Source: Thermofilaceae archaeon (GTDB lineage Archaea; Thermoproteota; Thermoprotei; Thermofilales; Thermofilaceae). From it: a DNA stretch of 64,000 nt. Numbering within the stretch: position 1 is the stretch's first letter; each line of letters begins with the position of its first letter. The translations under genes and the position numbers were made by a program. The DNA lies in the NCBI GenBank assembly GCA_025057995.1, contig JANXEW010000001.1, positions 403,327-467,326 of the forward strand, written 5' to 3'. The notes beneath the pieces are model-generated. The model searched no databases, was not told where the DNA came from, and worked only from the letters and a program-made list of their open reading frames with translations. This document shows, one piece after another, positions 1-64,000 of this stretch.

Positions 1-1044
1 TCGGGGGCCAGGCAGATGTCTCCAACGCCTCTCCCATGGAGCAACGTGTTGATAGTTTCCAAGGGTTTTGCAGCGAAGCTTGGAGCGTTTGTAAACAGTA
101 TAGCTGTCGTGCAGCCAAACGTTTCCAAAGTTTCGGTTGAAGAGATCGCCCGCGAAGCCGCCCACATTCTAGACGCTCGCGTTACAACTTATGTGGACGG
201 AACGTCCTACACGTTTAGTAGGTTGTTAAGCTTCGCACTCTTCGGTTGGGAGTCAATCTTGCCTCTCCTCGCCCTCGGGGTCGTCAACGTTGTAACAACT
301 CTCCTCGCAGCAGTTCACGAGAGAACTAGGGAACTCTACGTCTTCTCTTCCCTTGGCCTCTCGCCTCGCGGGGCAGCTTTGATGTTCATCGTGGAGTTTC
401 TCGTCTATGGTTTTATCGGTTCTTACGTAGGTTACATGGCTGGTTGGGCGGCAGCTACCGTCTTTAAAACCGTAGGGCTTCTCCCCGAGTCTTACGTGTT
501 CAACTACGCCTCGTTTTCAGTACTTCTCTCAATGACCGCCATATTAGTCGTATGCTTAGCTGCAGTAGCTTACCCGGCGCTGCAAGCCTCCAAGCTTATC
601 ACGCCTTCACTAGAGAGAGTTTGGAGGCCTCCTACCAAGCCGAAAGGGGATACGTGGGAAGTGGTCTTCCCGTTGAGGCTTACTTCACGGGGGGAGGCCG
701 TCAGCCTGTTGAACTACCTTAGGGAGTACTACCTTGGAGCAGGCTACTATAAATCTAGTTTCAGAGTTTCGAGCGTCAGCGATGCCGACCTTGAATCTCT
801 AGAGTTGAAGCTCAGGATCTTGCTGGCGCCTATAGAGAGTGGGACTGAACAGGAGGTTTCGATAAAAGTCATCGAGCAGCCGGGCAGGAAGTTTACGGTT
901 TCAGTGTTGACACGCTATCTTGGAGGCTCGAGAGCTGTTTGGATGAGCTCAACCCCCCTCTACTTTGACGATCTCAGGAAACAGCTGTTGTTGTGGGCGT
1001 CGATACCTGGTAGCGAGAAGGCTAAGTACGTTTCAAGAGTCTGA
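1..1044 (+). CDS. FtsX/MacB-like permease, C-terminal part (5' cut by window edge)
   Basis: The frame is open to base 1, so the listed ATG at 16 is probably internal and the gene starts outside the window. What remains is the last part of an FtsX-type permease: a hydrophobic segment near residues 73-97, the loop HERTRELYVFSSLGLSPRGA, and two more membrane segments to about residue 190. This matches the last three-helix unit of ABC-3/FtsX proteins (typical loop MxERxREIGxLxALG). After the last helix comes an extra soluble domain of about 140 residues, which most family members lack. The same arrangement, including a matching PLRLTS/PLRITG stretch, occurs in the 949-residue protein at 43488, so the two are paralogues. 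No ATPase partner lies in the window. FtsX proteins usually work in efflux, lipoprotein handling or mechanotransmission; the substrate here is unknown. Confidence 0.85.
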   Translation, partial: SGARQMSPTPLPWSNVLIVSKGFAAKLGAFVNSIAVVQPNVSKVSVEEIAREAAHILDARVTTYVDGTSYTFSRLLSFALFGWESILPLLALGVVNVVTTLLAAVHERTRELYVFSSLGLSPRGAALMFIVEFLVYGFIGSYVGYMAGWAAATVFKTVGLLPESYVFNYASFSVLLSMTAILVVCLAAVAYPALQASKLITPSLERVWRPPTKPKGDTWEVVFPLRLTSRGEAVSLLNYLREYYLGAGYYKSSFRVSSVSDADLESLELKLRILLAPIESGTEQEVSIKVIEQPGRKFTVSVLTRYLGGSRAVWMSSTPLYFDDLRKQLLLWASIPGSEKAKYVSRV

Positions 1045-1131
1045 ATCTCTACTAGAGGTTCAGCTTTCACAACGGAGACAGCTTTTACAATACACGGAAG
1101 GTTTTTCTCACAGCGTATGTGAGGGCTGCGT

Positions 1132-2550
1132 ATGCCTAGACCCGCTCTCGGGGTTTTACTGAGGAACGAGGCAGAAGAAGTCCATTCGAAGGCACTCGAG
1201 CTGCTTGAGAAAGTCGGAATCCTTTTCGAGGATAAACTGGTTGAAAAATTGGTTAAAGAGGCTGGCTGCGAGGTCAAGGACGGCAGGGTTTTAATACGTG
1301 AAGAGCTTGTGGGAGAGGCTCTCTCAAAGGCTCCTAAAAGGTTCGACCTCTACGACAGAGAAGGCGAACGGGTCGCTACTCTCGGCGACGGAGCGCTCGT
1401 CTTCAACCCTGGATCCGCCGCTGTGAGGATACTGGATTACGGTGCGAAGGAGCCTAGACCCCCCACTCTGGAAGATCTGAGGAAGTTCGTAGTTCTCGCC
1501 GACGCTCTAGACCACTTGAAGGCCTTGAGTACGGCGTTGGTGCCCAGCGACGTCCCAGTAGAGGTTAGCGACGCTGAGAGGCTCTACGTTGTGTTGAAGT
1601 ACTCTAGAAAGCCTGTAGTCACAGGAGGCTTCACTGTGGAAAACGTCCCAGTGATGGTAGATATGCTCGAGGCTGTGCGCAACGACTACAGGGAGAAACC
1701 TTTCGCTATCTTCGACGTGTGCCCCTCCCCCCCGCTCTCGTGGAGCTCTATAACCTCCAGGAACCTCGTGGACTTAGCTCGCCTAGGCGTCCCGGCGGAG
1801 ATAATATCGATGCCGGGTCTAGGAGGTAATGCTACTGTAACTGTCTACGGCGCTCTCCTCCAACATCACGCTGAAGTTCTCAGCGGTGTAGTAGTGGCAC
1901 AGCTTGCTTCGCCCGGGGCTAAAGTTATCTATGGTGGATCCCCTACTCTAACTCACCCGCGCTACGGGACAGCTCTCATCGCAGCTCCTGAAGCGGTGTT
2001 GGTGAGCTTAGCTTACAGGGACATGGCTAGGCTCATCAACTTGCCGTGTCATACTTACATGGCCATCTCAGACGCTAAAACTCTAGACCCTCAAGCGGGG
2101 GCTGAGGAAGGCTTTACGGCTGCTCTCGCGGCTCTAGCAGCTTTCGATGTAGTGTCTGGACCTGGGATGCTCGAGTTTGAGAGCACTCAGTCGATGGAGA
2201 AGTTGGTGATAGACAACGAGGTGTGCGGTCTAGCTTTGAGGCTGGCTAGAGGGTTCTCGTTGAACCCAAGCGACTTCGACGTGATAAGGGAGGTTGTAGA
2301 GAAAGGTAAGGGCAACTTCATGGCTCACCGGCACACGCTCCTAAACTTGAGGAAGGAGGTTCACGTACCCAAGGTTTGGGACGCTGAGCCGACGGCTAGG
2401 AGGAACCTGCTGGAATGGGCTAAGGAGGAGGTAAAGCGTATCCTGAGAGAATATGAACCTCTCGTGCTCTCTGGTGAAAGGCTCGAAAACTTGGAAAAGG
2501 TCAGGGCTAGGTTATGGCGTAAAACGGGTAGAGAACCTCCGTCTATATAA
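1132..2550 (+). CDS. MttB-family (trimethylamine/betaine-type) corrinoid methyltransferase, non-pyrrolysine
   Basis: The 472 residues follow the MttB superfamily: an N-terminal helical region (HSKALELLEKVGILFED), a TIM-barrel core, and a C-terminal MAHRHTLLNLRKE segment. Around residues 313-327 the stretch MAISDAKTLDPQAGAEE corresponds to the conserved SDxKxxDxQAGxE region. The frame has no in-frame stop, so this is not a pyrrolysine enzyme; non-Pyl members such as MtgB act on glycine betaine or other quaternary amines and pass the methyl to a corrinoid protein. No corrinoid protein, corrinoid activator or methyl-corrinoid:THF/CoM transferase is visible nearby, so substrate and acceptor are open. 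It starts about 90 bases after the permease and ends 49 bases before RuBisCO, which has its own promoter. Confidence 0.88.
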   Translation: MPRPALGVLLRNEAEEVHSKALELLEKVGILFEDKLVEKLVKEAGCEVKDGRVLIREELVGEALSKAPKRFDLYDREGERVATLGDGALVFNPGSAAVRILDYGAKEPRPPTLEDLRKFVVLADALDHLKALSTALVPSDVPVEVSDAERLYVVLKYSRKPVVTGGFTVENVPVMVDMLEAVRNDYREKPFAIFDVCPSPPLSWSSITSRNLVDLARLGVPAEIISMPGLGGNATVTVYGALLQHHAEVLSGVVVAQLASPGAKVIYGGSPTLTHPRYGTALIAAPEAVLVSLAYRDMARLINLPCHTYMAISDAKTLDPQAGAEEGFTAALAALAAFDVVSGPGMLEFESTQSMEKLVIDNEVCGLALRLARGFSLNPSDFDVIREVVEKGKGNFMAHRHTLLNLRKEVHVPKVWDAEPTARRNLLEWAKEEVKRILREYEPLVLSGERLENLEKVRARLWRKTGREPPSI

Positions 2551-2569
2551 AAATCTTTAAGAGAAAACC

Positions 2570-2577
2570 ATTTTAAG
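2570..2577 (+). promoter_or_regulatory. TATA box for the RuBisCO gene
   Basis: The sequence ATTTTAAG, preceded by purine-rich GAGAAAACC (BRE-like), is centred about 26 bases before the ATG at 2600. That spacing predicts transcription starting at or within a base or two of the start codon, i.e. a leaderless mRNA. Confidence 0.6.
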
Positions 2578-2599
2578 GTATGATGTTACTACAAGAGTC

Positions 2600-3931
2600 A
2601 TGCCGGCTGAGTTTGAACCTTATCCAGAGTTCGTTAAACTCGGCTACGTGCCAAACCCCGATAGCGACGTTATACTCTCTTTCAGAATAACTCCGAGCGA
2701 AGGTTTCACGATAGAGGATGCTGCAGGCGGCGTAGCGGCGGAAAGCAGTACCGGGACATGGACTACGCTTTACACTTGGTACGACAAAGCTCGTCTCAAC
2801 AGGCTGATGGGTAAAGCGTATGAAATTAAGGATCTCAAGGACGGTTCCTTCCTCGTCAAGATAGCGTACCCTGTCGAACTCTTCGAAGAGGGTAACATGC
2901 CTGCTTTCTTGGCCTCTGTCGCAGGAAACATCTTCGGCATGAGGAGGGTTAAGGGCCTTAGGCTTGAAGACCTATACTTGCCGAAAGCGTTCCTCGCTCA
3001 CTTCAAGGGTCCGGTGAAGGGGATTGAAGATTTAAGGAGAAAGTTGAAGGTGGAAGGAAGACCTATAGTCGGCACAGTGCCGAAACCGAAAGTAGGTTAC
3101 TCACCTGAAGAGGTTGAAAAGTTGTCTTATGACATTTTGACAGGTGGTTTGGACTTCGTCAAAGACGATGAGAACTTGGCGGGACCCAGCTACTGTCGCT
3201 TTGACGAAAGGGCGAAGTCTATAATGAGGGCTATTGACAGGGCAGAAAATGAGACTGGCGACAGGAAGGTTTGGCTAGCTAACATTACGGCTGACGTAAG
3301 GGAGATGGAACGCAGGTTGAAGCTTATCGCCGACTACGGTAATCCTTACGTGATGGTGGACGTCGTAATCACCGGTTGGTCGTCTCTCACTTACGTGAGG
3401 GACTTAGCTGAAGAGTATGGTCTAGCTATCCACGCTCACAGGGCTATGCACGCTTCTTTCACGAGGAACCCATACCACGGCATCTCGATGTTCGCTCTAG
3501 CTAAGCTTTACAGGGTGATTGGAGTCGACCAGCTGCACGTTGGTACGCCAGAGGTCGGCAAGTTAGAGGCTAAGACGATCGACGTGATAAGATGCTCTAA
3601 AGTGCTCAGGGACCGCGTATATAAGCCGGATCCTGACGACATATTCCACTTCGAGCAGGACTTCTACGGTCTTAAACCAGCTTTCCCCGTCTCCTCTGGA
3701 GGTTTACACCCTGGGACGCTTCCTGAGGTGATTAAGGTAATGGGCGTAGACCTAGTTCTTCAAGTAGGAGGAGGCGTAGTAGGGCACCCTGATGGACCTA
3801 AGGCTGGAGCTGCTGCCGTGAGACAGGCTATTGACGCAGCCTTACAGAATATACCTTTAGACGAGTACGCGAAGAACTATAAGGAATTGGCTAGAGCTTT
3901 AGAGAAGTGGGGCTTCGTAAAACCCATCTAA
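2600..3931 (+). CDS. rbcL: Ribulose-1,5-bisphosphate carboxylase/oxygenase large subunit, archaeal type (form III-like)
   Basis: At 443 residues this is a full-length RuBisCO large subunit with every catalytic position I can check. It has E48 in VAAESSTGTWTT, N110 in VAGNIFGM, K162/K164 in GTVPKPKVG, carbamylated lysine K188 with D190 and E191 in GGLDFVKDDEN, H280-R281 in HAHRAMHA, H313, loop-6 lysine K321 in VGKLEAK, S366 in VSSGGLHPG, and the phosphate-binding GGG at 390-392. It is therefore a true carboxylase candidate, not a RuBisCO-like protein. Form III enzymes usually consume ribulose-1,5-bisphosphate made from AMP by AMP phosphorylase and R15P isomerase. Those genes and phosphoribulokinase are not in the window, but a nucleoside hydrolase, ribokinase, RPE and xylulokinase are. 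The subform needs a tree. A leaderless start at ATG 2600 is likely. Confidence 0.96.
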   Translation: MPAEFEPYPEFVKLGYVPNPDSDVILSFRITPSEGFTIEDAAGGVAAESSTGTWTTLYTWYDKARLNRLMGKAYEIKDLKDGSFLVKIAYPVELFEEGNMPAFLASVAGNIFGMRRVKGLRLEDLYLPKAFLAHFKGPVKGIEDLRRKLKVEGRPIVGTVPKPKVGYSPEEVEKLSYDILTGGLDFVKDDENLAGPSYCRFDERAKSIMRAIDRAENETGDRKVWLANITADVREMERRLKLIADYGNPYVMVDVVITGWSSLTYVRDLAEEYGLAIHAHRAMHASFTRNPYHGISMFALAKLYRVIGVDQLHVGTPEVGKLEAKTIDVIRCSKVLRDRVYKPDPDDIFHFEQDFYGLKPAFPVSSGGLHPGTLPEVIKVMGVDLVLQVGGGVVGHPDGPKAGAAAVRQAIDAALQNIPLDEYAKNYKELARALEKWGFVKPI

Positions 3932-4077
3932 GGTAAAACGCTTACAAGTCAAGCGAGAAAACCTCCGGTAGAGGTAGTCACTGTTGTCAACATAGGGTAA
4001 ACTCTTCGCTATAAGTAACCTAATTGATCACTGATACAAGTTTAGGTTGAGTACATGAGAGATGCTTAACTGAACTG

Positions 4078-4917
4078 TTAGTTTAGAAACTGTTTGAGGT
4101 CCAAGTGACTTTCTCTCTTATGAGGGAAAGATTGTTGGAACTCCACCCCAAGATTCTCGCAGAGTTTCTCTATTAACCTCCTCACGTTAGCTCTCCATCG
4201 ACTACTCGCATCCGTCGCGTGGGGATATATTTTTGTCACCTGTTTCATCGGGTTCTCAAGACAGTGTTTCATCCTGAAGTAGTCGAAGTATAGTTTGGAA
4301 CCGGTAGCTTGAGCTACTTCGATGATCGTCTTAATGTTGTCTTCATCATCGTTTACTCCTCTCATTAAGGGGCCGAGGAAAAGCCATGTTTCAACGCCAT
4401 TGTCGCTCAGTTTCTCAAGAGCTTTCGCTCTAGCCGCTGGTTCAGGTGCATTAGGTTCGATAAGTTTCGCTAAACCCGTTTCCACAGTTGTAATCGTTAA
4501 ACCAACGTCGACAGAATGTCTCCACTTTGTAAACAGGTCAAGGTCCCTTAACACTAGGGGAGATTTTGTCTGTATACTCACCCTAAAACCGGAACGAAGC
4601 AGTAGTTCAAGACCCCTCCTCGCCAGTTTCTCGACCTCTTCGATAGGTTGGTAGGGGTCGGTGATCGTGGATACGCCTACGACACCTCTCTTAACCCTCT
4701 CCGCCTCCCTTGCAAGCAATTCAAGCGCGTTCTCCTTCACGTATACGATGGACCCCCACCGTTCGACAGCGTCCCTGAACCGCGTATAGCATCGAGCGTA
4801 GCAGTAGAGGCAGCCGTGCGAACATCCGGCGTAAGGGTTGTAAGCGTAATCAAGGTCGTAAAGATTTGACTTTGCTAGAATGCTAACAGCTTTGATTCGT
4901 TTGTACTCGATGTTCAC
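4078..4917 (-). CDS. Radical SAM protein, spore photolyase-like (SplB-related) family
   Basis: The Fe-S motif GCSHGCLYCYARC (C34, C38 and C41 counted from the longest ORF, CxxxCxxC) marks a radical SAM enzyme. The following SIQTKSPLVLRDLDL and GLTITTVE stretches are typical of the COG1533/SPL-like group annotated as DNA repair photolyase-like; true substrates of most members are unknown. The ORF track starts at a TTG at 4923. I prefer the GTG at 4917, because it overlaps the TGA of the upstream gene as GTGA, the coupling seen elsewhere in this window, and gives MNIEYKRIK. It is the second gene of an operon with the Nre repair protein, supporting a nucleic-acid role. A spore-specific role is excluded in an archaeon. 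Confidence 0.88.
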   Translation of the reverse strand: MNIEYKRIKAVSILAKSNLYDLDYAYNPYAGCSHGCLYCYARCYTRFRDAVERWGSIVYVKENALELLAREAERVKRGVVGVSTITDPYQPIEEVEKLARRGLELLLRSGFRVSIQTKSPLVLRDLDLFTKWRHSVDVGLTITTVETGLAKLIEPNAPEPAARAKALEKLSDNGVETWLFLGPLMRGVNDDEDNIKTIIEVAQATGSKLYFDYFRMKHCLENPMKQVTKIYPHATDASSRWRANVRRLIEKLCENLGVEFQQSFPHKRESHLDLKQFLN

Positions 4918-6131
4918 AACCAAGCCTCCAGGCGTTCCTGCCTGATCAACATTTTCAATAAAGTCGACTTATTAAACCAGACGCTGAGGGGAAGGCGCGT
5001 AGCTTTTCCCAAATGTTCTACTACTTCTCTAAGCGTTTCAAATCTTTCCGGCCTAGACTTGAAGAGGGCTCTCACGTTTTCACGGACAAACCAGACTCCT
5101 ATCGGAAGAAAGAAACCTTCATAGATTTCACGTATGAGTATTACGACGCCTTGAAACTTCTCCTTCATCAGGTACTCCGCCGCGGCGAGTCGAGCAGCGT
5201 AGTAACAACCTCCGAGAGACGCATACGTGCTCCTCCCGTGGTAACCTTCCCAATCCCCCTCCACCTCCACTCTAGCGCCCGGGTTCCAAGTGGTGTGAGG
5301 GAACCATGCTTCAATCCACTCATAGCTCCATGATCCAGGCGCGATTATAGCGACGAACGTATTGTGGTAGTGTCTTCTCTCGAAGTAAAGGTAATGGTTG
5401 AGAGTCTTCAGTTTCTTGACGCAGGCTACTAAATGCTTGGAGACCGTGTCGTCTACAGCTGTTATCGACCACCGTGTTGGGACAAGCCTGCGCAACTTTC
5501 CCGTCCCCAGCGCGCCGACTGAGAGCGCTCTCTGAATCACGGAGACTGGTACACCGCTTTTATAGAGGTATAGGATGGCTTCACCCGCTTTAAAGTCTAT
5601 GTCATAGAAAGCCTTCTCTAGCGGGGGTAAAGGCTTCGACTCACCTAGTAGCTTAAGTTTTTCAACGGGTGCAGCCGGTCCCATGGGAGGGGCGAAAGCG
5701 TCAAGCTTAACGCTTGCTTTCGGAGGCTTCTCGAATCGCAGCTCGAGGTCAACTGGACGCTGGGATAATGCTAAAAGTTGCAGCTCTTGGAGGCCTTGGG
5801 TCTTCCTCACGTCCACAGCTGTCACACCTCTTACTAGACTGAGCCTCATCTTCAACACATCCCTGAGAGTAAGCTCCAGCCAACGTTCCGGTGTGTCGTA
5901 GACGCTTGTATCACCTGTCTCTGGAGGTGCAGCAGGAGCTATTCGTACCCTAGGGTAGCCTACTCTCCCGACGAATACTGAAGGGGGGGATGAACCCTCT
6001 AAGACGCTGGCGCATGGAATAGGGGGACTCTCTATGACTCGCCACAAGTCGAATACGGGGCATGCGTGCTTCCCACAAAGTCCTTTAGCACCCCTGCAAA
6101 GTAAGCAAAGAGACGTCGCTTTTGTAGACAT
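4914..6131 (-). CDS. Nre-family archaeal DNA repair protein with C-terminal PCNA-binding motif
   Basis: The N-terminus carries a cysteine cluster (CLLCRGAKGLCGKHACP; C9, C12, C19, C24) typical of the archaeal Nre family (formerly DUF650/DUF651), and the length (405) fits. The last eight residues, QERLEAWL, match a PIP box (QxxLxxaa with W and L as the aromatic/hydrophobic pair), the PCNA-interaction motif described at the C-terminus of NreA proteins. Haloferax NreA has been linked to repair of mitomycin-induced damage; biochemistry is otherwise scarce. The gene overlaps the downstream radical SAM gene by GTGA, so the two are probably co-translated. Whether it is NreA or NreB cannot be decided here. 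Confidence 0.85.
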   Translation of the reverse strand: MSTKATSLCLLCRGAKGLCGKHACPVFDLWRVIESPPIPCASVLEGSSPPSVFVGRVGYPRVRIAPAAPPETGDTSVYDTPERWLELTLRDVLKMRLSLVRGVTAVDVRKTQGLQELQLLALSQRPVDLELRFEKPPKASVKLDAFAPPMGPAAPVEKLKLLGESKPLPPLEKAFYDIDFKAGEAILYLYKSGVPVSVIQRALSVGALGTGKLRRLVPTRWSITAVDDTVSKHLVACVKKLKTLNHYLYFERRHYHNTFVAIIAPGSWSYEWIEAWFPHTTWNPGARVEVEGDWEGYHGRSTYASLGGCYYAARLAAAEYLMKEKFQGVVILIREIYEGFFLPIGVWFVRENVRALFKSRPERFETLREVVEHLGKATRLPLSVWFNKSTLLKMLIRQERLEAWL

Positions 6132-6258
6132 CCTTGCCGCTATACGAAGTGAGGGAGTTATTAAAGTATCTTTCTTTCATATATGAACTTGAGACCTCAA
6201 TATTTTTCTGAAAACTATAGATGTTCGCTTAAAGTCGTTCAATGTTTTAGAATACCGC

Positions 6259-6266
6259 TAAAAATA
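6259..6266 (+). promoter_or_regulatory. TATA box for small RNA locus 1
   Basis: TAAAAATA, preceded by AATACCGC, lies about 28 bases upstream of the first base of a 13-bp terminal stem at 6293. This is the spacing expected between a TATA box and the transcription start, and no ORF begins here. Confidence 0.5.
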
Positions 6267-6290
6267 TCTACCACCCCTTTTAAGTTACAG

Positions 6291-6373
6291 CGGGGCTGCC
6301 GAGTACCTCCGGGGTCATGAGACTCACCCTAACTGAAGCGTAAGGGGGGTCCGCCCTATACTCGGCAGCCCTC
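6291..6373 (+). ncRNA. Candidate structured small RNA 1 (about 80 nt, unknown family)
   Basis: GGGCTGCCGAGTA (6293-6305) is the exact reverse complement of TACTCGGCAGCCC (6359-6371), closing a 53-nt interior that can form two further hairpins, GGGT/ACCC (6312-6329) and AGGG/CCCT (6343-6357). The predicted shape is a multi-helix junction. A TATA box sits at the right distance upstream, a pyrimidine-rich tract follows the stem, and the next gene has its own promoter at 6408, so this is a separate unit rather than a 5' UTR. It lacks tRNA hallmarks (no T-loop consensus), clear C/D boxes and SRP or RNase P signatures. An inverted-repeat DNA element or regulatory palindrome is the main alternative. 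Confidence 0.55.
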
Positions 6374-6407
6374 CTTCCGCTTTCAGCTAGCTAAAGCTTC
6401 GGGTGAA

Positions 6408-6415
6408 TTTAAATA
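6408..6415 (+). promoter_or_regulatory. TATA box for the surface protein gene at 6438
   Basis: TTTAAATA preceded by GGGTGAA is centred 26-27 bases before the ATG at 6438, predicting a leaderless transcript that is separate from the small RNA just upstream. Confidence 0.6.
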
Positions 6416-6437
6416 TCTTTAACTAAACAACTAGTAC

Positions 6438-7367
6438 ATGACTGTCCGGCTGTTCGCCGTTTTGCTTGTGTTAGCATCGAGTGTTTTTGTTACAGCTCAA
6501 CCGACTGTATATATACTAAATGTTCGCGAGTCGGCTGGCTCTTGGACAACACCTAATTTCCTAGCTTTAAGGATTCAAGAGCTTCTTCAATCGGCTTCTG
6601 AGGAGCTTGGGCTAGAGCTGAGTGTTAAGACTGTAGAGTCGATAGAGGATTGGGAGAAGCTCGTTAGCGAAGCGCCTCAGGGCGTAGTCGTCATCAACGC
6701 GCACGGGGAGCTCGTCCCAGTTCCCCCGAAGTATGGTGTAGATTGGCAACTCTTCTACAGGGACTTGGCGATGAACATAATGTATCGGGGGTGGGTTTGG
6801 GTGAACCCCGTCGGTTACGGTTTCTTCTACGTGACGTACAATTACACGAAAACTGCGGAGGGTAGATGGGATTGGGATCAGTTGACGGTAGATGCGGCAG
6901 GTCTTGAAGTGTTAGGAGGTTGGCTAGGAATAATTGCCACTGCGTGGCCAGAGCAGGCTGGCGGTACGCTGCAGGTAACACAGGTGGGCAGGCATGTTTT
7001 CGACGTGCTCGGCTATAACCTACCGGATACGCCTAACGCCCCCAGACCCCTTACAACAAATATACCAGCATCATGGTACTTTTACGTCTATGCAAGTGGA
7101 GACGTTACAGCTTACTCGTGCGCAGCTTTTGAAATAGGTAAGGGAGCCTTGATGTGGGGTGGCTGGGCTTCCAGCCCTACTGAACAACAGGCGATGGTTG
7201 CAGCAGCTTTGACTCTTTACTACCTCTACCCGGCGCAGCTTGAAGCAGCTCAACCGAAGCCCAAAGGGTTGACGCCTGAGCAGCTTATCCTGATAGCTTG
7301 GGGTACCGTAGTGATGATCGTGCTCCTCATAGTCGTGAGCTTCCTCTTAAAGAGGAAGGGCCGGTAA
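6438..7367 (+). CDS. Secreted, C-terminally membrane-anchored protein of unknown function
   Basis: The protein starts with a signal peptide (VRLFAVLLVLASSVFVTAQ) and ends with one transmembrane helix (LILIAWGTVVMIVLLIVVSFLL) followed by KRKGR, so about 260 residues face outside. The exported part alternates beta-alpha; the segment APQGVVVINAHGELVPVP resembles the second strand of class I glutamine-amidotransferase or ThuA-like folds, but I do not see a catalytic Cys-His pair. The same architecture (signal peptide, ectodomain, C-terminal anchor) recurs in the proteins at 31822, 46376 and 55808. The function is unknown. The ATG start fits the leaderless promoter. Confidence 0.8.
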   Translation: MTVRLFAVLLVLASSVFVTAQPTVYILNVRESAGSWTTPNFLALRIQELLQSASEELGLELSVKTVESIEDWEKLVSEAPQGVVVINAHGELVPVPPKYGVDWQLFYRDLAMNIMYRGWVWVNPVGYGFFYVTYNYTKTAEGRWDWDQLTVDAAGLEVLGGWLGIIATAWPEQAGGTLQVTQVGRHVFDVLGYNLPDTPNAPRPLTTNIPASWYFYVYASGDVTAYSCAAFEIGKGALMWGGWASSPTEQQAMVAAALTLYYLYPAQLEAAQPKPKGLTPEQLILIAWGTVVMIVLLIVVSFLLKRKGR

Positions 7368-7528
7368 AGCGGTTTAAGGATGTGTCATGGCCTTCTCATT
7401 GGTTCAATAGTTTAAGATAAACGGTCGAAAATCTTCTCGGTGTTTAGAGCTTTAAGGTGGATTTCTCGATTGACGCCAAGGCTGAGGGTTGAGTAAAGGT
7501 TTTCTACCATTCATGTTGTAAGCTTTTA

Positions 7529-8395
7529 ATGACGTTGAAGGTTGTCGTCGACACTGACATAGGAGACGATATAGATGATGCGTTCGCGTTAGCTCTAGCT
7601 TGTCTTTCACCTGAGTTAGAGGTTGTCGCAGTCACGACAGTATACGGCGACGTGAAAGCTAGGGCTGAGCTTGCAACTCGGTTGCTAAACTCTCTGGGCA
7701 GGGATGACATACCCGTTGCGCTTGGAGCTTCGAAACCGATATTGGGTGTTGGCCCCAGTTCTCAACCAACCTACTACAGGGCTTTAAAGGATGAAGGTAG
7801 GCGTGTTAAGTCGATCGAGGATAATGCTTTAGACGTGCTTGAGAAATTGGTTAAAGCGGGGGAGGTGGATGTTCTCATTACGCTTGGTCCTATGACTAAC
7901 GCTGCACTTTTTCTCCTTAAGAGGCCCGACTTAGCTGAGGGGCTGAAGCTGGTCTCTATGGGAGGAGCGTACTTCATGAATACCGCAGAGTACAACGTTA
8001 AGTGCGATCCTGAGGCTGCAAGCATACTTGTTGACTCCAACTGCGAAAAGGTCTTAGTCGGGCTCGATGTAACGTTGAAGTGTTTAATGAAGCAGGAAAT
8101 GATCGAAGCCTTAAGGGCCGCAGATAGGGAGCATACGAGAGTCCTCTGGTCTTATACGCAAGCTTGGATGGAGGCGAGCAGGCACCTCCCTATACTCCAC
8201 GACCCTCTTGCGGTTGCAGTAGCCTTCGAGCGAAACTTGGTGGAGGTTCAACCAGCGCACGTGAAGGTAGAGTTAACTGGTCGCTACACAAGAGGTTATA
8301 CGGTAATTGAAAAAGGTGACCCAAACGCGGTCATCTGTAAAGATGTCAATGTAGAAAAGTTCCTAAATCTATTTACTAAGAGGGTGTTAGGTTAG
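7529..8395 (+). CDS. Inosine/uridine-preferring nucleoside hydrolase family protein
   Basis: The N-terminal VVDTDIGDDIDDAFAL (D8, D10, D13, D16, D17) is the calcium-binding aspartate signature of nucleoside hydrolases, and the C-terminal HDPLAVAVAF supplies the conserved His-Asp pair. LITLGPMTNAA and the 288-residue length also fit. The family splits the N-glycosidic bond of ribonucleosides into base and ribose. Free ribose would be a substrate for the ribokinase at 57555, linking nucleoside salvage to pentose phosphates. Base specificity cannot be read from sequence. It is cytoplasmic (no signal peptide) and monocistronic. Confidence 0.92.
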   Translation: MTLKVVVDTDIGDDIDDAFALALACLSPELEVVAVTTVYGDVKARAELATRLLNSLGRDDIPVALGASKPILGVGPSSQPTYYRALKDEGRRVKSIEDNALDVLEKLVKAGEVDVLITLGPMTNAALFLLKRPDLAEGLKLVSMGGAYFMNTAEYNVKCDPEAASILVDSNCEKVLVGLDVTLKCLMKQEMIEALRAADREHTRVLWSYTQAWMEASRHLPILHDPLAVAVAFERNLVEVQPAHVKVELTGRYTRGYTVIEKGDPNAVICKDVNVEKFLNLFTKRVLG

Positions 8396-8874
8396 CCGGC
8401 AGGCGAGTCAATCGATCGTCGAAGTCACAAGTGTGTCCTAGCCCGGCTCCCCCTTTCTTCCAGCGAACCGTTGGACTATAGTGTATACCAGAGATACTGC
8501 ACGGTTGACCCCAGGTCTTCACTTTCCTCGTATCGCTCATCAAAGCGTAGTGGTGGGTAGACTTTAGGAGAAGCAATGCTTGAAAACGCCCTACTTTTTC
8601 ATTTCTTCTCTACTAGCCTTGTCTCTAGCCTCTAGCTTTCTAGAGCTAGTCATGTGTCCAAAACTTCTATAGCAAGCTGAAAAACTTCAAACGGTTTAAA
8701 CTCCTACACATGGATCCATTATCAATTCTTCCGTGAACTCATGAAAGAGGACACGTTGAAGGTCTACGAGGTTTCAACTTTAAGGACAGGCTATTCACAA
8801 GGAAGCACAATCAACTCATCTTATCACATCAATAATAAAAGATGTAATATTCTCTACGCTTTACGTACTACAAA
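8396..8874. other. 479-bp intergenic region without a convincing gene
   Basis: The short ORFs here look non-coding (low-complexity, no conserved pattern, partly antisense to the GH35 3' end). Two inverted repeats stand out: AACCGT/ACGGTT near 8465-8504 and the perfect hairpin CTCTAGCTTTCTAGAG near 8630-8645. The first 50 bases also contain AGCCGG/CCGGCT. I found no tRNA, C/D or H/ACA signature. The region separates convergent genes, so the hairpins may act in transcript ends. Confidence 0.4.
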
Positions 8875-11800
8875 TTACCTACCAGTAGACAGTTTTAGAG
8901 AAGCTAAGGGGTGGACGTGGAAGGTCTCGATGGTTAAGGATGTGATGCTCGCTTTGTCGCTGACTACGTGTACCATTACGGTTACGCTGTTCTCCCCTTC
9001 TCTAATGAGAGGTTCAGGAATATAGAAGTCTGTCTGTGGCCCCTCGCTAACGAACCTGCCGATAAACTGTCCGTTGAAGTAGAGGAGCATTCTTACTCCT
9101 TTCGCTTCAACCTTCAATTTTAGAGGGGCGGCTACTCTAGTCCCGGGTTTCACTGTGAACGTACCTTTAAGCCAAACTAAACTGGCTTCCATATTCATTA
9201 AGTCGAGTGGAAGGCTTGTGGGAATCCAATCTTTAAGTTCGGTTTTCTCCTTGTACCAGCCGCCGGCTAAGCCTAAGGTTCCGGCTGCAACTTTCCAGTC
9301 TCCTTTTACCTCTAGCCTATACACTTTAACTTTAACGTTTCCACGCGGCAGCCATTCACCAGCTAACGCTAACTCGTTCTCACCTTCAGTTAAGTGATCC
9401 GTAATATCGACTGGACCTAGGTAGACGCCAAGGAACCTCTTATTGACGAAAAGCAACGCTCGCGTGGTGAAGGTGAGAATATATCGTCCCTCCTTCTTTT
9501 CCAAGTTAAGTTTTTTAACGTAAAGCCCACCTCCATCAATAGTTTCAACTATTTCACCTTTCTTTTCCAGCTGAGGGTCTTTAAGAAGCTCGAGAAGAGG
9601 CTTCGGGTCGTTTAAGAACTGTGTGAAGCTAAAATCCCTCCCGTAGGGGATTGTGAAGCGTACGCGCAACCAGCCTTTAAGCTCCTCTTCACGAATCTTT
9701 CCAAGGTAAACGCCACCTATTATGCCGTTAGGCACGAAGAGTTGACCGTCGTTCGGATGACCCGTCGACTCCAATAAAACTACAAGCTCGTTAACCCCTT
9801 GCTTCAATGCCTTTGAAGCGTCCACCTCTAAGCTGTGGTAAACGGACGCTAGCGGGACTCCATTTAAGACGGCGCTCGCGAAATCGTTAAAGTAACTGAT
9901 GTAGAGAGTTTTATCCCCTACAATGTCCTCTGCCGTCGAATTGAACCTTATCAAGTAGGTCGCGTAACCGTTATCGAGGATTCCTATTCTCTCAAGCGGA
10001 GTACTAGGTTCAACGTCTCTTCCAACGAGATACCCGTCCTCACGCTTTAAAAACAAACCTACCGCATTTATAGAAGGTCCAGCGGCAGCTGGTGTCAGAA
10101 CCTCTAAACGGTAGAGTTTGTTTACGATCGGAGTTAGAGAGGTTTCAAAACCGTTCAAGAGAGCGCTGGTTAAAGGTTGTAGGGTGTAGATGAGTGCGGG
10201 ACCCGCACTCTTTTCATCCATCTCCATCTCGAGCTCTAGTCCGCTTTCGGTTAGGGAAGCCTTGCCGATAAAGTAGATGTTAGAAATTATTACAAGCGGT
10301 TCTCTAAAGTCGTCGATAAGCCAAGTCCTCCCAGCTCTAAACTTGGAAGTCGCTACTACAGTCATTGTGTAACTACCTCTTTTCAGAACAGTGATCGAGT
10401 CAAAGTCCCCGTGAGTGAACGTAACGACTACCTTGGTATCACCTTTACGTATAACGTTCACCCCGCTGCTAAACTCTATATCCACGACGTCGTCAGCTTC
10501 AACAGCAAATCCTCCTTCCTCACCTGGATTACCGTACAGTACTAGGAGTACATCATTCCCTTTCACTAATTTCAAAAGGGGCTCAGACGCGGTGTAAAGT
10601 AGCTTAAATGGAGTGCCCGGTATCCTATAGTTTAAGATAACGAGTTTAGCGTTTCTAGTTGGAAGAGGTATTGAGCCAGCGTAAGGTACCACTTCATCCC
10701 CGTACTTCAGCTTAACCGTAAGAAGCTGATCGCCGAGGTTTCTTAACACTGTTAAGACGCTACCTTCTTCTCCAACTCTCGAGAAAACTTCAACGTTGGG
10801 CGCTGAGACTTGAACAAATCCTTCAGAAGGTTTCGTCGAAACTAGGAGATCGTTGAAGGTGCGTGTGAAAAGTGCTACCCGCTTAATTGCGTAGTATCTT
10901 TCACGCAAGTATCCCCATTCGCTTATCGCAGCTTCATAGTCATACGTGGTAGTGATGTATTTTCCAGTGTAGTAGCCGGGGTTTGTACCGCCGTGGAACA
11001 TGTAAATGTTAACAGCGTTAACTCCTAGACCGATGGTAGTTTTAATCAAGGTCTCAGTCCAGGAAGCGGGGAAACTGCCTCTACTGGTAGGAAGAGGCGC
11101 ACCGAAAGTCGAGAACCATCCCCCTTCAAGCTCCATGTGCATCTTCGGCATACCAGGTTGCGTTCTCACGTAGCTCCGGACTTTCGCGTCGAAACCTGAT
11201 ATGTCCCAAGGTGAAGGGTAGTCGTCGATGGTGTTTATGATAGTCGTCCCTTCCAAGTGCCAATCCTCGTTAGTGACTATGGGTAGATCGTCGACATGCT
11301 TCCTAGCTAGCTCGTAAAGCTTCAACAGGTAGTTTGCATCACCCCAGAAATACTCGTTCTCCACCTGCACCATAACTACGGAGCCTCCTCTCGTTATCGA
11401 GTGTCTTGTTATGATCGGAAGTACTGTACCGTACCACTTTTCAGTATAGGCTATGTAAGCTGGATCTAGCGACCTTAGGACGGTAGCCTTCGCGTAAAGC
11501 CAGTTGGGGTGCCCCCCACTATCCCACTCCGAGCAGATGTAAGGGCCAGGTCTAGCTATTACGTAGAGACCCAAGGTCTCCGCCTCCCTGATGTAGCCCT
11601 CCAAGTCTCTACTGAAAGCCGAAGACTCGTAGAAACTCTCAGTCAACTCGTCGCCGAAGAGCTTTGCACCCTCGCTCGGTTCATGCCAGTTCCAAGCTAC
11701 GTAGCTTGCTACAGCATTTAAACCCGCGCGCTTCGCTTTCAGGAGCCTGTCAAACCATAGATGCTTCGGGATCCTGAAATAGTGCATTTCGCCGCTAAAC

Positions 11801-11967
11801 AAGAATAACGGTTTACCTTCTACATTGAAGAAGCCGTTTTGCTGTAATATAACCTGTGTCATGGGACCATACCACCTCACACGCAAATATCCAGGGATGA
11901 ATAAAAAGGCTAGCACGATCGCTGAAATTACAACAGCTTCCATAAACTTCTTTCCGAATTCTTGCAC
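8875..11967 (-). CDS. Membrane-anchored GH35 beta-galactosidase
   Basis: An N-terminal uncleaved signal/anchor helix (AVVISAIVLAFLFIPGYL, residues 11-28) places the enzyme outside the cell. The GH35 barrel follows: FSGEMHYFRIP, the proton donor E205 in VQVENEY, the nucleophile E279 in MELEGGWF (five residues before W, as in E-F-Y-T-G-W), and MFHGGTNPGYYTG...ITTTYDYEAAISE. The C-terminal half (about 400-1030) is beta-sandwich, with galactose-binding-like jelly-roll domains. At 1030 residues it is longer than typical bacterial GH35 enzymes. It would release beta-linked galactose from external oligo- or polysaccharides. The start is GTG 11967, 26 bases from a TATA box on the minus strand. Confidence 0.93.
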   Translation of the reverse strand: MQEFGKKFMEAVVISAIVLAFLFIPGYLRVRWYGPMTQVILQQNGFFNVEGKPLFLFSGEMHYFRIPKHLWFDRLLKAKRAGLNAVASYVAWNWHEPSEGAKLFGDELTESFYESSAFSRDLEGYIREAETLGLYVIARPGPYICSEWDSGGHPNWLYAKATVLRSLDPAYIAYTEKWYGTVLPIITRHSITRGGSVVMVQVENEYFWGDANYLLKLYELARKHVDDLPIVTNEDWHLEGTTIINTIDDYPSPWDISGFDAKVRSYVRTQPGMPKMHMELEGGWFSTFGAPLPTSRGSFPASWTETLIKTTIGLGVNAVNIYMFHGGTNPGYYTGKYITTTYDYEAAISEWGYLRERYYAIKRVALFTRTFNDLLVSTKPSEGFVQVSAPNVEVFSRVGEEGSVLTVLRNLGDQLLTVKLKYGDEVVPYAGSIPLPTRNAKLVILNYRIPGTPFKLLYTASEPLLKLVKGNDVLLVLYGNPGEEGGFAVEADDVVDIEFSSGVNVIRKGDTKVVVTFTHGDFDSITVLKRGSYTMTVVATSKFRAGRTWLIDDFREPLVIISNIYFIGKASLTESGLELEMEMDEKSAGPALIYTLQPLTSALLNGFETSLTPIVNKLYRLEVLTPAAAGPSINAVGLFLKREDGYLVGRDVEPSTPLERIGILDNGYATYLIRFNSTAEDIVGDKTLYISYFNDFASAVLNGVPLASVYHSLEVDASKALKQGVNELVVLLESTGHPNDGQLFVPNGIIGGVYLGKIREEELKGWLRVRFTIPYGRDFSFTQFLNDPKPLLELLKDPQLEKKGEIVETIDGGGLYVKKLNLEKKEGRYILTFTTRALLFVNKRFLGVYLGPVDITDHLTEGENELALAGEWLPRGNVKVKVYRLEVKGDWKVAAGTLGLAGGWYKEKTELKDWIPTSLPLDLMNMEASLVWLKGTFTVKPGTRVAAPLKLKVEAKGVRMLLYFNGQFIGRFVSEGPQTDFYIPEPLIREGENSVTVMVHVVSDKASITSLTIETFHVHPLASLKLSTGR

Positions 11968-11988
11968 AAGCGTAAAACCTGATTCACC

Positions 11989-11998
11989 TTAAAATATT
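11989..11998 (-). promoter_or_regulatory. TATA box for the GH35 gene
   Basis: On the minus strand TATTTTAAGG is centred about 26 bases upstream of the GTG start at 11967. It lies back-to-back with the plus-strand promoter of small RNA locus 2, some 40 bases away, so both units share one divergent control region. Confidence 0.55.
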
Positions 11999-12032
11999 CT
12001 CAGTAGAAACCATCTGTAGCCTGACCGAAAAA

Positions 12033-12040
12033 TTTAAATA
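12033..12040 (+). promoter_or_regulatory. Strong BRE/TATA promoter for small RNA locus 2
   Basis: ACCGAAAAA followed by TTTAAATA is a textbook archaeal BRE plus TATA box. The predicted start, 24-26 bases from the TATA centre, falls at 12060-12062, exactly where the terminal stem of the RNA begins. Confidence 0.7.
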
Positions 12041-12060
12041 GGATGTTTCAATTTAAACAT

Positions 12061-12230
12061 GAGGGCAGTCTACCCCAAACAACCCCCGTCGTACGCAACA
12101 CACGCTAATCCCGATGTAAGTGATTCCATTGCGCTCCTCGAACTATGCCGACCGCTGAACGTTAACGTCTTTGCGGTCGGCGAGGGGAACCCCCGCGGGG
12201 GACAGGGGGAAATAGGCTGCCCTCCTGTTT
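12061..12230 (+). ncRNA. Candidate structured RNA 2 (about 165 nt, unknown family)
   Basis: GAGGGCAGTCTA (12061-12072) pairs with TAGGCTGCCCTC (12213-12224) over 12 positions with one G-U. Inside it are C-run/G-run helices (CCCC and CCCCC at 12073-12087 with GGGGG and GGGG near 12197-12209), CGCAA/TTGCG (12094-12133), CTCCTCG/CGAGGGG (12134-12187) and the 9-bp hairpin GCCGACCGC/GCGGTCGGC (12147-12181). A strong promoter fixes the 5' end and CCTGTTTTTCC follows the 3' strand as a likely T-rich terminator. The 63-aa ORF in this stretch is probably spurious. It does not show the conserved 5S, SRP, RNase P or tRNA sequence blocks. A mobile inverted-repeat element is the main alternative. Confidence 0.7.
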
Positions 12231-12288
12231 TTCCTTGCGAAGTCGTTTAAGGGGAAAAGCAGATATAGGTATAGCATCTGCTTGTAGC

Positions 12289-12501
12289 GTGATAAGTCTA
12301 GCCGGGATCTTTCAACTGCTGTTGGCTCTGTTGTTGATTGTTCTCGGGATCATTGTCATAGTCTTCCTAGTTAAGTTGTTCATCGTCCTGCTGCCAGCCG
12401 CTATAGTAGCTCTTATAGTCTGGTTTTTGACGAAGAACGAGCTGTTAGCCGCTATAGCATTCCTCGTCATTGCAGCAATATCTCTCTTTAAACTGTTGTA
12501 G
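12289..12501 (+). CDS. Small membrane protein, unknown function
   Basis: The ORF track begins at a TTG at 12235, close to the terminator of RNA 2; the GTG at 12289 gives a cleaner 70-residue protein, MISLAGIFQLLLALLL. It has two or three hydrophobic helices (residues about 5-30, 31-45, 50-69) broken only by FLVKLF and TKNE, so it is an integral membrane protein. It stops 10 bases before the next gene, whose start has a GGTG site overlapping this stop, suggesting co-transcription. No family is recognised. Confidence 0.6.
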   Translation: MISLAGIFQLLLALLLIVLGIIVIVFLVKLFIVLLPAAIVALIVWFLTKNELLAAIAFLVIAAISLFKLL

Positions 12502-12511
12502 GGTGTCTCGC

Positions 12512-13624
12512 ATGGGTTTACAGTTCTCGGTCGAACGGCTTGAGCCCGATACTTTCAAAGTGGCGGCCATCGAAGGAGGCGTCAACGTAAGCTGGCTTTA
12601 CGTGATCGACGTACTCCTCCATTACAGTTCCGCGAAGGTAAAAGTAGGAGGCGTCGCCGGAGTGTACACGCCTCGAGAGTATAGGGGTAGAGGGTTTTCC
12701 GCTGCCACTCTCCGGTACGCTGTAGAGTGGATGAAGGGTCAAGGCTACCCCCTGACTGCTCTCTTCGGGATCCATGAGTACTACCATAAGTTCGGTTACG
12801 CGACCTTCATGGGTGAGCATACTGTGACGATGAGCTTGAGGGACTCTTCTAGAGTTGAGTCAGAAGACCTAGATTGGGAGATATCCGACGACAGCGGGTA
12901 TTTCAAGGAGGAGATCGCTGGAATCTATGAGACAACCAACGCTCTCTGGATCGGAGCGAGAGTTAGAGACCCCTCTACTTGGCCGGGCTTTAGAAAAGGG
13001 GTCTCGTGGGAGCATCCGGCTAAACCGTTAGTGTTGAAGAGCTCCGGGAGGGTTGTCGCATATGCTGCGTTCGAAAGGTGGCCGAGCCCGGAAGAGCTGC
13101 TTGTCGCAGAGGTTGGAGCGAAGGGCCATAGCGTAGAGCTCTACAGATCTCTTCTCAAGGTCCTTTACAAACTAGCCCTCGAGGAGCGTAAGAGCCACAT
13201 AAAGGTTCACGCGCCTCCCGACCATCCTTTCACGCGATTAGCCAAAGTTTACGGCTGTACCGTCGAAAGCTTCTACCCGTGGAGCGGGGGCGGTATGGCT
13301 CGTGTAACCAGGCTGAGAGAACTACTTGAAGCCATAAGGCCAGAGCTTGAGTTGAGGTCGAGAGACTTGGAAGGGTGTGTGACGATAAGGACGGGGGGAG
13401 AAGAGGTTACGTTAAGGTGCCGTAGAGGAGACGTGGACATCGAAGAGGGAGGTTCTTCAACGAATATCGTAGAGCTAGACCCGGGCGAAGCCGCCCAACT
13501 GGTATTAGGCTACAGTGACTTCGTCAGGATGCAGAGCAGGTCCAAGGCGCAGGGTAGCTTGAAAATCTTATCAACGCTTTTCCCAAGCGGAGAACCTTAC
13601 GTGTGGCAGCCGGACAGGTGGTAG
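12512..13624 (+). CDS. Two-domain GNAT N-acetyltransferase (Eis-like)
   Basis: I start at ATG 12512 (MGLQFSVERL), not the ORF-track ATG at 12470, because GGGTG lies 7 bases upstream and the extra 14 residues overlap the previous gene. The N-terminal GNAT fold shows the acetyl-CoA motif GVYTPREYRGRGFSAATLRYAVEWM and then FGIHEYYHKFGYATF. A second GNAT-like half follows, and the last 100 residues resemble an SCP2-like domain (VTIRTGGEEVTLRCRRGDVDIEEG), which is the Eis/COG4552 plan. Substrates in archaea are unknown; Eis proteins acetylate amines such as aminoglycosides or lysines. Confidence 0.85.
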   Translation: MGLQFSVERLEPDTFKVAAIEGGVNVSWLYVIDVLLHYSSAKVKVGGVAGVYTPREYRGRGFSAATLRYAVEWMKGQGYPLTALFGIHEYYHKFGYATFMGEHTVTMSLRDSSRVESEDLDWEISDDSGYFKEEIAGIYETTNALWIGARVRDPSTWPGFRKGVSWEHPAKPLVLKSSGRVVAYAAFERWPSPEELLVAEVGAKGHSVELYRSLLKVLYKLALEERKSHIKVHAPPDHPFTRLAKVYGCTVESFYPWSGGGMARVTRLRELLEAIRPELELRSRDLEGCVTIRTGGEEVTLRCRRGDVDIEEGGSSTNIVELDPGEAAQLVLGYSDFVRMQSRSKAQGSLKILSTLFPSGEPYVWQPDRW

Positions 13625-13649
13625 ACGGCCGTATATTTTATAAAAAGAG

Positions 13650-15305
13650 ATGAGGCGTCCCTGCATGGATCCTGAGGGTTTCGTAGTCCTAGTGGCTATG
13701 GAGATCCATCTCGACAACTTGCCTACCTACGCTGGCGGTTTGGGGCTTCTAGCTGGGGACCTCTTGTTCTCAGCTGCAGACTTGAACTACCCCATGGTTG
13801 GAGTTACGCTGCTTCACGACAAGGGCTACGTTTGGCACGATGTAAGCCAGGGTAAAGTCATCGACCACGAGGAACCTTACAACCCTCTTGAACATTGTGA
13901 AAAACTCGACTTGAAGCTTAGGCTTGAGCTTAAGACAACCCCCATACACCTTTCTGTTTGGCGTTACAACGTTAAAGGGATACGAAGGGAAGTACCAGTC
14001 TATCTTCTAGACGCGAACGTGCCGGAGAACCCTCCTCAACTCCGGTCATTAACGTCACGGGTGTACATTGAAAGCAGTTGGGGGGAGAGGCTATTGAAAG
14101 AGCTCATCCTAGGGTTGGGAGCACTACAGTTGGTTGAGAAGCTTAGGTTGCCCGTCTCAAAGTTTCACCTCAATGAAAGCCACGCAGGTTTTCTTGCGGT
14201 GGAGTTAATTAAGAGGAGCGGTAACTTGATGGACGTAAAACGGAAGGTGGTCTTTACTACTCATACTCCTCTCCCCCACGGCCACGAGGAGTTCGAATAC
14301 AACCTTGTTGAGAAACACTACGAAGTTCCACAAGTAGTTAAGGAGGTTAGCCCAGGTAAGCTTAAGATGACTAGATTGCTTGAAGCAGTCTCAGGCTACT
14401 ACAACTGCGTCTCCCACAAGTTCAGCCTGGTACACAGACTCATCTTCCCCGGATCCGATCCCGAGTACATAACGAACGGCGTACACCACGTCAGATGGGT
14501 GTACAGTAGAGTGGCAGACTTCTACGACGAGAGGCTGCCCGGTTGGAGGGAGGAGCCTGGAAAGTTAACTTACGTAGTAGCCCAACCTTTAGAAAAGGTT
14601 TTAGCTGTGAAACGTGCTTGTAAGACAGCGTTAGTTGAGTACGTCAACAGCTGGGCATACTCTAATGGAACCTTCCAAGCCAGGGCGTTTACGGTAGCCG
14701 CCAGGAGGAGGATTACAGGCTACAAACGTTTAACGTTAATTCTCCAAGACTTGGAGCTACTAGAGGAGTTGGCTAAAAAACATGGTTTACAGCTGGTTTT
14801 CAGCGGTACTGTACATCCCGCGGATGGAAGCGGTAGAGGGGAGCTCTCCAAGATTCTAGATTTGGCTTCAACGCTCAAGCATGTGAAAATAGCGTTCATC
14901 GGAAAACGTGGTGTTAACCTTGAGAAACTTGTAGCAGCGGGCAGTGATCTGTGGCTTCACACGCCTAGACCGCCGTTCGAGGCTTGCGGGACGAGTTGGA
15001 TGCGGGCAGCCCTCAACCTCACGCCGACTCTCGCTTCAAGGGACGGGGGAGTACTTGAGGCTATAGTGGATGGCCACAACGGATGGCTGTTCGGCAGGAA
15101 CGTCATGCTGCCCAACGAGCCATTAGATGATAAAGAGGAAGCTGGAGACATGTACGCGAAGCTGAAGGAGGCTATTGAACTCTATTATAGTAATCCTAAA
15201 GCTTACGCGTTAATTTGCGCTAGGAGTACCGCGACCATAGCTCCCTACTTTAACAGCCATAGGGCTCTTCTCGAGTACGTAGCTAGGGCCTACGTTCAGC
15301 CATGA
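13650..15305 (+). CDS. GT35 alpha-glucan phosphorylase-like protein lacking the PLP lysine
   Basis: The family fits from end to end: LPTYAGGLGLLAGDLLFSAADL, HLNESHAGFLAVEL, TTHTPLPHGHEEF, ITNGVHHVRW, the phosphate-site motif RRRITGYKR and EACGTSWMRAALN. In glucan phosphorylases the last motif reads GTGNMK or GTSxMK, and that lysine forms the Schiff base with pyridoxal phosphate; here it is R452. The enzyme may therefore not be a classical PLP phosphorylase. At 551 residues it is short, as archaeal members are. The ATG at 13650 is in the ORF track, but TATATTTTATAAA at 13632-13644 would place a leaderless start at the in-frame ATG 13665 (MDPEGFVVL), which I find more likely. It overlaps the next gene by ATGA. 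Confidence 0.85.
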   Translation: MRRPCMDPEGFVVLVAMEIHLDNLPTYAGGLGLLAGDLLFSAADLNYPMVGVTLLHDKGYVWHDVSQGKVIDHEEPYNPLEHCEKLDLKLRLELKTTPIHLSVWRYNVKGIRREVPVYLLDANVPENPPQLRSLTSRVYIESSWGERLLKELILGLGALQLVEKLRLPVSKFHLNESHAGFLAVELIKRSGNLMDVKRKVVFTTHTPLPHGHEEFEYNLVEKHYEVPQVVKEVSPGKLKMTRLLEAVSGYYNCVSHKFSLVHRLIFPGSDPEYITNGVHHVRWVYSRVADFYDERLPGWREEPGKLTYVVAQPLEKVLAVKRACKTALVEYVNSWAYSNGTFQARAFTVAARRRITGYKRLTLILQDLELLEELAKKHGLQLVFSGTVHPADGSGRGELSKILDLASTLKHVKIAFIGKRGVNLEKLVAAGSDLWLHTPRPPFEACGTSWMRAALNLTPTLASRDGGVLEAIVDGHNGWLFGRNVMLPNEPLDDKEEAGDMYAKLKEAIELYYSNPKAYALICARSTATIAPYFNSHRALLEYVARAYVQP

Positions 15306-15862
15306 CTTGTATAGGAGCTGGAAACCTTCTCTACGCCCGTTTCTTCAATGAACCTCTTCTAGCGAAACTATTCAAAAACAGGGAATATATTTGTGAATTC
15401 TTCCAGTTGATCGTTAAACTCGCACGCAGGAACTTCTTCACGCTCGCCTGCCTTCGCTACGGTTCTGAAATCGCGGCAGCCGCCATCTACGTTTCAGAGA
15501 TTCGTCCCTCAGTTCACGTTCTCGAGTTAGCCAAGCTACTAGCGGGCTTTTCCCCGAGGGTGTTAGTATCCTTCCCTTCACAAGCGAGGGAGTTCTTGAA
15601 TTACTTCAAGGCTATACGGGATTTGAAACCTCGTTGCCACCTTCTCTTTATAGCCTCAGCTTACAAAGGGAGAGGTTACGGTTCTAAACTTTTGAAGTTA
15701 GTAGAGGATTGTTGCGCTAAGACTGGCTATAATTGGATCGTTCTAGATGTTTACCTCCGCAATCCAGCTCTACACTTTTACTTGAAGAGAGGCTATAAGC
15801 CGATCACTTTAGTGAAGTGGTGGGGAGTCGCTTACGTAGTGATGGCTAAGAGGTTGAAGTAG
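15302..15862 (+). CDS. GNAT-family N-acetyltransferase
   Basis: The C-terminal half carries the GNAT acetyl-CoA signature, LLFIASAYKGRGYGSKLLKLVED, followed by the family's last helix and strand, YLRNPALHFYLKRGYKPI. The 186-residue length is normal. The ATG overlaps the stop of the phosphorylase-like gene (ATGA), so the two are translationally coupled, but no functional link is obvious. The acceptor substrate is unknown. Confidence 0.85.
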   Translation: MTCIGAGNLLYARFFNEPLLAKLFKNREYICEFFQLIVKLARRNFFTLACLRYGSEIAAAAIYVSEIRPSVHVLELAKLLAGFSPRVLVSFPSQAREFLNYFKAIRDLKPRCHLLFIASAYKGRGYGSKLLKLVEDCCAKTGYNWIVLDVYLRNPALHFYLKRGYKPITLVKWWGVAYVVMAKRLK

Positions 15863-16029
15863 AGTTACGCTAGTCAGTTCATAACGTTAACGTAATTATA
15901 TAGAGAACGTGATTCGTATTTGGTTGTTTCTAAGTTAAAAACATCGTAGAAGGCGTCTTGAGTTAGATGCTTCTCCCGGAGAGGTTACTTTCGTGATCTT
16001 TACATGTTTTCAATCCCGCTTTAAGAGTG

Positions 16030-16049
16030 GTATTACCGTCAGGTAATAC
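16030..16049. promoter_or_regulatory. Palindromic operator in front of vapBC
   Basis: GTATTACC-GTCA-GGTAATAC is a perfect 8-bp inverted repeat with a 4-base spacer that runs into the start of the TATA region (ACTTAAAAAT, 16048-16057). Its position over the BRE/TATA is what is expected of an autorepression site bound by a VapB dimer or VapBC complex. Confidence 0.6.
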
Positions 16050-16077
16050 TTAAAAATGTTTACGATTGGGTAGACCC

Positions 16078-16305
16078 GTGGGGAAAGTCGTCGTTTCCGC
16101 TAAGATCGAGAGGGAGCTGTACGAGAAGGTCAAAAGATACAAGATTCCGGTTAGCGTCGTCATCAGAAGAGCTTTAGAAGAAGAAGTCGCTCGCGTTGAA
16201 GAGAAGGAGGTTGAAGTTGCTCTTGAGAAAGCTGGGAGAATACTAGAGAAAGTACCTAGGGGCGAGTTTGTAGAGATCATCAGGTCAAGCCGAGAGGAAA
16301 GATGA
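16078..16305 (+). CDS. VapB-like antitoxin
   Basis: The 75-79 residue protein has a short beta strand (KVVVSAKIERELYEKVKRYKIPVSVVIRRALEEEV), typical of ribbon-helix-helix (CopG-like) antitoxins, then an acidic, charged C-terminal tail that would wrap the toxin. The ORF track starts at TTG 16066; the GTG at 16078 is 26 bases from the TATA centre and gives MGKVVVSAK, so I prefer it. It overlaps vapC by ATGA. The upstream palindrome is the likely autoregulatory site. Confidence 0.82.
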   Translation: MGKVVVSAKIERELYEKVKRYKIPVSVVIRRALEEEVARVEEKEVEVALEKAGRILEKVPRGEFVEIIRSSREER

Positions 16306-16745
16306 AGTTTCTATACGACGCATCCGCTCTGTTGAACTTGTTGAGAGAGCTTAAGGCTGACGCGAGAAGCGTGCTTAAAGGACACTACATACTCTCGTTG
16401 ACAAAGTATGAAGTGGGTAACGCTGTGTGGAAGGAGGCGTGCCTTAGAAGAAGGCTCAGCGTAGAAGAGGCTGAGGAGCTTTTAAGGTTGCTTAACGTCG
16501 TATACAAACTCCTTGATGTAGTTGAACCATTCGATTGGGACCTTGTATTAAAAGTCGCATGCGCCCTAGAAGTGACGGTGTACGATTCAGCTTACATAGT
16601 CACGTCGATTGAACGGGGTTTTACACTAGTTACCGATGACGAAAAACTTAGACGTAAATCCGAGTCTAGCTCACGGCATTTGAAGGAGCTACTGGGTAGA
16701 GAACCATTAATCTTATGCAGCGAGGATGTTGCCAAGTTACGATAA
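16302..16745 (+). CDS. vapC: VapC-like PIN-domain ribonuclease toxin
   Basis: The PIN-domain acidic residues are visible: D6 in FLYDASAL, the glutamate in SLTKYEVGNAVWKE, the aspartate in TVYDSAYIVTS and those in LVTDDEKLRR. VapC toxins cut tRNA or rRNA and are held by VapB. The 147-residue length is standard, and the ATGA overlap with the antitoxin secures the start. Hyperthermophilic archaea often carry many such pairs; the target cannot be read here. Confidence 0.9.
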   Translation: MKFLYDASALLNLLRELKADARSVLKGHYILSLTKYEVGNAVWKEACLRRRLSVEEAEELLRLLNVVYKLLDVVEPFDWDLVLKVACALEVTVYDSAYIVTSIERGFTLVTDDEKLRRKSESSSRHLKELLGREPLILCSEDVAKLR

Positions 16746-16844
16746 ACGCTCCTAACAGCCGTCCGCACTGGGCCTCTCATGATCCTACAGTTGAGGCGAA
16801 GCTTGATGTAAGTAAGAACGTCTAACAAAATAATTACGGGCTTT

Positions 16845-16877
16845 TAAGGGGTTTTCCCCCACCGGGTCTTTAGACCT
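16845..16877 (+). terminator. Tandem small hairpins between vapC and nurA
   Basis: GGGGTTTTCCCC and, a few bases on, GGTCTTTAGACC are two short perfect hairpins in the 244-bp gap after vapC. They may mark a transcript end or a small RNA; no ORF is present. The exact role is a guess. Confidence 0.3.
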
Positions 16878-16989
16878 TGCGGCGGCTACCTACGTTAACC
16901 AGCTTCAAAGGCCAGAATACTTGAGGCTGAGTAGTTTCGGGTTACAATCACCGATATATCTAAGTTTTTGAGTTTGAACTTTCTACTAT

Positions 16990-18192
16990 ATGGCTTTCAG
17001 CAACGTTACATTAAGCACTGTCGAGAGCGTGATCAAAAAGGTTGAGGAGAGAGTCAAGTCGCTTGCTAACCCGATCGAAGGGGAACAATACTCTAGCGTA
17101 GGTTTCGTCGACGGCAGCTACGTGATGGATGAGAGACGTGGCGTGTACGTTTTAGCCCTCTCAGCTGCTACAATCCTAGTGGAAGGGGGCAGGATGGAGG
17201 GTTTACTGAAAGGTAGCTCGAAGCCTCAAGTTACAGTTCTCATCCCTAAAAGCTTCGGCGAAGCTAGGGCGAGCTTACTCATGTCGATACTTGAACTACT
17301 TGGAGCTCTAGACCTTGTTAACAGGGGTGTTCAAGCGGTCTTCCTTGACGGAAGCTATGTTTCCGAGTTGATGGTTCCTTTTGGACACCCTAGGGACGCA
17401 TACGAGAATTTTACGTCCACTTTTGAACACAAGGTTGACGGGATACTTGATAAGTGGGGTAAGGCTGTTGAGAAAGCTTCAGAGAGCGCTCCGGCAGGCG
17501 AACCGTTGAGTGCCTTCTCGTCTTTGCTCAAGGAAGTGAACGCTTGCGCGTGCGAACTATATACTGAGCTCGTAAGCTCTTCAGACAACCAGGTTAGCAA
17601 GAAAGAAGCACTAGACTTTAGTTTCGTTTTCTGCGAGTCGACGGCTTTCCTGGCGTTGCTGGACAACTTTCTCGCTGCATGTAGAAACAGCTCAGTCTAC
17701 CCCTATTGGGTAGCTAAAGACGCTGAGAGCAGGTATGTTGTCGAAAGAGAGGGGGTTGAAGGTTGGCTGAACGATTTAACTCTGTTGGACTACTCGTGGA
17801 AGGAGCTGGACTACGCGTACACGGAGCTGGAGGGTAAGAAGCTCCATAGGCCAAAGCCGTGCGCCGTCTGGGAACCTATACTGGGCAAGTTGTACGAGAA
17901 TTGGGGGGAGAACCGCGTAAGCTATTTTAAGCTAGCTAAGGTAGGCCCCGTCTCTCAGATGACTTACCCTAGATTCGCCGAGGGCGGTGCAGCGCGCACG
18001 GCTGTAGCTACGCTTCTAACTCTAGCCGACAAGAGAGGTTACCCGAGGCCTCTCAGCTACGTGCACCACATTGCGGTCCTTAACCCGGAGTTGGCTAAGC
18101 TTTTAGCGGACGAGCTCTACCGTAGGGAAAATAACCCTATCGTGAAGTACATGCTAGCGCCCTCTGGGAGGGTTTCAGCAGGATTAAGGTGA
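16990..18192 (+). CDS. nurA: NurA 5'-3' nuclease
   Basis: The protein has the NurA-type N-terminus with GFVDGSYVMDERRGVYVLALSAA, whose aspartate is one of the metal ligands of the RNase H-like nuclease core. A second strand follows, AVFLDGSYVSEL, and the C-terminal LSYVHHIAVL region closes the active site. With the HerA ATPase it resects DNA ends during double-strand break repair in thermophilic archaea. Its last codons overlap herA as GTGA, so the subunits are made together. Mre11 and Rad50, which often lie in the same cluster, are not adjacent. Confidence 0.9.
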   Translation: MAFSNVTLSTVESVIKKVEERVKSLANPIEGEQYSSVGFVDGSYVMDERRGVYVLALSAATILVEGGRMEGLLKGSSKPQVTVLIPKSFGEARASLLMSILELLGALDLVNRGVQAVFLDGSYVSELMVPFGHPRDAYENFTSTFEHKVDGILDKWGKAVEKASESAPAGEPLSAFSSLLKEVNACACELYTELVSSSDNQVSKKEALDFSFVFCESTAFLALLDNFLAACRNSSVYPYWVAKDAESRYVVEREGVEGWLNDLTLLDYSWKELDYAYTELEGKKLHRPKPCAVWEPILGKLYENWGENRVSYFKLAKVGPVSQMTYPRFAEGGAARTAVATLLTLADKRGYPRPLSYVHHIAVLNPELAKLLADELYRRENNPIVKYMLAPSGRVSAGLR

Positions 18193-19886
18193 AGGATATG
18201 CTCGAAGTTGGTAGGGTAGTTACGGTTTACGGTCGAAGTCTACTGCGTTTCGCAGCTTTCGAGGATAAAGTCCACACGCTCTTAAAGCCTGGAGCCTACG
18301 TGAAAGTCGAGTGCGGAGGCTCTTGGGCTTACGCTATGATCGTCAGCTTCAACCTCCTAGACGAGTTGTATAGAAAGGGGAGGATCGTCGAAGAGCTTGA
18401 AGGGTACACGGATCTGAGACCAGCTAGAAACGAGCTTATCGCGATGCTCTTGGGGGTTGACACCGGTGACGGGATACGGAGAGGTGTACCTGAGCTGCCT
18501 CGCCCAGGCCAGAAAGTCTTCCTCGTAGAAAGGGATGACCTTTCGAGAATAGCTGGCTCAGGGGATTTAGAGATAGGTCGCCTCAGCTTCGATGGAAGCG
18601 TACCTTTCACCCTCTCACTAAACATGCTTTGCTCCCGACACTTCGCTGTACTCGCCATGACGGGGGCTGGGAAGTCCAACACGGTAGCTGTGATCCTCTC
18701 CTCCCTCCTTGAAAATTACTCGTACCCTCGGATTATAGTCATAGATACGCACAACGAGTACGTACCTCTCGCAGCCCGCTTTAAAACGGCTAGAGTTTCA
18801 TCGCCAGCCGGTAGAACGGCACGCTTAGTTGAGACGAGGTACGGCATAGCTCCGACCCCTTTGGAAGTCCCCCTTTGGACGTTGGGCTTAGAAGAGATCG
18901 CTGGGCTCCTAAAGCTCGATCCCTCGAGAGCTACAAAACAACTCTTGTACCTTCGCAACGCTCTACAGGAAGTAAGGAGGAGAAGGTACTCTGCGGCTGG
19001 CGCAGACGATGTAGTTTACTTTGAAGCGGAAGAACTGAAGGAGGCGGTTGAGAGCCAGGCGAGGCCTGGAAGGTACACGGATAGATCTCTCGATGACTTG
19101 ATCCTTAAGATAGATTCTCTACTCGAGAACGCTGATGTAAAGTACGTGACTAAACCGGTGGCTAGCTCCAAACTTTACGAGTCGTTAGATCTCAGGGAAC
19201 CCCAGAGGAGCGTTGAAACTTACGTGAAAGTGTACGAGCAGCTACTTCAACCTGGTTTAACGATAGTTGCTCTAGGAGGTTTACCCAGCGATGCACAAGC
19301 GTCCACGGCTGCAACGATACTCAAATCCCTCTGGAGGTTGATAACAGCTAGTGTCTTAGCTGGAAACCCTCAACCAACCCTCCTTATAGTCGAAGAAGCT
19401 CACAACTACGCTCCCCAAGGTCGATGGGGTCCGGCACGGGACATCCTAGAAAGAATCGCTAAAGAAGGAAGAAAGTTCGGCATCGGTATAGGCGTCGTCA
19501 GCCAGAGACCCAGAGAGCTTTCACAGACCCTGCTCGCACAGTGTGGTACGCTCATAGCGTTGAGGACAGCCAACCCGCGGGACCAAGAGTACATTTTAAG
19601 CAGTATGGAGGACGTAGTAAGCGAGATGGTCGAAGGGCTCTCAGGCTTAACAACCGGAGAGGCTCTTATATCTGGATCCGCTGCTCCAATTCCAGCAATA
19701 GCGAAGGTTCACGATTTCCAAGCAAAGAGCGGCATCACGCTCGGAGGCAAAGACATCGACTGGCGTGGAGAATGGAGTAGACAGCCTCGAGCTGTAAACT
19801 TAACCCCATACCTCATCGGAGAGATCTCTGAAGAGATTAGCGAAAAAGAAAAAGAGGAGTCAACAATTGAAAAGTACTTCATGTAA
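18189..19886 (+). CDS. herA: HerA hexameric DNA translocase/helicase ATPase
   Basis: The order is an N-terminal HAS-barrel-like domain (residues 1-145), a FtsK-HerA ATPase core with Walker A MTGAGKSNT (about 157-165) and Walker B LLIVEEAHNYAP, and the arginine-finger region KEGRKFGIGIGVVSQRP. At 565 residues it matches archaeal HerA. It forms a ring that drives the partner nuclease NurA during end resection. The GTG start overlaps the nurA stop; the ATG at 18198 (MLEVGRVV) is a possible alternative start. Confidence 0.93.
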   Translation: MKDMLEVGRVVTVYGRSLLRFAAFEDKVHTLLKPGAYVKVECGGSWAYAMIVSFNLLDELYRKGRIVEELEGYTDLRPARNELIAMLLGVDTGDGIRRGVPELPRPGQKVFLVERDDLSRIAGSGDLEIGRLSFDGSVPFTLSLNMLCSRHFAVLAMTGAGKSNTVAVILSSLLENYSYPRIIVIDTHNEYVPLAARFKTARVSSPAGRTARLVETRYGIAPTPLEVPLWTLGLEEIAGLLKLDPSRATKQLLYLRNALQEVRRRRYSAAGADDVVYFEAEELKEAVESQARPGRYTDRSLDDLILKIDSLLENADVKYVTKPVASSKLYESLDLREPQRSVETYVKVYEQLLQPGLTIVALGGLPSDAQASTAATILKSLWRLITASVLAGNPQPTLLIVEEAHNYAPQGRWGPARDILERIAKEGRKFGIGIGVVSQRPRELSQTLLAQCGTLIALRTANPRDQEYILSSMEDVVSEMVEGLSGLTTGEALISGSAAPIPAIAKVHDFQAKSGITLGGKDIDWRGEWSRQPRAVNLTPYLIGEISEEISEKEKEESTIEKYFM

Positions 19887-20007
19887 ACCACCCTGACCCG
19901 GGAGAGTCGAGGCTAGCTTAAATTCAGGTTCCATATAGATACTTAAAACCTCTACCTACTCTCTTCATTGACACTTTTATAGTATTCAAAAAATGTTTAT
20001 GATAAAG

Positions 20008-20018
20008 CTTATATATAA
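20008..20018 (+). promoter_or_regulatory. TATA box for the ABC importer operon
   Basis: CTTATATATAA is centred 26 bases before the ATG at 20040, favouring that ATG over the TTG just before it and implying a leaderless mRNA for the binding-protein gene. Confidence 0.6.
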
Positions 20019-20039
20019 CGATTTAAATCAGTTTTCTTG

Positions 20040-21959
20040 ATGGGAGCAAGATTTGGAAAAAAATATAAATGGGTTATAATCGCTTCTGCCATCCTCGTAA
20101 TATGGTCCTTGCTTCTCCCTCTAGCTTACTCTCAGCAAGAAGAGAGGAAACCCCTGTTCGTAGGCGCATGGCCTTACCTCCTGCCTCCTGAGGGTCATTT
20201 CAACACGTTTGTCACGGGTGCGTTAACCTTCGGCATCTATCATCAAGTTATTCAGGAGCCCTTAGCCTTATACTTGTGGCACAACGATACTTACGTACCC
20301 TGCCTAGCTACCTCTTGGGAGATCACCGGAGATTATTTTGTTGTGAACCTTAGACGTGGTGTAACTTTCCATGACGGTACACCTTTCACTGCTAGGGATG
20401 TTGCTGGAACTTGGTTGATCCATTACATACTAAATCACCCGTTGTACTCTCTAGGGTTTGTAGACAGGGTTGAGATAGTCGAAGACTACACGGTTAGATT
20501 CCGCATAAAGAGACCGTCACCGATACTTGTAAGGTACATTCTACGCGAACCCGTTAGGCCGTACTCCACGTACAAGGAGTTCGTAGACAAGGCGATGGAC
20601 TTCATGAACCAAGGGCTGTCACCTACTTCTGATCCGGTTAAACAATTGGCTGCAGACTTCAGAAACTTCAGGCCCGAGCAGTACATAGGTACTGGACCCT
20701 TCATGTGGACTGGGGAAATAACGGAGGCGGAAGTCTGGTTCAAGTTCTACGAGAATTACTGGAACAAGGATAGGGTGAAGTTTAAGTGGTTAAAGCTTGT
20801 CAATGGCGAGACACCGCAAGTTACTCCTCACGTGTTAGCTAAGGAAGTTGACTACGCTACGCACGGCTTCCCACCTGCTACGGAGCAACAGTTCAAGGAG
20901 TTAGGAATCAGGATCATTAGACCTCCAATATACTCGGGTCCTGCGATACAGTTCAATATGAAGATATGGCCGTTGAGCGAGGTATGGTTTAGGAAAGCGA
21001 TAGCCTACGCGATCAATACTACTGAAAACGGTTGGGTATCACTATCGGAGTCAGGAAGACCCGTGAGGCATGCGACTGGGCTCCCGATAGAACTCGCGGA
21101 CATTTGGTTGACCAGCGAAACCAAACAGAAACTCGAGGTATTCGAGTACAACCCAGACAAGGCTTCACAGATGTTGCGTGAGAATGGTTTCACGAAGGGA
21201 GCTGACGGTTTCTGGCGCTACCCCAACGGTACAGTCGTAGAGTTTGAGCTTATATTCCCAGCTGAGTTTGCAGACTGGTCCGCAGCTGCGGCTAACGCTG
21301 CAGCCCAGTTGACGAAATTCGGCATCAAAGTTACTCCCAGGGCTATAACGTTCACACAGCATCCGATCGAGGTCTGGGAGGGTAGGTTCCAGCTGGCTAT
21401 CCAGAGCTGGGGCGGCGGCGCCAACCCGCACCCCTACTTCCACTTCTATCAAGCTTTCATGTACTGGAATGAGAAAGAAGCAGGCGTCGGGCAGGGAAGA
21501 CCCGGTATCAGCTTCCCGTTGATTCAGAGCACAAAGTGTTGTGGAACAGTCAACATTCGAGAGCTTGTGGCTGGCGTAGCTGAAGGTTTTGATATGGAGC
21601 GCGTCAAGCGGGGTACCAATACACTAGCATTGGTCTTTAACGAACTCTTACCATGCGTAATCCTTTGGCAGAGGTATGGAAACAACCCGGCGCTTGATGG
21701 TATAAGAGTTACCGGTTGGCCTCCCGATGGCGATCCTATATTCAAGAACCCGCCGTACGGCGATGCTTTCACAGTTTTCATGTTGCTAACCGGTTACGGT
21801 ATCAGGCCTACGCCGCAAAATATGCCTGCCGCTGAGACGCCACCTGCTGAACAGCCAGCCCAACCAGGGCTTGACTTGACGATGATTATCGTAGCTGTAG
21901 TCGTCGTCGCCATAATCATCGCTGCTTTACTCTTCGTCAAGCGTGGAAAGAAAAGCTAA
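20040..21959 (+). CDS. ABC transporter substrate-binding protein, family 5 (Opp/Dpp type), membrane-anchored
   Basis: The signal segment IIASAILVIWSLLLPLAYSQ precedes a family 5 solute-binding fold (LATSWEITGDYFVVNLRRGVTFHDGTPFTARDV is the family's signature). A proline/glutamine-rich linker (PAAETPPAEQPAQPG) and a C-terminal helix (MIIVAVVVVAIIIAALLFV) tether it to the membrane, as in many archaeal binding proteins. The family imports peptides, but in thermophilic archaea also cello- and other oligosaccharides; the many glycosidases nearby make sugars plausible. T-rich sequence at 21968-21993 after the stop could lower expression of the downstream genes. Confidence 0.93.
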   Translation: MGARFGKKYKWVIIASAILVIWSLLLPLAYSQQEERKPLFVGAWPYLLPPEGHFNTFVTGALTFGIYHQVIQEPLALYLWHNDTYVPCLATSWEITGDYFVVNLRRGVTFHDGTPFTARDVAGTWLIHYILNHPLYSLGFVDRVEIVEDYTVRFRIKRPSPILVRYILREPVRPYSTYKEFVDKAMDFMNQGLSPTSDPVKQLAADFRNFRPEQYIGTGPFMWTGEITEAEVWFKFYENYWNKDRVKFKWLKLVNGETPQVTPHVLAKEVDYATHGFPPATEQQFKELGIRIIRPPIYSGPAIQFNMKIWPLSEVWFRKAIAYAINTTENGWVSLSESGRPVRHATGLPIELADIWLTSETKQKLEVFEYNPDKASQMLRENGFTKGADGFWRYPNGTVVEFELIFPAEFADWSAAAANAAAQLTKFGIKVTPRAITFTQHPIEVWEGRFQLAIQSWGGGANPHPYFHFYQAFMYWNEKEAGVGQGRPGISFPLIQSTKCCGTVNIRELVAGVAEGFDMERVKRGTNTLALVFNELLPCVILWQRYGNNPALDGIRVTGWPPDGDPIFKNPPYGDAFTVFMLLTGYGIRPTPQNMPAAETPPAEQPAQPGLDLTMIIVAVVVVAIIIAALLFVKRGKKS

Positions 21960-22040
21960 ATTTTCGATCTAATATTTTATATTTTTTCTTTAGCTAGTTT
22001 TATATAGTGAGTCATCTGGTATCTCTCGGAAGGTGAAAGA

Positions 22041-23072
22041 ATGAGCTTGAAGAACTTGCTTAGAGCTGTGCTCGGGAACTACTTGTTTAAGAGAGCTTTA
22101 AGAGCATTCGGCATCATAGTAGCAGCTTCTACTATAACGTTTTTCATAATCAGGTTGATGCCGAGTAACCCGATAGAGATCTTCATAAACCAGATGATGT
22201 CCGCGTACGGAATGTCTTACGAGGATGCAAAAGCTATGGCTCTAGCGCTTTTTACAATAGATCTGGATAAACCTCTACACGAGCAATACTTCGAGTACGT
22301 GACGAACATAATTAGAGGAAACCTAGGAACGTCGATCTCCATATCTCCGGGCACCCCAGTAATGAACGTCGTCACGGCTTTCCTGCCTTGGACTCTCTTT
22401 AGCGTTTCAATCTCGCTCTTCTCAAGTTTCCTCCTCGGCATTACCCTCGGGATGATAGCCGCTTACAGGAGGGGCGGTATATTCGACAGGGTGGTCAGTA
22501 CCGTTGCCGCCGTGACGAGCGCTATCCCCGGCTACCTTTTAGGAATCCTCATCGTAGTTTTTATCGGAGTTCGCTTCGGATTAATCAACTATATGAGAGG
22601 GGCTTACAGCGCTGGGCTCACTCCCGGCTTCAATCTCCCATTCATCGTAGATGTTTTCCTTCACTTGGCAGCTCCCTTTACCACCTACGTGCTGAGCACC
22701 TGGGGTGGTTGGATGCTATCCATGAAGGCTAACACAGTAGCAGTGCTCGGCGAAGATTACGTAACTGTGGCGAGGGCCAAAGGATTACCTGAGGGGCGTA
22801 TAAGGACTCAGTACGTCGGGAGAAACGCTATGCTACCTCTTTTCACATCCCTTGCGATCAGCTTAGGCTTCATATTCGGCGGGTCTACTCTTATAGAGAA
22901 CGTGTTCGTCTACAGGGGGGTTGGGAGGCTGCTCTGGTCGAGCATCAACGCTCGCGATTACACCGTGATGCAAGCAGTTTTCCTGATCATCACAATTTCT
23001 GTTGTCGTATCCAACTTTTTAGCCGATCTAATTTACAGCCTCATCGACCCAAGAGTCCGCGTAGGCGGGTGA
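22041..23072 (+). CDS. ABC transporter permease, DppB/OppB type
   Basis: Six hydrophobic segments and the cytoplasmic EAA loop (GEDYVTVARAKGLPEGRIRTQYVGRNAML) identify the first permease of the importer. FFIIRLMPSNPIEIF near the N-terminus is the usual OppB opening. The start at ATG 22041 follows an AAGGTGAAAG ribosome site. It overlaps the second permease by GTGA. Confidence 0.93.
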   Translation: MSLKNLLRAVLGNYLFKRALRAFGIIVAASTITFFIIRLMPSNPIEIFINQMMSAYGMSYEDAKAMALALFTIDLDKPLHEQYFEYVTNIIRGNLGTSISISPGTPVMNVVTAFLPWTLFSVSISLFSSFLLGITLGMIAAYRRGGIFDRVVSTVAAVTSAIPGYLLGILIVVFIGVRFGLINYMRGAYSAGLTPGFNLPFIVDVFLHLAAPFTTYVLSTWGGWMLSMKANTVAVLGEDYVTVARAKGLPEGRIRTQYVGRNAMLPLFTSLAISLGFIFGGSTLIENVFVYRGVGRLLWSSINARDYTVMQAVFLIITISVVVSNFLADLIYSLIDPRVRVGG

Positions 23073-23959
23073 GGGGGATGAGCCTTAAAAACTTAAGGGA
23101 AGCAACTCGCATCTATTTAGTAGACCCCCTTAAGTTGATCTCAAGGAAAAAGTCGGGTCTCGTAGCTCTCTTCGGCCTACTAATTTACATCATAATGGCC
23201 TTGTTTGGGCCATACCTAGTCCCTCTAGACATCACCCCTAAACCGGGGAAACGATACCTTCCCCCCTCCCTAGAGCACCCCTTAGGAACAGACTTTGAGG
23301 GGAAGGACATTTTCTCCCAGATAGTCAATGGAGCTTGGGACGTACTTTATGTAGCTTTTCTTGCAAGCTCCTTTACGATACTGATAGCAACCCTACTAGG
23401 ATCTATCTCTGGTTTCAAGGGGGGGTTTGTAGACTCTATCATAATGGCTGTCGACGAAATACTGTTAACGATACCTCAGTTCCCTCTCCTCGTAGTACTA
23501 GCAGCTCTAGTGAGACTCGACAATTTCACCCTAGCGCTCGTTTTAGGTGTCCTGTCCTGGCCTGCTCTGGCGAGAGCTATCAGGGCTCAGATCTTGTCCT
23601 TGAAGGAGAGGGACTTTATAGAGGCGGCACGAGCTCTAGGGTTGGGGTTGAAGCACATAATATTCGTCGAAATGATCCCTAACCTGTTACCTTACATCGT
23701 AGTAAGTTGGATACTTTCGATGACGGGAGCTATCTACTCTCAGGTCGGTTTAGTGTTTCTAGGCTTTGTCCCATTTACTTCTCATAACTGGGGTGTCATG
23801 ATCAACCTTGCTTGGACTTGGGGAGCTATCTACCATAAGGACAGCGTATGGTACATAATCTCACCGATTTTCGCGATAATATTCTTTCAGCTGTGCACTA
23901 TATCGTTCGCTTCTTCACTCGAGGAAATTCTTAATCCAAGGCTGAGGGAAGTGAGGTGA
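23069..23959 (+). CDS. ABC transporter permease, DppC/OppC type
   Basis: This is the second permease: RFLPPSLEHPLGTDFEGKDIF is a variant of the OppC extracytoplasmic signature (HPLGTDxxGRDxF), and the EAA loop is ERDFIEAARALGLGLKHIIFVEMIPN. The GTG start overlaps the previous stop; the ATG at 23078 gives MSLKNLREA, mirroring the MSLKNLLRA start of the first permease, and could be the true start. Both permeases should pair in the membrane with the two ATPases downstream. Confidence 0.92.
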   Translation: MRGMSLKNLREATRIYLVDPLKLISRKKSGLVALFGLLIYIIMALFGPYLVPLDITPKPGKRYLPPSLEHPLGTDFEGKDIFSQIVNGAWDVLYVAFLASSFTILIATLLGSISGFKGGFVDSIIMAVDEILLTIPQFPLLVVLAALVRLDNFTLALVLGVLSWPALARAIRAQILSLKERDFIEAARALGLGLKHIIFVEMIPNLLPYIVVSWILSMTGAIYSQVGLVFLGFVPFTSHNWGVMINLAWTWGAIYHKDSVWYIISPIFAIIFFQLCTISFASSLEEILNPRLREVR

Positions 23960-23963
23960 AAAT

Positions 23964-25001
23964 ATGATCGAACTGGAAACTAAAGGAACGTTAACCGTAA
24001 ATGAACCGGTGATATCTATAGATAACTTAACTGTAGAGTACGTCTCACCTAGGGGAGTGATCAAAGCAGTTAGAGGTGTTAGCCTGAAAGTTTACCGGGG
24101 CGAGACGCTATTTATCGTAGGCGAAAGCGGGTCGGGTAAGTCTACCCTCGGACTCGCTATGCTTAACATCGTCCCTAGACCAGGTCGTATAGCAGGAGGG
24201 TCGATAACCTACCACATCGATGGGAGAAACGTAAACATCCTAGACTTGCCTTTAGAGGACCAGAGGGCTTTCAGGTGGAAGAACGTCGCAATGGTGTTCC
24301 AGTCAGCGCTTAACTCTCTAAACCCCGTCCTCAGAATATGGGATCAGATGTACGATACGATAGAGTCCCACGATAAACACATCTCGCGCGAAGAAGTCTA
24401 TGAAAAGGTTAGAAGGCTTCTCTATTTAGTGAGGTTGGACCCTGACCGGGTGCTCAAGGCTTATCCTCACCAGTTGAGCGGTGGAATGCGGCAAAGGGTC
24501 ATGATAGCTCTAGCTCTTTTACTAGACCCAAAGGTCCTCATCTTGGACGAACCAACTACGGCACTCGACTTGTTGACTCAAAAGAGCATTATGGAGGTTC
24601 TGAAAAACATTAAAAAGGAACTCGGCTTGACGATGATTTTCATCACGCACGACTTGTCTCTCGCAGCTGAGCTTGCAGATAGAGTGGCGGTCATGTACGC
24701 TGGAAAGCTTGTAGAGTTAGGCGACGTATACGACATATTTTACAGGCCTAGACATCCCTATACTTTCGCCCTTATGAAAACAGTCCCCAAGCTTACGTCG
24801 ATAGACGAGGAGCTTTATCCGATCCCAGGGTCTCCGCCGGACATGGCGAATCTTCCGCCGGGCTGTAAGTTCCACCCGCGCTGCCCTTACGCTACTAGAG
24901 CCTGCTCGGATGTAGAACCTTCCGAGGAGTGGTTAACTCCAAGCCACTTAGTGGCTTGCCATAGGCACAGAGATCTATCTTTAAGGGTTGAGGCGCGATG
25001 A
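23964..25001 (+). CDS. ABC transporter ATPase, OppD/DppD type
   Basis: Walker A (GESGSGKST), Q-loop (VFQSALNSLNP), signature (LSGGMRQR) and Walker B (VLILDEPTTALD) with the H-switch are all intact. The C-terminal oligopeptide-transporter tail has CKFHPRCPYATRAC. The ATG is preceded by GAGGTGAAAAT. The gene overlaps the second ATPase by ATGA. Confidence 0.93.
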   Translation: MIELETKGTLTVNEPVISIDNLTVEYVSPRGVIKAVRGVSLKVYRGETLFIVGESGSGKSTLGLAMLNIVPRPGRIAGGSITYHIDGRNVNILDLPLEDQRAFRWKNVAMVFQSALNSLNPVLRIWDQMYDTIESHDKHISREEVYEKVRRLLYLVRLDPDRVLKAYPHQLSGGMRQRVMIALALLLDPKVLILDEPTTALDLLTQKSIMEVLKNIKKELGLTMIFITHDLSLAAELADRVAVMYAGKLVELGDVYDIFYRPRHPYTFALMKTVPKLTSIDEELYPIPGSPPDMANLPPGCKFHPRCPYATRACSDVEPSEEWLTPSHLVACHRHRDLSLRVEAR

Positions 25002-25996
25002 CCGGGCTTCTCGAGTTAATGGATGTTTCAGTAGCGTACCAAGTCGGTCGAGGAATCTTATCGACGAAGAAAGTTGTTAAAGCAGTTGATAGAGTCAACT
25101 TGGAGCTCGGTGAAGCTCAGACGCTGGCTTTAGTCGGCGAATCTGGCTGCGGGAAGACGACGACAGGCAAGGCCGCGGCAGGTCTCATAAAGCCTACAGA
25201 GGGCTCGGTTCTATTTCGCGGCAGGGACGTATGGAAGCTTGATAGGAGCGAATTCAGAGAGTTCCGGAGATCTGTACAAATCATACATCAGGATCCCTTC
25301 GCCTCGTTGAACTCCATGTTAACTATTTACAAGACTCTCTCAGCACCCCTTTTCCAATATAAGATTGTCTCATCAAAGAACGAGGCTGTAGAGCACATCT
25401 CAAAGCTCTTAGAGACCGTCGGACTTGTACCGCCTGAGGAGTTTATATTCAAGTATCCTCACCAGCTTAGCGGCGGACAAAGGCAGAGAGTAGTGGTAGC
25501 TAGAGCGATAAGCATTAACCCTAAAGTGATCGTCGCCGACGAACCCGTATCGATGATAGACGTTTCACTCCGCCTTCAAGTCCTAAGGCTGATGAAGGAT
25601 CTCCAGCACAAGATGGGTATCTCATACCTCTTCATCACACATGACTTGGCGACGGGAAGATACTTCGCTAGCGATGGATACACTGCCGTCATGTACTTGG
25701 GAAGCATCGTCGAGTACGGTCCAACAAACTCGGTCATACTGGACCCGCAACATCCATACACTAAGGTCCTCCTCTCTGCTATCCCTGAACCTGATCCTGA
25801 GAGGACACGAAAGAAAAAGGTGATGCAACTTAGAAGCCTAGACGTGCCAAGTCTCCTAAACATTCCGCCAGGCTGCAAGTTCCACCCGCGCTGCCCCTTC
25901 TTCATCGAAGGTAAATGCGACAAGCAACCCCCTCCAAGATATTACCTTGATGATCATCGTTGGGTAGCATGCTACCTTTACGAGGGCGTTGGATAG
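24998..25996 (+). CDS. ABC transporter ATPase, OppF/DppF type
   Basis: It has Walker A GESGCGKTT, signature LSGGQRQR and Walker B VIVADEPVSMID, the usual OppF variant, plus the C-terminal CKFHPRCPFFIEGKC tail. With OppD it forms the heterodimeric motor of the importer. It is the last recognisable transporter gene of the operon, followed with a one-base overlap by a small membrane protein. Confidence 0.93.
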   Translation: MTGLLELMDVSVAYQVGRGILSTKKVVKAVDRVNLELGEAQTLALVGESGCGKTTTGKAAAGLIKPTEGSVLFRGRDVWKLDRSEFREFRRSVQIIHQDPFASLNSMLTIYKTLSAPLFQYKIVSSKNEAVEHISKLLETVGLVPPEEFIFKYPHQLSGGQRQRVVVARAISINPKVIVADEPVSMIDVSLRLQVLRLMKDLQHKMGISYLFITHDLATGRYFASDGYTAVMYLGSIVEYGPTNSVILDPQHPYTKVLLSAIPEPDPERTRKKKVMQLRSLDVPSLLNIPPGCKFHPRCPFFIEGKCDKQPPPRYYLDDHRWVACYLYEGVG

Positions 25997-26223
25997 TGGA
26001 CCCGCAACTGGGTAGGCACGCGTTTAACCTGGCGTTCTACTTCGTCCTCATGTCGGGTATTCTACTACCTTTCCTTAACCGCGATTCGCCAGAGTTTATT
26101 GCCGCTGTTTTCGCCTTCATCTTCAGTCTCGTATTCCTTCTCGTGGTAGTGTGGGAGGTTAGGCGAGAGGCTAGAATACCTAAGACTCTCTCGTCGAGTG
26201 AGGAGAGGCTCGGGGATCTCTAA
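25996..26223 (+). CDS. Small two-helix membrane protein coupled to the importer operon
   Basis: Starting at GTG 25996, whose G is the last base of the OppF stop codon, the 75-residue protein has two hydrophobic helices (about FNLAFYFVLMSGILLPF and FIAAVFAFIFSLVFLLVVVW) and a charged cytoplasmic tail. The ORF-track start at 25960 lies inside OppF and is unlikely. The tight junction suggests co-translation with the transporter. No family is recognised. Confidence 0.6.
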   Translation: MDPQLGRHAFNLAFYFVLMSGILLPFLNRDSPEFIAAVFAFIFSLVFLLVVVWEVRREARIPKTLSSSEERLGDL

Positions 26224-26289
26224 CCTATTTTTGTTTAATGTCTACGCCTGGAAAAAGAATAAAAGCCTATTATATAACTTGAATATGAA

Positions 26290-26520
26290 GTGAGTAGGCT
26301 CGTCAGGTTCTTGCTTCAACAGCTGGGCTTATACCATTTAACTACCCATGAGGATCGGGTGGAAATAGATAGGGAGATTGAATTGAGGACAGGCGTCAGT
26401 TGCGACGAAGCGATTGAGAAGGGGCTCGTATCTAGGGATGAGTTCACTGCCATCGTATTCGATGTTTTGAGGAGGAGGAAGCTCAGACGGCAGACTGAAG
26501 TCATGGCCGCGTACACTTAG
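26290..26520 (+). CDS. Small basic protein, unknown function
   Basis: A 76-residue ORF starting at GTG 26290, about 28 bases after AATAAAAG. It is predicted mostly helical, with alternating charged and hydrophobic residues and a basic patch (LRRRKLRRQ). No cysteine, membrane segment or known motif is seen. It could be a small nucleic-acid-binding protein, but this is a guess. Confidence 0.45.
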   Translation: MSRLVRFLLQQLGLYHLTTHEDRVEIDREIELRTGVSCDEAIEKGLVSRDEFTAIVFDVLRRRKLRRQTEVMAAYT

Positions 26521-26701
26521 TTACGGTTTCGCATCATATACCCGGGTTCCTTAAAGTTGGTTTCTTGCTATCTTAAACTTATGCATCGAGTGTACAGTTA
26601 TCCTTCTGAAGTTAACAAGAGTTGCTTAGAAGCTTTCACCACGTAGCCTCGAAAGGTGGGTTTAAGCTAAATAAAATTCGTCTAAGTCTCTACCCTTTTA
26701 T

Positions 26702-27406
26702 GTGGTTGAAGTTTACGTCGGAACCTCCGGCTGGGTTTATAACTGGAATGAGGGCAGAGATTTAAAATGGTATGTCGACCACTCTGGGTTAAATGCTGTC
26801 GAGTTGAACGCTTCTTTCTACCGTTTTCCTTTCCCTGCGCAGGTAAAGTCTTGGGCTACTAAGGGTTCGAAGTTGAGGTGGGCTGTGAAAGTTCACAGGT
26901 CGATAACCCACGTTAGGAGAGTTGGGGCATCATCCGTTGACGTCTGGAATAGGTTTATGGAAAGGTTGTCTCCCCTTGGTCCTTTTACCGACTTTTATCT
27001 CTTCCAACTTCCGCCGAGCTTCAACTTTTCAAGCAGAAATGAGGAGAGGCTGAAGATATTCGTTGAGTCGACAGGCCTAGGCCGATGCATGGCTGTGGAA
27101 TTTCGACACGAGTCATGGTTTTTGGAAAGAGGATTGGACCTGTGTAGAGACTTAGGCGTTACGTTTGTCTCTGTAGACTCTCCAATGGGTACGTGGATTG
27201 GCTCTAGTAACGGAGTCGTCTACTTGAGGGTTCATGGACGTGGCACATGGTACTCTTATGATTACAGTGTAGAGGAGCTGACTGAGTTGGCTGAACTTAT
27301 AGACAGTTTATCGCCTAATAAGGTGTACGTGTTTTTCAACAATGACCATTGGATGCTCGAGAACGCTAGGGTCATGCATCAAATACTTCAAAAATTTTTG
27401 AAATAA
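26702..27406 (+). CDS. DUF72 (YecE-like) TIM-barrel protein
   Basis: YVGTSGWVYNWNEG, NAVELNASFYRFPFPAQVKSWA, FQLPPSFNF and AVEFRHESWF are the conserved blocks of DUF72, and VYVFFNNDHWMLENA is the C-terminal block. The 234-residue length is normal. The fold is a TIM barrel with a conserved pocket; the biochemical role has not been settled. The GTG start follows ACCCTTTTAT and the gene stands alone. Confidence 0.9.
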   Translation: MVEVYVGTSGWVYNWNEGRDLKWYVDHSGLNAVELNASFYRFPFPAQVKSWATKGSKLRWAVKVHRSITHVRRVGASSVDVWNRFMERLSPLGPFTDFYLFQLPPSFNFSSRNEERLKIFVESTGLGRCMAVEFRHESWFLERGLDLCRDLGVTFVSVDSPMGTWIGSSNGVVYLRVHGRGTWYSYDYSVEELTELAELIDSLSPNKVYVFFNNDHWMLENARVMHQILQKFLK

Positions 27407-27484
27407 CGGAAGCTTAATAAATTTAACACGTTGAGTTGATTCATCGAAAGTTAGACACAAATACGGTACGCCAGCATCTAAACT

Positions 27485-28798
27485 ATGCTTGCAAGCGTTG
27501 ATGAAATTAGAGAACTCCTTGAGTTGGAAGTTTTAGAAAGGTTTGAAGAAGGATTCAACGTTGATGTAAAGTTGTTGAAGGAGCAGATTAGAGCAGCTCG
27601 AAACGTTGAAGAGTTGAACGAAATCTACGAACGCTTACAGGGGGCTGAGCTAAGGGAAGATTACCCATACAGGGAGCCGAACGATGGGAGAGAGATAATA
27701 GCGGAAAGACCCGCGACGCCAACGTCATTCCACGTAGACTTGGACGAGAGAAGCCTACTTGACAAACTCCTGGGGGCTTGGCTGGGGAGATGCTCTGGCT
27801 GCATGCTGGGGAAACCTGTAGAAGGTTGGAGTAGGGAGAGGATCACTAAAGCTTTAGAGAGAATAGGTGAAAACCCTCTAAAAGGACCCTATATCCCCTT
27901 TGCCGCGTTCTCAGACCTAGCGCCGGAGCATAGGAAATGGGTGTATCCGCTTACGAGAGAGGGTATTAGGAGAGCTGAGAGAGATGACGACCTAGACTAC
28001 ACGCTGTTGAACTTGGCTCTCTACGAGTTAAAGGGGCCCGGCTTCACTACAAGTGACGTGGCATCAGCTTGGCTTACCATGCTCCCGTACAACTTGACGT
28101 ACACGGCTGAGAGAGCTGCTTACCGGAATCTTGTCTTAGGCTTAAAACCTCCGGAAACAGCCGTCTACCTCAACCCTTACAGGGAGTGGATCGGGGCTCA
28201 GATTAGATCAGACCTGTGGGGCTACGTTTCACCCGGGAACCCTGAGAGAGCTTCGATGCTAGCGTATAAAGACGCCCGTCTCTCACATGTAAAGAACGGC
28301 ATCTACGGTGAAATGTTCTTTGCAGCTGCTTTAGCGCTCGCTTACAAGCTTGATGAACCCGTTTCCCTGATTAACGAAGCTTTGAAGGTTATACCGAAGA
28401 ACTGTAGGCTAGCTGAGGCTATAAGCTACGTCGTGTCGCTTTACAGGGAAGGGATTGACTGGGGGGAGGCTATAAAAGACATCTTGGCTAGGTACGGAGC
28501 ATACCATTCCGTACACACGATTAACAACGCAGCTATCGTCGCAGCTGCCTTGATCTGGAGTGAAGGGAACTTCGCTAAAGCTATAGGCTACGCTGTTACA
28601 GCTGGGTTAGACACCGACTGCAACGGTGCGACAACGGGAAGCATCATGGGCTTAATGCTTGGAGCTAGCAACCTTCCTCATGATTGGGTTAAACCGTTGA
28701 ACGACAGGCTTGCGACAGCCCTCAGCGGGTTGGGCGAATTGAGCATACGAGAGCTCGCGGAAAGAACTTTGAAGTGTTTACTCCTCTACCCGGAGTAG
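27485..28798 (+). CDS. ADP-ribosylglycohydrolase-family protein with N-terminal helical extension
   Basis: The catalytic core begins near residue 92 (LLDKLLGAWLGRCSGCMLGKPVEGW) and includes the metal-binding cluster RDDDLDYTLLNL and the C-terminal TAGLDTDCNGATTGSIMGL, the counterpart of DTDxxAxxxG in DraG/ARH proteins. About 85 charged, helical residues precede it, an extension that classical DraG proteins lack. Family members remove ADP-ribose from proteins or nucleic acids or act on related N-glycosides; the DTDCNGAT variant occurs in a poorly characterised branch. No ADP-ribosyltransferase is seen nearby. Confidence 0.85.
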   Translation: MLASVDEIRELLELEVLERFEEGFNVDVKLLKEQIRAARNVEELNEIYERLQGAELREDYPYREPNDGREIIAERPATPTSFHVDLDERSLLDKLLGAWLGRCSGCMLGKPVEGWSRERITKALERIGENPLKGPYIPFAAFSDLAPEHRKWVYPLTREGIRRAERDDDLDYTLLNLALYELKGPGFTTSDVASAWLTMLPYNLTYTAERAAYRNLVLGLKPPETAVYLNPYREWIGAQIRSDLWGYVSPGNPERASMLAYKDARLSHVKNGIYGEMFFAAALALAYKLDEPVSLINEALKVIPKNCRLAEAISYVVSLYREGIDWGEAIKDILARYGAYHSVHTINNAAIVAAALIWSEGNFAKAIGYAVTAGLDTDCNGATTGSIMGLMLGASNLPHDWVKPLNDRLATALSGLGELSIRELAERTLKCLLLYPE

Positions 28799-28865
28799 GT
28801 TCACATTAAGAGCTATGCAAGTATGAGTGACTCTAGCCTACGTCTCTAGGCAAGACTCGACTATT

Positions 28866-29552
28866 CTAGTGCAGATCTAGAGCATCTTCCACAGCTGATA
28901 AAACTCTAGCGGTAACATTCCAAGCTTCTAGTGTAACCTGTGAAATTGACACAGTCTCATCGGCTATTTCATAAAACTCGCTGCTGAAGTCTCCAGCTTG
29001 AAAACAGCCGATGATTACCATTGGAGTTTTCTCCTCAATAATCTTCCTTGCTAAATCTACCGGTTTTATTTTATAACCTTTCTCAGTCAAAAGATAAACT
29101 TTACTAGGTTTAAGTTGTTCCATGAGTTCACTCAGGTCGCAGGATAGAACTTGCAGTAAAGGTTCGCTGGAGCCGGGCGGCACCTCCTCCTCTACTAAAA
29201 GTTGCTCCATGAGACCTATGAAACGGTTGTAATTTCGTGGCAACTTTACGTGCCTTGAGACTCTAATTATCTTGCCATCATACGTGTGGATGTGAAGAGA
29301 AAGCAACCTGTTCCTATTGAGTAGGGAACCTAAAGCTAGTAAAGAGCAGAAATGTACGATGTCTGGACGCCCCCTCCTTTCAGCGTCGCCAAGGTTGAGC
29401 ATAGCTGGGCGATGGATGGATACATCGAGCAGAGTCTGTCCAGGCCTTTTACCCCTGCGTTTAGCCCAAGCTTTAACAGCCGGATGTTCCCAGAGTTCTC
29501 TAGGAACGAGCTCTAGGCCGCTTGCAGCAAATAGAAGACAAAGCTCGTCCAA
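28866..29552 (-). CDS. nep1: Nep1/Emg1 SPOUT rRNA pseudouridine-N1 methyltransferase
   Basis: LLDVSIHRPAMLNLGDAERRGRPDIVHFC, LNRNRLLSLHIHTYDG and RHVKLPRNYNRFIGLMEQLL are the conserved Nep1 motifs, and the C-terminal MVIIGCFQAGDF belongs to the SAM-binding knot. The family methylates a pseudouridine in helix 35 of 16S rRNA and helps small-subunit assembly. The TTG start is fixed by GGGAGGTG about 9 bases upstream. The gene is the only clear ribosome-biogenesis gene in the window. Confidence 0.93.
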   Translation of the reverse strand: MDELCLLFAASGLELVPRELWEHPAVKAWAKRRGKRPGQTLLDVSIHRPAMLNLGDAERRGRPDIVHFCSLLALGSLLNRNRLLSLHIHTYDGKIIRVSRHVKLPRNYNRFIGLMEQLLVEEEVPPGSSEPLLQVLSCDLSELMEQLKPSKVYLLTEKGYKIKPVDLARKIIEEKTPMVIIGCFQAGDFSSEFYEIADETVSISQVTLEAWNVTARVLSAVEDALDLH

Positions 29553-30022
29553 AGTGATCGCACCTCCCTACAAGTCTATTCATAAATAACATTGATGTCC
29601 AGAACCACTCTATCTTTAAACTCATATGAATATAACGAAATAATTTTTCGAGAAAGTGCTCAACTCTATATGTTTATTCATGAAGTTGCTGACGAAATAA
29701 TAAAAGTTTAACGAAAACTTTCTCTAACTAAATCACAACGATTTACTTTACTACAATAACGTAAGCTTAAAAGAGTTTAACCTCGATCAATCATGTTGAT
29801 CGTACATGTCAAGAGTCTAGTTCTATAAGGTGAATTCTACTACGTGATCAGGTGTGGACTGTCTTAAACTTTAGATAAGTAACCTACTTATAACTTACCA
29901 CTAACAGTACTTTTAATATGCATACTTACTCTCCTACCCCCTCAGCAGCGTAAACGATTGTATTATAACATACAATAATACGTGAATTTAACACTTGTAG
30001 GTGGATGACGTGGGGGTGTTTT
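29553..30022. other. AT-rich 470-bp intergenic region with two perfect palindromes
   Basis: I see no ORF or RNA gene here. It is clearly more AT-rich than its surroundings. Two perfect 7-bp inverted repeats occur: CGATCAA-TCATG-TTGATCG (29784-29802) and ATTGTAT-TATAAC-ATACAAT (29957-29976). They could be protein-binding sites or hairpins. No Orc1/Cdc6 gene is nearby to suggest an origin. Confidence 0.45.
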
Positions 30023-30739
30023 TCATGATGTTTCCTGTTGTTGTCTATCTTCTATTATATTTAACATCAAAGCTATGGATTTTAACTTATTTATTTTGCT
30101 AGATTCATACTTTAATTCTTCTAACCATCTTATGTAAGCTTCGTCAGGGTTTCTAGATGTTACAACAAAGTTAAAGATGTAGTTAACCATACGCATCACT
30201 TGCTCCTCGCTTAAGTTCCTTGAGCTTAGAGAATCGGTGGGCGGTGGAGGGTACTCCCAAGCCGTTACCCTAGCTATCTCGATTGGTTGAAGTGATATCG
30301 TCGCGTAGCCCGCCTTAGCTGGCGGCTCCCTTTTCCCCACAAGTTTTCTCCAAGCTTCGAGATCGACTTTCCCTGTTACGCGAACCCTAAGTATCTGTCT
30401 AGCGAGTTCCCAAGACGCTTCAGCCTCGACGGCTATAGGTGGCCCATAACACTCTATTGAAAGCTTGAAGCCGCTCGCGTGCAAGGATCTTAGCCTACGC
30501 AGAAGAGGTTCTTCTGTCCAAGCCCACGCGTCCACGTAGGGTAAGCCCGAGTCTCTGACCGCGGATACCAGGTCGTCCCATGTTGTTAAGCCCTTTACGA
30601 AACCTTTAACGTGTCGTTCAAGTTCACTCGGGTAAGGTAGTAGAACCCCTTTCAACTCATCAGCTGCAAGTACTATTTCCTCGGCTGCCCACAGCCTAGC
30701 TAACCGGAGCCTGGATGCCACTATGACCCAAGGCTCCAT
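30023..30739 (-). CDS. Conserved-looking protein of unknown function
   Basis: The 238-residue protein has an even mix of helices and strands, no signal peptide, membrane helix or cysteine cluster, and a single cysteine. The N-terminal part (MEPWVIVASRLRLARLWAAEEIVLAADEL) is helical, and a long basic helix ends it (KYESSKINKLKSIALMLNII). I recognise no family. It is divergent from the transglutaminase-like gene and shares its 99-bp control region. Confidence 0.7.
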   Translation of the reverse strand: MEPWVIVASRLRLARLWAAEEIVLAADELKGVLLPYPSELERHVKGFVKGLTTWDDLVSAVRDSGLPYVDAWAWTEEPLLRRLRSLHASGFKLSIECYGPPIAVEAEASWELARQILRVRVTGKVDLEAWRKLVGKREPPAKAGYATISLQPIEIARVTAWEYPPPPTDSLSSRNLSEEQVMRMVNYIFNFVVTSRNPDEAYIRWLEELKYESSKINKLKSIALMLNIIEDRQQQETS

Positions 30740-30810
30740 ACGCGCGTACGTGAAGCGTGAGAAGGGAAAAGTTTTCCTCTGGTCGAGGCGTTCGTCAACA
30801 ATAAAAAGAT

Positions 30811-30819
30811 GCTTAAACT
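30811..30819 (+). promoter_or_regulatory. TATA box for the transglutaminase-like operon
   Basis: GCTTAAACT is centred about 25 bases before the TTG start at 30839, supporting this unusual start and a leaderless mRNA. Confidence 0.45.
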
Positions 30820-30838
30820 TTACTCAACGGTGTAGAGT

Positions 30839-31825
30839 TTGCGTATAAGGATCTTGGGACTGTTTCTCCTGTTAGCTACGGTAATCCCTTCGCGTTACGA
30901 TTCGTTCGCTCAAACGCCTGTAGTGGTTACTAATACTGTCACTTATTCTCTTCACGGGCGCTTCCTCCTAGTTAACAATAACAACTTTACCGTAAGAGAT
31001 TACGTGTATGTTCCTCTTCCTCAAAACTCTTCGTTTCAGAAAAGCTTTGTGAACTATATGGAGCCTAACCCTCTTCGGTATTTACGCGACGAGGACGGTA
31101 ACTTTTATGCTATTGTCGTCGTCGAAGTTGAGCCTAAATCCAATGTATGGATCAACGTCTCTTACACCGTGAAGGTTTCAGCTTACCGTTTGGGCGACGC
31201 GGGAGCGCTCTGGCCATCTTTAGAAATAGTTAGAAAGTACACTTCATCCAGCGGCTACTGGAACATATACAACTCGACGTTGATTGACTTGTCTTACCGT
31301 ACCGCTCTAGCTGATACGCCGTTAGAGACGGCTAGGAAATTAGCTGAGTGGGTTGTAGCTAGAGTAGGCTACAGGATTGAGCTTTCAAGGCTTGGTAGCG
31401 ACCATGCCCTAGTTGCGAGACGCTTCGACTACGTCATAGTCGGAGATTGTGTTGAAGTAGCCGATGTGTACGTAACTATGGCGAGAATCTTAGGTTTGCC
31501 TGCTAGAACTGCTTACGGACTCCTTCTCTCAGGTTTAAAAGGTAGAATGTGGCTTAACCTTACAACTCTCCACGAAGAAGGTTTGCAACTGCTTGAGCAC
31601 TGGGGTGGACACATGTGGCCTCAAGTCTACTTCACCGAGGTCGGTTGGGTGGACGTAGACATGCTCGACGGCTTGAAGCCGAACGTAGGGGTCTACAACG
31701 AGAACCACATACTCTTTGGTGTCGAGGAGACTAAATATTACGGTTCAGCTTTAAGTAGCGCCTGCATACCGAGCTACCTTACCCTCCAGTACGTAGAGTA
31801 CACGTACGAAGGTGAGAGAACTTGA
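30839..31825 (+). CDS. Exported transglutaminase-like (papain-fold) protein
   Basis: A signal peptide (IRILGLFLLLATVIPSRYDSFAQ) precedes a beta-rich domain and a transglutaminase core with the Cys-His-Asp triad: C204 in VGDCVEVADVYVTMARILGLPAR, H258 in GGHMWPQVYF and D272 or D274 in WVDVDML. Such archaeal proteins are thought to act as surface proteases or cross-linkers; substrates are unknown. No C-terminal anchor is present, so it may depend on the partner gene, which overlaps it by TTGA and carries an anchor. The start is TTG 30839. Confidence 0.85.
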   Translation: MRIRILGLFLLLATVIPSRYDSFAQTPVVVTNTVTYSLHGRFLLVNNNNFTVRDYVYVPLPQNSSFQKSFVNYMEPNPLRYLRDEDGNFYAIVVVEVEPKSNVWINVSYTVKVSAYRLGDAGALWPSLEIVRKYTSSSGYWNIYNSTLIDLSYRTALADTPLETARKLAEWVVARVGYRIELSRLGSDHALVARRFDYVIVGDCVEVADVYVTMARILGLPARTAYGLLLSGLKGRMWLNLTTLHEEGLQLLEHWGGHMWPQVYFTEVGWVDVDMLDGLKPNVGVYNENHILFGVEETKYYGSALSSACIPSYLTLQYVEYTYEGERT

Positions 31826-32943
31826 ACCGCTTCCATCTACTCGCTGTTTTGATTTCTACCTACGCCGTTCTAACGTACGCTCAGCCGAGCTACTGGATCG
31901 CCTTAAACTATAAGGTTACTTTCTCGAGCGACGGCAGTGCCCTCGTAGAAGCCATGTTGCATCCATTCTCCCTAGACGGGAATAGCCTCTTTGGTGATGC
32001 TCGAGTAGAAAGGGATCTCAACGCCTCTGTAAGGGGGATCGCCAATTACACTCTATTAATGTTCTCAGACAACCTGAAACTCCTTTCCTATAGTCTTCTC
32101 TCCTACGAGAAGCGGCTCCACGAAACCGTAATGTGCGACGTAGCTAACACAGGGGTGATGTCTAGTTTTAAAGGAGCCTACGTGTTGTCTACGTTAGTTT
32201 ACCTTAACACTAGCAACTACGTTAGGAAGCTGAACGCTACGCTCTACGAGGTGAAAGTGAGAGACAGCTTCACCAGCATGGACGTACGCAGCTGGATTGA
32301 CGTAATCCACTTCTGCTTTAAGAACGTTCGACTGAGGGAGTTTAGATGGGAGCCCCCCTTCGCTCGTGGACCAAAATCCGCCGAAGACGGATGTATGCTA
32401 TGGGAGAATTACAACGAGCAAGAAGCCCCAGACTTTTACGTTTTCATTCTAGAAGCCCCTAGCTTCGAGTACGTCGGTGAACCACCGGAGATCTCAGCTG
32501 TCATATCAAACATTGAGTACGGCTACAACCGTTTCACAGTCACGGTGAAGAACACGGGGTTAACGAGCGGTTACGCTTACGTAAGAGTTGTATCAAATTC
32601 CTCTGAGCAAGCTCGAAAAATCTACCTCTCAGCGAGAGCTTCGAGAGAAGTTACCTTCCCTAATATAGCTGGCGAAGTTTTCATCATCGAGCTATACTCA
32701 GGTAGTGAGTTGCTTGACAATAGAACATTCACAACTTACCATGGAGACGTGGTTGAACCGTCTGACACCGTTAAACCGCCAGACACGTCTGATAAACAAC
32801 AGTCGACGATGCCCTCAGTTACTGTTATACTAATTGTAACCTTCATCGCAGTCATACTCATTATTCTAGTTCTAACGGTATTTTTCAAGAAGTCAAGACA
32901 ACAATCACAAGAAAACTACTCTACCGATGTATACTTGAAATAA
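31822..32943 (+). CDS. Membrane-anchored surface protein, partner of the transglutaminase-like protein
   Basis: It begins with a signal peptide (FHLLAVLISTYAVLTYAQ) and ends with one transmembrane helix (VTVILIVTFIAVILIILVLTVFF) and a basic cytoplasmic tail. A beta-sandwich near residues 225-305 (NRFTVTVKNTGLTSGYAYVRV) resembles CARDB-like adhesion modules, followed by a Pro/Asp/Thr-rich stalk. Four cysteines may form disulfides. The TTG start overlaps the upstream stop as TTGA, so the two exported proteins are probably made in equal amounts and may form a complex. Confidence 0.75.
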   Translation: MNRFHLLAVLISTYAVLTYAQPSYWIALNYKVTFSSDGSALVEAMLHPFSLDGNSLFGDARVERDLNASVRGIANYTLLMFSDNLKLLSYSLLSYEKRLHETVMCDVANTGVMSSFKGAYVLSTLVYLNTSNYVRKLNATLYEVKVRDSFTSMDVRSWIDVIHFCFKNVRLREFRWEPPFARGPKSAEDGCMLWENYNEQEAPDFYVFILEAPSFEYVGEPPEISAVISNIEYGYNRFTVTVKNTGLTSGYAYVRVVSNSSEQARKIYLSARASREVTFPNIAGEVFIIELYSGSELLDNRTFTTYHGDVVEPSDTVKPPDTSDKQQSTMPSVTVILIVTFIAVILIILVLTVFFKKSRQQSQENYSTDVYLK

Positions 32944-33173
32944 AAAAATTAGATGAGTAAATGATCTTCCTAGCTAGATAAATTTAATGCCATAGTTGTA
33001 GTAAATACTCATTCTAGAAGGGTTCTTTAACATAAGAAGTAAAAGAGATACTTCAAGTGATGATCCGGCACTTAAAACTCTTGAGATAATACTAGCGGTC
33101 TTAGCCTAAAGTTTTGCGGTTTTTAATAAATTTTAATGCAAATTTTTTTCTAGTATTGATTCGGAACTACAGC

Positions 33174-34238
33174 GTGAAGAAACTGAAAGTCGGGATTATT
33201 GGTGCTGGTGGTATAGCAAACAACCACGCTCACTACTACAGGGAACTACCGGATGTCGAGCTATCTGCTGTCGCGGATGTAGCTCAAGATAGGGCTAGGG
33301 AGTTTGCTCTCAGGTGGGGCATCCCACCTGATGGAGTTTTCAGCGAATTTTCAGAGATGTTACGTAGCGTAGAGTTAGACGCCGTCAGCATCTGTACGCC
33401 ACACAAGGTTCACGCTAAACCAGCCGTCGAAGCTCTCAAACGAGGTATCCACGTCCTAGTTGAGAAGCCTATGGCTTCATGCGGTTCTGAAGCTTTGGAG
33501 ATGTATAAGGCGGCGAGGTCTTCAGGGAAGATCTTAATGGTAGGTTTTCAAACCCGATGGTCACCTGAGTTAAGAGTGGCTAAGAGAATCGTGGCCTCGG
33601 GAGCCCTTGGGAGAGTTTACTACGCGGAAACCACACTCGGAGGTAGGAGAAGGGGTATACCGGGGTCGGCGACTTTCACGAAAAAGGATCTCGCGGGAGG
33701 TGGAGTGCTTCTCGACCTAGGCTGTTACGCGATAGACAACATAATGTTCGTGTTGGGTCATCCCAAACCTCTGGCTGTCTCAGCTTCTATCGAGTCAGCC
33801 GTAGGCGGGCAGAAGGATGCACTGGTCGAAGGCGGCTGGGCTTGGAACCCCGAAAGCTTCGAAGTCGAGGATTTTGTCTCCGCTTTCATAAGGTTTGAGA
33901 ACGGGTTGACCGTCCTCCTGAAGGAGAGTTGGGCTATGCACCTTGAGACTTTAGGCTCACCCTTTATTCTAGGTACCAAGGGCGGGCTAAGGCTTTCACC
34001 GTTGGAGTTGTATAGGGACGAGTGGGGTTATATGGCTAACACTTCCTTCAAGCTGCCCCAAGTTGACATCTACAGGGAGAGGATCCGGAACTTCGTTGAA
34101 GCAGTCAAGAAGGGCGGTCCTTCGCCTATAGACCCGCGAGAGATCGTGATGGAAATGTTCATCATCGACTCCATCTACGAGTCAGCTAGTAAAAGGAAGG
34201 AGGTTGACGTAAAACTGCCTGCTGAACTGTTCTCTTAA
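33174..34238 (+). CDS. Gfo/Idh/MocA-family NAD(P)-dependent oxidoreductase
   Basis: The Rossmann motif VGIIGAGGIANNHAHYY near the N-terminus, AVSICTPHKVHAKPAVEALKRGIHVLVEKPMA with the catalytic lysine of EKP, and GGGVLLDLGCYAID place it in this family, which oxidises sugars, inositols or related polyols. I start at GTG 33174 (MKKLKVGIIGAGG); the ORF-track start at 33114 adds 20 hydrophobic residues that do not fit. Its stop shares TTAA with the stop of the convergent DUF354 gene. The sugar substrate is unknown. Confidence 0.9.
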   Translation: MKKLKVGIIGAGGIANNHAHYYRELPDVELSAVADVAQDRAREFALRWGIPPDGVFSEFSEMLRSVELDAVSICTPHKVHAKPAVEALKRGIHVLVEKPMASCGSEALEMYKAARSSGKILMVGFQTRWSPELRVAKRIVASGALGRVYYAETTLGGRRRGIPGSATFTKKDLAGGGVLLDLGCYAIDNIMFVLGHPKPLAVSASIESAVGGQKDALVEGGWAWNPESFEVEDFVSAFIRFENGLTVLLKESWAMHLETLGSPFILGTKGGLRLSPLELYRDEWGYMANTSFKLPQVDIYRERIRNFVEAVKKGGPSPIDPREIVMEMFIIDSIYESASKRKEVDVKLPAELFS

Positions 34239-35272
34239 GTTTCTCCGATCCACTCCAGCGCTTGTAAGACGCACTCGTCCGGAGTCTTTAACCTGACAAC
34301 CATTTCCCTCGCTTTCTTCACGTTTTCTTCTACTTGGCTCTCATCTAAGCTTAAAACTTCTTCAGCAAGTTCGCTGGGACTCCCATCCCACCGTTTGAGA
34401 GGAAAGCCTAAACTTTGAACGTACGCGCTTACTTTCAAGTTCAACGGGAAAGTATAGTACGAGGGGATGCCTAGAAGTGCCGCTTCTCTCGCCATAGTGC
34501 CTCCGCCCGTAACTACAGCTAACGAATGATGAACTAGGTCTAAGCCATCGACACAAGTCGTAGGCGCTAGGAAGCCGCGTTTCAAAGCTTCTTTACGCTG
34601 TTCTTCGTACCTAGGTAGAACAACCGTCGTTAAGCCGTGCTTCTTGAGCACATCACATAGCTCCAACCAACCCCACCCGCCCCAAGAATAGTAAGCGGCT
34701 TTGAACTCCTCAGGCCTTACAACTACGTACCGTCTCCTCTCTAGTTTAAGTTCCTTTAGCGTGCTACCTGTAGGCTTAAACATTTTAACCCACAGGATCT
34801 CGTCAACACCATCGTAGTAGAACACGCGAGCGTTTTTCGAGAGGAAGTTTTCAAACTCTCCTCTTAAGGCTTCTGGAGCTACCAGTACTGAGCAAAGCGG
34901 GAGGGAGAGCCTGTTTGCAGCTTCAGCGTGAGGCGTATCATTTAAAGCTATGTAAGGTATCCCTAGACCGAAGGCAACGCGCGCAGCCGACGGGTTTGGG
35001 TAGGCTACGAGAGCTTTAGGCGAAGCTTCGCCGACCAAGCGTGCTAGAGCGTAAACTCTATTTGCGTCTGCGAGCAGCTTCCCAAGCTTTGTACCGCCCC
35101 CGTGCTCTCCAACCACCGTCGGCTTCAACCCGTAAAGTTCTATAGTGTAACGTGTACACTCGTACTCTCTACAGGTGATAAAAGTCTCGTAGCCTAAATC
35201 CTTCAGGTGGAGGGCGAGGCAGGCGGCGAGCCTCCCCTGCTTAGAAGTTAAAGCATCAAGCCAGACTCTCAA
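34235..35272 (-). CDS. DUF354 GT-B-fold protein (glycosyltransferase/epimerase-like)
   Basis: The protein has the DUF354 pattern: VWLDALTSKQGRLAACLALHLKDLGYETFITCREY at the start, YIALNDTPHAEAANR in the middle and VVTGGGTMAREAALLGIPSYYTFP, which is the nucleotide-sugar-binding GGG block of the GT-B fold related to UDP-GlcNAc 2-epimerase. The function is unknown, though such genes often lie in surface-glycan loci. The TTG start is chosen because GGGTGA 7 bases upstream coincides with the stop of the CinA-like gene, so the pair forms an operon. Confidence 0.88.
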   Translation of the reverse strand: MRVWLDALTSKQGRLAACLALHLKDLGYETFITCREYECTRYTIELYGLKPTVVGEHGGGTKLGKLLADANRVYALARLVGEASPKALVAYPNPSAARVAFGLGIPYIALNDTPHAEAANRLSLPLCSVLVAPEALRGEFENFLSKNARVFYYDGVDEILWVKMFKPTGSTLKELKLERRRYVVVRPEEFKAAYYSWGGWGWLELCDVLKKHGLTTVVLPRYEEQRKEALKRGFLAPTTCVDGLDLVHHSLAVVTGGGTMAREAALLGIPSYYTFPLNLKVSAYVQSLGFPLKRWDGSPSELAEEVLSLDESQVEENVKKAREMVVRLKTPDECVLQALEWIGET

Positions 35273-35278
35273 CCTGTT

Positions 35279-36079
35279 TCACCCTATCCTCTGTACCCGT
35301 GCCCCCAAGTTGTTCAACTTTCTTTCAAGGAACTGAACTACTGTAGTGACGAGCGTTGCCGCCCTCTCACGTTCGTCATCGAACGCTGTGACGTGGAGTT
35401 CAAGGACTGGGACGCCGAGTTCAGAGCCTTTCGGGTGGCTTTTTACGTAAACTTTTTCACTCAACTTTAAAGCTTCTTTAATCACGGGGGCGGCGAGGGA
35501 TTCAGGGACGCCTGAAACCTTAAGCAGGGCTTCTGAACGGCATTTTAAGGGTTCAAGCTTCCTTAATTTAGGTTCCACGTAGCTTTCGAAAATGGCCTCC
35601 ATCTCAGCTGGAACGCCCGGGAGTAAAAATAAGTGTGCGCCCTTCCACTCCACTTCTACGCCGGGGGCAGTGCCTACGGGGTTGTATATCGGCTTAGCCC
35701 CTTTGGGGAGCTTAGCCATCTTTACCCTGCTCTCCGTGAGGTCGCCCCTATACTTTTCCTTGATCACCTTGAGTGCATCATCGTTCAGCTCTAGTTCAAC
35801 ACCCATAGCTTTCGCCAACCCCTCTACAGTCATATCGTCAAAAGTGGGTCCCAACCCGCCTGTAGAGACGACAACTCTAGCCCCCCTGTCTACGGCGGTG
35901 GAGAAAGCCCACGCTATCAAATCCGGTTCATCGGGCACTATCAAACCTCCTTCAACTCTGTATCCCAGGTCAGTCAGCTTCCTCCCCAGCCAAGCGAGGT
36001 TAGTGTTGACGACTTTGCCTATCAACAACTCGTTTCCCACGCTAATCAAGTAAGCTTTCGGTCCAACGGTCAGCCCCAT
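35279..36079 (-). CDS. CinA N-terminal-type (MoaB/MPT-binding fold) nucleotide-processing protein
   Basis: ISVGNELLIGKVVNTNLAWLGRKL and VSTGGLGPTFDDMTVEGLAKA are the COG1058 signature. FLLPGVPAEMEAIFE is the next conserved block. Archaea often have only this domain; the deamidase half of bacterial CinA is absent, as expected at 266 residues. Roles proposed for the domain are ADP-ribose/nucleotide pyrophosphatase or molybdopterin-linked functions. It is the first gene of an operon with DUF354, for which no functional logic is obvious. Confidence 0.9.
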   Translation of the reverse strand: MGLTVGPKAYLISVGNELLIGKVVNTNLAWLGRKLTDLGYRVEGGLIVPDEPDLIAWAFSTAVDRGARVVVSTGGLGPTFDDMTVEGLAKAMGVELELNDDALKVIKEKYRGDLTESRVKMAKLPKGAKPIYNPVGTAPGVEVEWKGAHLFLLPGVPAEMEAIFESYVEPKLRKLEPLKCRSEALLKVSGVPESLAAPVIKEALKLSEKVYVKSHPKGSELGVPVLELHVTAFDDERERAATLVTTVVQFLERKLNNLGARVQRIG

Positions 36080-36172
36080 CGTGCAAGTGGGAACGATGCC
36101 TTGGATAAACGTAGCGGTTTAGTTTGAGGTTATCGTTTTAAGCCGCTTAACTGAAGCCCGGTAGGTCGCCGG

Positions 36173-37210
36173 GTGAAGCATTTGCAAGTTAGAAAAACAC
36201 AGTTCCATGGAGTTGAGGTGCCGGTCATTAGTCTAGAGAAGGGGGAGGAGGCTATAATAGTTTCAGATACTCACTTCGGGTTAAAGTATAAGGAGAAGTT
36301 CATGAGTAAGTTCAAAGAGTTTGAGAAGTTTCTAAAAAGTTTTACGGATACTAAGCGACCAGCTTTGCTTGTCCTCTTAGGGGACATCTTCGAGTTTTGG
36401 ACGGCGAGAGCTAGCGAGATCCTCTTCTCCGCTTTATCTCCCTTGAGGCAGCTTGTAAAACTTGACTCCAACATAGTGTATGTCGTAGGCAACCACGACA
36501 GGATCGCAGCCCACCTTAATAAAGGCGGGGTCCTAGAAGGAGAGAAGCTCATCATCGCACCAGACTACGTGGTACTAGAATGCGGGGGGAAGAGAGGGTT
36601 GCTTTTTCACGGTCATCAACTTGACTGGAAGTTCATCAGGCTTAGATGGATTTGGAGGGTGGAGACCTACATTTACCTTCTCTCGGAAACTCTTTCGGTT
36701 CTACCCTGGGCTCTTGAGTGGATTTTAGCCCTCGGCTACATTACCATCCTGCCTTTGCTCCTATACTTGACCGAAGGTGCACCGCTCACTTATAGGGCTT
36801 TCACTCTGATATCAGCCTTATTGCTTCTCGCACCTATTATTGTGCTACTGTGGAGGGCTGTTCAGGACAACGTGTGGTACGGTGTCGTTCAACCGTTGTC
36901 GTACAAGCTGTCCAAGGGGAGGCTTCGAGGGAAAACCATCGCTTCAGGACAAGTTAGGAAGGCTCTAGAAAACTTGTTGAGCTTAGTGGAATCTAACGGG
37001 CTAGGGCGTATGGATTTCGTCATATTCGGTCACACACACGTACCGGGTTTAATCAAGGACGAGAACGGTAAGATTATCGCTAACACTGGGGGTTGGGTTG
37101 AAGGGTTAGAGGGATCCAGTTGCAGTTTCCTAAAAGTAAGCGACGAAGGAATTACTTTATCGAGGTGGAACGGGTCGCAGGAGGAGATTTTATTCTTCAC
37201 CCCCTTTTAA
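36173..37210 (+). CDS. Calcineurin-like metallophosphoesterase with inserted membrane helices
   Basis: All metal ligands are present: D32 and H34 in SDTHFG, D71 in LLGDIFEFW, N107-H108-D109 in GNHD, H146/H148 in LFHGHQ and H287/H289 in FGHTH. The order and GDIFEFW resemble LpxH/COG2908-type phosphodiesterases. Between HGHQ and GHTH, where soluble members have a short loop, about 105 residues are inserted, with two hydrophobic helices near 178-200 and 207-228. The catalytic domain would therefore sit on the membrane, suggesting a lipid-linked nucleotide or phosphate substrate. The GTG start follows CCGG; its stop shares TTAA with the convergent carrier gene. Confidence 0.88.
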   Translation: MKHLQVRKTQFHGVEVPVISLEKGEEAIIVSDTHFGLKYKEKFMSKFKEFEKFLKSFTDTKRPALLVLLGDIFEFWTARASEILFSALSPLRQLVKLDSNIVYVVGNHDRIAAHLNKGGVLEGEKLIIAPDYVVLECGGKRGLLFHGHQLDWKFIRLRWIWRVETYIYLLSETLSVLPWALEWILALGYITILPLLLYLTEGAPLTYRAFTLISALLLLAPIIVLLWRAVQDNVWYGVVQPLSYKLSKGRLRGKTIASGQVRKALENLLSLVESNGLGRMDFVIFGHTHVPGLIKDENGKIIANTGGWVEGLEGSSCSFLKVSDEGITLSRWNGSQEEILFFTPF

Positions 37211-38088
37211 GAGAGGAGAGCTAAGAGAAAGGGGAGAGTGAGGGTCGCTACAGTCGTTAGTATCACGACTACGCTGCTCGCTTTCTCAGAGCTAGGATTG
37301 TAGACAGTACAGAGTATAGCGCTGGTCACAGCCGGCGGCATAGCCGCTTCAAGCATAGCTACTCTATGCGGTAGGCTACCAGGCTCTAAGTAGAGGGGAG
37401 AAGCCAGCCACATGACAGCAGGAGCTATAAGGAACCTTACAACAGCTACTTTCGCCGCTTGCGCCAGGTTCTTGGGTTTGACTTTCATGGATTGACTTCC
37501 AAGAGTGAAGAGAGCGAGGTAAGGCGCGGAACTCCCAACCTTTGACACTGTTTCCAAAAGCTGACGCGGTAGCTTTACACCAAAAGTTGATAGGAGTAAC
37601 CCCCCTATAATAGCGTATAAGGGCGGGAACCTGGAGAGTTCCCGTAACCCCTCATTAAGGTCCCCTTTTAACAGGAGGGGGGCTAGCAGGTAGCCGAGTG
37701 AGGCGTTGAACAACACGTAGAAGCCTACGAGGGGGAGGGACTCAGACCCCCAGAGCACGTAGGCTAAAGGTATTGGAAGGTACCCTGCGTTAACATACGT
37801 CGATAGAAGCATTAGTTCCCTGTCTTTAGTAAGCACGTAGGAGGCGGCGAGGGATACAGAAGCGGAGATGGCTACAGACAACCCCATCTGAAAGAGACTG
37901 GCGACAGGCTTTCCGCTCCCGTAAGTGGACGTGAAGAGAAGCAGAGGGAGGAACGTGTAGAGAAGGATTCTCGAAAGTCCTTGCGCTATATCGTCCTTGG
38001 GTCTAGCCTTTATCGCATAAAGGGCTCCAATGATTATAGGCACGTAGAGCTCGAGTAGTGCCGTTAAGATTTTCTCCAAGCAATCCAC
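37207..38088 (-). CDS. Auxin efflux carrier (AEC)-family transporter
   Basis: The protein has about ten hydrophobic segments in the 5+5 pattern of PF03547: LLELYVPIIIGALYAIKA at the start, LLYTFLPLLLFTSTYG, STYVNAGYLPIPLAYVLWG, and AMPPAVTSAILCTVYN near the end. AEC members export organic acids or auxin-like anions in bacteria. I start at GTG 38088, which follows the stop of the archaemetzincin gene after one base; the longer ORF-track start lies inside that gene. Confidence 0.87.
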   Translation of the reverse strand: MDCLEKILTALLELYVPIIIGALYAIKARPKDDIAQGLSRILLYTFLPLLLFTSTYGSGKPVASLFQMGLSVAISASVSLAASYVLTKDRELMLLSTYVNAGYLPIPLAYVLWGSESLPLVGFYVLFNASLGYLLAPLLLKGDLNEGLRELSRFPPLYAIIGGLLLSTFGVKLPRQLLETVSKVGSSAPYLALFTLGSQSMKVKPKNLAQAAKVAVVRFLIAPAVMWLASPLYLEPGSLPHRVAMLEAAMPPAVTSAILCTVYNPSSEKASSVVVILTTVATLTLPFLLALLS

Positions 38089-38089
38089 C

Positions 38090-38635
38090 CTACGTTCGGA
38101 GTACGCCCGGGTATCTGAGTTGAAGTGAATGAGCACAACGGAAGCAGAAGCGGTGGGTCTTAGAGTCCACCTCCATTATCGAGTTGCTGAACCTCATTAC
38201 ACAACGCGGCGTCTTACAGTGTTCGAGACCTAAAGCGTGTCCCAACTCGTGTATAGACTCCTTAAGAAGCCTAGCAGACAGTACCTCATCGTCTGAAGAG
38301 AACCCGTAGAACTCGGGTTTTAAACGGGTGAGGAAGACGGCGCCGCCCCACCCTGGCTTCGCTATCCCGAACACGAAGTTTAAACCTTCAACGTAAGCGT
38401 CCGAGTCGATGAGTAGAAGAGTCACTGGTGGAAGGATTCGTGAGAGATCCTCCATAAGCAGATCTGCCCGAACTTGTTCCCTTTCATCATCGTAGAAACT
38501 TAACACTCTTCCAGGGCTTAACCCTTTCCCTGTTATTACTTCAACTGTAAAAATTGTTCTAAGCTCGTCTACGAGGCGATGAACTAGTCCCGTCTCCACG
38601 TTCACCGGTTCTACACGTATCTTAAGAGCTTCCAC
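38090..38635 (-). CDS. amzA: Archaemetzincin zinc metallopeptidase
   Basis: The extended motif HELGHALGLEHCKTPRCVM followed by CFRC (H129, E130, H133, H139, C140, C145, C164, C167) is diagnostic: the three histidines bind catalytic zinc and the four cysteines a second, structural zinc. A methionine after it serves as the Met-turn. At 181 residues it is a standard archaeal member. Physiological substrates are unknown. The gene begins with GTG and is followed at once by the AEC carrier. Confidence 0.95.
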   Translation of the reverse strand: MEALKIRVEPVNVETGLVHRLVDELRTIFTVEVITGKGLSPGRVLSFYDDEREQVRADLLMEDLSRILPPVTLLLIDSDAYVEGLNFVFGIAKPGWGGAVFLTRLKPEFYGFSSDDEVLSARLLKESIHELGHALGLEHCKTPRCVMRFSNSIMEVDSKTHRFCFRCAHSLQLRYPGVLRT

Positions 38636-38726
38636 GCGCGTGAAGGCTAATCTACGATCTATTAACCTTGTTGCAACCTTCTAGCGAAAGACTAAATTAC
38701 CACTCGCTCACTCTGGAGGACTTGTT

Positions 38727-39398
38727 ATGAGGCGTTATGAGCTCCTTGTACTGCTTCTCGAGCTCGCGAAACAAGGTTGTGCGCGAACCCCTGTGAGTAT
38801 CGATAAAATGGTGCTTGCTTCAAACTTGGAACTTTCAGCTTGGACTCTCAACCGGTGGCTAAGGGATGCCGTTAAGGCTGGCTACGTTGAAGTAGTATCA
38901 AAAGGTAGGAATAGAGGCTATTTTCTCACCGAGAAATCGCTTTCAGATCTTAGTGCCCTCCTGACTGAGCTTGAGCATTCCATCAGGGGGGTTAGCAGGT
39001 TGACTTTAACGGGGAAGATCTTTCGCGGACTCGGTGAGGGTGGATTCTATGTATCACTCAACGAGTATAAGGAGTGGTTTAAAACTTTCTTAGGCTTCGA
39101 GCCTTACCCGGGGACCTTAAATGTACGCCTCAACCCCGAGTCTACAGTAAAAAGGAAAATGCTCGATTGTTACGACGGCTTCCGTATACCCTCCATGGAG
39201 AGGGGAGATGATAGGTACTGTAGTGCGCGCCTATTCAAGGCTGTGATCAACGATACGGTTGAGGGAGGGATCGTAATTCCGGAGAAGACTGTTTATGGGC
39301 CTGATGTGCTGGAAGTTGTAGCTAAAACCTGTCTAAGGGAAACCCTGGGTCTCAAGGACGGAGATGAAGTGAAGATAGAAATACTTCTGAACCTCTAA
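38727..39398 (+). CDS. ribK: CTP-dependent riboflavin kinase with N-terminal HTH domain
   Basis: Residues about 1-85 form a winged helix (SAWTLNRWLRDAVKAGYVEVV). From residue 92 the archaeal RibK fold is clear: LTGKIFRGLGEGGFYVSLNEYKEWFKTFLGFEPYPGTLNVRL. The enzyme makes FMN from riboflavin using CTP rather than ATP. In other archaea the same HTH-RibK fusion (RbkR) doubles as a transcription regulator of riboflavin genes, so this one may be a regulator too. No riboflavin synthesis gene is adjacent. Confidence 0.95.
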   Translation: MRRYELLVLLLELAKQGCARTPVSIDKMVLASNLELSAWTLNRWLRDAVKAGYVEVVSKGRNRGYFLTEKSLSDLSALLTELEHSIRGVSRLTLTGKIFRGLGEGGFYVSLNEYKEWFKTFLGFEPYPGTLNVRLNPESTVKRKMLDCYDGFRIPSMERGDDRYCSARLFKAVINDTVEGGIVIPEKTVYGPDVLEVVAKTCLRETLGLKDGDEVKIEILLNL

Positions 39399-39412
39399 GC
39401 GGCAGGGGTTGT

Positions 39413-39604
39413 GTGAAAAGTCAAGTCACGGTCATGTTGTTTGAAGCAAGTCAAATGCCTGTTTTCACCTTCAGCTTAGAGGAATGGGTCTTGAAGCTCG
39501 CCGCTACAGCTGTTACGGCCACGGCGCTTATCCTATTACTCTTAGTTCTCCATCGGTTGAAGCTCTTCTCAATCAAGAAAAGAGAGAAGGCAGCGATAAA
39601 ATAG
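39413..39604 (+). CDS. Small single-helix membrane protein (hypothetical)
   Basis: A 63-residue ORF beginning with GTG 14 bases after ribK. It has one hydrophobic helix (LAATAVTATALILLLLVLHRL) and a short basic tail (KKREKAAIK), implying a type I/III membrane protein. No family is recognised. The close spacing suggests co-transcription with ribK, but coding status is uncertain. Confidence 0.45.
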   Translation: MKSQVTVMLFEASQMPVFTFSLEEWVLKLAATAVTATALILLLLVLHRLKLFSIKKREKAAIK

Positions 39605-39648
39605 GGCTCCAGGAACTCCTTCACCGGAGTAATAGGCTGAGCAACTTA

Positions 39649-40089
39649 TCAATAAGTTAAACGGAGCTCCTCTAGAACACGTTTAATGAATTCTCTAGCT
39701 TTAGCTAGCTCCTCTCTCTTCGTCTCTCTTGCGAGTGGACACAATTCATCAACAGTTACTTCACAGTTCTCTACTTCGATGACGATAGGGTACATTGAAC
39801 AGCCCAACGGGCGGTATTCGTAAATAATACACTTCCCGTCCCTGTAGAAGAAACATTTCCCGTCTACATTTCGAAGCCTGTAGAAGCCTCGGCGGAAAAC
39901 GGTGAACTCTCTCTTCACATAGCCTAACGCCTCAATCCTCCTCAAGTCCGACGGCGTAAGCACCATCTCAGTGTCTCTACAGCAAAGCCCGCACTTAAGG
40001 CAGTAGCCTCTAGCCTTCCAAACCGCTGGCGTCGGCTCTACCCCTTTAACCTCGTCCCTCATCGACCCTGTCATTGTATTTACTTTCAT
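39649..40089 (-). CDS. YkgJ-like cysteine-cluster protein
   Basis: The N-terminal CLKCGLCCRDTEMVLTPSDLRRIEALG and the later CFFYRDGKCIIYEYRPLGCSMYP match the CxxCxxCC family (PF03692), thought to bind zinc or an iron-sulfur cluster. The function is unknown. ATG 40089 is preferred over TTG 40092. It lies directly after the M55 peptidase gene (start 5 bases past its stop), so they are probably one operon. Confidence 0.85.
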   Translation of the reverse strand: MKVNTMTGSMRDEVKGVEPTPAVWKARGYCLKCGLCCRDTEMVLTPSDLRRIEALGYVKREFTVFRRGFYRLRNVDGKCFFYRDGKCIIYEYRPLGCSMYPIVIEVENCEVTVDELCPLARETKREELAKAREFIKRVLEELRLTY

Positions 40090-40093
40090 CAAA

Positions 40094-40888
40094 CTAGAGA
40101 AGCATGTTCATACATTCAGTAACTGTCTCACCGATATAGGAGACTGTTCTCCCATCTACGCGACGCACACCTTTCCTCCTTGCTACAGATTCGGCGGCGG
40201 CTGGAGTAGTGTAAACAACTTCCATTTCAACGGTTTTCTCTACGCTTAACGGTTTAAACGCCCCTTCTATCGACTTTTTAACAGCTCTTTGAGCTGCTAT
40301 GGAGATCAACTTGTAGGTAAGGGATGGGTGGAGGCACTTTGCCGCGTACATGCTAGTAGCATGCTTCACAGCTACCCCCTCTACATTTCTAATCAACTCT
40401 TCGGCTTCTGCAACCGCAGCTGCATCACCGGCGACCATGGCTAACGGGACGCCTAAGCTACCGGCGATTAGAGCCCAAAGCCCAACTTCACCCACCACGC
40501 GTCCGTTTACTCGGATCTCGTGTATCGAAGTATGCGAAAGAGTGTGGCAGAGCAGGGCTAGTGGGGCTCCAGCCTTAGCGTGCGCTCCTACAGCTAGCAC
40601 AGCGTCGAAGCTTTCGTCCAACCCCTCCATTTCTAGAATCCTTCTACCTCTAATCAACTTCGCAGAAGGATGAAGCTGCTCAAGGAGTATGCTGAAAGCG
40701 GCGCCGTGGCCGTCTAACACAACTACCTCATCGACGCCAGCGTTGAGCGCCCCTTCGATAGCAGCGTTCACGTCACTAGTAAGCATCCTTCTAGCTTCCT
40801 CGTGTAAACGTCCCCCAGGGTTAAAATCCTCCCAGTAGCCAGCTACTCCGGTAGCCCCCTCTAAGTCAGTCATTATGAAAACTTTCAT
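40094..40888 (-). CDS. M55-family D-aminopeptidase (DppA-like)
   Basis: TDLEGATGV (D8, E10), VVLDGHG (D59, H61), AVGAHAKAG and LSHTSIHEIRVNG supply the zinc ligands and conserved loops of the decameric DppA family, and VVYTTPAAAESVA is the C-terminal block. The family removes N-terminal D-amino acids or acts on short peptides. This suits a peptide-using cell that also has an Opp-type importer, although the two are 14 kb apart. The ATG start and 264-residue length are normal. Confidence 0.93.
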   Translation of the reverse strand: MKVFIMTDLEGATGVAGYWEDFNPGGRLHEEARRMLTSDVNAAIEGALNAGVDEVVVLDGHGAAFSILLEQLHPSAKLIRGRRILEMEGLDESFDAVLAVGAHAKAGAPLALLCHTLSHTSIHEIRVNGRVVGEVGLWALIAGSLGVPLAMVAGDAAAVAEAEELIRNVEGVAVKHATSMYAAKCLHPSLTYKLISIAAQRAVKKSIEGAFKPLSVEKTVEMEVVYTTPAAAESVARRKGVRRVDGRTVSYIGETVTECMNMLL

Positions 40889-40919
40889 TAGAAAAGTATA
40901 GGAAGCAGATGGTAAAAAG

Positions 40920-41363
40920 CTAACTATTTTCTAGGTCTACGTGTGCTCGTACTAGGGTGAACCTGCAACTATCATCTGTCTTTTCCACGAAGAACCTACC
41001 TTGTTTTCTCGGATACCATCTGCCATCAATCATTGAAAGGTGTACAGTGGAGATGTGGGGGAGGGGGCAGAACTGGACACAGTCGGTTAACGAGAAGGGA
41101 CAAGGTTGTCTCACCTTAACCTCAATCGCCTCCTCAGTAAGGGTTATGTCTCTAACTTCAGCACCGAAAGCAGTCATGATGTGCGTTAAACTCTCCGATA
41201 GATTCTTCTGAACAGGGATCGTCAAATCTTTGAGAACACGTTGAGCCGCCTCTTCTGAGGCGATCTTGGTTAGCCCTACTGTAAGCACTTTCAACTTATT
41301 CAGCGAGTCTACAAACGCTTTAAGGAAACTCTCCCTTACAGCTACAGCACCACATTCGGTCAC
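40920..41363 (-). CDS. Small cysteine-containing protein of unknown function
   Basis: The 147-residue protein has a helical N-terminus and a beta-rich C-terminus with four cysteines; PCPFSLTDCVQFCPLPH could bind a metal or form disulfides. The alpha-then-beta layout with a late cysteine cluster loosely resembles V4R-type small-molecule-binding domains, but the match is weak. The start is GTG 41363. It is 31 bases upstream of the M55 gene on the same strand, probably in one transcript. Confidence 0.65.
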   Translation of the reverse strand: MTECGAVAVRESFLKAFVDSLNKLKVLTVGLTKIASEEAAQRVLKDLTIPVQKNLSESLTHIMTAFGAEVRDITLTEEAIEVKVRQPCPFSLTDCVQFCPLPHISTVHLSMIDGRWYPRKQGRFFVEKTDDSCRFTLVRAHVDLENS

Positions 41364-41447
41364 AAGGCTTAGTCGACTGTTGGGATAAAAACAGTTTCAT
41401 CCTACAACATACTTAAGAGCATTCAAGTTAAAGCTCTATGCAGTTTA

Positions 41448-42074
41448 ATGGATGTCCACGTAAAAGTCCACGTTGAGGCCGATGTACAAACGCTCGAGTA
41501 CAAGGGGGCGGTAGTCTACGTTACGTCGACGGAGCCTTTGGAAGGCTGTGAACTAACCTTGAAGTTTAAGAAGGGGGTTGCCGTAACGGGTTGCTTGCCG
41601 CACTGGCCTAATAGAATTGAGGAAAATGAAGCTTCTTGGAAGGTACTATTCTACCCCCGCATCTTCGAGGACAGGATTCTACACTCCTTTGGAGTTCGGT
41701 TGGATTTAAAGGGTTATGTGAAGCTTACAGCTAAGGTGACCAAGTGGAACTTAAACGGTTGTCTTGTCGAACTTGAAGCTGCGAGAGACGCTGGTTTAAA
41801 GGCGGTTGTAGGTCCACTAGCTTCAAAATACCGTATAGTTGACTTCAAGGGATCATTGAACACTGTTAGCTCCTTGAACTTATCCTACATTCTAGTTGAA
41901 GGGAGCTACGTGAATCTAGTGCTTGAGACTTTTGAACAAGGCATGCTAGCGGGGCATTTGGAATACGAGCCTAGTCCAGTCGAGATACCGTTTAAATTGA
42001 CGCTTACAGGTTTAAATAATAATTATAGAGTTTCTAAATATCTTTTAGCTAGGTTGAAGGACCTTTACGGGTGA
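41448..42074 (+). CDS. Beta-rich protein of unknown function upstream of HMG-CoA reductase
   Basis: The 208 residues are predicted mostly as beta strands (VHVKVHVEADVQTLEYKGAVVYVTS), without signal peptide, helices or known motif. It is separated by 36 bases from the HMG-CoA reductase gene and reads the same way, so an operon is possible. A lipid-binding or accessory role for isoprenoid synthesis is conceivable, but nothing in the sequence proves it. Confidence 0.65.
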   Translation: MDVHVKVHVEADVQTLEYKGAVVYVTSTEPLEGCELTLKFKKGVAVTGCLPHWPNRIEENEASWKVLFYPRIFEDRILHSFGVRLDLKGYVKLTAKVTKWNLNGCLVELEAARDAGLKAVVGPLASKYRIVDFKGSLNTVSSLNLSYILVEGSYVNLVLETFEQGMLAGHLEYEPSPVEIPFKLTLTGLNNNYRVSKYLLARLKDLYG

Positions 42075-42110
42075 CGCTATCCTCATATACTTTAAGGGGT
42101 AACGCGGCTT

Positions 42111-43394
42111 ATGAGCGAACAGAAGACTTCCCGTATTCCCGAGTTCTACAAGAAGTCTATTGAGGAGAGACTCAGAATCACAGCCGAGTTTGCCGGATTA
42201 AGCGATGAAGAGGTTTCTCTCCTTAAAAACTTCGGCAACCTTGACCCCAAGGTCGCTGACCGAATGATAGAGAACGTCGTCGGTGCAATGAGCTACCCTT
42301 TAGCGGTCGCTGTAAATTTTCTCATAAACAGTAGGGACTACCTTGTACCCATGGTTCTCGAGGAGCCGAGCGTCGTCGCAGCCGCGAGCAATGCCGCTAG
42401 GATGATGAGGAGGGATGGTGGCATAAAGTCGATGGCTTCAGATCCCATAATGATAGGTCAGATCCAAGTTCTAGGGCTTAGAGCTCCACACTACGCTAGA
42501 ATGCTAGTGCTCGAACACAAGAGCGAGATCATAGAGAAAGCAAACGAGGTCGACCCAGTTCTCGTTCAGCTCGGTGGAGGGGCTAGAGACGTGGAGGCGA
42601 GAGTTGTCGAAGGACCGAGGGGAGCTATGCTTATCGTCCACCTCCTAGTGGACGTGAGGGATGCGATGGGCGCGAACGCCGTCAACACGATGGCTGAGAA
42701 GGTGTCCCACCTCATCGAGAGGATTACCGGGGGGAAAACTCACTTAAGGATTATATCGAATTTAGCCGATCGAAGGCTCGTACGCTCGTGGGTGAAAGTC
42801 TACAAGGATGATCTCGGCGGGGAGGAAGTAGTGGACGCCATAGTTGACGCATGGGCTTTCGCTGCGGCAGACCCCTACAGGACATCAACCCATAATAAAG
42901 GCATCATGAACGGTGTAATCGCGGTAGCGTTAGCTACAGCCCAGGATCATAGGGCGATTGAAGCTGGAGCACATGCGTACGCCGCGCGAGACGGTAGGTA
43001 TAGACCCCTCAGCGTATGGGAGAAGGACTCTGACGGGAACCTTGTCGGTACGCTTGAGATGCCTATGGCTGTAGGGACTGTAGGCGGGGCGACTAGAACA
43101 CATCCGGTTGCTAGAGTAGCTTTAAAGATCCTCGGCGTTAAAAGCGCTAGAGAACTTGCTGAAGTTATGGGGGCCGTCGGGCTGGCACAGAATTTCGCGG
43201 CTCTAAGGGCGTTAGCTACAGAGGGTATACAGAGGGGTCACATGCGTTTACACGCTAGGAACTTGGCGGTTATGGCTGGAGCTACAGGCGATCTAGTTGA
43301 TAAGGTTGCCGAGATAATGGCTAGCGAGGGTAAGGTCACTTACGCTTACGCTAAAGAGCTCGTCGAGAAGCTTTCAAAAGAAGGGGGCGTTTAA
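42111..43394 (+). CDS. hmgA: HMG-CoA reductase, class II type
   Basis: Catalytic residues align with the class II enzyme of Pseudomonas mevalonii with a constant shift of about four: glutamate (E83 equivalent) in EEPSVVAAASNAARM, K263 in HNKGIMNG, D279 in AQDHRA and H377 in GIQRGHMRLH. The length (427), LGGGARDVEARVV and lack of membrane helices also indicate class II. It makes (or in bacteria degrades) mevalonate, the precursor of archaeal ether lipids. Class II occurs in a minority of archaea, apparently after gene transfer from bacteria, so this is a phylogenetically useful trait. Confidence 0.94.
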   Translation: MSEQKTSRIPEFYKKSIEERLRITAEFAGLSDEEVSLLKNFGNLDPKVADRMIENVVGAMSYPLAVAVNFLINSRDYLVPMVLEEPSVVAAASNAARMMRRDGGIKSMASDPIMIGQIQVLGLRAPHYARMLVLEHKSEIIEKANEVDPVLVQLGGGARDVEARVVEGPRGAMLIVHLLVDVRDAMGANAVNTMAEKVSHLIERITGGKTHLRIISNLADRRLVRSWVKVYKDDLGGEEVVDAIVDAWAFAAADPYRTSTHNKGIMNGVIAVALATAQDHRAIEAGAHAYAARDGRYRPLSVWEKDSDGNLVGTLEMPMAVGTVGGATRTHPVARVALKILGVKSARELAEVMGAVGLAQNFAALRALATEGIQRGHMRLHARNLAVMAGATGDLVDKVAEIMASEGKVTYAYAKELVEKLSKEGGV

Positions 43395-43456
43395 CCTGAA
43401 GTCCGCGGGAGAATGAAGTAATCCTTTTTGTCTTGCTAACAAACAATATAAAGAAA

Positions 43457-43466
43457 GTTTTTAAGA
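43457..43466 (+). promoter_or_regulatory. TATA box for the large FtsX-like gene
   Basis: GTTTTTAAGA with upstream AAAGAAA is centred 26 bases before the GTG at 43488, a leaderless spacing. Confidence 0.5.
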
Positions 43467-43487
43467 CATATTGGGGAGAGAAAAAGC

Positions 43488-46337
43488 GTGAAGAGTCAGC
43501 TAGCTGTATTAGTCATCATGCTTCTATCCTCAGCTTTTCTATTCTCTTCCGCTCAACCGCAAAGGTACCTTAGGATCACAGTCTCCGGGGATGAGGAAGC
43601 CGTTGACGGGATCGTCTACGTAACTTTTTCGCTGGGAGAGAGGACTTGGACAGAGTATTGTACGCTGCGTAATGGCAGCTGCCTCATAGCCTTAAGTGGT
43701 GATGTTCCTCGAGTTACAGCAATCCGTTTCACTCGTGATATAGCGGTTGTACGAGCTACAGGTACTTCAGAAGCAAGCTGGGTTCCAGAGTGGTGGATGT
43801 TGTTCTGGCAGCCTGAGAACATCATTACCTTAACTTACACGCCTGAAGGTGTAGAAGCTAGGTTAAACGTGTACCCTCGTCTCGAGGGAGGGGAGTTAGT
43901 TCTGAACCTTCTAGCTGTTAAAGTATGTGTAGTAGAGGTTGACGTAAACGAGAGTATTCAAGGTATCTCCTTAGATACGCCTCGAAGGTGGTGGAGGCGT
44001 CAGCAGTTAAACGGAACGTTAACGCTAGTATTGCCTCAAGGAGTCTCGTTCCCACTCGCCCTCGAGGTCGACGAGAATACGAGTGTAGGTAAATTCCTTG
44101 CTAGATTAGCTCCTTTAGGTTTTACTTATCAATCCCCCTGGGGGCGTGGTCTCTCTATCTCGTGTCGTGTCACCTGCGATGATACAAAGTTGAGTTTAGC
44201 GTACCTTGCGGCTAGAGGTGTTAGAGAGAGTTTAGAAACGTATATTGCCTCTGAGATGGATCTCTTTAGGAGGGTAGGTTTTGATGCAAAAACCTATTTG
44301 GAGGATGTAAATTTCTCTATAATGTTGATTCGCCAGAGCGAGGAGGCTTTTCAAAGAGGTGAGGCCCAGGTAGGAGTCGCTCTCTTCGAGAAGGGTTTAG
44401 CTAAAGCCTCTTCCTCGCTGGATGCTTTGAGTCAAGCTAAGGCTGACAGCGTACCCTCTTTTCTGTTTTTACTTGTCTTCACGCTTTTTCTCTCGCTTAT
44501 TGTTGGAAACTTGTCGGAAAAGAGGAAAGTTGTAGTTTCAGTAGCTGTCTTCACAGGTTTAGCGCTTGTAGAGATCACACTGATACCTTACGCTAAGCTC
44601 GCTTTAACCTTTCTCGACCCCACAGCTCTGCAGCGTGCTACACCGTCCTCGATGATACTCTCGCTTTTGACAGCTACGCTCGGGTTGGCTGTTGTAGCAA
44701 CCTTTGTCCTCGGGGCTAAGGGTACAGCGATCAGCGACTTCTTCTGGTACTCTGTGAAGAGCATGAGGAGGAGGAAGCTGAGGTCTCTGCTCACCATATG
44801 TACTATAGCTGTCGTCACCTCGGTAGCAGGCGCTTTTCTCGCGTTAGGTTCCTCGACAGTGACTAGGGATGAGACTTACGTCTCGAGCTTTAAGGGCGTT
44901 AGCGTAAGCCGCCACATCACAACCACTATGTACATTTTCAGGGGTCTAGATCAAGCCAACGAGTACATCGTAACAGAGAGCTACGTACCGTTAACACCGG
45001 GCGAAGTCGAATGGCTAGCCGAGAGTAGCTGGGTTAAAGGTGTCTACCTCCTTAAAGCCGGGGTAACGTTTATCAGTTACAACGGTTCAAGAGCGATCGC
45101 GCTGGTTGCAGCCACTGACGCGAAGCCTTTAGACGGCATAGCCGTTTCCAGAAGCCTAGCCCAGCAACTCGGCTTAAGGGTGGGATCGACGGTAAACATA
45201 GGTGGTAGAAGCGCGGTTGTAGCAGAGGTTTTCGAAGACGAGTCACCGCCAGCTTTGATAGATGGAGTACCGGTGAACGAGCTGCCGCAAATACCCGGTG
45301 GGCGGATGGGGGGCGTCGTGCTAGCCCCACTGGATTTCGCCCCACCAGGGTCTCAAGTCTACAAGGTTTTCCTAGAAGGTGAACCTCAAAAGGATCTACG
45401 GGATAGTCTCGTAAGAATGAGTTACACGTGGAGCGGTAACATGACCACTCAAGGCGGAGCCCAGGTTACAACGTACGTTTATGAGTCCTACAAGGTTTGT
45501 AGCGCAGATGGGAGAAGCTCATCCTGCCTCCTCATCGTAGGAGAGTTTGTTCAAGCTTCGGGTATCCCAGAGTTTTCAATAGTCCTTTTATTATCGGGTA
45601 TGACGGTAGCGATCTCCCTTCTGGGCTCTATGCATGAGCGTGGAAAAGAGTACTCCACCGCGAGCGCGCTCGGCGCTAGCCCGGCTTACGTCTCCTCCAT
45701 CGTGCTCATCGAAGGATTGAGCTACGGTATCCTAGGTGGCGTAGCCGGGTATGTGCTTGGAGAGTTCCTTCAAAACCTTGCCCCGGCGAGAGTTGTAGCA
45801 GTTAAACCTTCGACTTTCAGTCCGGCCCTTGCAAGCGTCTTAGTAGCTATCATCCCTTCAGTTATAGGCAGCGTGATACCGGCGAGAGGTGCAGCGCTAA
45901 AGGTCGTCCCCAGCAGGATAATGCTCAGAAAAGCTGCAGAAGTGCGCATCTATGAGGATATGGCTGAAGCGAGCATACCGCTCAGGATTACTGGAGACTT
46001 GGAAGATTTCGTAGAGTATGTTACTAGTTTCCTTAATAAACCACCGCCCGTGAGTTGGGGTCCGATCTACATGAGAGTCGACGTGAAAAGGAGAGACGGT
46101 GCAGTTGAGTTAATCGAGACAACAGTCAGCTTTCGATCAGAGAGAGCAGCTATGTACTTAGCTAGAATATACATACCGAAGGGTCCAGGAGAAACTGTGA
46201 GAGTTGTAGCAACTTCTCCTACAGGCGAGTGGACAGTCGACCATAAGGCATGTGCTAAAGCCTTCTTGACTTCGCTAAGGGATGACATTTTACACTACGT
46301 CGAATGGAGGAAAGCGAGGTCAGCGAAAGCTGGCTAG
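43488..46337 (+). CDS. Large FtsX/MacB-like permease with exported N-terminal domain
   Basis: Layout of the 949 residues: signal peptide (LAVLVIMLLSSAFLFSSAQ), an exported domain to about residue 320 ending in a helical region, three hydrophobic segments to about 415, then a MacB/FtsX module. The latter has a cytoplasmic RRRKLRSLLTICTIAVVTSVAGAF helix, a large periplasmic-type loop with a beta core, and three closing helices with the loop HERGKEYSTASALGASPAY. A soluble C-terminal domain of about 130 residues follows. Its close relative is cut by the window start. No ATPase gene is next to it, although FtsX partners normally need one. It may pump or sense something at the surface together with the following protein. 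Confidence 0.85.
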   Translation: MKSQLAVLVIMLLSSAFLFSSAQPQRYLRITVSGDEEAVDGIVYVTFSLGERTWTEYCTLRNGSCLIALSGDVPRVTAIRFTRDIAVVRATGTSEASWVPEWWMLFWQPENIITLTYTPEGVEARLNVYPRLEGGELVLNLLAVKVCVVEVDVNESIQGISLDTPRRWWRRQQLNGTLTLVLPQGVSFPLALEVDENTSVGKFLARLAPLGFTYQSPWGRGLSISCRVTCDDTKLSLAYLAARGVRESLETYIASEMDLFRRVGFDAKTYLEDVNFSIMLIRQSEEAFQRGEAQVGVALFEKGLAKASSSLDALSQAKADSVPSFLFLLVFTLFLSLIVGNLSEKRKVVVSVAVFTGLALVEITLIPYAKLALTFLDPTALQRATPSSMILSLLTATLGLAVVATFVLGAKGTAISDFFWYSVKSMRRRKLRSLLTICTIAVVTSVAGAFLALGSSTVTRDETYVSSFKGVSVSRHITTTMYIFRGLDQANEYIVTESYVPLTPGEVEWLAESSWVKGVYLLKAGVTFISYNGSRAIALVAATDAKPLDGIAVSRSLAQQLGLRVGSTVNIGGRSAVVAEVFEDESPPALIDGVPVNELPQIPGGRMGGVVLAPLDFAPPGSQVYKVFLEGEPQKDLRDSLVRMSYTWSGNMTTQGGAQVTTYVYESYKVCSADGRSSSCLLIVGEFVQASGIPEFSIVLLLSGMTVAISLLGSMHERGKEYSTASALGASPAYVSSIVLIEGLSYGILGGVAGYVLGEFLQNLAPARVVAVKPSTFSPALASVLVAIIPSVIGSVIPARGAALKVVPSRIMLRKAAEVRIYEDMAEASIPLRITGDLEDFVEYVTSFLNKPPPVSWGPIYMRVDVKRRDGAVELIETTVSFRSERAAMYLARIYIPKGPGETVRVVATSPTGEWTVDHKACAKAFLTSLRDDILHYVEWRKARSAKAG

Positions 46338-46343
46338 AGCTAG

Positions 46344-46352
46344 ATTTTAAAT
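46344..46352 (+). promoter_or_regulatory. TATA box for the surface protein at 46376
   Basis: ATTTTAAAT is centred about 27 bases before GTG 46376, which argues for that start over the ORF-track start at 46304 inside the FtsX-like gene. Confidence 0.55.
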
Positions 46353-46375
46353 GTATTGGAACGATCGGTTTTACC

Positions 46376-47344
46376 GTGAAAAAAGCAAGGTCTTTCCTGT
46401 TGATATCTATCCTACTGGCTTTCCAAACTACTTTTGCTCAACCAAACTACCAGGTTGAACATCTAATCTTTATGGTGAGCAATAGGGGGGCGGTAAGGAT
46501 AAGCGGGGAAGGATACAGCTTGGGGACCGGTAGCTTAATGTCCTGGGGTCCAGCCTGGCAGTGGCAGGACCCTTGTAGCTGGCAGGACAGCTGGAGGCTT
46601 GTTAGCGGACCTACCGGGTCTGAGGCAGAGTTTGAAGTTGAATGCCATGCGCAGTGCAATTTCGCAAATTTTAGACCTAAGATGAAGTACTGGTTTGGGA
46701 CTAGCGCGAGTCTCCTAGAGATTAACGTGACCACGGTCTCTGACTCAAGTTTCGCTGGCATGTCTTGGACTCTCCAGATATCTGTCGACCAATTTAAAGG
46801 CAGAACAATTTACATTATAGGAGCTGACGGCAAGCTGACATCGTTACGGTTGAGGGAGGAGTACTTGCAGGGTCAAGCTCAACTTGTATCTGTGACAGGA
46901 GCGGCTGGATGGGTTATACCGGCTACGGAAGATGCCGGTATCGTTTATTCAGTTCTATCTGATTTGTGGCCTCAAGGGATCCCGGTAAGCGTCGACGACG
47001 AGAGGGAATGGGCTGGAGGCACTTATGCTCTCAGAAACTGGCTTTCTCAACAGTTTCAACTACCGGCTAACCAAACGCTCAGGTTGCTCATCTACATGAT
47101 CCCCTATAAAGGGGACCCCACGCCGGCTGTAGACCAAGTTGTAGAAGTTTTAAAGAAGTTGGCGAGCGGTTCAACTCTCAGCGAGCTTAAGGCTGAAATC
47201 ATCGCCCAGATCGGCGTTGAAGAAGCTTTAAAGGCGAGGGTTAGCCCTACGACCGTCTATGCGCCGTACGTTTTCCTAGCTGTCGCAGTTTTAGCAACCG
47301 TCGCAGTTGCCTTCATCTTATTGAGAAGGAGATCCAGCTCCTAG
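46376..47344 (+). CDS. Secreted, C-terminally anchored surface protein
   Basis: From GTG 46376 the protein begins with a signal peptide (KKARSFLLISILLAFQTTFAQ) and ends with a membrane helix (YVFLAVAVLATVAVAFILLRRR). The ectodomain is rich in aromatic residues (LMSWGPAWQWQDPCSWQDSW) and beta strands. Cysteines may form one or two disulfides. The ectodomain family is not recognised; sugar-binding would suit its tryptophan content but is a guess. It directly follows the FtsX-like gene but has its own promoter. Confidence 0.75.
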   Translation: MKKARSFLLISILLAFQTTFAQPNYQVEHLIFMVSNRGAVRISGEGYSLGTGSLMSWGPAWQWQDPCSWQDSWRLVSGPTGSEAEFEVECHAQCNFANFRPKMKYWFGTSASLLEINVTTVSDSSFAGMSWTLQISVDQFKGRTIYIIGADGKLTSLRLREEYLQGQAQLVSVTGAAGWVIPATEDAGIVYSVLSDLWPQGIPVSVDDEREWAGGTYALRNWLSQQFQLPANQTLRLLIYMIPYKGDPTPAVDQVVEVLKKLASGSTLSELKAEIIAQIGVEEALKARVSPTTVYAPYVFLAVAVLATVAVAFILLRRRSSS

Positions 47345-47403
47345 GGTCGTATACAAGTTAACGATCTTTCAACTTAGAGTATCCTTCGGTTAAGCTTTTT
47401 TAT

Positions 47404-49689
47404 TTGTCGAAGTCATCGTGGTTCGTGCGAGACAGTAAAGGTGTTGAAGCGAGAGTTGAACAACTTCTCTCTAAGATGACGCTCGAAGAGAAGGTTTCCC
47501 AACTTCTCTCGATTCCCATCGAATCCCTAGTGGATGGCAATAAGTTTTCTAAAGCTAAAGCAGAGGATCTGCTTAAGCACGGTATAGGGCAGATCACCAG
47601 GGTTTCAGGTAGTCGTCTCGCCTTAAAGCCGAGAGAGGCCGCCAGCTTAGTGAACGCTGTACAGAGGTTTCTCGTAGAGGAGACTAGAATGGGAATACCG
47701 GCTATCGTACATGAGGAATCACTCGCTGGGCTACTTGCTGCGACAGCAACTTGTTTCCCTCAAGCTATAGCCTTAGCCAGCTCTTGGGATCCAGACCTCG
47801 TGTACAGGGTGGCTTGTGAGATAAGGAGGCAGGTTATGATAGTCGGAGCCCGGCATTGTCTAGCGCCTGTTCTAGATCTTTGCTGGGATCCCCGTTGGGG
47901 GAGGTGTGAGGAAACTTACGGAGAGGATCCCTACCTCTCGGCAGCTATGGGTGTCGCGTATGTAAGAGGGCTTCAAGGTGATTTACGTAACGGTGTCGTC
48001 GCGACAGGTAAACACTTCGCTGGTCACGGCTTCCCAGAGGGGGGTAGAAACGTCGCCCCGGTCCGCATGGGCGAAAGGGAGTTCCGGGAGACCTCCCTTT
48101 ACACGTTTGAAGCAGCTGTTAAAGAAGGGGGGTTGATGTCGGTGATGCCAGCCTACCACGAGATCGACGGCATCCCATGCCATGCTAACAAGTGGCTTTT
48201 AACAAGGGTTTTGAGAGAAGAGTGGGGGTTCAAGGGTATAGTCGTATCAGACTACATGGCTGTTAGACAGCTTCAAACTTTCCACGCTGTAGCAGCGGAC
48301 GAACTTGAGGCTGCTCTTAAAGCTTTAGAGGCGGGAGTGGACATCGAGCTACCTGGAGTAGACTGTTTCAAACGTCTTATAGACGCAGTTAAAGGCGGCG
48401 TTGTTTCTGAAAAGAAAGTGGAGGAAGCGACGGCTAGGGTACTTCGATTGAAGCTGATGCTAGGGTTGCTAGACAACCCTTACGTTGACGAAGGAAGTGT
48501 ACCGGATGTACTCGATGGACCTGATGCCCGACTCTTAGCTCTTGAAGCAGCTAGGAAATCCCTAATCCTTTTAAAGAATAAAGGCATCTTACCTCTTTCT
48601 CAAAAAGCTTTAGCCGTTGTAGGACCTTGCGCCGATGACCCCTTGTGTATGCTGGGCGACTACCATTACGCTCCTCACGTTGGTCTAGACAAACCGGCGA
48701 TAGAAGTCGTTACAGTGTTGGAGGGGGTGAGAAGAGTTGCGCCTCCAGACGTCAAAGTTTATTACGCTAGAGGTTGTGGTTTGCTCTCGAGTGACAAGAG
48801 CGGTTTCAAAGAAGCGGTAGAGGCGGCGGAGAAATCAGAAATAGTTGTAGCTGTTCTAGGCGAACGTTCTGGCGGTTTCTGGCTGCCTGGGAGGGAACAG
48901 TGTTCAGGCGAAGGGCTTGACAGGTGTGAGTTAAGTTTACCGGGGGTTCAAGAAGAGTTTCTAAAAGAGCTGTTGGAGACCGGGAAGCCAGTTGTTGTAG
49001 TGTTAACAAGTGGAAGACCTTTAGCCTTACCGCAAGACGTTCTTGATAAAGTTGATGCGCTTCTCCAAGCCTGGTACCCTGGCGAGGAAGGTGGAACAGC
49101 GATTGCTGAAGCCCTTTTCGGTTTCATAAACCCTGGAGGTAGGCTGCCGATATCTGTCCCCAAGTGCACGGGGCAAGTGCCTGTCTACTACAGGAGGAAA
49201 CCCTCGTCGTACAACCGTTACGTTGAAGCTGACGCTCTACCTCTCTACCCATTCGGTTTCGGACTATCCTACACTGAGTTCAGTTTCAGAGATATCGGGG
49301 TTGAGCCCAGCGAAGTGAGACCTGGTGTAACCTTGAACGTTTCCGTAACGGTAGAAAACGTGGGTAGAAGGGAGGGGGATGAAGTGGTGCAGTTGTACGT
49401 CTCCCGCTCCAACTCCTCCGTCACTAGACCGGTTAGAGAGCTGAAAGGATTTAAGCGGGTGACCTTGAAACCAGGCGAGAAAGTTAGAGTTACTTTTAAG
49501 CTTCCAGTTGACCTGTTAGCCTACTATGATACTGAGATGAAGTTAAGCATCGAGAAGGGAGAGTATTGTTTCATTGTAGCTAAGCACGCGGGCGACGCTG
49601 GTCTTCAAGCTACTGTAAAAGTGCCTGAAAGTTTCAGCCTCCCCGAGAGAAGGAAGCTTCTATCCGAATCCTTTGTAGGGATCATTTAA
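47404..49689 (+). CDS. GH3 beta-glucosidase/beta-xylosidase
   Basis: The TIM-barrel domain has VATGKHFAGHG and the nucleophile D283 in GIVVSDYMAV; the alpha/beta sandwich domain follows (VAVLGERSGGFWLPGREQCSGEG likely bears the acid/base glutamate), then GGRLPISVPK and an FnIII-like domain (RPVRELKGFKRVTLKPGEKVRVTF). The 761-residue length is usual. No signal peptide is present, so it works inside the cell on imported oligosaccharides. A second GH3 is cut by the right window edge. The TTG start at 47404 follows a weak TATA-like stretch. Sugar specificity is not decided. Confidence 0.93.
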   Translation: MSKSSWFVRDSKGVEARVEQLLSKMTLEEKVSQLLSIPIESLVDGNKFSKAKAEDLLKHGIGQITRVSGSRLALKPREAASLVNAVQRFLVEETRMGIPAIVHEESLAGLLAATATCFPQAIALASSWDPDLVYRVACEIRRQVMIVGARHCLAPVLDLCWDPRWGRCEETYGEDPYLSAAMGVAYVRGLQGDLRNGVVATGKHFAGHGFPEGGRNVAPVRMGEREFRETSLYTFEAAVKEGGLMSVMPAYHEIDGIPCHANKWLLTRVLREEWGFKGIVVSDYMAVRQLQTFHAVAADELEAALKALEAGVDIELPGVDCFKRLIDAVKGGVVSEKKVEEATARVLRLKLMLGLLDNPYVDEGSVPDVLDGPDARLLALEAARKSLILLKNKGILPLSQKALAVVGPCADDPLCMLGDYHYAPHVGLDKPAIEVVTVLEGVRRVAPPDVKVYYARGCGLLSSDKSGFKEAVEAAEKSEIVVAVLGERSGGFWLPGREQCSGEGLDRCELSLPGVQEEFLKELLETGKPVVVVLTSGRPLALPQDVLDKVDALLQAWYPGEEGGTAIAEALFGFINPGGRLPISVPKCTGQVPVYYRRKPSSYNRYVEADALPLYPFGFGLSYTEFSFRDIGVEPSEVRPGVTLNVSVTVENVGRREGDEVVQLYVSRSNSSVTRPVRELKGFKRVTLKPGEKVRVTFKLPVDLLAYYDTEMKLSIEKGEYCFIVAKHAGDAGLQATVKVPESFSLPERRKLLSESFVGII

Positions 49690-49815
49690 AACTTTTCAAC
49701 CTTTTTCTCCATAAACTGAACTATAAAGTTTTTAAGTTTAACTTTCGCCAACGTCCGCAGCTTGTATCTACATTCTTTCCGTAAGACATTTTAGTGTACG
49801 AGAGAGACCTGTCGT

Positions 49816-52779
49816 GTGCTGGATCGAAGACTATTCATCAACCCACCTAACGAGTATAGAGGTGCTCCGTTTTGGTCAATAAACGATAAGTTGGATCCTG
49901 AGGAAGTAAGGAGACAGGTCAGGCTACTAGTTGAAGCAGGTTACGGTGGAGTCTTTTTCCACGCTAGAGAGGGTTTAGTTACACCATTCCTCAGCGAGGA
50001 GTGGTTTACAGCTTTTCAAGCAGCTGTGAAAGAGGCCGAGAAGCTTAGGGCTTCTGTATGGATTTATGATGAACTACGTTGGCCTTCAGGTTTCGCCGGA
50101 GGGATTGTAGCAGCTAAAAACCCTCGTTACAGAGCGAAAGCTCTCGTAGCCGCTTGCTCGGAGCGGGCGTTTAAGGGTGTCGTCGCAGCATTCCGCATAT
50201 TTCTAGATGAGAAAGGTGTACCCGTCGGTTACGAGAGAGCGGAAGAGGGTGAGGTAGGTAGAGCCCCCCTCTACCTCTCCTTTGTTGAGTACACGGCGCA
50301 GCCGGGTGAAACCTGGTATGAAGGGTTCAGTTACGTGGATCTGTTAGACGTTGAAGTCGTGAGGGAATTCATAACAGAAGCATATGAACCTTACCTCAAG
50401 TTTAGGGAGAGTTTCGTGCGCGTTATCCCGGGAGTTTTCACGGATGAACCGAATATAGAGTCGAGTAGACCGAGTCAACGCGTTCAGCTTCCTCCCAGGG
50501 GACCACGTTTCCCTTCCCTCTGTATCCCGTGGACTGATAATCTTCCCAAAAGGTTTACCGAGTTGAACGGTTACAGTATCCTAGAAAAGCTGCCTGAGCT
50601 ACTCTTCGACGTGGGAGACTTTATGAAAACCAGGTACGATTTCTGGAAGACTGTTACCCTGATGTTTGTCGAAGCCTTCTCAAAACAAGTTTACGAGTGG
50701 TGTGAGAAGCACGGTTTAAAGTTCACAGGACACTACTTGGCTGAAGACACTCTTCTCAGCCAACTCCGTTGCGCTGGCGCAGTAATGCCTCACTACGAGT
50801 ACCAGCACGTACCCGGTATCGACCACCTAGGCTTCCAAATCTGGCACACTTTCCTAACCATTAAACAGGTAGCCAGCGTAGCTAACCAGCTTGGGAGGGA
50901 GAAGGTTCTGTGCGAAGCTTACGGCTGCCTCGGCAACTACCCAACTTTTGCGGATCGAAAGTGGATAGGAGACTACCTCTACGTTCTCGGTGTAAACTTT
51001 CTCAACCATCATCTTGTCCCATACTCTCTTAGAGGTAGAAGGAAGAGGGATTACGGTCTCAACTTTCACTGGAGTCAGCCGTGGTGGAGGTACAATAGAG
51101 TTGTAGAAGATTACTTTGCAAGGCTCAGTTACGTCTTATCCCAGGGTTTCAGACTAGTAAACGTGCTTGTCTTGCATCCTATGGGTAGCGCTTGGGCACT
51201 TTATACGCCTCTAGCAGAAAAGAGAGTTGAGGAACTAAACGCTAAGCTTCTAAACCTCCTTAAGGAGCTGGTAGTCTTGCACATCGACTTTGATCTTGGC
51301 GATGAGACACTTTTGTCTAAGCACGCCTCTGTAGTTGGATCTAAGCTTAAAGTCGGTAGAATACTTTACGACGCAGTAATCGTGCCACCATGTGTAACGC
51401 TTGCTTCAACAACCCTAAAGCTACTGCAAGACTTCGCTGAAGAGGGGGGTACGATCGTCTTTGTCGAAAGGGTACCGGAAAGGGTTGACGGGGTACCGTC
51501 GAACCAGCCAGCTAAGCTAGCGGAACAGGCGCACGTGATAACTCAGATAGAGAAGTCGGCTTTGGAGAAAGCTCTCAGCCACGTCCCGAAGCAGGTCGTA
51601 ATCGAAGGGGATGAACGAGGTTCTGTCTTATACCATTTAAGGAAGATCGACGATAGGATGGTGCTCTACCTTGTGAACACTGATAGAAGCTCAAAGCTTT
51701 CGCTCAAAGTGGGTTTAGAAGGGCATTGGAAGCCCGAGGTATGGGATGCTCTAACGGGTGAAGCTAGAGAGGTTTACGGGGAGCATGAAGGTGGTAGGAC
51801 CTGGGTTGAAGTAGAGCTCCATCCCATCGGCTCCATCCTCATCGTATACGGACCCGGAAGAGCTAAGGCGAGAGAAACTGGGGACCATTTTGATTCCACG
51901 AAGGAGCTTTTACTGGGTGAAGGATGCTGGAAGCTGAGTAGGCTAGACCCCAACGTCTTAGTCTTAGACTACTGTAGGTTTAGTGTGGAAGGGGGGTCGT
52001 GGAGCGACCTTATTCCAATTCATAAGGCTCAGAGGGAGGTCGTCAGCAGAGGGGTTGGCACAAGGTTTACCTTAAGGTTCGAATTTGAGTGTCGCATCGA
52101 TCCCAAGGTTAGCGATATTTCCCTTGTCGTAGAATCGCCTTGGTTATATGAAGTTGAGGTTAACGGTAAAAGAGTCGACGGATGGGGGGCGAGCGTCTGG
52201 GATCCCAGTTTTCGTTCAGTTAGAATATCGGACTTCTTGGTAGCTGGCTTAAATACCGTTGAGTTGCACGGTACCGTAGGATTGGAGCCCGAGTTTGAGC
52301 CTATCTTCCTCGTAGGGGATTTCGGGGTAGTAGTTGAAGAATCGGGGTCTTTGAAAATGGTAGAGGAAAAACACTTGGTTAACGTCCAGGATTTGTGCAG
52401 CGAAGGCTTACCCTTCTACGCTGGTTCTGTCGAGTTATCTAAGAGTTTTGAAGTACCGGAATCGCCGAGGAGGGCGGTACTCAAGTTTGAGGACTTGAAC
52501 GCGTCTTTAGCTGAGGTTCACATCAACGGAGTTAAAGTGGGGCTAGTCTTCCTACCGCCTTACGAGATCGACGTCACAAATTTCGTGAAGACAGGTAGGA
52601 ACGAGGTTAAGGTAGTTTTAGTGGGAACGTTGAGAAACCTCTTCGGTCCGTTGCATTATAAGGGGGGTGATCCGATGTGGATAGGTCCCGAGGCTTTCAG
52701 AGACGAGCCCCACTGGACCGACGAGTACGTTCTGAAACCTTTCGGATTCAAGGGACTGAAGCTTATTCTCTATTATTAG
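49816..52779 (+). CDS. GH106-like (alpha-L-rhamnosidase-type) glycoside hydrolase
   Basis: The opening LFINPPNEYRGAPFWSINDKLDPEEVRRQVRLLVEAGYGGVFFHAREGL is typical of GH106-type enzymes (PFWxWNxxL...GGxFxHxRxGL). VFTDEPNI and HYLAEDTLLSQLRCAG lie in the barrel, and two beta-sandwich, sugar-binding-like domains fill the C-terminal third (AVLKFEDLNASLAEVHINGVKVG). No signal peptide is present, so it should act in the cytoplasm. Whether it cleaves rhamnose or another sugar needs assays. The GTG start is the first good choice after the upstream gap. It sits between GH3 and a DUF488 gene. Confidence 0.78.
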   Translation: MLDRRLFINPPNEYRGAPFWSINDKLDPEEVRRQVRLLVEAGYGGVFFHAREGLVTPFLSEEWFTAFQAAVKEAEKLRASVWIYDELRWPSGFAGGIVAAKNPRYRAKALVAACSERAFKGVVAAFRIFLDEKGVPVGYERAEEGEVGRAPLYLSFVEYTAQPGETWYEGFSYVDLLDVEVVREFITEAYEPYLKFRESFVRVIPGVFTDEPNIESSRPSQRVQLPPRGPRFPSLCIPWTDNLPKRFTELNGYSILEKLPELLFDVGDFMKTRYDFWKTVTLMFVEAFSKQVYEWCEKHGLKFTGHYLAEDTLLSQLRCAGAVMPHYEYQHVPGIDHLGFQIWHTFLTIKQVASVANQLGREKVLCEAYGCLGNYPTFADRKWIGDYLYVLGVNFLNHHLVPYSLRGRRKRDYGLNFHWSQPWWRYNRVVEDYFARLSYVLSQGFRLVNVLVLHPMGSAWALYTPLAEKRVEELNAKLLNLLKELVVLHIDFDLGDETLLSKHASVVGSKLKVGRILYDAVIVPPCVTLASTTLKLLQDFAEEGGTIVFVERVPERVDGVPSNQPAKLAEQAHVITQIEKSALEKALSHVPKQVVIEGDERGSVLYHLRKIDDRMVLYLVNTDRSSKLSLKVGLEGHWKPEVWDALTGEAREVYGEHEGGRTWVEVELHPIGSILIVYGPGRAKARETGDHFDSTKELLLGEGCWKLSRLDPNVLVLDYCRFSVEGGSWSDLIPIHKAQREVVSRGVGTRFTLRFEFECRIDPKVSDISLVVESPWLYEVEVNGKRVDGWGASVWDPSFRSVRISDFLVAGLNTVELHGTVGLEPEFEPIFLVGDFGVVVEESGSLKMVEEKHLVNVQDLCSEGLPFYAGSVELSKSFEVPESPRRAVLKFEDLNASLAEVHINGVKVGLVFLPPYEIDVTNFVKTGRNEVKVVLVGTLRNLFGPLHYKGGDPMWIGPEAFRDEPHWTDEYVLKPFGFKGLKLILYY

Positions 52780-52822
52780 AAGCGTTATTATACCCTCCTA
52801 TAACACGTTTTTTGAGAAGTTT

Positions 52823-53350
52823 GTGGACGCGAAAGTCTATACTCTAGGGTACGGCGGGATGAGGCTTGACGACTTTCTAATGCTCGTTAAAAGCATCGAC
52901 AGTTCCGTGGTCGTAGACGTGAGAAGATTCCCTAGGTCGAGTGTCGAAGCCTACGACGGCGAGAAGTTAAAGGAGAAGCTCGCCAGCTTAGGTATCTCCT
53001 ACGTTTGGCTTGGGGAGCTGGGAGCGCTAGGGTTGGGGAGAGTCTACAAGCCCAACGAGTTGGTGGAGTGTACAAACTCCTACACATTCCAAGTATACCT
53101 AGCCTACCTCGTTTCAGAGCCCAGAGCTCTAGCCGCTTTAACTAGGATAAGGGGGATGGCTGAAAGGGGTCTTTCACCAGTTATCATTTGTAAAGAGAGG
53201 AAACCGGAACACTGTCACAGGCAGTATATCGCGGACGCGTTAGCAGCCATGGGGTTGAAAGTGGTACACTTGGTGGGGGGAGACGCCTTAGAGCATTCTG
53301 GGACTCCTTGCTTTAACTACATTAGGGATAAGCTGAAGACAGTCTTGTGA
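52823..53350 (+). CDS. DUF488 family protein
   Basis: YTLGYGGMRLDDFLMLV, VVVDVRRFPRSS, YVWLGELGALGLG and ICKERKPEHCHRQYIADAL are the DUF488 motifs; the CxxxxxxHCHR block may bind metal or form a catalytic centre. The fold is Rossmann-like and the biochemical role is unknown. The GTG start is about 43 bases after the GH106-like gene. Confidence 0.9.
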   Translation: MDAKVYTLGYGGMRLDDFLMLVKSIDSSVVVDVRRFPRSSVEAYDGEKLKEKLASLGISYVWLGELGALGLGRVYKPNELVECTNSYTFQVYLAYLVSEPRALAALTRIRGMAERGLSPVIICKERKPEHCHRQYIADALAAMGLKVVHLVGGDALEHSGTPCFNYIRDKLKTVL

Positions 53351-53365
53351 CAAGCTAGCGTGCGG

Positions 53366-54064
53366 CTAGGCGCGTAAGTGCATCATTAGGTCCGGGTAGT
53401 TGCTCGTTACACCGTCGACTCCGAGCTTCTTCAGTTGAGCTGCTACATCCGGTTGGTCCACAGTCCAAGTGACGACGAGTAGGTGGAGCCTATGCGCGAA
53501 GGCGACGGCTTTTCCTGTTGCGAGCCAGAAAGCAGGTAGGACGAACTTGCACCCAATCTTCTTCGCCGCTACGATGTTTTCACCGGGTCTAGCGTAGATA
53601 AGCCCGGTGCAAGCGTTAGGCTCCAAAGACTTTACGGTTGTAAGGGCTTCAGCGTGGAAGGAGATGAAGAGGACTTCATTGAGCATGTCTATCTCCTTGA
53701 CTAAAGCTAGAGAAGGGGTTGAGGCTTCAACTTCCTTGAGTTCGATGAATAAGACGGCTCTACCCTTGACGGTCTGTAAAACTTCTTCAAGTAGAGGCAC
53801 TTTATCACCTCCTGCGTCCAACATCTTCAACTGTTCGACGGTCATGTCTCTCACACGTCCGCGGCCATTCGTTGTCCGGTCCACGGTTTCATCGTGTATT
53901 ACCACGGGTACGTTGTCTCTACTTAAGCGAACATCGACTTCAATCGCGTCAACCCCTATCTCCAACGCTCTCTGAACAGCTCTTATAGTGTTCTCGGGCT
54001 CGTAACCGCTTGCGCCTCTATGGGCGACTATGAAGAACTTACCGTATAAAGACTCTACCTCCAT
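53366..54064 (-). CDS. Glycerophosphodiester phosphodiesterase (GDPD, UgpQ-like)
   Basis: VAHRGASGYEPENTIRAVQRALEIGVDAIEVDVRLSRDNVPVVIHDETVDRTTNG contains the HRG(x)nPENT, ExDV and HD motifs of the GDPD TIM barrel, and TWTVDQPDVAAQLKKLGVDGVTSNYPDL is the usual ending. It hydrolyses glycerophosphodiesters to glycerol-3-phosphate and an alcohol; archaeal lipids are glycerol-1-phosphate based, so natural substrates may be imported or other phosphodiesters. There is no signal peptide. It is 24 bases downstream of the MFS gene on the same strand. Confidence 0.92.
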   Translation of the reverse strand: MEVESLYGKFFIVAHRGASGYEPENTIRAVQRALEIGVDAIEVDVRLSRDNVPVVIHDETVDRTTNGRGRVRDMTVEQLKMLDAGGDKVPLLEEVLQTVKGRAVLFIELKEVEASTPSLALVKEIDMLNEVLFISFHAEALTTVKSLEPNACTGLIYARPGENIVAAKKIGCKFVLPAFWLATGKAVAFAHRLHLLVVTWTVDQPDVAAQLKKLGVDGVTSNYPDLMMHLRA

Positions 54065-54088
54065 CGCGAGATCTTTCTCTAGTCAGCT

Positions 54089-55273
54089 TTATCTTTGCTT
54101 TGTCAACAAAACAATAGAGAGCAGCTGTCCTAACGCAGCTGAGATCGCGAGGTACCAGATGTTAACCGGTTGGATGCTGTACAGGAAACCTACGATCGTT
54201 GGCGCCGGTATAGTCACGATGTTGCCGAGCGTGTAGAGTAGCGATATAGCGTGACCCTTGGCTACCGCGTCTGAGCCTTCAAGTAAGTCTACGAAGTAGG
54301 CTCGAGAAACCGCAAACTCAGCCCCCCTCAACCCCGACGCTACTGCAGCTGCGAAAGCCAGCTTCGGGTCTACGGGAGATAGAGTGTAGAGAGTGTAGGA
54401 TATCACGCCAGCCAGCGAACTGGTGATCAGGTAACCTAACCTGTTTATCTGAGGCTTAGATGTGACGATCGTTAAGATAATGAGAGAAACAGCGGAGGAG
54501 AAGCTTGGCACTAAACCTGCGACTTCTACGTTCATTCCAGCCCCTCTCTCATCACAAAGGTATAGAGACTGGTAGCTGAAGATCGCGTAGATTACCGATG
54601 AAAAGACTGTGAACAACAGGAGGATCAGCATCCTTCTCTCTAGAGCTACTAGCTTGACCGCTTCTCGCAACCCTCCCCTATCCCCTCTCTCGAGTCTAGT
54701 CTTAGGCTCCTCCAGTTTAAAGACTAAAACCATGGTTTTAGCTGTAAACGTTGAAAGCGCAAGAGCAGCTAGTATTTGGAAACCGCTCACCAAACCTAGC
54801 CGTTCTAAAATAAGACCGGCTAGTGGTGTCAACAAGTTTCCAACTAGGAAGATGACTGTGGGTATAGAGTAGGCTGCTACAAGAGCCTCAGAGCTCGTCC
54901 CTTCTACGAGTAGTACCTCCCAGAGGATAGCGGAAGATGAAGCTATTCCAGAAAAGGTGAAAGCTACCGCAACTAGCTCCCTTCTCCCAGTCACGAAGGG
55001 GAGCAGGACACCCGCGTTTGCCAACGTGTCGAGAACCAGAAAGGCTTTCTTTAGGCTGAGCTTAGCCGCTACCGGCATCGCCATCAAGGGTGCTACCATC
55101 GCTAACCCTCTAGACAAACTCATGTAAGCTCCGTACTCGAGTTCACTGATTCCCAGAGCTGTGACGTATATAGATTGGTAGTAGAAGATCCAGGGCATCG
55201 GTATCGACCAACCCGGCTCTGTCAGGAGAAGCCACTTTGCATTTCGACTTAACTTCTTCCTCCATTTAAACAT
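54089..55273 (-). CDS. MFS transporter
   Basis: Around twelve hydrophobic segments are split by a charged central loop (EEPKTRLERGDRGGLREAVKLVALERR), the MFS hallmark. Substrate unknown; because a GDPD follows at 24 bases, glycerophosphodiesters or polyols are a plausible cargo. The start is ATG 55273. Confidence 0.85.
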   Translation of the reverse strand: MFKWRKKLSRNAKWLLLTEPGWSIPMPWIFYYQSIYVTALGISELEYGAYMSLSRGLAMVAPLMAMPVAAKLSLKKAFLVLDTLANAGVLLPFVTGRRELVAVAFTFSGIASSSAILWEVLLVEGTSSEALVAAYSIPTVIFLVGNLLTPLAGLILERLGLVSGFQILAALALSTFTAKTMVLVFKLEEPKTRLERGDRGGLREAVKLVALERRMLILLLFTVFSSVIYAIFSYQSLYLCDERGAGMNVEVAGLVPSFSSAVSLIILTIVTSKPQINRLGYLITSSLAGVISYTLYTLSPVDPKLAFAAAVASGLRGAEFAVSRAYFVDLLEGSDAVAKGHAISLLYTLGNIVTIPAPTIVGFLYSIQPVNIWYLAISAALGQLLSIVLLTKQR

Positions 55274-55354
55274 ACTACTCCCCCAAACCGGTTCTTTAAA
55301 AGCTAGAGCTTATAAGAAAAAGAAGTATTTTAAGCAAAAAGTAAATGTTTGAAC

Positions 55355-55804
55355 TTACTCCTTTTCATGTTTTTCTAAAACAATTCTTTTAGCTAGCATC
55401 AACAGCCTCAATCCCTCGATCCAGAGTAGAGTTGTAGGTACCGCAGCCACTAGAACGCTTTCCAAGGACGGCTTTGCGAGCAGCCAGAAAACCGTCAACA
55501 AGACTGTACTAAAGACAGCGTACGGCACAAGCCTAGGCACTACGCTCCCGAGCAAGCTTATGTATACGGACATTAACGAGTTAGCATTAACTCTTGCTAC
55601 GTACTCTCCAGACGACTTCTCCGCTAAGCCAAGCTCAACTAGTTTATCCAAGTAGTGTTTCGCTGAGCTAGGACTACTGAAGCCGGCGAGCCTTTGAACT
55701 TCTCTAACACCCATAGGTTTACCGCTTTTCAACAGTATAAAGTAGACTCGAGCTAGTCGTCCACCTATCGAAGCGGTCGTTAGCCCAGCCAAACCTGACA
55801 CCAA
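55355..55804 (-). CDS. Membrane-bound winged-helix transcription regulator
   Basis: Residues about 12-70 form a MarR/ArsR-like winged helix (GVREVQRLAGFSSPSSAKHYLDKLVELGLAEKSSGEYV), followed by two transmembrane helices (VPRLVPYAVFSTVLLTVFWLLA and ESVLVAAVPTTLLWIEGLRLLML). One-component membrane regulators of this kind occur in archaea. It sits 3 bases after a gene for an anchored surface protein on the same strand, so a surface-to-transcription signalling pair is a reasonable hypothesis. The start is TTG 55804 or GTG 55801. Confidence 0.75.
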   Translation of the reverse strand: MVSGLAGLTTASIGGRLARVYFILLKSGKPMGVREVQRLAGFSSPSSAKHYLDKLVELGLAEKSSGEYVARVNANSLMSVYISLLGSVVPRLVPYAVFSTVLLTVFWLLAKPSLESVLVAAVPTTLLWIEGLRLLMLAKRIVLEKHEKE

Positions 55805-55807
55805 GTA

Positions 55808-57241
55808 TTAGATGAAAAGCTTTCTCTTAACTACTACGTAAGCGATCAACGCTGCTACGACAGCAGCAACTACAGCTACTGCTAAAGGCTGTAACCTTAC
55901 TGAGCCGTTAACAGCTTCTTGACCTGTAGCTGATGATATAACCTTCTGTTCTCCAGATTCTCCACTCGCAGCCACTGTAGCTTGACTCAAGCCTGCATAC
56001 TCAGTGCTTTCAGCCGAAAATACGGGATGTAAGCTGCCCATACATTTCACCAAAGTTGCGCCTGGAACGTAACTGTAAGGGACCCAATCTCCCTCATACC
56101 AAACAAGCTTTTGATTCCACCCAGCGTAACCAAGCTTAGAGGCGTAAACTATGAGAGTTATATCCACTGGGGTGAGACCAGAGATTACGTTGTTTTCAAC
56201 CAACCACACTAGCTCAGCTTTCAAAGCTTCTTTAACATCTTCTTCGGTGATACCCTGCAGTGGCATCAACTTGGATGCAACGCTTTTAACCATCGAGCAC
56301 TTTCTGAAAGTTTCCCTTCCCAAACCTAAAATCTCGAAAAGTTTCTCTAATTCATTAGTCACCTCATCGCTCAAGCTTTCAACACCTTCAACCGCGACTT
56401 CGCAAACACCGTCGCTAGACCTAACTCGAACTACAGCACCTCCAACGTTCTTTACAAGCTCGCCTTCTTCACTCTTCCAACCTGTCTCTTTGTCGAGAGG
56501 CATCAAAGGTATGCAACCGCACTCAACGTTCAACCGTTTGAGCACAACTTCAGCGTAAGCAGAGGAGGACCAGCTTATCGTGAGAATGGTTTCGTATACG
56601 CCAGCTTCTACACGCATAGGAGCATCGTAACCAGGTATCAGCATCATGATCCTGAAACAGCCTTCCCCAATGCTAAGAAGACAAGGCATCGAAACTCTGT
56701 ACTCTGCACCCTTCTCTACTTTTCTTAAAAGAAGGCTACCGCTGATGATCAAGCTAGCGTTCTCTCTAACTGAAGCTGAAAGCTCCGGTTTAAACCTGAC
56801 TTGACAGCTAGAATCGAAAGTGGTCGTGCCGAGGGGGATTGTAATCTCACCAGACCCTGGTGAAAGAACTAGTTGGACGTTCTCCCTCAGCCTCGGGTAG
56901 CAGGGCAGTGTTATAGGGCATGTGAAGGACACGTATTCACGCTCAACAACTGGTGCTTGAATCCTAAGGGCAAGGTACGTCTCGTTGTTTGCAAGCTCTT
57001 GCTCAGAAAGTACGACCACCAGCCTGTTGTCTAAGCGGCTTCTGTAAGCGTAACCCGTACCCCCCATGTACTCGATTTTACTAACTCCCTTCAGTTTGCT
57101 TAAATAGTAGGTTACTCCAGGCTTATTTAGTAAAACTTCTACAGCGTAAACATCCGCGGGGTCAAAACAAGCTAACGCCAGGCTCCCCGCTACAACGGCT
57201 AAAACTGCCAACGTAGGCAAATACATTTTTCTCCAACTCAC
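55808..57241 (-). CDS. Secreted, cysteine-rich, membrane-anchored surface protein
   Basis: The 477 residues have a signal peptide (YLPTLAVLAVVAGSLALAC), an ectodomain with about twelve cysteines probably in disulfides, and a C-terminal helix (LQPLAVAVVAAVVAALIAYVVV) ending in KRK. The N-terminal third has a beta-strand pattern; no family is recognised. The GTG start is supported by GGTGAGG 6 bases upstream. It is followed within 3 bases by the membrane winged-helix gene, which suggests functional pairing. Confidence 0.75.
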   Translation of the reverse strand: MSWRKMYLPTLAVLAVVAGSLALACFDPADVYAVEVLLNKPGVTYYLSKLKGVSKIEYMGGTGYAYRSRLDNRLVVVLSEQELANNETYLALRIQAPVVEREYVSFTCPITLPCYPRLRENVQLVLSPGSGEITIPLGTTTFDSSCQVRFKPELSASVRENASLIISGSLLLRKVEKGAEYRVSMPCLLSIGEGCFRIMMLIPGYDAPMRVEAGVYETILTISWSSSAYAEVVLKRLNVECGCIPLMPLDKETGWKSEEGELVKNVGGAVVRVRSSDGVCEVAVEGVESLSDEVTNELEKLFEILGLGRETFRKCSMVKSVASKLMPLQGITEEDVKEALKAELVWLVENNVISGLTPVDITLIVYASKLGYAGWNQKLVWYEGDWVPYSYVPGATLVKCMGSLHPVFSAESTEYAGLSQATVAASGESGEQKVISSATGQEAVNGSVRLQPLAVAVVAAVVAALIAYVVVKRKLFI

Positions 57242-57375
57242 TTTTCCTCACCACTTCAAGTTTCACGAGGTGAAGTGAAATATTTGCGCTTGTGAACACG
57301 TCGTTCATTTTCCTGAACAAGTTAAGATCTGGATAAAGTTTGTGCGACCTTAAGAGGTGCTAGACTTACGAATGT

Positions 57376-57569
57376 CTAAAGTTGGAAGCGTGTCCCTGGA
57401 GGGACCACAAAGGTGGATTCTAAACCCACGCTTACGAGCTCCTCGACAGTATACACCTCACCAGTGTAAGTAACCTTGTGCCTAGGGGTTAGGTTAAAGG
57501 GGATTCTATGACGGTTCGAGACACAGTTATTTACCCCTGAAATCTCTTCAACGAGTGACTCTGCCTTCG
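57376..57569 (-). pseudogene. Coding-like small frame without a start codon (gene remnant or mis-started small protein)
   Basis: In the 313-bp gap before ribokinase, the minus strand has an open frame that reads like real protein (for example KVTYTGEVYTVEELVSVGLESTFVVPPGTRF) and ends with TAG at 57376. No ATG, GTG or TTG exists in that frame upstream of the internal GTG of GEVYTV, so the 60-aa ORF track missed it. It could be a decayed gene, a frameshifted gene or one with a rare start. No family is recognised; this is a tentative call. Confidence 0.3.
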
Positions 57570-58517
57570 GTATGTGTCGTTGGAACGATGCACATGGACT
57601 TTATCGTTTACGTGAATCAGCTCCCGAAAACAGGTGAAACCGTTATCGGCAGAAGCTTTGAAATGCAACCTGGCGGAAAGGGTGCGAATCAAGCTGTCGC
57701 GGCAGCGCGGCTTGGCGCATCAAGTTTCCTCGTGAGCAGAGTAGGTGACGATTACGTCGGTAAGCTCCTCCTCCAGAACGCTGCCGAGAACAAGGTTGAT
57801 ACTTCAAACGTAAAGGTTGACTCCGAGTCTCACAGTGGAGTTGCGTTAATCATCGTAGATTCACGTGGTGAGAACGTCATAGCGGTAGCGCCTGGCGTAG
57901 ACGAACGCATCTCGCCAGCTGATGTCGAAGCAGCTCTCCCCGCTATCAAAGCCTCCCAAGTAGTTGTAGCTCAACTTGAGGTCCCTGTGGAAACAGCTCT
58001 TAGAGCGATGAAGCTGGCGAGGGATTGGGGGAGGCTTGCAGTATTAAACCCTGCTCCAGCTAAAAGGTTACCTCAGGAAGCTTTCAAGTGTGTGGATGTC
58101 TTAACGCCTAACGTTAGAGAACTTGAAGCTTTAACTGGTAGAAGGGTCGAGTCTCTCGATGATACCGTCAAAGGAGCGGTTGAGCTCCTAGAGAAAGGGG
58201 TTGGCGTCGTCATCGTAACGCTAGGTAGGAGAGGAGCTTTAATCGTCGATGACAAAGGCTCTCGGCTTGAGCCAGCGTTTGAAGTCCCCGTAGTGGATAC
58301 CGTAGGGGCTGGAGACGCGTTCAACGGCGCTCTAGCTGTTTCTCTAGCAGCAGGCTCGGAGATCGATGAAGCCGTAAGGTTCGCAAACCTCGTTGCAGCA
58401 CTTAAGGTTAGGAAAAAGGGCGCTCAAGCGGGTTTACCCTACCTGAAAGAAGTTCAAGAGTTCGCTAGGGGGAAGAGCCTCGAGTTGAGAGTGTTTGAAC
58501 AGTTGAAGAACTCCTAG
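57555..58517 (+). CDS. rbsK: Ribokinase (PfkB-family carbohydrate kinase)
   Basis: GRSFEMQPGGKGANQAVAAARLGA and VDTVGAGDAFNGALAVSLA (catalytic aspartate in GAGD) are the two PfkB signatures, and VLNPAPAKRLP and LTPNVRELEALTG agree with ribokinase. The enzyme phosphorylates D-ribose to ribose-5-phosphate, the logical next step after the nucleoside hydrolase at 7529. The GTG start lies about 26 bases from a TTATTTA box at 57527-57533. Other sugars or nucleosides are possible substrates in this family. Confidence 0.9.
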   Translation: MTLPSVCVVGTMHMDFIVYVNQLPKTGETVIGRSFEMQPGGKGANQAVAAARLGASSFLVSRVGDDYVGKLLLQNAAENKVDTSNVKVDSESHSGVALIIVDSRGENVIAVAPGVDERISPADVEAALPAIKASQVVVAQLEVPVETALRAMKLARDWGRLAVLNPAPAKRLPQEAFKCVDVLTPNVRELEALTGRRVESLDDTVKGAVELLEKGVGVVIVTLGRRGALIVDDKGSRLEPAFEVPVVDTVGAGDAFNGALAVSLAAGSEIDEAVRFANLVAALKVRKKGAQAGLPYLKEVQEFARGKSLELRVFEQLKNS

Positions 58518-59329
58518 CCTCCTACGATTTTATCCCTTAGATCCTTAAGGTAGCGAGCTTGATCGAGCTCAGCCCTGTATACAGCTTGTATCCTCGCCTC
58601 AATCTCCCCTCTAACCCTCTTAGGGTCCTTTACACCGTAAAGACACTTGCTGGGATCCCTGCTAACCTCCTTAAGTGTTCTAGCGTAGTCTAAACCCAAG
58701 CTTAAACCCATCCTACTAGCGCGTGCTTCAAGCGATCTCGTGTAGTATTCGGCACCCCACTCGGCTGGGCTTACCAAAATTATCGTCCCGTAGTTTAGGA
58801 TTCTTCCGAGCACGCTTTGCTCCAACACTATACGACCTATGGAGTTGTAGGGGATACTCTGCTCCTGCCTCCTCCAAACGCCAGCCTTTAACAAGACGCC
58901 TGATTCTGTGACTTCGTAACTGATCGACCTTCTACCAACTTCTACAGCTAGCATCGTTAACAAGCTGGCTACGATCGCTGAAGTGGGAAGCCAGGACGAG
59001 TAGCCTACTACTACCTCCTCCAGAGTCGAAACCCCCTTAAAAAATATTGGTAAAGCAACTGGCAGCAGTAGTGAAAGGATTGTCGACGCTATCGCCTCAG
59101 GGCTTCTTAAGACCCATGAAACGATTAGCACAGCTACCAGGAAGAGTAGAGTAAGCGTGTTCGCGAGAAATAATGGTACTTGCGGTACTACGGTGAGTAA
59201 TCGCGTACGAGCCGCTTCTGCAGCTTGTAACAATAGGAATGGAGTGAAGGAGAGGAGGTATCTCTTCAAGAACCCGCTAGTCGAAGGTTTCATTTTTAAA
59301 ACTATATTACCTGTATTCATCGACGTCAT
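58514..59329 (-). CDS. Membrane protein with bacterial PH-like (bPH2) domain
   Basis: Four hydrophobic helices in the N-terminal 130 residues (including VPLFLANTLTLLFLVAVLIVSWVL) precede a YdbS/bPH2 domain (ISYEVTESGVLLKAGVWRRQEQSIPYNSIGRIVLEQSVLGRILNYGTIILVS) and a charged coiled-coil-like tail. The function of this family is poorly known; it is often linked to membrane or envelope homeostasis. It overlaps the convergent ribokinase end by 4 bases. Confidence 0.82.
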   Translation of the reverse strand: MTSMNTGNIVLKMKPSTSGFLKRYLLSFTPFLLLQAAEAARTRLLTVVPQVPLFLANTLTLLFLVAVLIVSWVLRSPEAIASTILSLLLPVALPIFFKGVSTLEEVVVGYSSWLPTSAIVASLLTMLAVEVGRRSISYEVTESGVLLKAGVWRRQEQSIPYNSIGRIVLEQSVLGRILNYGTIILVSPAEWGAEYYTRSLEARASRMGLSLGLDYARTLKEVSRDPSKCLYGVKDPKRVRGEIEARIQAVYRAELDQARYLKDLRDKIVGG

Positions 59330-59459
59330 CTATACTAGGATTTTAGCTAACATATAACAGTAGTGCCGCTTTTTACAGGTGTAAGACTATAGAATAAAAG
59401 TTTAAACAGTTTAATCTCTTAAACTATATCCTTAAAGATTCTAGGGTTGACCGGAGCCT

Positions 59460-60170
59460 GTGAGACCGAGCCAGCTGGTCTCGCTGGTATCGCTTAACGC
59501 GGCATTGTACGCAGCCTTAGGCTACGCTAGCTACCTAGGCTTGTTCGCTCCAGTTATAGGAGTTGTAAGATTCTGGCCCTCTGTTTTCATACCGTCGACT
59601 TTCGCTATCCTTTTCGGAGAGACTGTGGGTGGACTTGGAGCTGCGATCGGTATATTCATTAGCGACCTCCTTATACACGGGAACGTTCTCCTAAGCTTGA
59701 CGGTTGGTGTGCCCGCCAACTTCCTCGGCTTCTACACAGTCGGTTACCTCTACAAGAGGTTAAAAGATGGGAGAAAGTGGCTTGCAGCAGTACTCTTCGA
59801 GGAGGTTTTAGTGCTTTCCTTAGTTGTAGCGTCCTACTACTTCGGCTACATAGACTGGTCTGTGGCTTTAGCTTACCTGATCGGGATGACGGTCTCAATG
59901 TTTTTCACCTTGGTTTACGGAGGTTCACGCTTCCCGTTGATTACTTTCGCTTGCAGCACAGGGCTCTTGATAGGCTCAGCTGTAATAGGGTTCGGAGTTT
60001 ATGCGTTCAGCCAGTTCTTCGTCCTTCCGTCTGGAGCTTCCCACCTTCCCCTAGACGCTGCACTCATCTGGTTCCTGTGGACTTACGTTACCGAGATACC
60101 TTTCATGGTGGCACTCGTTCCGCCCTTGACTAGAGCTGCTGAAAGGGTTCTACCGAGGATTAAAGGATGA
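59460..60170 (+). CDS. ECF-type S-component-like membrane protein, coupled to pantoate kinase
   Basis: The protein has about six hydrophobic helices and the early AALYAALGYASYLGLFAPVIGVVRFWPSVFIPSTFAILFGETVGGLGAAIGIFISDLL pattern typical of ECF substrate-capture (S) components. Its stop overlaps the start of pantoate kinase by ATGA. The location suggests uptake of a CoA precursor such as pantoate or pantothenate, but ligand identity cannot be read from the sequence. Energy-coupling (EcfAAT) genes are not in the window. The GTG start is 26 bases from CCTTAAAGA. Confidence 0.75.
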   Translation: MRPSQLVSLVSLNAALYAALGYASYLGLFAPVIGVVRFWPSVFIPSTFAILFGETVGGLGAAIGIFISDLLIHGNVLLSLTVGVPANFLGFYTVGYLYKRLKDGRKWLAAVLFEEVLVLSLVVASYYFGYIDWSVALAYLIGMTVSMFFTLVYGGSRFPLITFACSTGLLIGSAVIGFGVYAFSQFFVLPSGASHLPLDAALIWFLWTYVTEIPFMVALVPPLTRAAERVLPRIKG

Positions 60171-61069
60171 GGTTTGCTGCAGCCTACTCCCCCTCCGGTT
60201 TATCGGGTTTATTTTCTGCTTACACAGAGCCGAGCGACCCTTACAAGAAGGGGGCGCTTGGAGCAGGTTTAGCTTTGGAGAAAGGGGTGCGAGTAGAAGT
60301 CTGGGTAGAAGAGAGTGAGAAACAGGATTTGGAGTGTTATTTGAACGGGCAGAAGGCTAAGTTGGGGTTAGTTGAAAAGTTACAGGCGAAAATTCGAGAA
60401 AAGGGAGGTGTCGAAGGTTCTTACAAAATAATTGTGAAGCAACACGTCTCCGCACCTATCGGAGGCGGGTTGGGTACAAGCGGGGCGAGTGCACTCGCGA
60501 CTGCCTTGGCCTTGGGTAAAGCCTTGGGGGCTAAGATGAACTACCAGGATCTAGCTAGGGAAGCTCACGTAGCTGAGATCGAGGAGGGTACAGGTCTAGG
60601 GACGGTTTCAGGTCTAGTTGTCGGAGGTGCTGTAGCCGTAGCTAGACCAGGTGCTCCGGGCACTGACATGGTGGTCAGGCTGTTAGCTGATCCGAGCGTA
60701 AAAGTCGTAGTCGGATTCTTCTCTCCTATAAACAAGCGTGAAGCGTTGAGTAGAGTTGGCATTGAGAGAGTTAATGAACTGGGGAGAAGACTACTTGATC
60801 GACTTTTAGAGGAGCCTACTTTAGAAAGGTTCATGTTCTACTCTAGACGGTTTGCGGAGGAAGCTGGCTTTATGACAGAACGTCTAAAGAAAGCTTTCGC
60901 GACGGTTGAGCGAGCTGGGGCAGTTGGAGTATCTCAGGCTATGATCGGTGAAACTGTCTTCTCTATAGCGTACGATGATAACGTGGAGAAGGTCGTAGAC
61001 GCGTTGAAAAGCTTGGGGGCTATTACGCTTGTGTCAGGTATCGAATGGCGTCCTGCCGGACTCCTCTAG
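60167..61069 (+). CDS. Pantoate kinase (archaeal CoA pathway, GHMP family)
   Basis: AAYSPSGLSGLFSAY at the N-terminus, the GHMP ATP loop PIGGGLGTSGASALATALAL and GTGLGTVSGLVVGG identify archaeal pantoate kinase (PoK), which phosphorylates pantoate ahead of phosphopantothenate synthetase. This is the archaeal alternative to pantothenate synthesis and kinase. The partner phosphopantothenate synthetase is not in this window. The gene overlaps the membrane protein upstream by ATGA, and its 3' end overlaps the convergent RPE gene by 36 bases. Confidence 0.9.
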   Translation: MRFAAAYSPSGLSGLFSAYTEPSDPYKKGALGAGLALEKGVRVEVWVEESEKQDLECYLNGQKAKLGLVEKLQAKIREKGGVEGSYKIIVKQHVSAPIGGGLGTSGASALATALALGKALGAKMNYQDLAREAHVAEIEEGTGLGTVSGLVVGGAVAVARPGAPGTDMVVRLLADPSVKVVVGFFSPINKREALSRVGIERVNELGRRLLDRLLEEPTLERFMFYSRRFAEEAGFMTERLKKAFATVERAGAVGVSQAMIGETVFSIAYDDNVEKVVDALKSLGAITLVSGIEWRPAGLL

Positions 61070-61723
61070 TATCCTCTTTTTCAACATTTGAGCCGCGGTA
61101 AAGGGGTCTCCGCTGGCGAATATTGCTGAACCAACCACTATTACGTCAACACCAGCTTTAACGACTTGACTGATGTTATCTAGTTTAACGCCGCCGTCAA
61201 CTGTTATGAGGAAGTCTAACTTCTCTCTCTCCCTCAACTCCTTTAGTATAGTCGCCTTACTTAGAGCCCCGGTAAGCATCCTCTGTCCTCCCAGCCCTGG
61301 TTCGACTAAAAGTATGAGAACGGCGTCTAAGTGGGGAAGCAAGGGCTCAACTAATTCAACCCTAGCTGAAGGATTTAAAGCTACAGCTGGTTTCAACCCT
61401 TCATCAGCAATCTTCTGTATAAGCCTATATGGTGTTCGAGTAGCTTCTAGATGGAAGTATAACCTTTCAACGCCGGAACCGGAGAATTGATCTACAAGAT
61501 GCTCGGGTTTTTCAACCATTAGGTGGACTTCACCGGGCACTTGCGACTCTCTAGCTATCGAAGCTACCACTCGGGGACCAAAGCTTATCGTTGGAGTATA
61601 ACTTGTGTCTGCGACGTCGAAGTGGAGTATGTCCACTCCCCCCTTTACAGCTTCCCTCACGTGCTTAACGACGCAAGCGAAGTCCGCGTCGAGTATAGAG
61701 CCCGAGAGCAGAGGCTTGCGCAC
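61034..61723 (-). CDS. rpe: Ribulose-phosphate 3-epimerase
   Basis: ILHFDVADTSYTPTISFGPRVV, EVHLMVEKPEHLV, LNPSARVELVEPLL, VEPGLGGQ and ITVDGGVKLDN are the RPE motifs; the metal-binding His and Asp residues are in place. It interconverts D-ribulose-5-phosphate and D-xylulose-5-phosphate. It is divergent from xylulokinase, whose product is its substrate, so the pair can be co-regulated. The GTG start is 26 bases from a TATTTAAGC box on the minus strand (61744-61752). The last 36 bases overlap the end of the pantoate kinase gene. Confidence 0.92.
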   Translation of the reverse strand: MRKPLLSGSILDADFACVVKHVREAVKGGVDILHFDVADTSYTPTISFGPRVVASIARESQVPGEVHLMVEKPEHLVDQFSGSGVERLYFHLEATRTPYRLIQKIADEGLKPAVALNPSARVELVEPLLPHLDAVLILLVEPGLGGQRMLTGALSKATILKELREREKLDFLITVDGGVKLDNISQVVKAGVDVIVVGSAIFASGDPFTAAQMLKKRILEESGRTPFDT

Positions 61724-61743
61724 GTTGATCCCATTTAAACCGC

Positions 61744-61752
61744 TTAAATAAA
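61744..61752 (-). promoter_or_regulatory. TATA box for the RPE gene
   Basis: On the minus strand TATTTAAGC is centred 26 bases from the GTG at 61723, fitting a leaderless transcript. A hairpin GACGG-TCTACTAG-CCGTC follows at about 61779-61796 in the divergent region and may be a regulatory site shared with xylulokinase. Confidence 0.5.
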
Positions 61753-61873
61753 CACTCCTAACCCTACCCTCGCTGACGGTCTACTAGCCGTCGGACAAGA
61801 ACGCATGTGTCGACGTGCAGGTATGGAGTTAACGATAATTATCTCTTTCAGGATTAGTATACCCGGTGGGCGG

Positions 61874-63400
61874 ATGCCATACTTTTTGGGCATCGATGTT
61901 GGTACAACAGGCTCTAAAGCTGTCCTAGTAGACGAGCAGGGACGAGTGGTCTCGTCTCATACCACAGAGTACCCGCTCTACACCCCTAAAGTCGGTTGGA
62001 CTGAGCAACTCCCAGACGAATGGTGGACTGCAACAGTTTCCTCTATAAAAGCTGTCTTAGAGAAGTCGAGGGTAAAACCGGACGAGATTCAGGGCGTCGG
62101 GCTTACAGGTCAAATGCACGGTCTCGTGATGTTAGATAGAGAGCGAAAAGTGATTAGACCAGCTATACTGTGGAACGATCAACGGACTGGCGAGGAGACT
62201 CAGTTCATTAACGAAAAAATCGGGTTAGAACGGATTTTGACTTTAACGGGTAACGTAGCGCACACGGGCTTCACGGCTCCGAAGCTACTCTGGGTGAAGA
62301 AGCATGAGCCGCACAATTTTGGAAAAATGTGGAAGTTTATGCTACCAAAGGATTACGTTGGGTTCAAGCTTACAGGCGAGGTAAAGACGGACGTGAACGA
62401 CGCTTCAGGAACCTCTCTCTTTAACGTAGAGCAGCGCAGCTGGTCATCAGAGATCGTTGAGGAACTTGGAATCCCCCATGAAGCCCTACCTGACGTACTC
62501 GAGTCGCCTGAAGTGAGAGGTGAAGTCACAAGTGAAGCTAGTACTGAAACCGGCTTACCCAAGGGCACGATTGTAGTTGCTGGGGCAGGCGATCAAGGTG
62601 CAGCCGGTGTCGGAGCTGGCGTAGTGGAGGAGGGAGTGGTTTCAGTCAATATAGGGACTTCAGGCGTCGTCTTCACTCACAGCAGCGTCTACAGGTATGA
62701 TCCGAAGGGTAGGCTACACGCCTTCTGCCACGCTGTCCCAGGCTCTTGGCATCTCATGGGCGTAATGCTTTCAGCTGGCGGTAGCTTACGTTGGTTCAGG
62801 GATAGACTCGGTCAGCTCGAGAAAGGGCTTGCCGACCTATTAGGAGTAGACCCCTACGAGCTTTTATGTAAAGAGGCTGAACACGTACCCCCCGGCTCCG
62901 AGGGCCTCATCTTCCTACCCTACTTAACGGGTGAACGAACCCCTCACGCTGACCCATATTCAAGGGGGGTGTTCTTCGGTTTATCCCTCAAGCATGGTAG
63001 ACAGCACATGGTTAGAGCTATTCTCGAAGGCGTGTGTTATGGGCTTAGAGACTCGCTAGAGCTTATCCTCGCCTTAGGCGTGAAACCGAAGGAGGTGAGA
63101 GTGCTTGGAGGAGGTGCACGAAGCCAGCTTTGGAGGCAGATCTTATCCGACGTTTATGGGATTGATGTCTACACGATGGAGGTTGATGAAGGCTCCTCCT
63201 TCGGCGCCGCCATATTAGCTAGTGTAGGCGTAGGCGCTTACAGTTCAGTCGAGAGAGCTGTCGAAGCGATGGTTCGTAAAAGAGAGCACGTAAAATACAG
63301 TGTAGAAAATAACGCGGTCTATACTAGATACTATCGCTTATACAAGGATCTATACCCAGCTCTGAAGGAGAAATTTAGAGAACTGGCTCAAATAGTATAA
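61874..63400 (+). CDS. xylB: Xylulokinase (FGGY family)
   Basis: YFLGIDVGTTGSKAVLVDEQGRV is the N-terminal FGGY ATP motif, GLTGQMHGLVMLD with IRPAILWNDQRT marks xylulokinase, and VLGGGARSQLWRQILSDVYG is the C-terminal signature. The product is D-xylulose-5-phosphate, which RPE next door converts to ribulose-5-phosphate. I start at ATG 61874 (MPYFLGIDVG) because CGGTGGGCGG precedes it and the longer ORF-track start at 61805 adds 23 unlikely residues. The length is 508 residues. No xylose isomerase is visible in the window. Confidence 0.93.
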   Translation: MPYFLGIDVGTTGSKAVLVDEQGRVVSSHTTEYPLYTPKVGWTEQLPDEWWTATVSSIKAVLEKSRVKPDEIQGVGLTGQMHGLVMLDRERKVIRPAILWNDQRTGEETQFINEKIGLERILTLTGNVAHTGFTAPKLLWVKKHEPHNFGKMWKFMLPKDYVGFKLTGEVKTDVNDASGTSLFNVEQRSWSSEIVEELGIPHEALPDVLESPEVRGEVTSEASTETGLPKGTIVVAGAGDQGAAGVGAGVVEEGVVSVNIGTSGVVFTHSSVYRYDPKGRLHAFCHAVPGSWHLMGVMLSAGGSLRWFRDRLGQLEKGLADLLGVDPYELLCKEAEHVPPGSEGLIFLPYLTGERTPHADPYSRGVFFGLSLKHGRQHMVRAILEGVCYGLRDSLELILALGVKPKEVRVLGGGARSQLWRQILSDVYGIDVYTMEVDEGSSFGAAILASVGVGAYSSVERAVEAMVRKREHVKYSVENNAVYTRYYRLYKDLYPALKEKFRELAQIV

Positions 63401-63415
63401 TTTGAAAAACAAAAG

Positions 63416-64000
63416 TCATAGTTTAAACTCTATCTCTTCATCAAAAGTTAGAAGTCCGGACAGCCTTATATCCCGCGAAGATGAGCCAACTCTAAACTCG
63501 TAGACGCCCTTCTCGACCAACCACTTTTCGCCGTTAAAACACGCTAGATCTCTGACGTTTATACACACTTCGACTCTCTCCGATTCACCGGGTCTCAGCA
63601 ACCGGGTCTTATAGAAGCCCTTAAGCTCCTGGAAAGGTTTGTCGATCTTGCCTTTAGGAGCTCTCACGTAGACTTGAGCCACCTCCTTGCCGGGACGCTC
63701 CCCCCTATTCACGACCTCGAAGGATACCCTTACCAGGTCCTCCTCTCTCCTCAAGTTAAGGTTCCTGTATTCGAACGTCGTGTAGCTGAGCCCGTAGCCA
63801 AACTCGTACGCCGGCTCTACGTTAAACGTGTCGTAAAACCTGTAACCCACGTAGATGCCTTCCTCATAAACAACTCTCACAGGGTTTCCTCTTGGCTCAC
63901 CCGGGAAGCTCCAAGATGGAACATCCTTGTATTCTTTGGGGAATGTGGTTGGGAGTTTTCCTGAAGGGTTGATTACTCCTTTTAGTGTGTCTGCTACTAT
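63416..64000 (-). CDS. GH3 glycosidase, C-terminal part (5' cut by window edge)
   Basis: The frame stays open from the stop at 63416 to the window edge. Upstream of the listed GTG it continues as DTLKGVINPSGKLPTTFPKEYKDVPSWSFPGEPRG, the end of a GH3 alpha/beta domain (typical NPSGKLPxTFP), followed by YEFGYGLSYTTFEY and an FnIII-like domain to the end. It differs from the GH3 at 47404, so the cell has at least two. It is convergent with xylulokinase, 15 bases apart. Confidence 0.88.
   Translation of the reverse strand: MVADTLKGVINPSGKLPTTFPKEYKDVPSWSFPGEPRGNPVRVVYEEGIYVGYRFYDTFNVEPAYEFGYGLSYTTFEYRNLNLRREEDLVRVSFEVVNRGERPGKEVAQVYVRAPKGKIDKPFQELKGFYKTRLLRPGESERVEVCINVRDLACFNGEKWLVEKGVYEFRVGSSSRDIRLSGLLTFDEEIEFKL

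Follow-up and report, generated by a model that had tools for sequence, protein, structure and literature searches.

In Thermoproteia, only a small number of structured RNA families are known beyond tRNA, rRNA, RNase P, SRP, and guide RNAs. Guide RNAs for rRNA modification, H/ACA or similar, are common in hyperthermophilic archaea, and HgcC is an orphan archaeal ncRNA represented in Rfam. The literature searched contained no description of the Thermofilaceae RNA considered here; the one Thermofilum data set it yielded is that of T. adornatum (PMC10148824).

The RNA was found in a window of 64,000 nucleotides (64 kb; genome G000), where an earlier note had proposed a structured RNA, 165 nt long, that is linked to a promoter and belongs to no recognised family. 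Conservation, covariation, and the lack of an Rfam match uphold this proposal, and the ends of its terminal stem P1 set the length at 164 nt (12061-12224, plus strand). Comparison with related genomes confirmed a real, lineage-restricted RNA family that is absent from Rfam 15. The RNA itself is almost certainly real, since five other genomes keep its promoter spacing and its fold despite changed letters.

Homologues and phylogenetic range

Five homologues were identified, all within the Thermofilaceae, so that the support set for the family comprises six sequences (G000-G003, G006, and G007). When 40 related genomes were searched at the DNA level, a single weak match (E 1e-7) emerged, in G001 (Thermofilales archaeon RSNS8), a member of the same genus, and a full syntenic copy was seen in the sequence around it. 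The copies in G002, G003 (Thermofilum sp. KUA_Bin21), and G006 were located via the small-membrane-protein gene that lies downstream of the RNA. A covariance model built from these five copies (R1, including G000) retrieved the copy of G007 (Thermoprotei archaeon B17_G15), which was not among its inputs and belongs to another genus and another genomic setting, with an E value of 7e-10. R1 identified six carriers among 81 genomes of the class, and a second model built from all six copies (R2) identified the same six among 398 genomes of the phylum. The carriers span three genera, and the RNA measures between 157 and 166 nt in all of them.

No homologue was found in the Thermofilum-like genus g7, complete genomes included, which we infer to be Thermofilum in the strict sense. 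The sensitive family search and the search of the wider phylum added only matches with E values between 2 and 10, judged to be noise, and a pattern derived from the RNA gave no match in viral contigs. Being absent from g7 and from the greater part of the family, the RNA is not a universal housekeeping RNA.

Each carrier has one strong match, i.e., the RNA is not repetitive within a genome. The 12-bp inverted terminal arms recall a mobile element with terminal inverted repeats (MITE), a reading contradicted by the single copy and the compensatory changes in the stem, and further by conserved synteny and the fixed TATA spacing; we regard it as extremely improbable.

Fold and covariation

The segment 12061-12235 has a minimum free energy (MFE) of -76.1 kcal/mol, whereas its dinucleotide shuffles average -55.6 (z -4.8) and none of 200 was as stable; the G001 copy also folds more stably than its shuffles (z -3.6). 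Covariation was assessed in a six-sequence alignment that was hand-adjusted with the helices in mind (a bulged base in P1 of G003, and the registers of P6 and P3). Its G006 row contains an error of copying between P4 and P1, which leaves the letters of P1, P3, and P6 unaffected. The permutation tests of P1, P3, P4, and P6 were computed from the strand sequences. In a model-fitted alignment 14 of the 35 predicted pairs show double changes, a count biased to the R1 structure because the alignment was made from R1.

The 12-pair terminal stem reported to begin at 12061 is present and belongs to the MFE fold. Its strands are GAGGGCAGTCTA (12061-12072) and TAGGCTGCCCTC (12213-12224); across the six sequences 71 of 72 cells are paired and 11 of the 12 pairs show compensatory double changes. 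None of 2000 column shuffles was as good, and the true strand assignment was unique in its pairing level among 720 permutations of whole 3' strands (1/720). The 9-bp arm P6, formed by GCCGACCGC (12147-12155) and GCGGTCGGC (12173-12181), shows pairing in 46 of 47 cells, with double changes at five pairs and 2/720 permutations as good. P3 pairs CCCCC (12083-12087) with GGGGG (12197-12201) in five sequences and CATAC with GTATG in G006, which amounts to three double changes, and it appears in the MFE folds of G000, G002, G006, and G007. This evidence is weaker, as a single sequence differs and 120 of 720 permutations are therefore equally good. Compensatory change in the homologues thus backs P1, P3, and the 9-bp arm.

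P2 joins CCCC (12073-12076) to the G-run at 12205-12209, which together with position 12210 forms a GGGGGA block invariant in all six sequences. P2 (CCCC/GGGG) is pairable everywhere and nearly invariant, so covariation neither supports nor contradicts it. P4 is variable (24/720 permutations as good). According to the alignment, the junction (12088-12146) consists of a small, weakly conserved TAC..GTA hairpin, a single-stranded stretch that carries a CGCTCA-like motif in the homologues, and the 5' part of the arm P5. The junction hairpin is paired in 22 of 23 cells, with 4/720 permutations as good, and on this comparative evidence both it and P4 are plausible. In P5, CTCCTC (12134-12139) pairs with GAGGGG (12182-12187) in the MFE fold; P5-like pairing is confined to genus g1 and is weak in the other genomes. 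The block CCCCCGCGGGGG (12190-12201) is identical in five of six homologues.

Among the interior helices named earlier, the 9-bp hairpin, the CTCCTC/GAGGGG pairs, and the C-run/G-run helices were recovered, whereas CGCAA/TTGCG exists in G000 only. Two local alternatives were discarded. Partition functions prefer the long-range P3 over a local CCCC-CGCG-GGGG hairpin in G000, G002, and G007; they favour a shifted P3 in G006 and, by energy alone, other pairings in G001 and G003. A local 5' hairpin CCCCGG/CCGGGG was seen in G001 and G003 only.

Promoter and genomic context

The BRE/TATA element noted ahead of 12061 was confirmed as TTTAAATA (12033-12040, plus strand), with TTAAATA starting at -27. 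In every one of the six genomes TTAAATA starts 27-30 nt ahead of the first P1 base (-27 in G000, -29 or -30 in the five homologues), at a background frequency of 0.05-0.22 per kb in the same stretches. An archaeal TATA box would be expected at this distance from a transcription start. The locus thus combines a covarying fold with a promoter of its own, two of the features expected of an independent structured ncRNA gene. Overlapping ORFs vary in position, strand, and length among the genomes, and a protein-coding reading of the RNA locus was ruled out as no ORF is consistent.

As had been observed, the RNA gene and the GH35 gene (8875-11967, minus strand) are divergent; the conserved neighbour, in five of six genomes, is a downstream gene (12289-12501, plus strand) whose product, a hydrophobic protein of about 70 aa, belongs to no Pfam or NCBIfam family. 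Homologues of this small protein were found in 14 of the 31 related genomes searched. Downstream of it, positions 12512-15305 (plus strand) hold a GNAT-family gene and, after it, one for alpha-glucan phosphorylase; the row in G001 likewise comprises the RNA, small-protein, GNAT, and phosphorylase genes, and that in G003 does without the GNAT gene.

The small-protein gene lies 35-64 nt downstream of the RNA on the same strand in G000-G003 and G006. This arrangement, together with a T-run after the stem in G000, would suit a 5' leader that acts in cis as a riboswitch or attenuator, in which a signal detected by the folded RNA would govern read-through into 12289-12501. However, an AT-rich, TATA-like box precedes the start codon of the small-protein gene by 22-29 nt in all five genomes where the two genes adjoin (about 26-28 nt in the window), an arrangement that matches leaderless mRNAs in archaea. 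In G007 the RNA stands alone between two transporter genes, away from the small-protein gene, and many genomes without the RNA encode the small protein. Nor is a terminator conserved. The earlier note's CTGTTTTT does follow the terminal stem, but the T-run that could serve as a terminator (12228-12232) has a clear counterpart only in G007 and is not a general feature. The box of the downstream gene and the setting in G007 suggest that the RNA is probably not a leader of the small-membrane-protein gene, and we consider this alternative rather doubtful. Together with the fixed TATA spacing and the inconsistent ORFs, they favour a separate transcript.

With the two genes syntenic in five of the six genomes, there is some room for a link in cis or for one resembling OLE RNA, in which the RNA would bind the neighbouring small membrane protein as part of a membrane-linked RNP. 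All six carriers also encode the small protein, which speaks for such a partnership. It is nevertheless unlikely, given that the two genes are apart in G007 and the protein is common where the RNA is missing; moreover, the protein is hydrophobic nearly throughout and offers no evident RNA-binding part, and the RNA has no Rfam match. Comparison among the genomes shows the family, its fold, its promoter spacing, and the ability of the RNA to stand apart from its usual neighbour.

Assignment to known RNA families

The earlier note had called for a comparison with Rfam and for a search for conservation and covariation in related genomes. The latter revealed the strong covariation described above, and the former gave no known-family match at any useful threshold: Rfam 15 had no match at the gathering score in the 64-kb window, none at E<=10 for 11950-12350, and none over the RNA in the five homologue loci. 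The scan at E<=10 is also the result that bears on C/D box RNAs. ARAGORN detected no tRNA.

A highly diverged member of a known family (RNase P, SRP, or another Rfam family) was suggested by a length near that of type T RNase P RNA (model of 208 positions) and by an RF00373 search of G000 that at first gave nothing. The archaeal RNase P models RF00373 and RF02357 do not match at the RNA, however, and separate RNase P RNA genes are present elsewhere in G001, G002, and G003, with a piece of one at a contig end in G000. The RNase P identity was rejected on these grounds. SRP RNA genes lie elsewhere in G001, G002, G003, and G007, and the SRP model RF01857 (about 300 nt) has no match at the RNA; an SRP identity was rejected in view of the separate genes. 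Divergence from a known family is accordingly very improbable. In G001 (L059/L099) and G002 (L061/L098), the RNase P RNA and SRP RNA genes occupy opposite strands and are separated by no more than about 200 bases.

The hairpin arms and the conserved single-stranded stretch would also fit an H/ACA or similar guide for rRNA modification. Yet no Rfam family was matched at E<=10, the ACA box is not conserved (an ACA precedes the last G-run in G000 only), and complementarity between the junction and the rRNA operon regions was no better than that of shuffles in four genomes. The rRNA guide was rejected for this lack of complementarity, and a guide function of any such kind is highly unlikely.

Proposed function

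We consider it probable, at roughly three chances in four, that a structured ncRNA of about 164 nt is encoded here by a gene of its own and most likely acts in trans as an RNP scaffold. Transcription from its own archaeal BRE/TATA promoter would begin at about 12061. The two ends of the RNA would pair in P1 and so be closed and protected; P1, P2, P3, and the variable P4 may stack as a rod leading to the junction, with its small hairpin and single strand, and on to a long P5/P6 arm. The closed ends and the long rod, as modelled, suggest an RNA that is stable at high temperature. As a scaffold or regulator in trans, it could bind its partners at the GGGGGA bulge region, at CCCCCGCGGGGG, or at the CGCTCA-like junction motif, which are candidate binding sites. 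More tentatively, the RNA may found a class of archaeal RNP that is functionally new, distinct from guides, RNase P, and SRP and so far known only from some Thermofilaceae; it might serve, for instance, as a regulator associated with the membrane or bound to RNA polymerase.

With one copy per genome, a fixed promoter, and a fold that covaries unusually well, the RNA persists in three genera yet is missing in others of the family, which makes it a clear target in the search for new RNPs or regulators of archaea. Transcriptomes can be searched for it with the alignment and the covariance models, which would also permit an entry in a family library.

Comparison with known systems

With HgcC-type orphan ncRNAs the Thermofilaceae RNA shares the character of a GC-rich, structured hyperthermophile RNA with no known function; it has no sequence or structure match to them and differs in lineage and architecture. 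Archaeal RNase P RNAs of types A and T (RF00373, RF02357) also have a closed terminal stem, and type T is of similar length, whereas their models do not match the RNA and the homologue genomes carry separate RNase P genes. OLE RNA, whose partner is the membrane protein OapA, is likewise a structured RNA whose gene adjoins a membrane-protein gene in most genomes. The Thermofilaceae RNA is far smaller, unrelated, and not always adjacent to the protein gene, and the protein is widespread without it. Finally, 6S RNA is bacterial and gave no match, and the archaeal RNA polymerase differs from that of bacteria; its likeness to the proposed fold lies in a rod, a large open junction, and a second arm.
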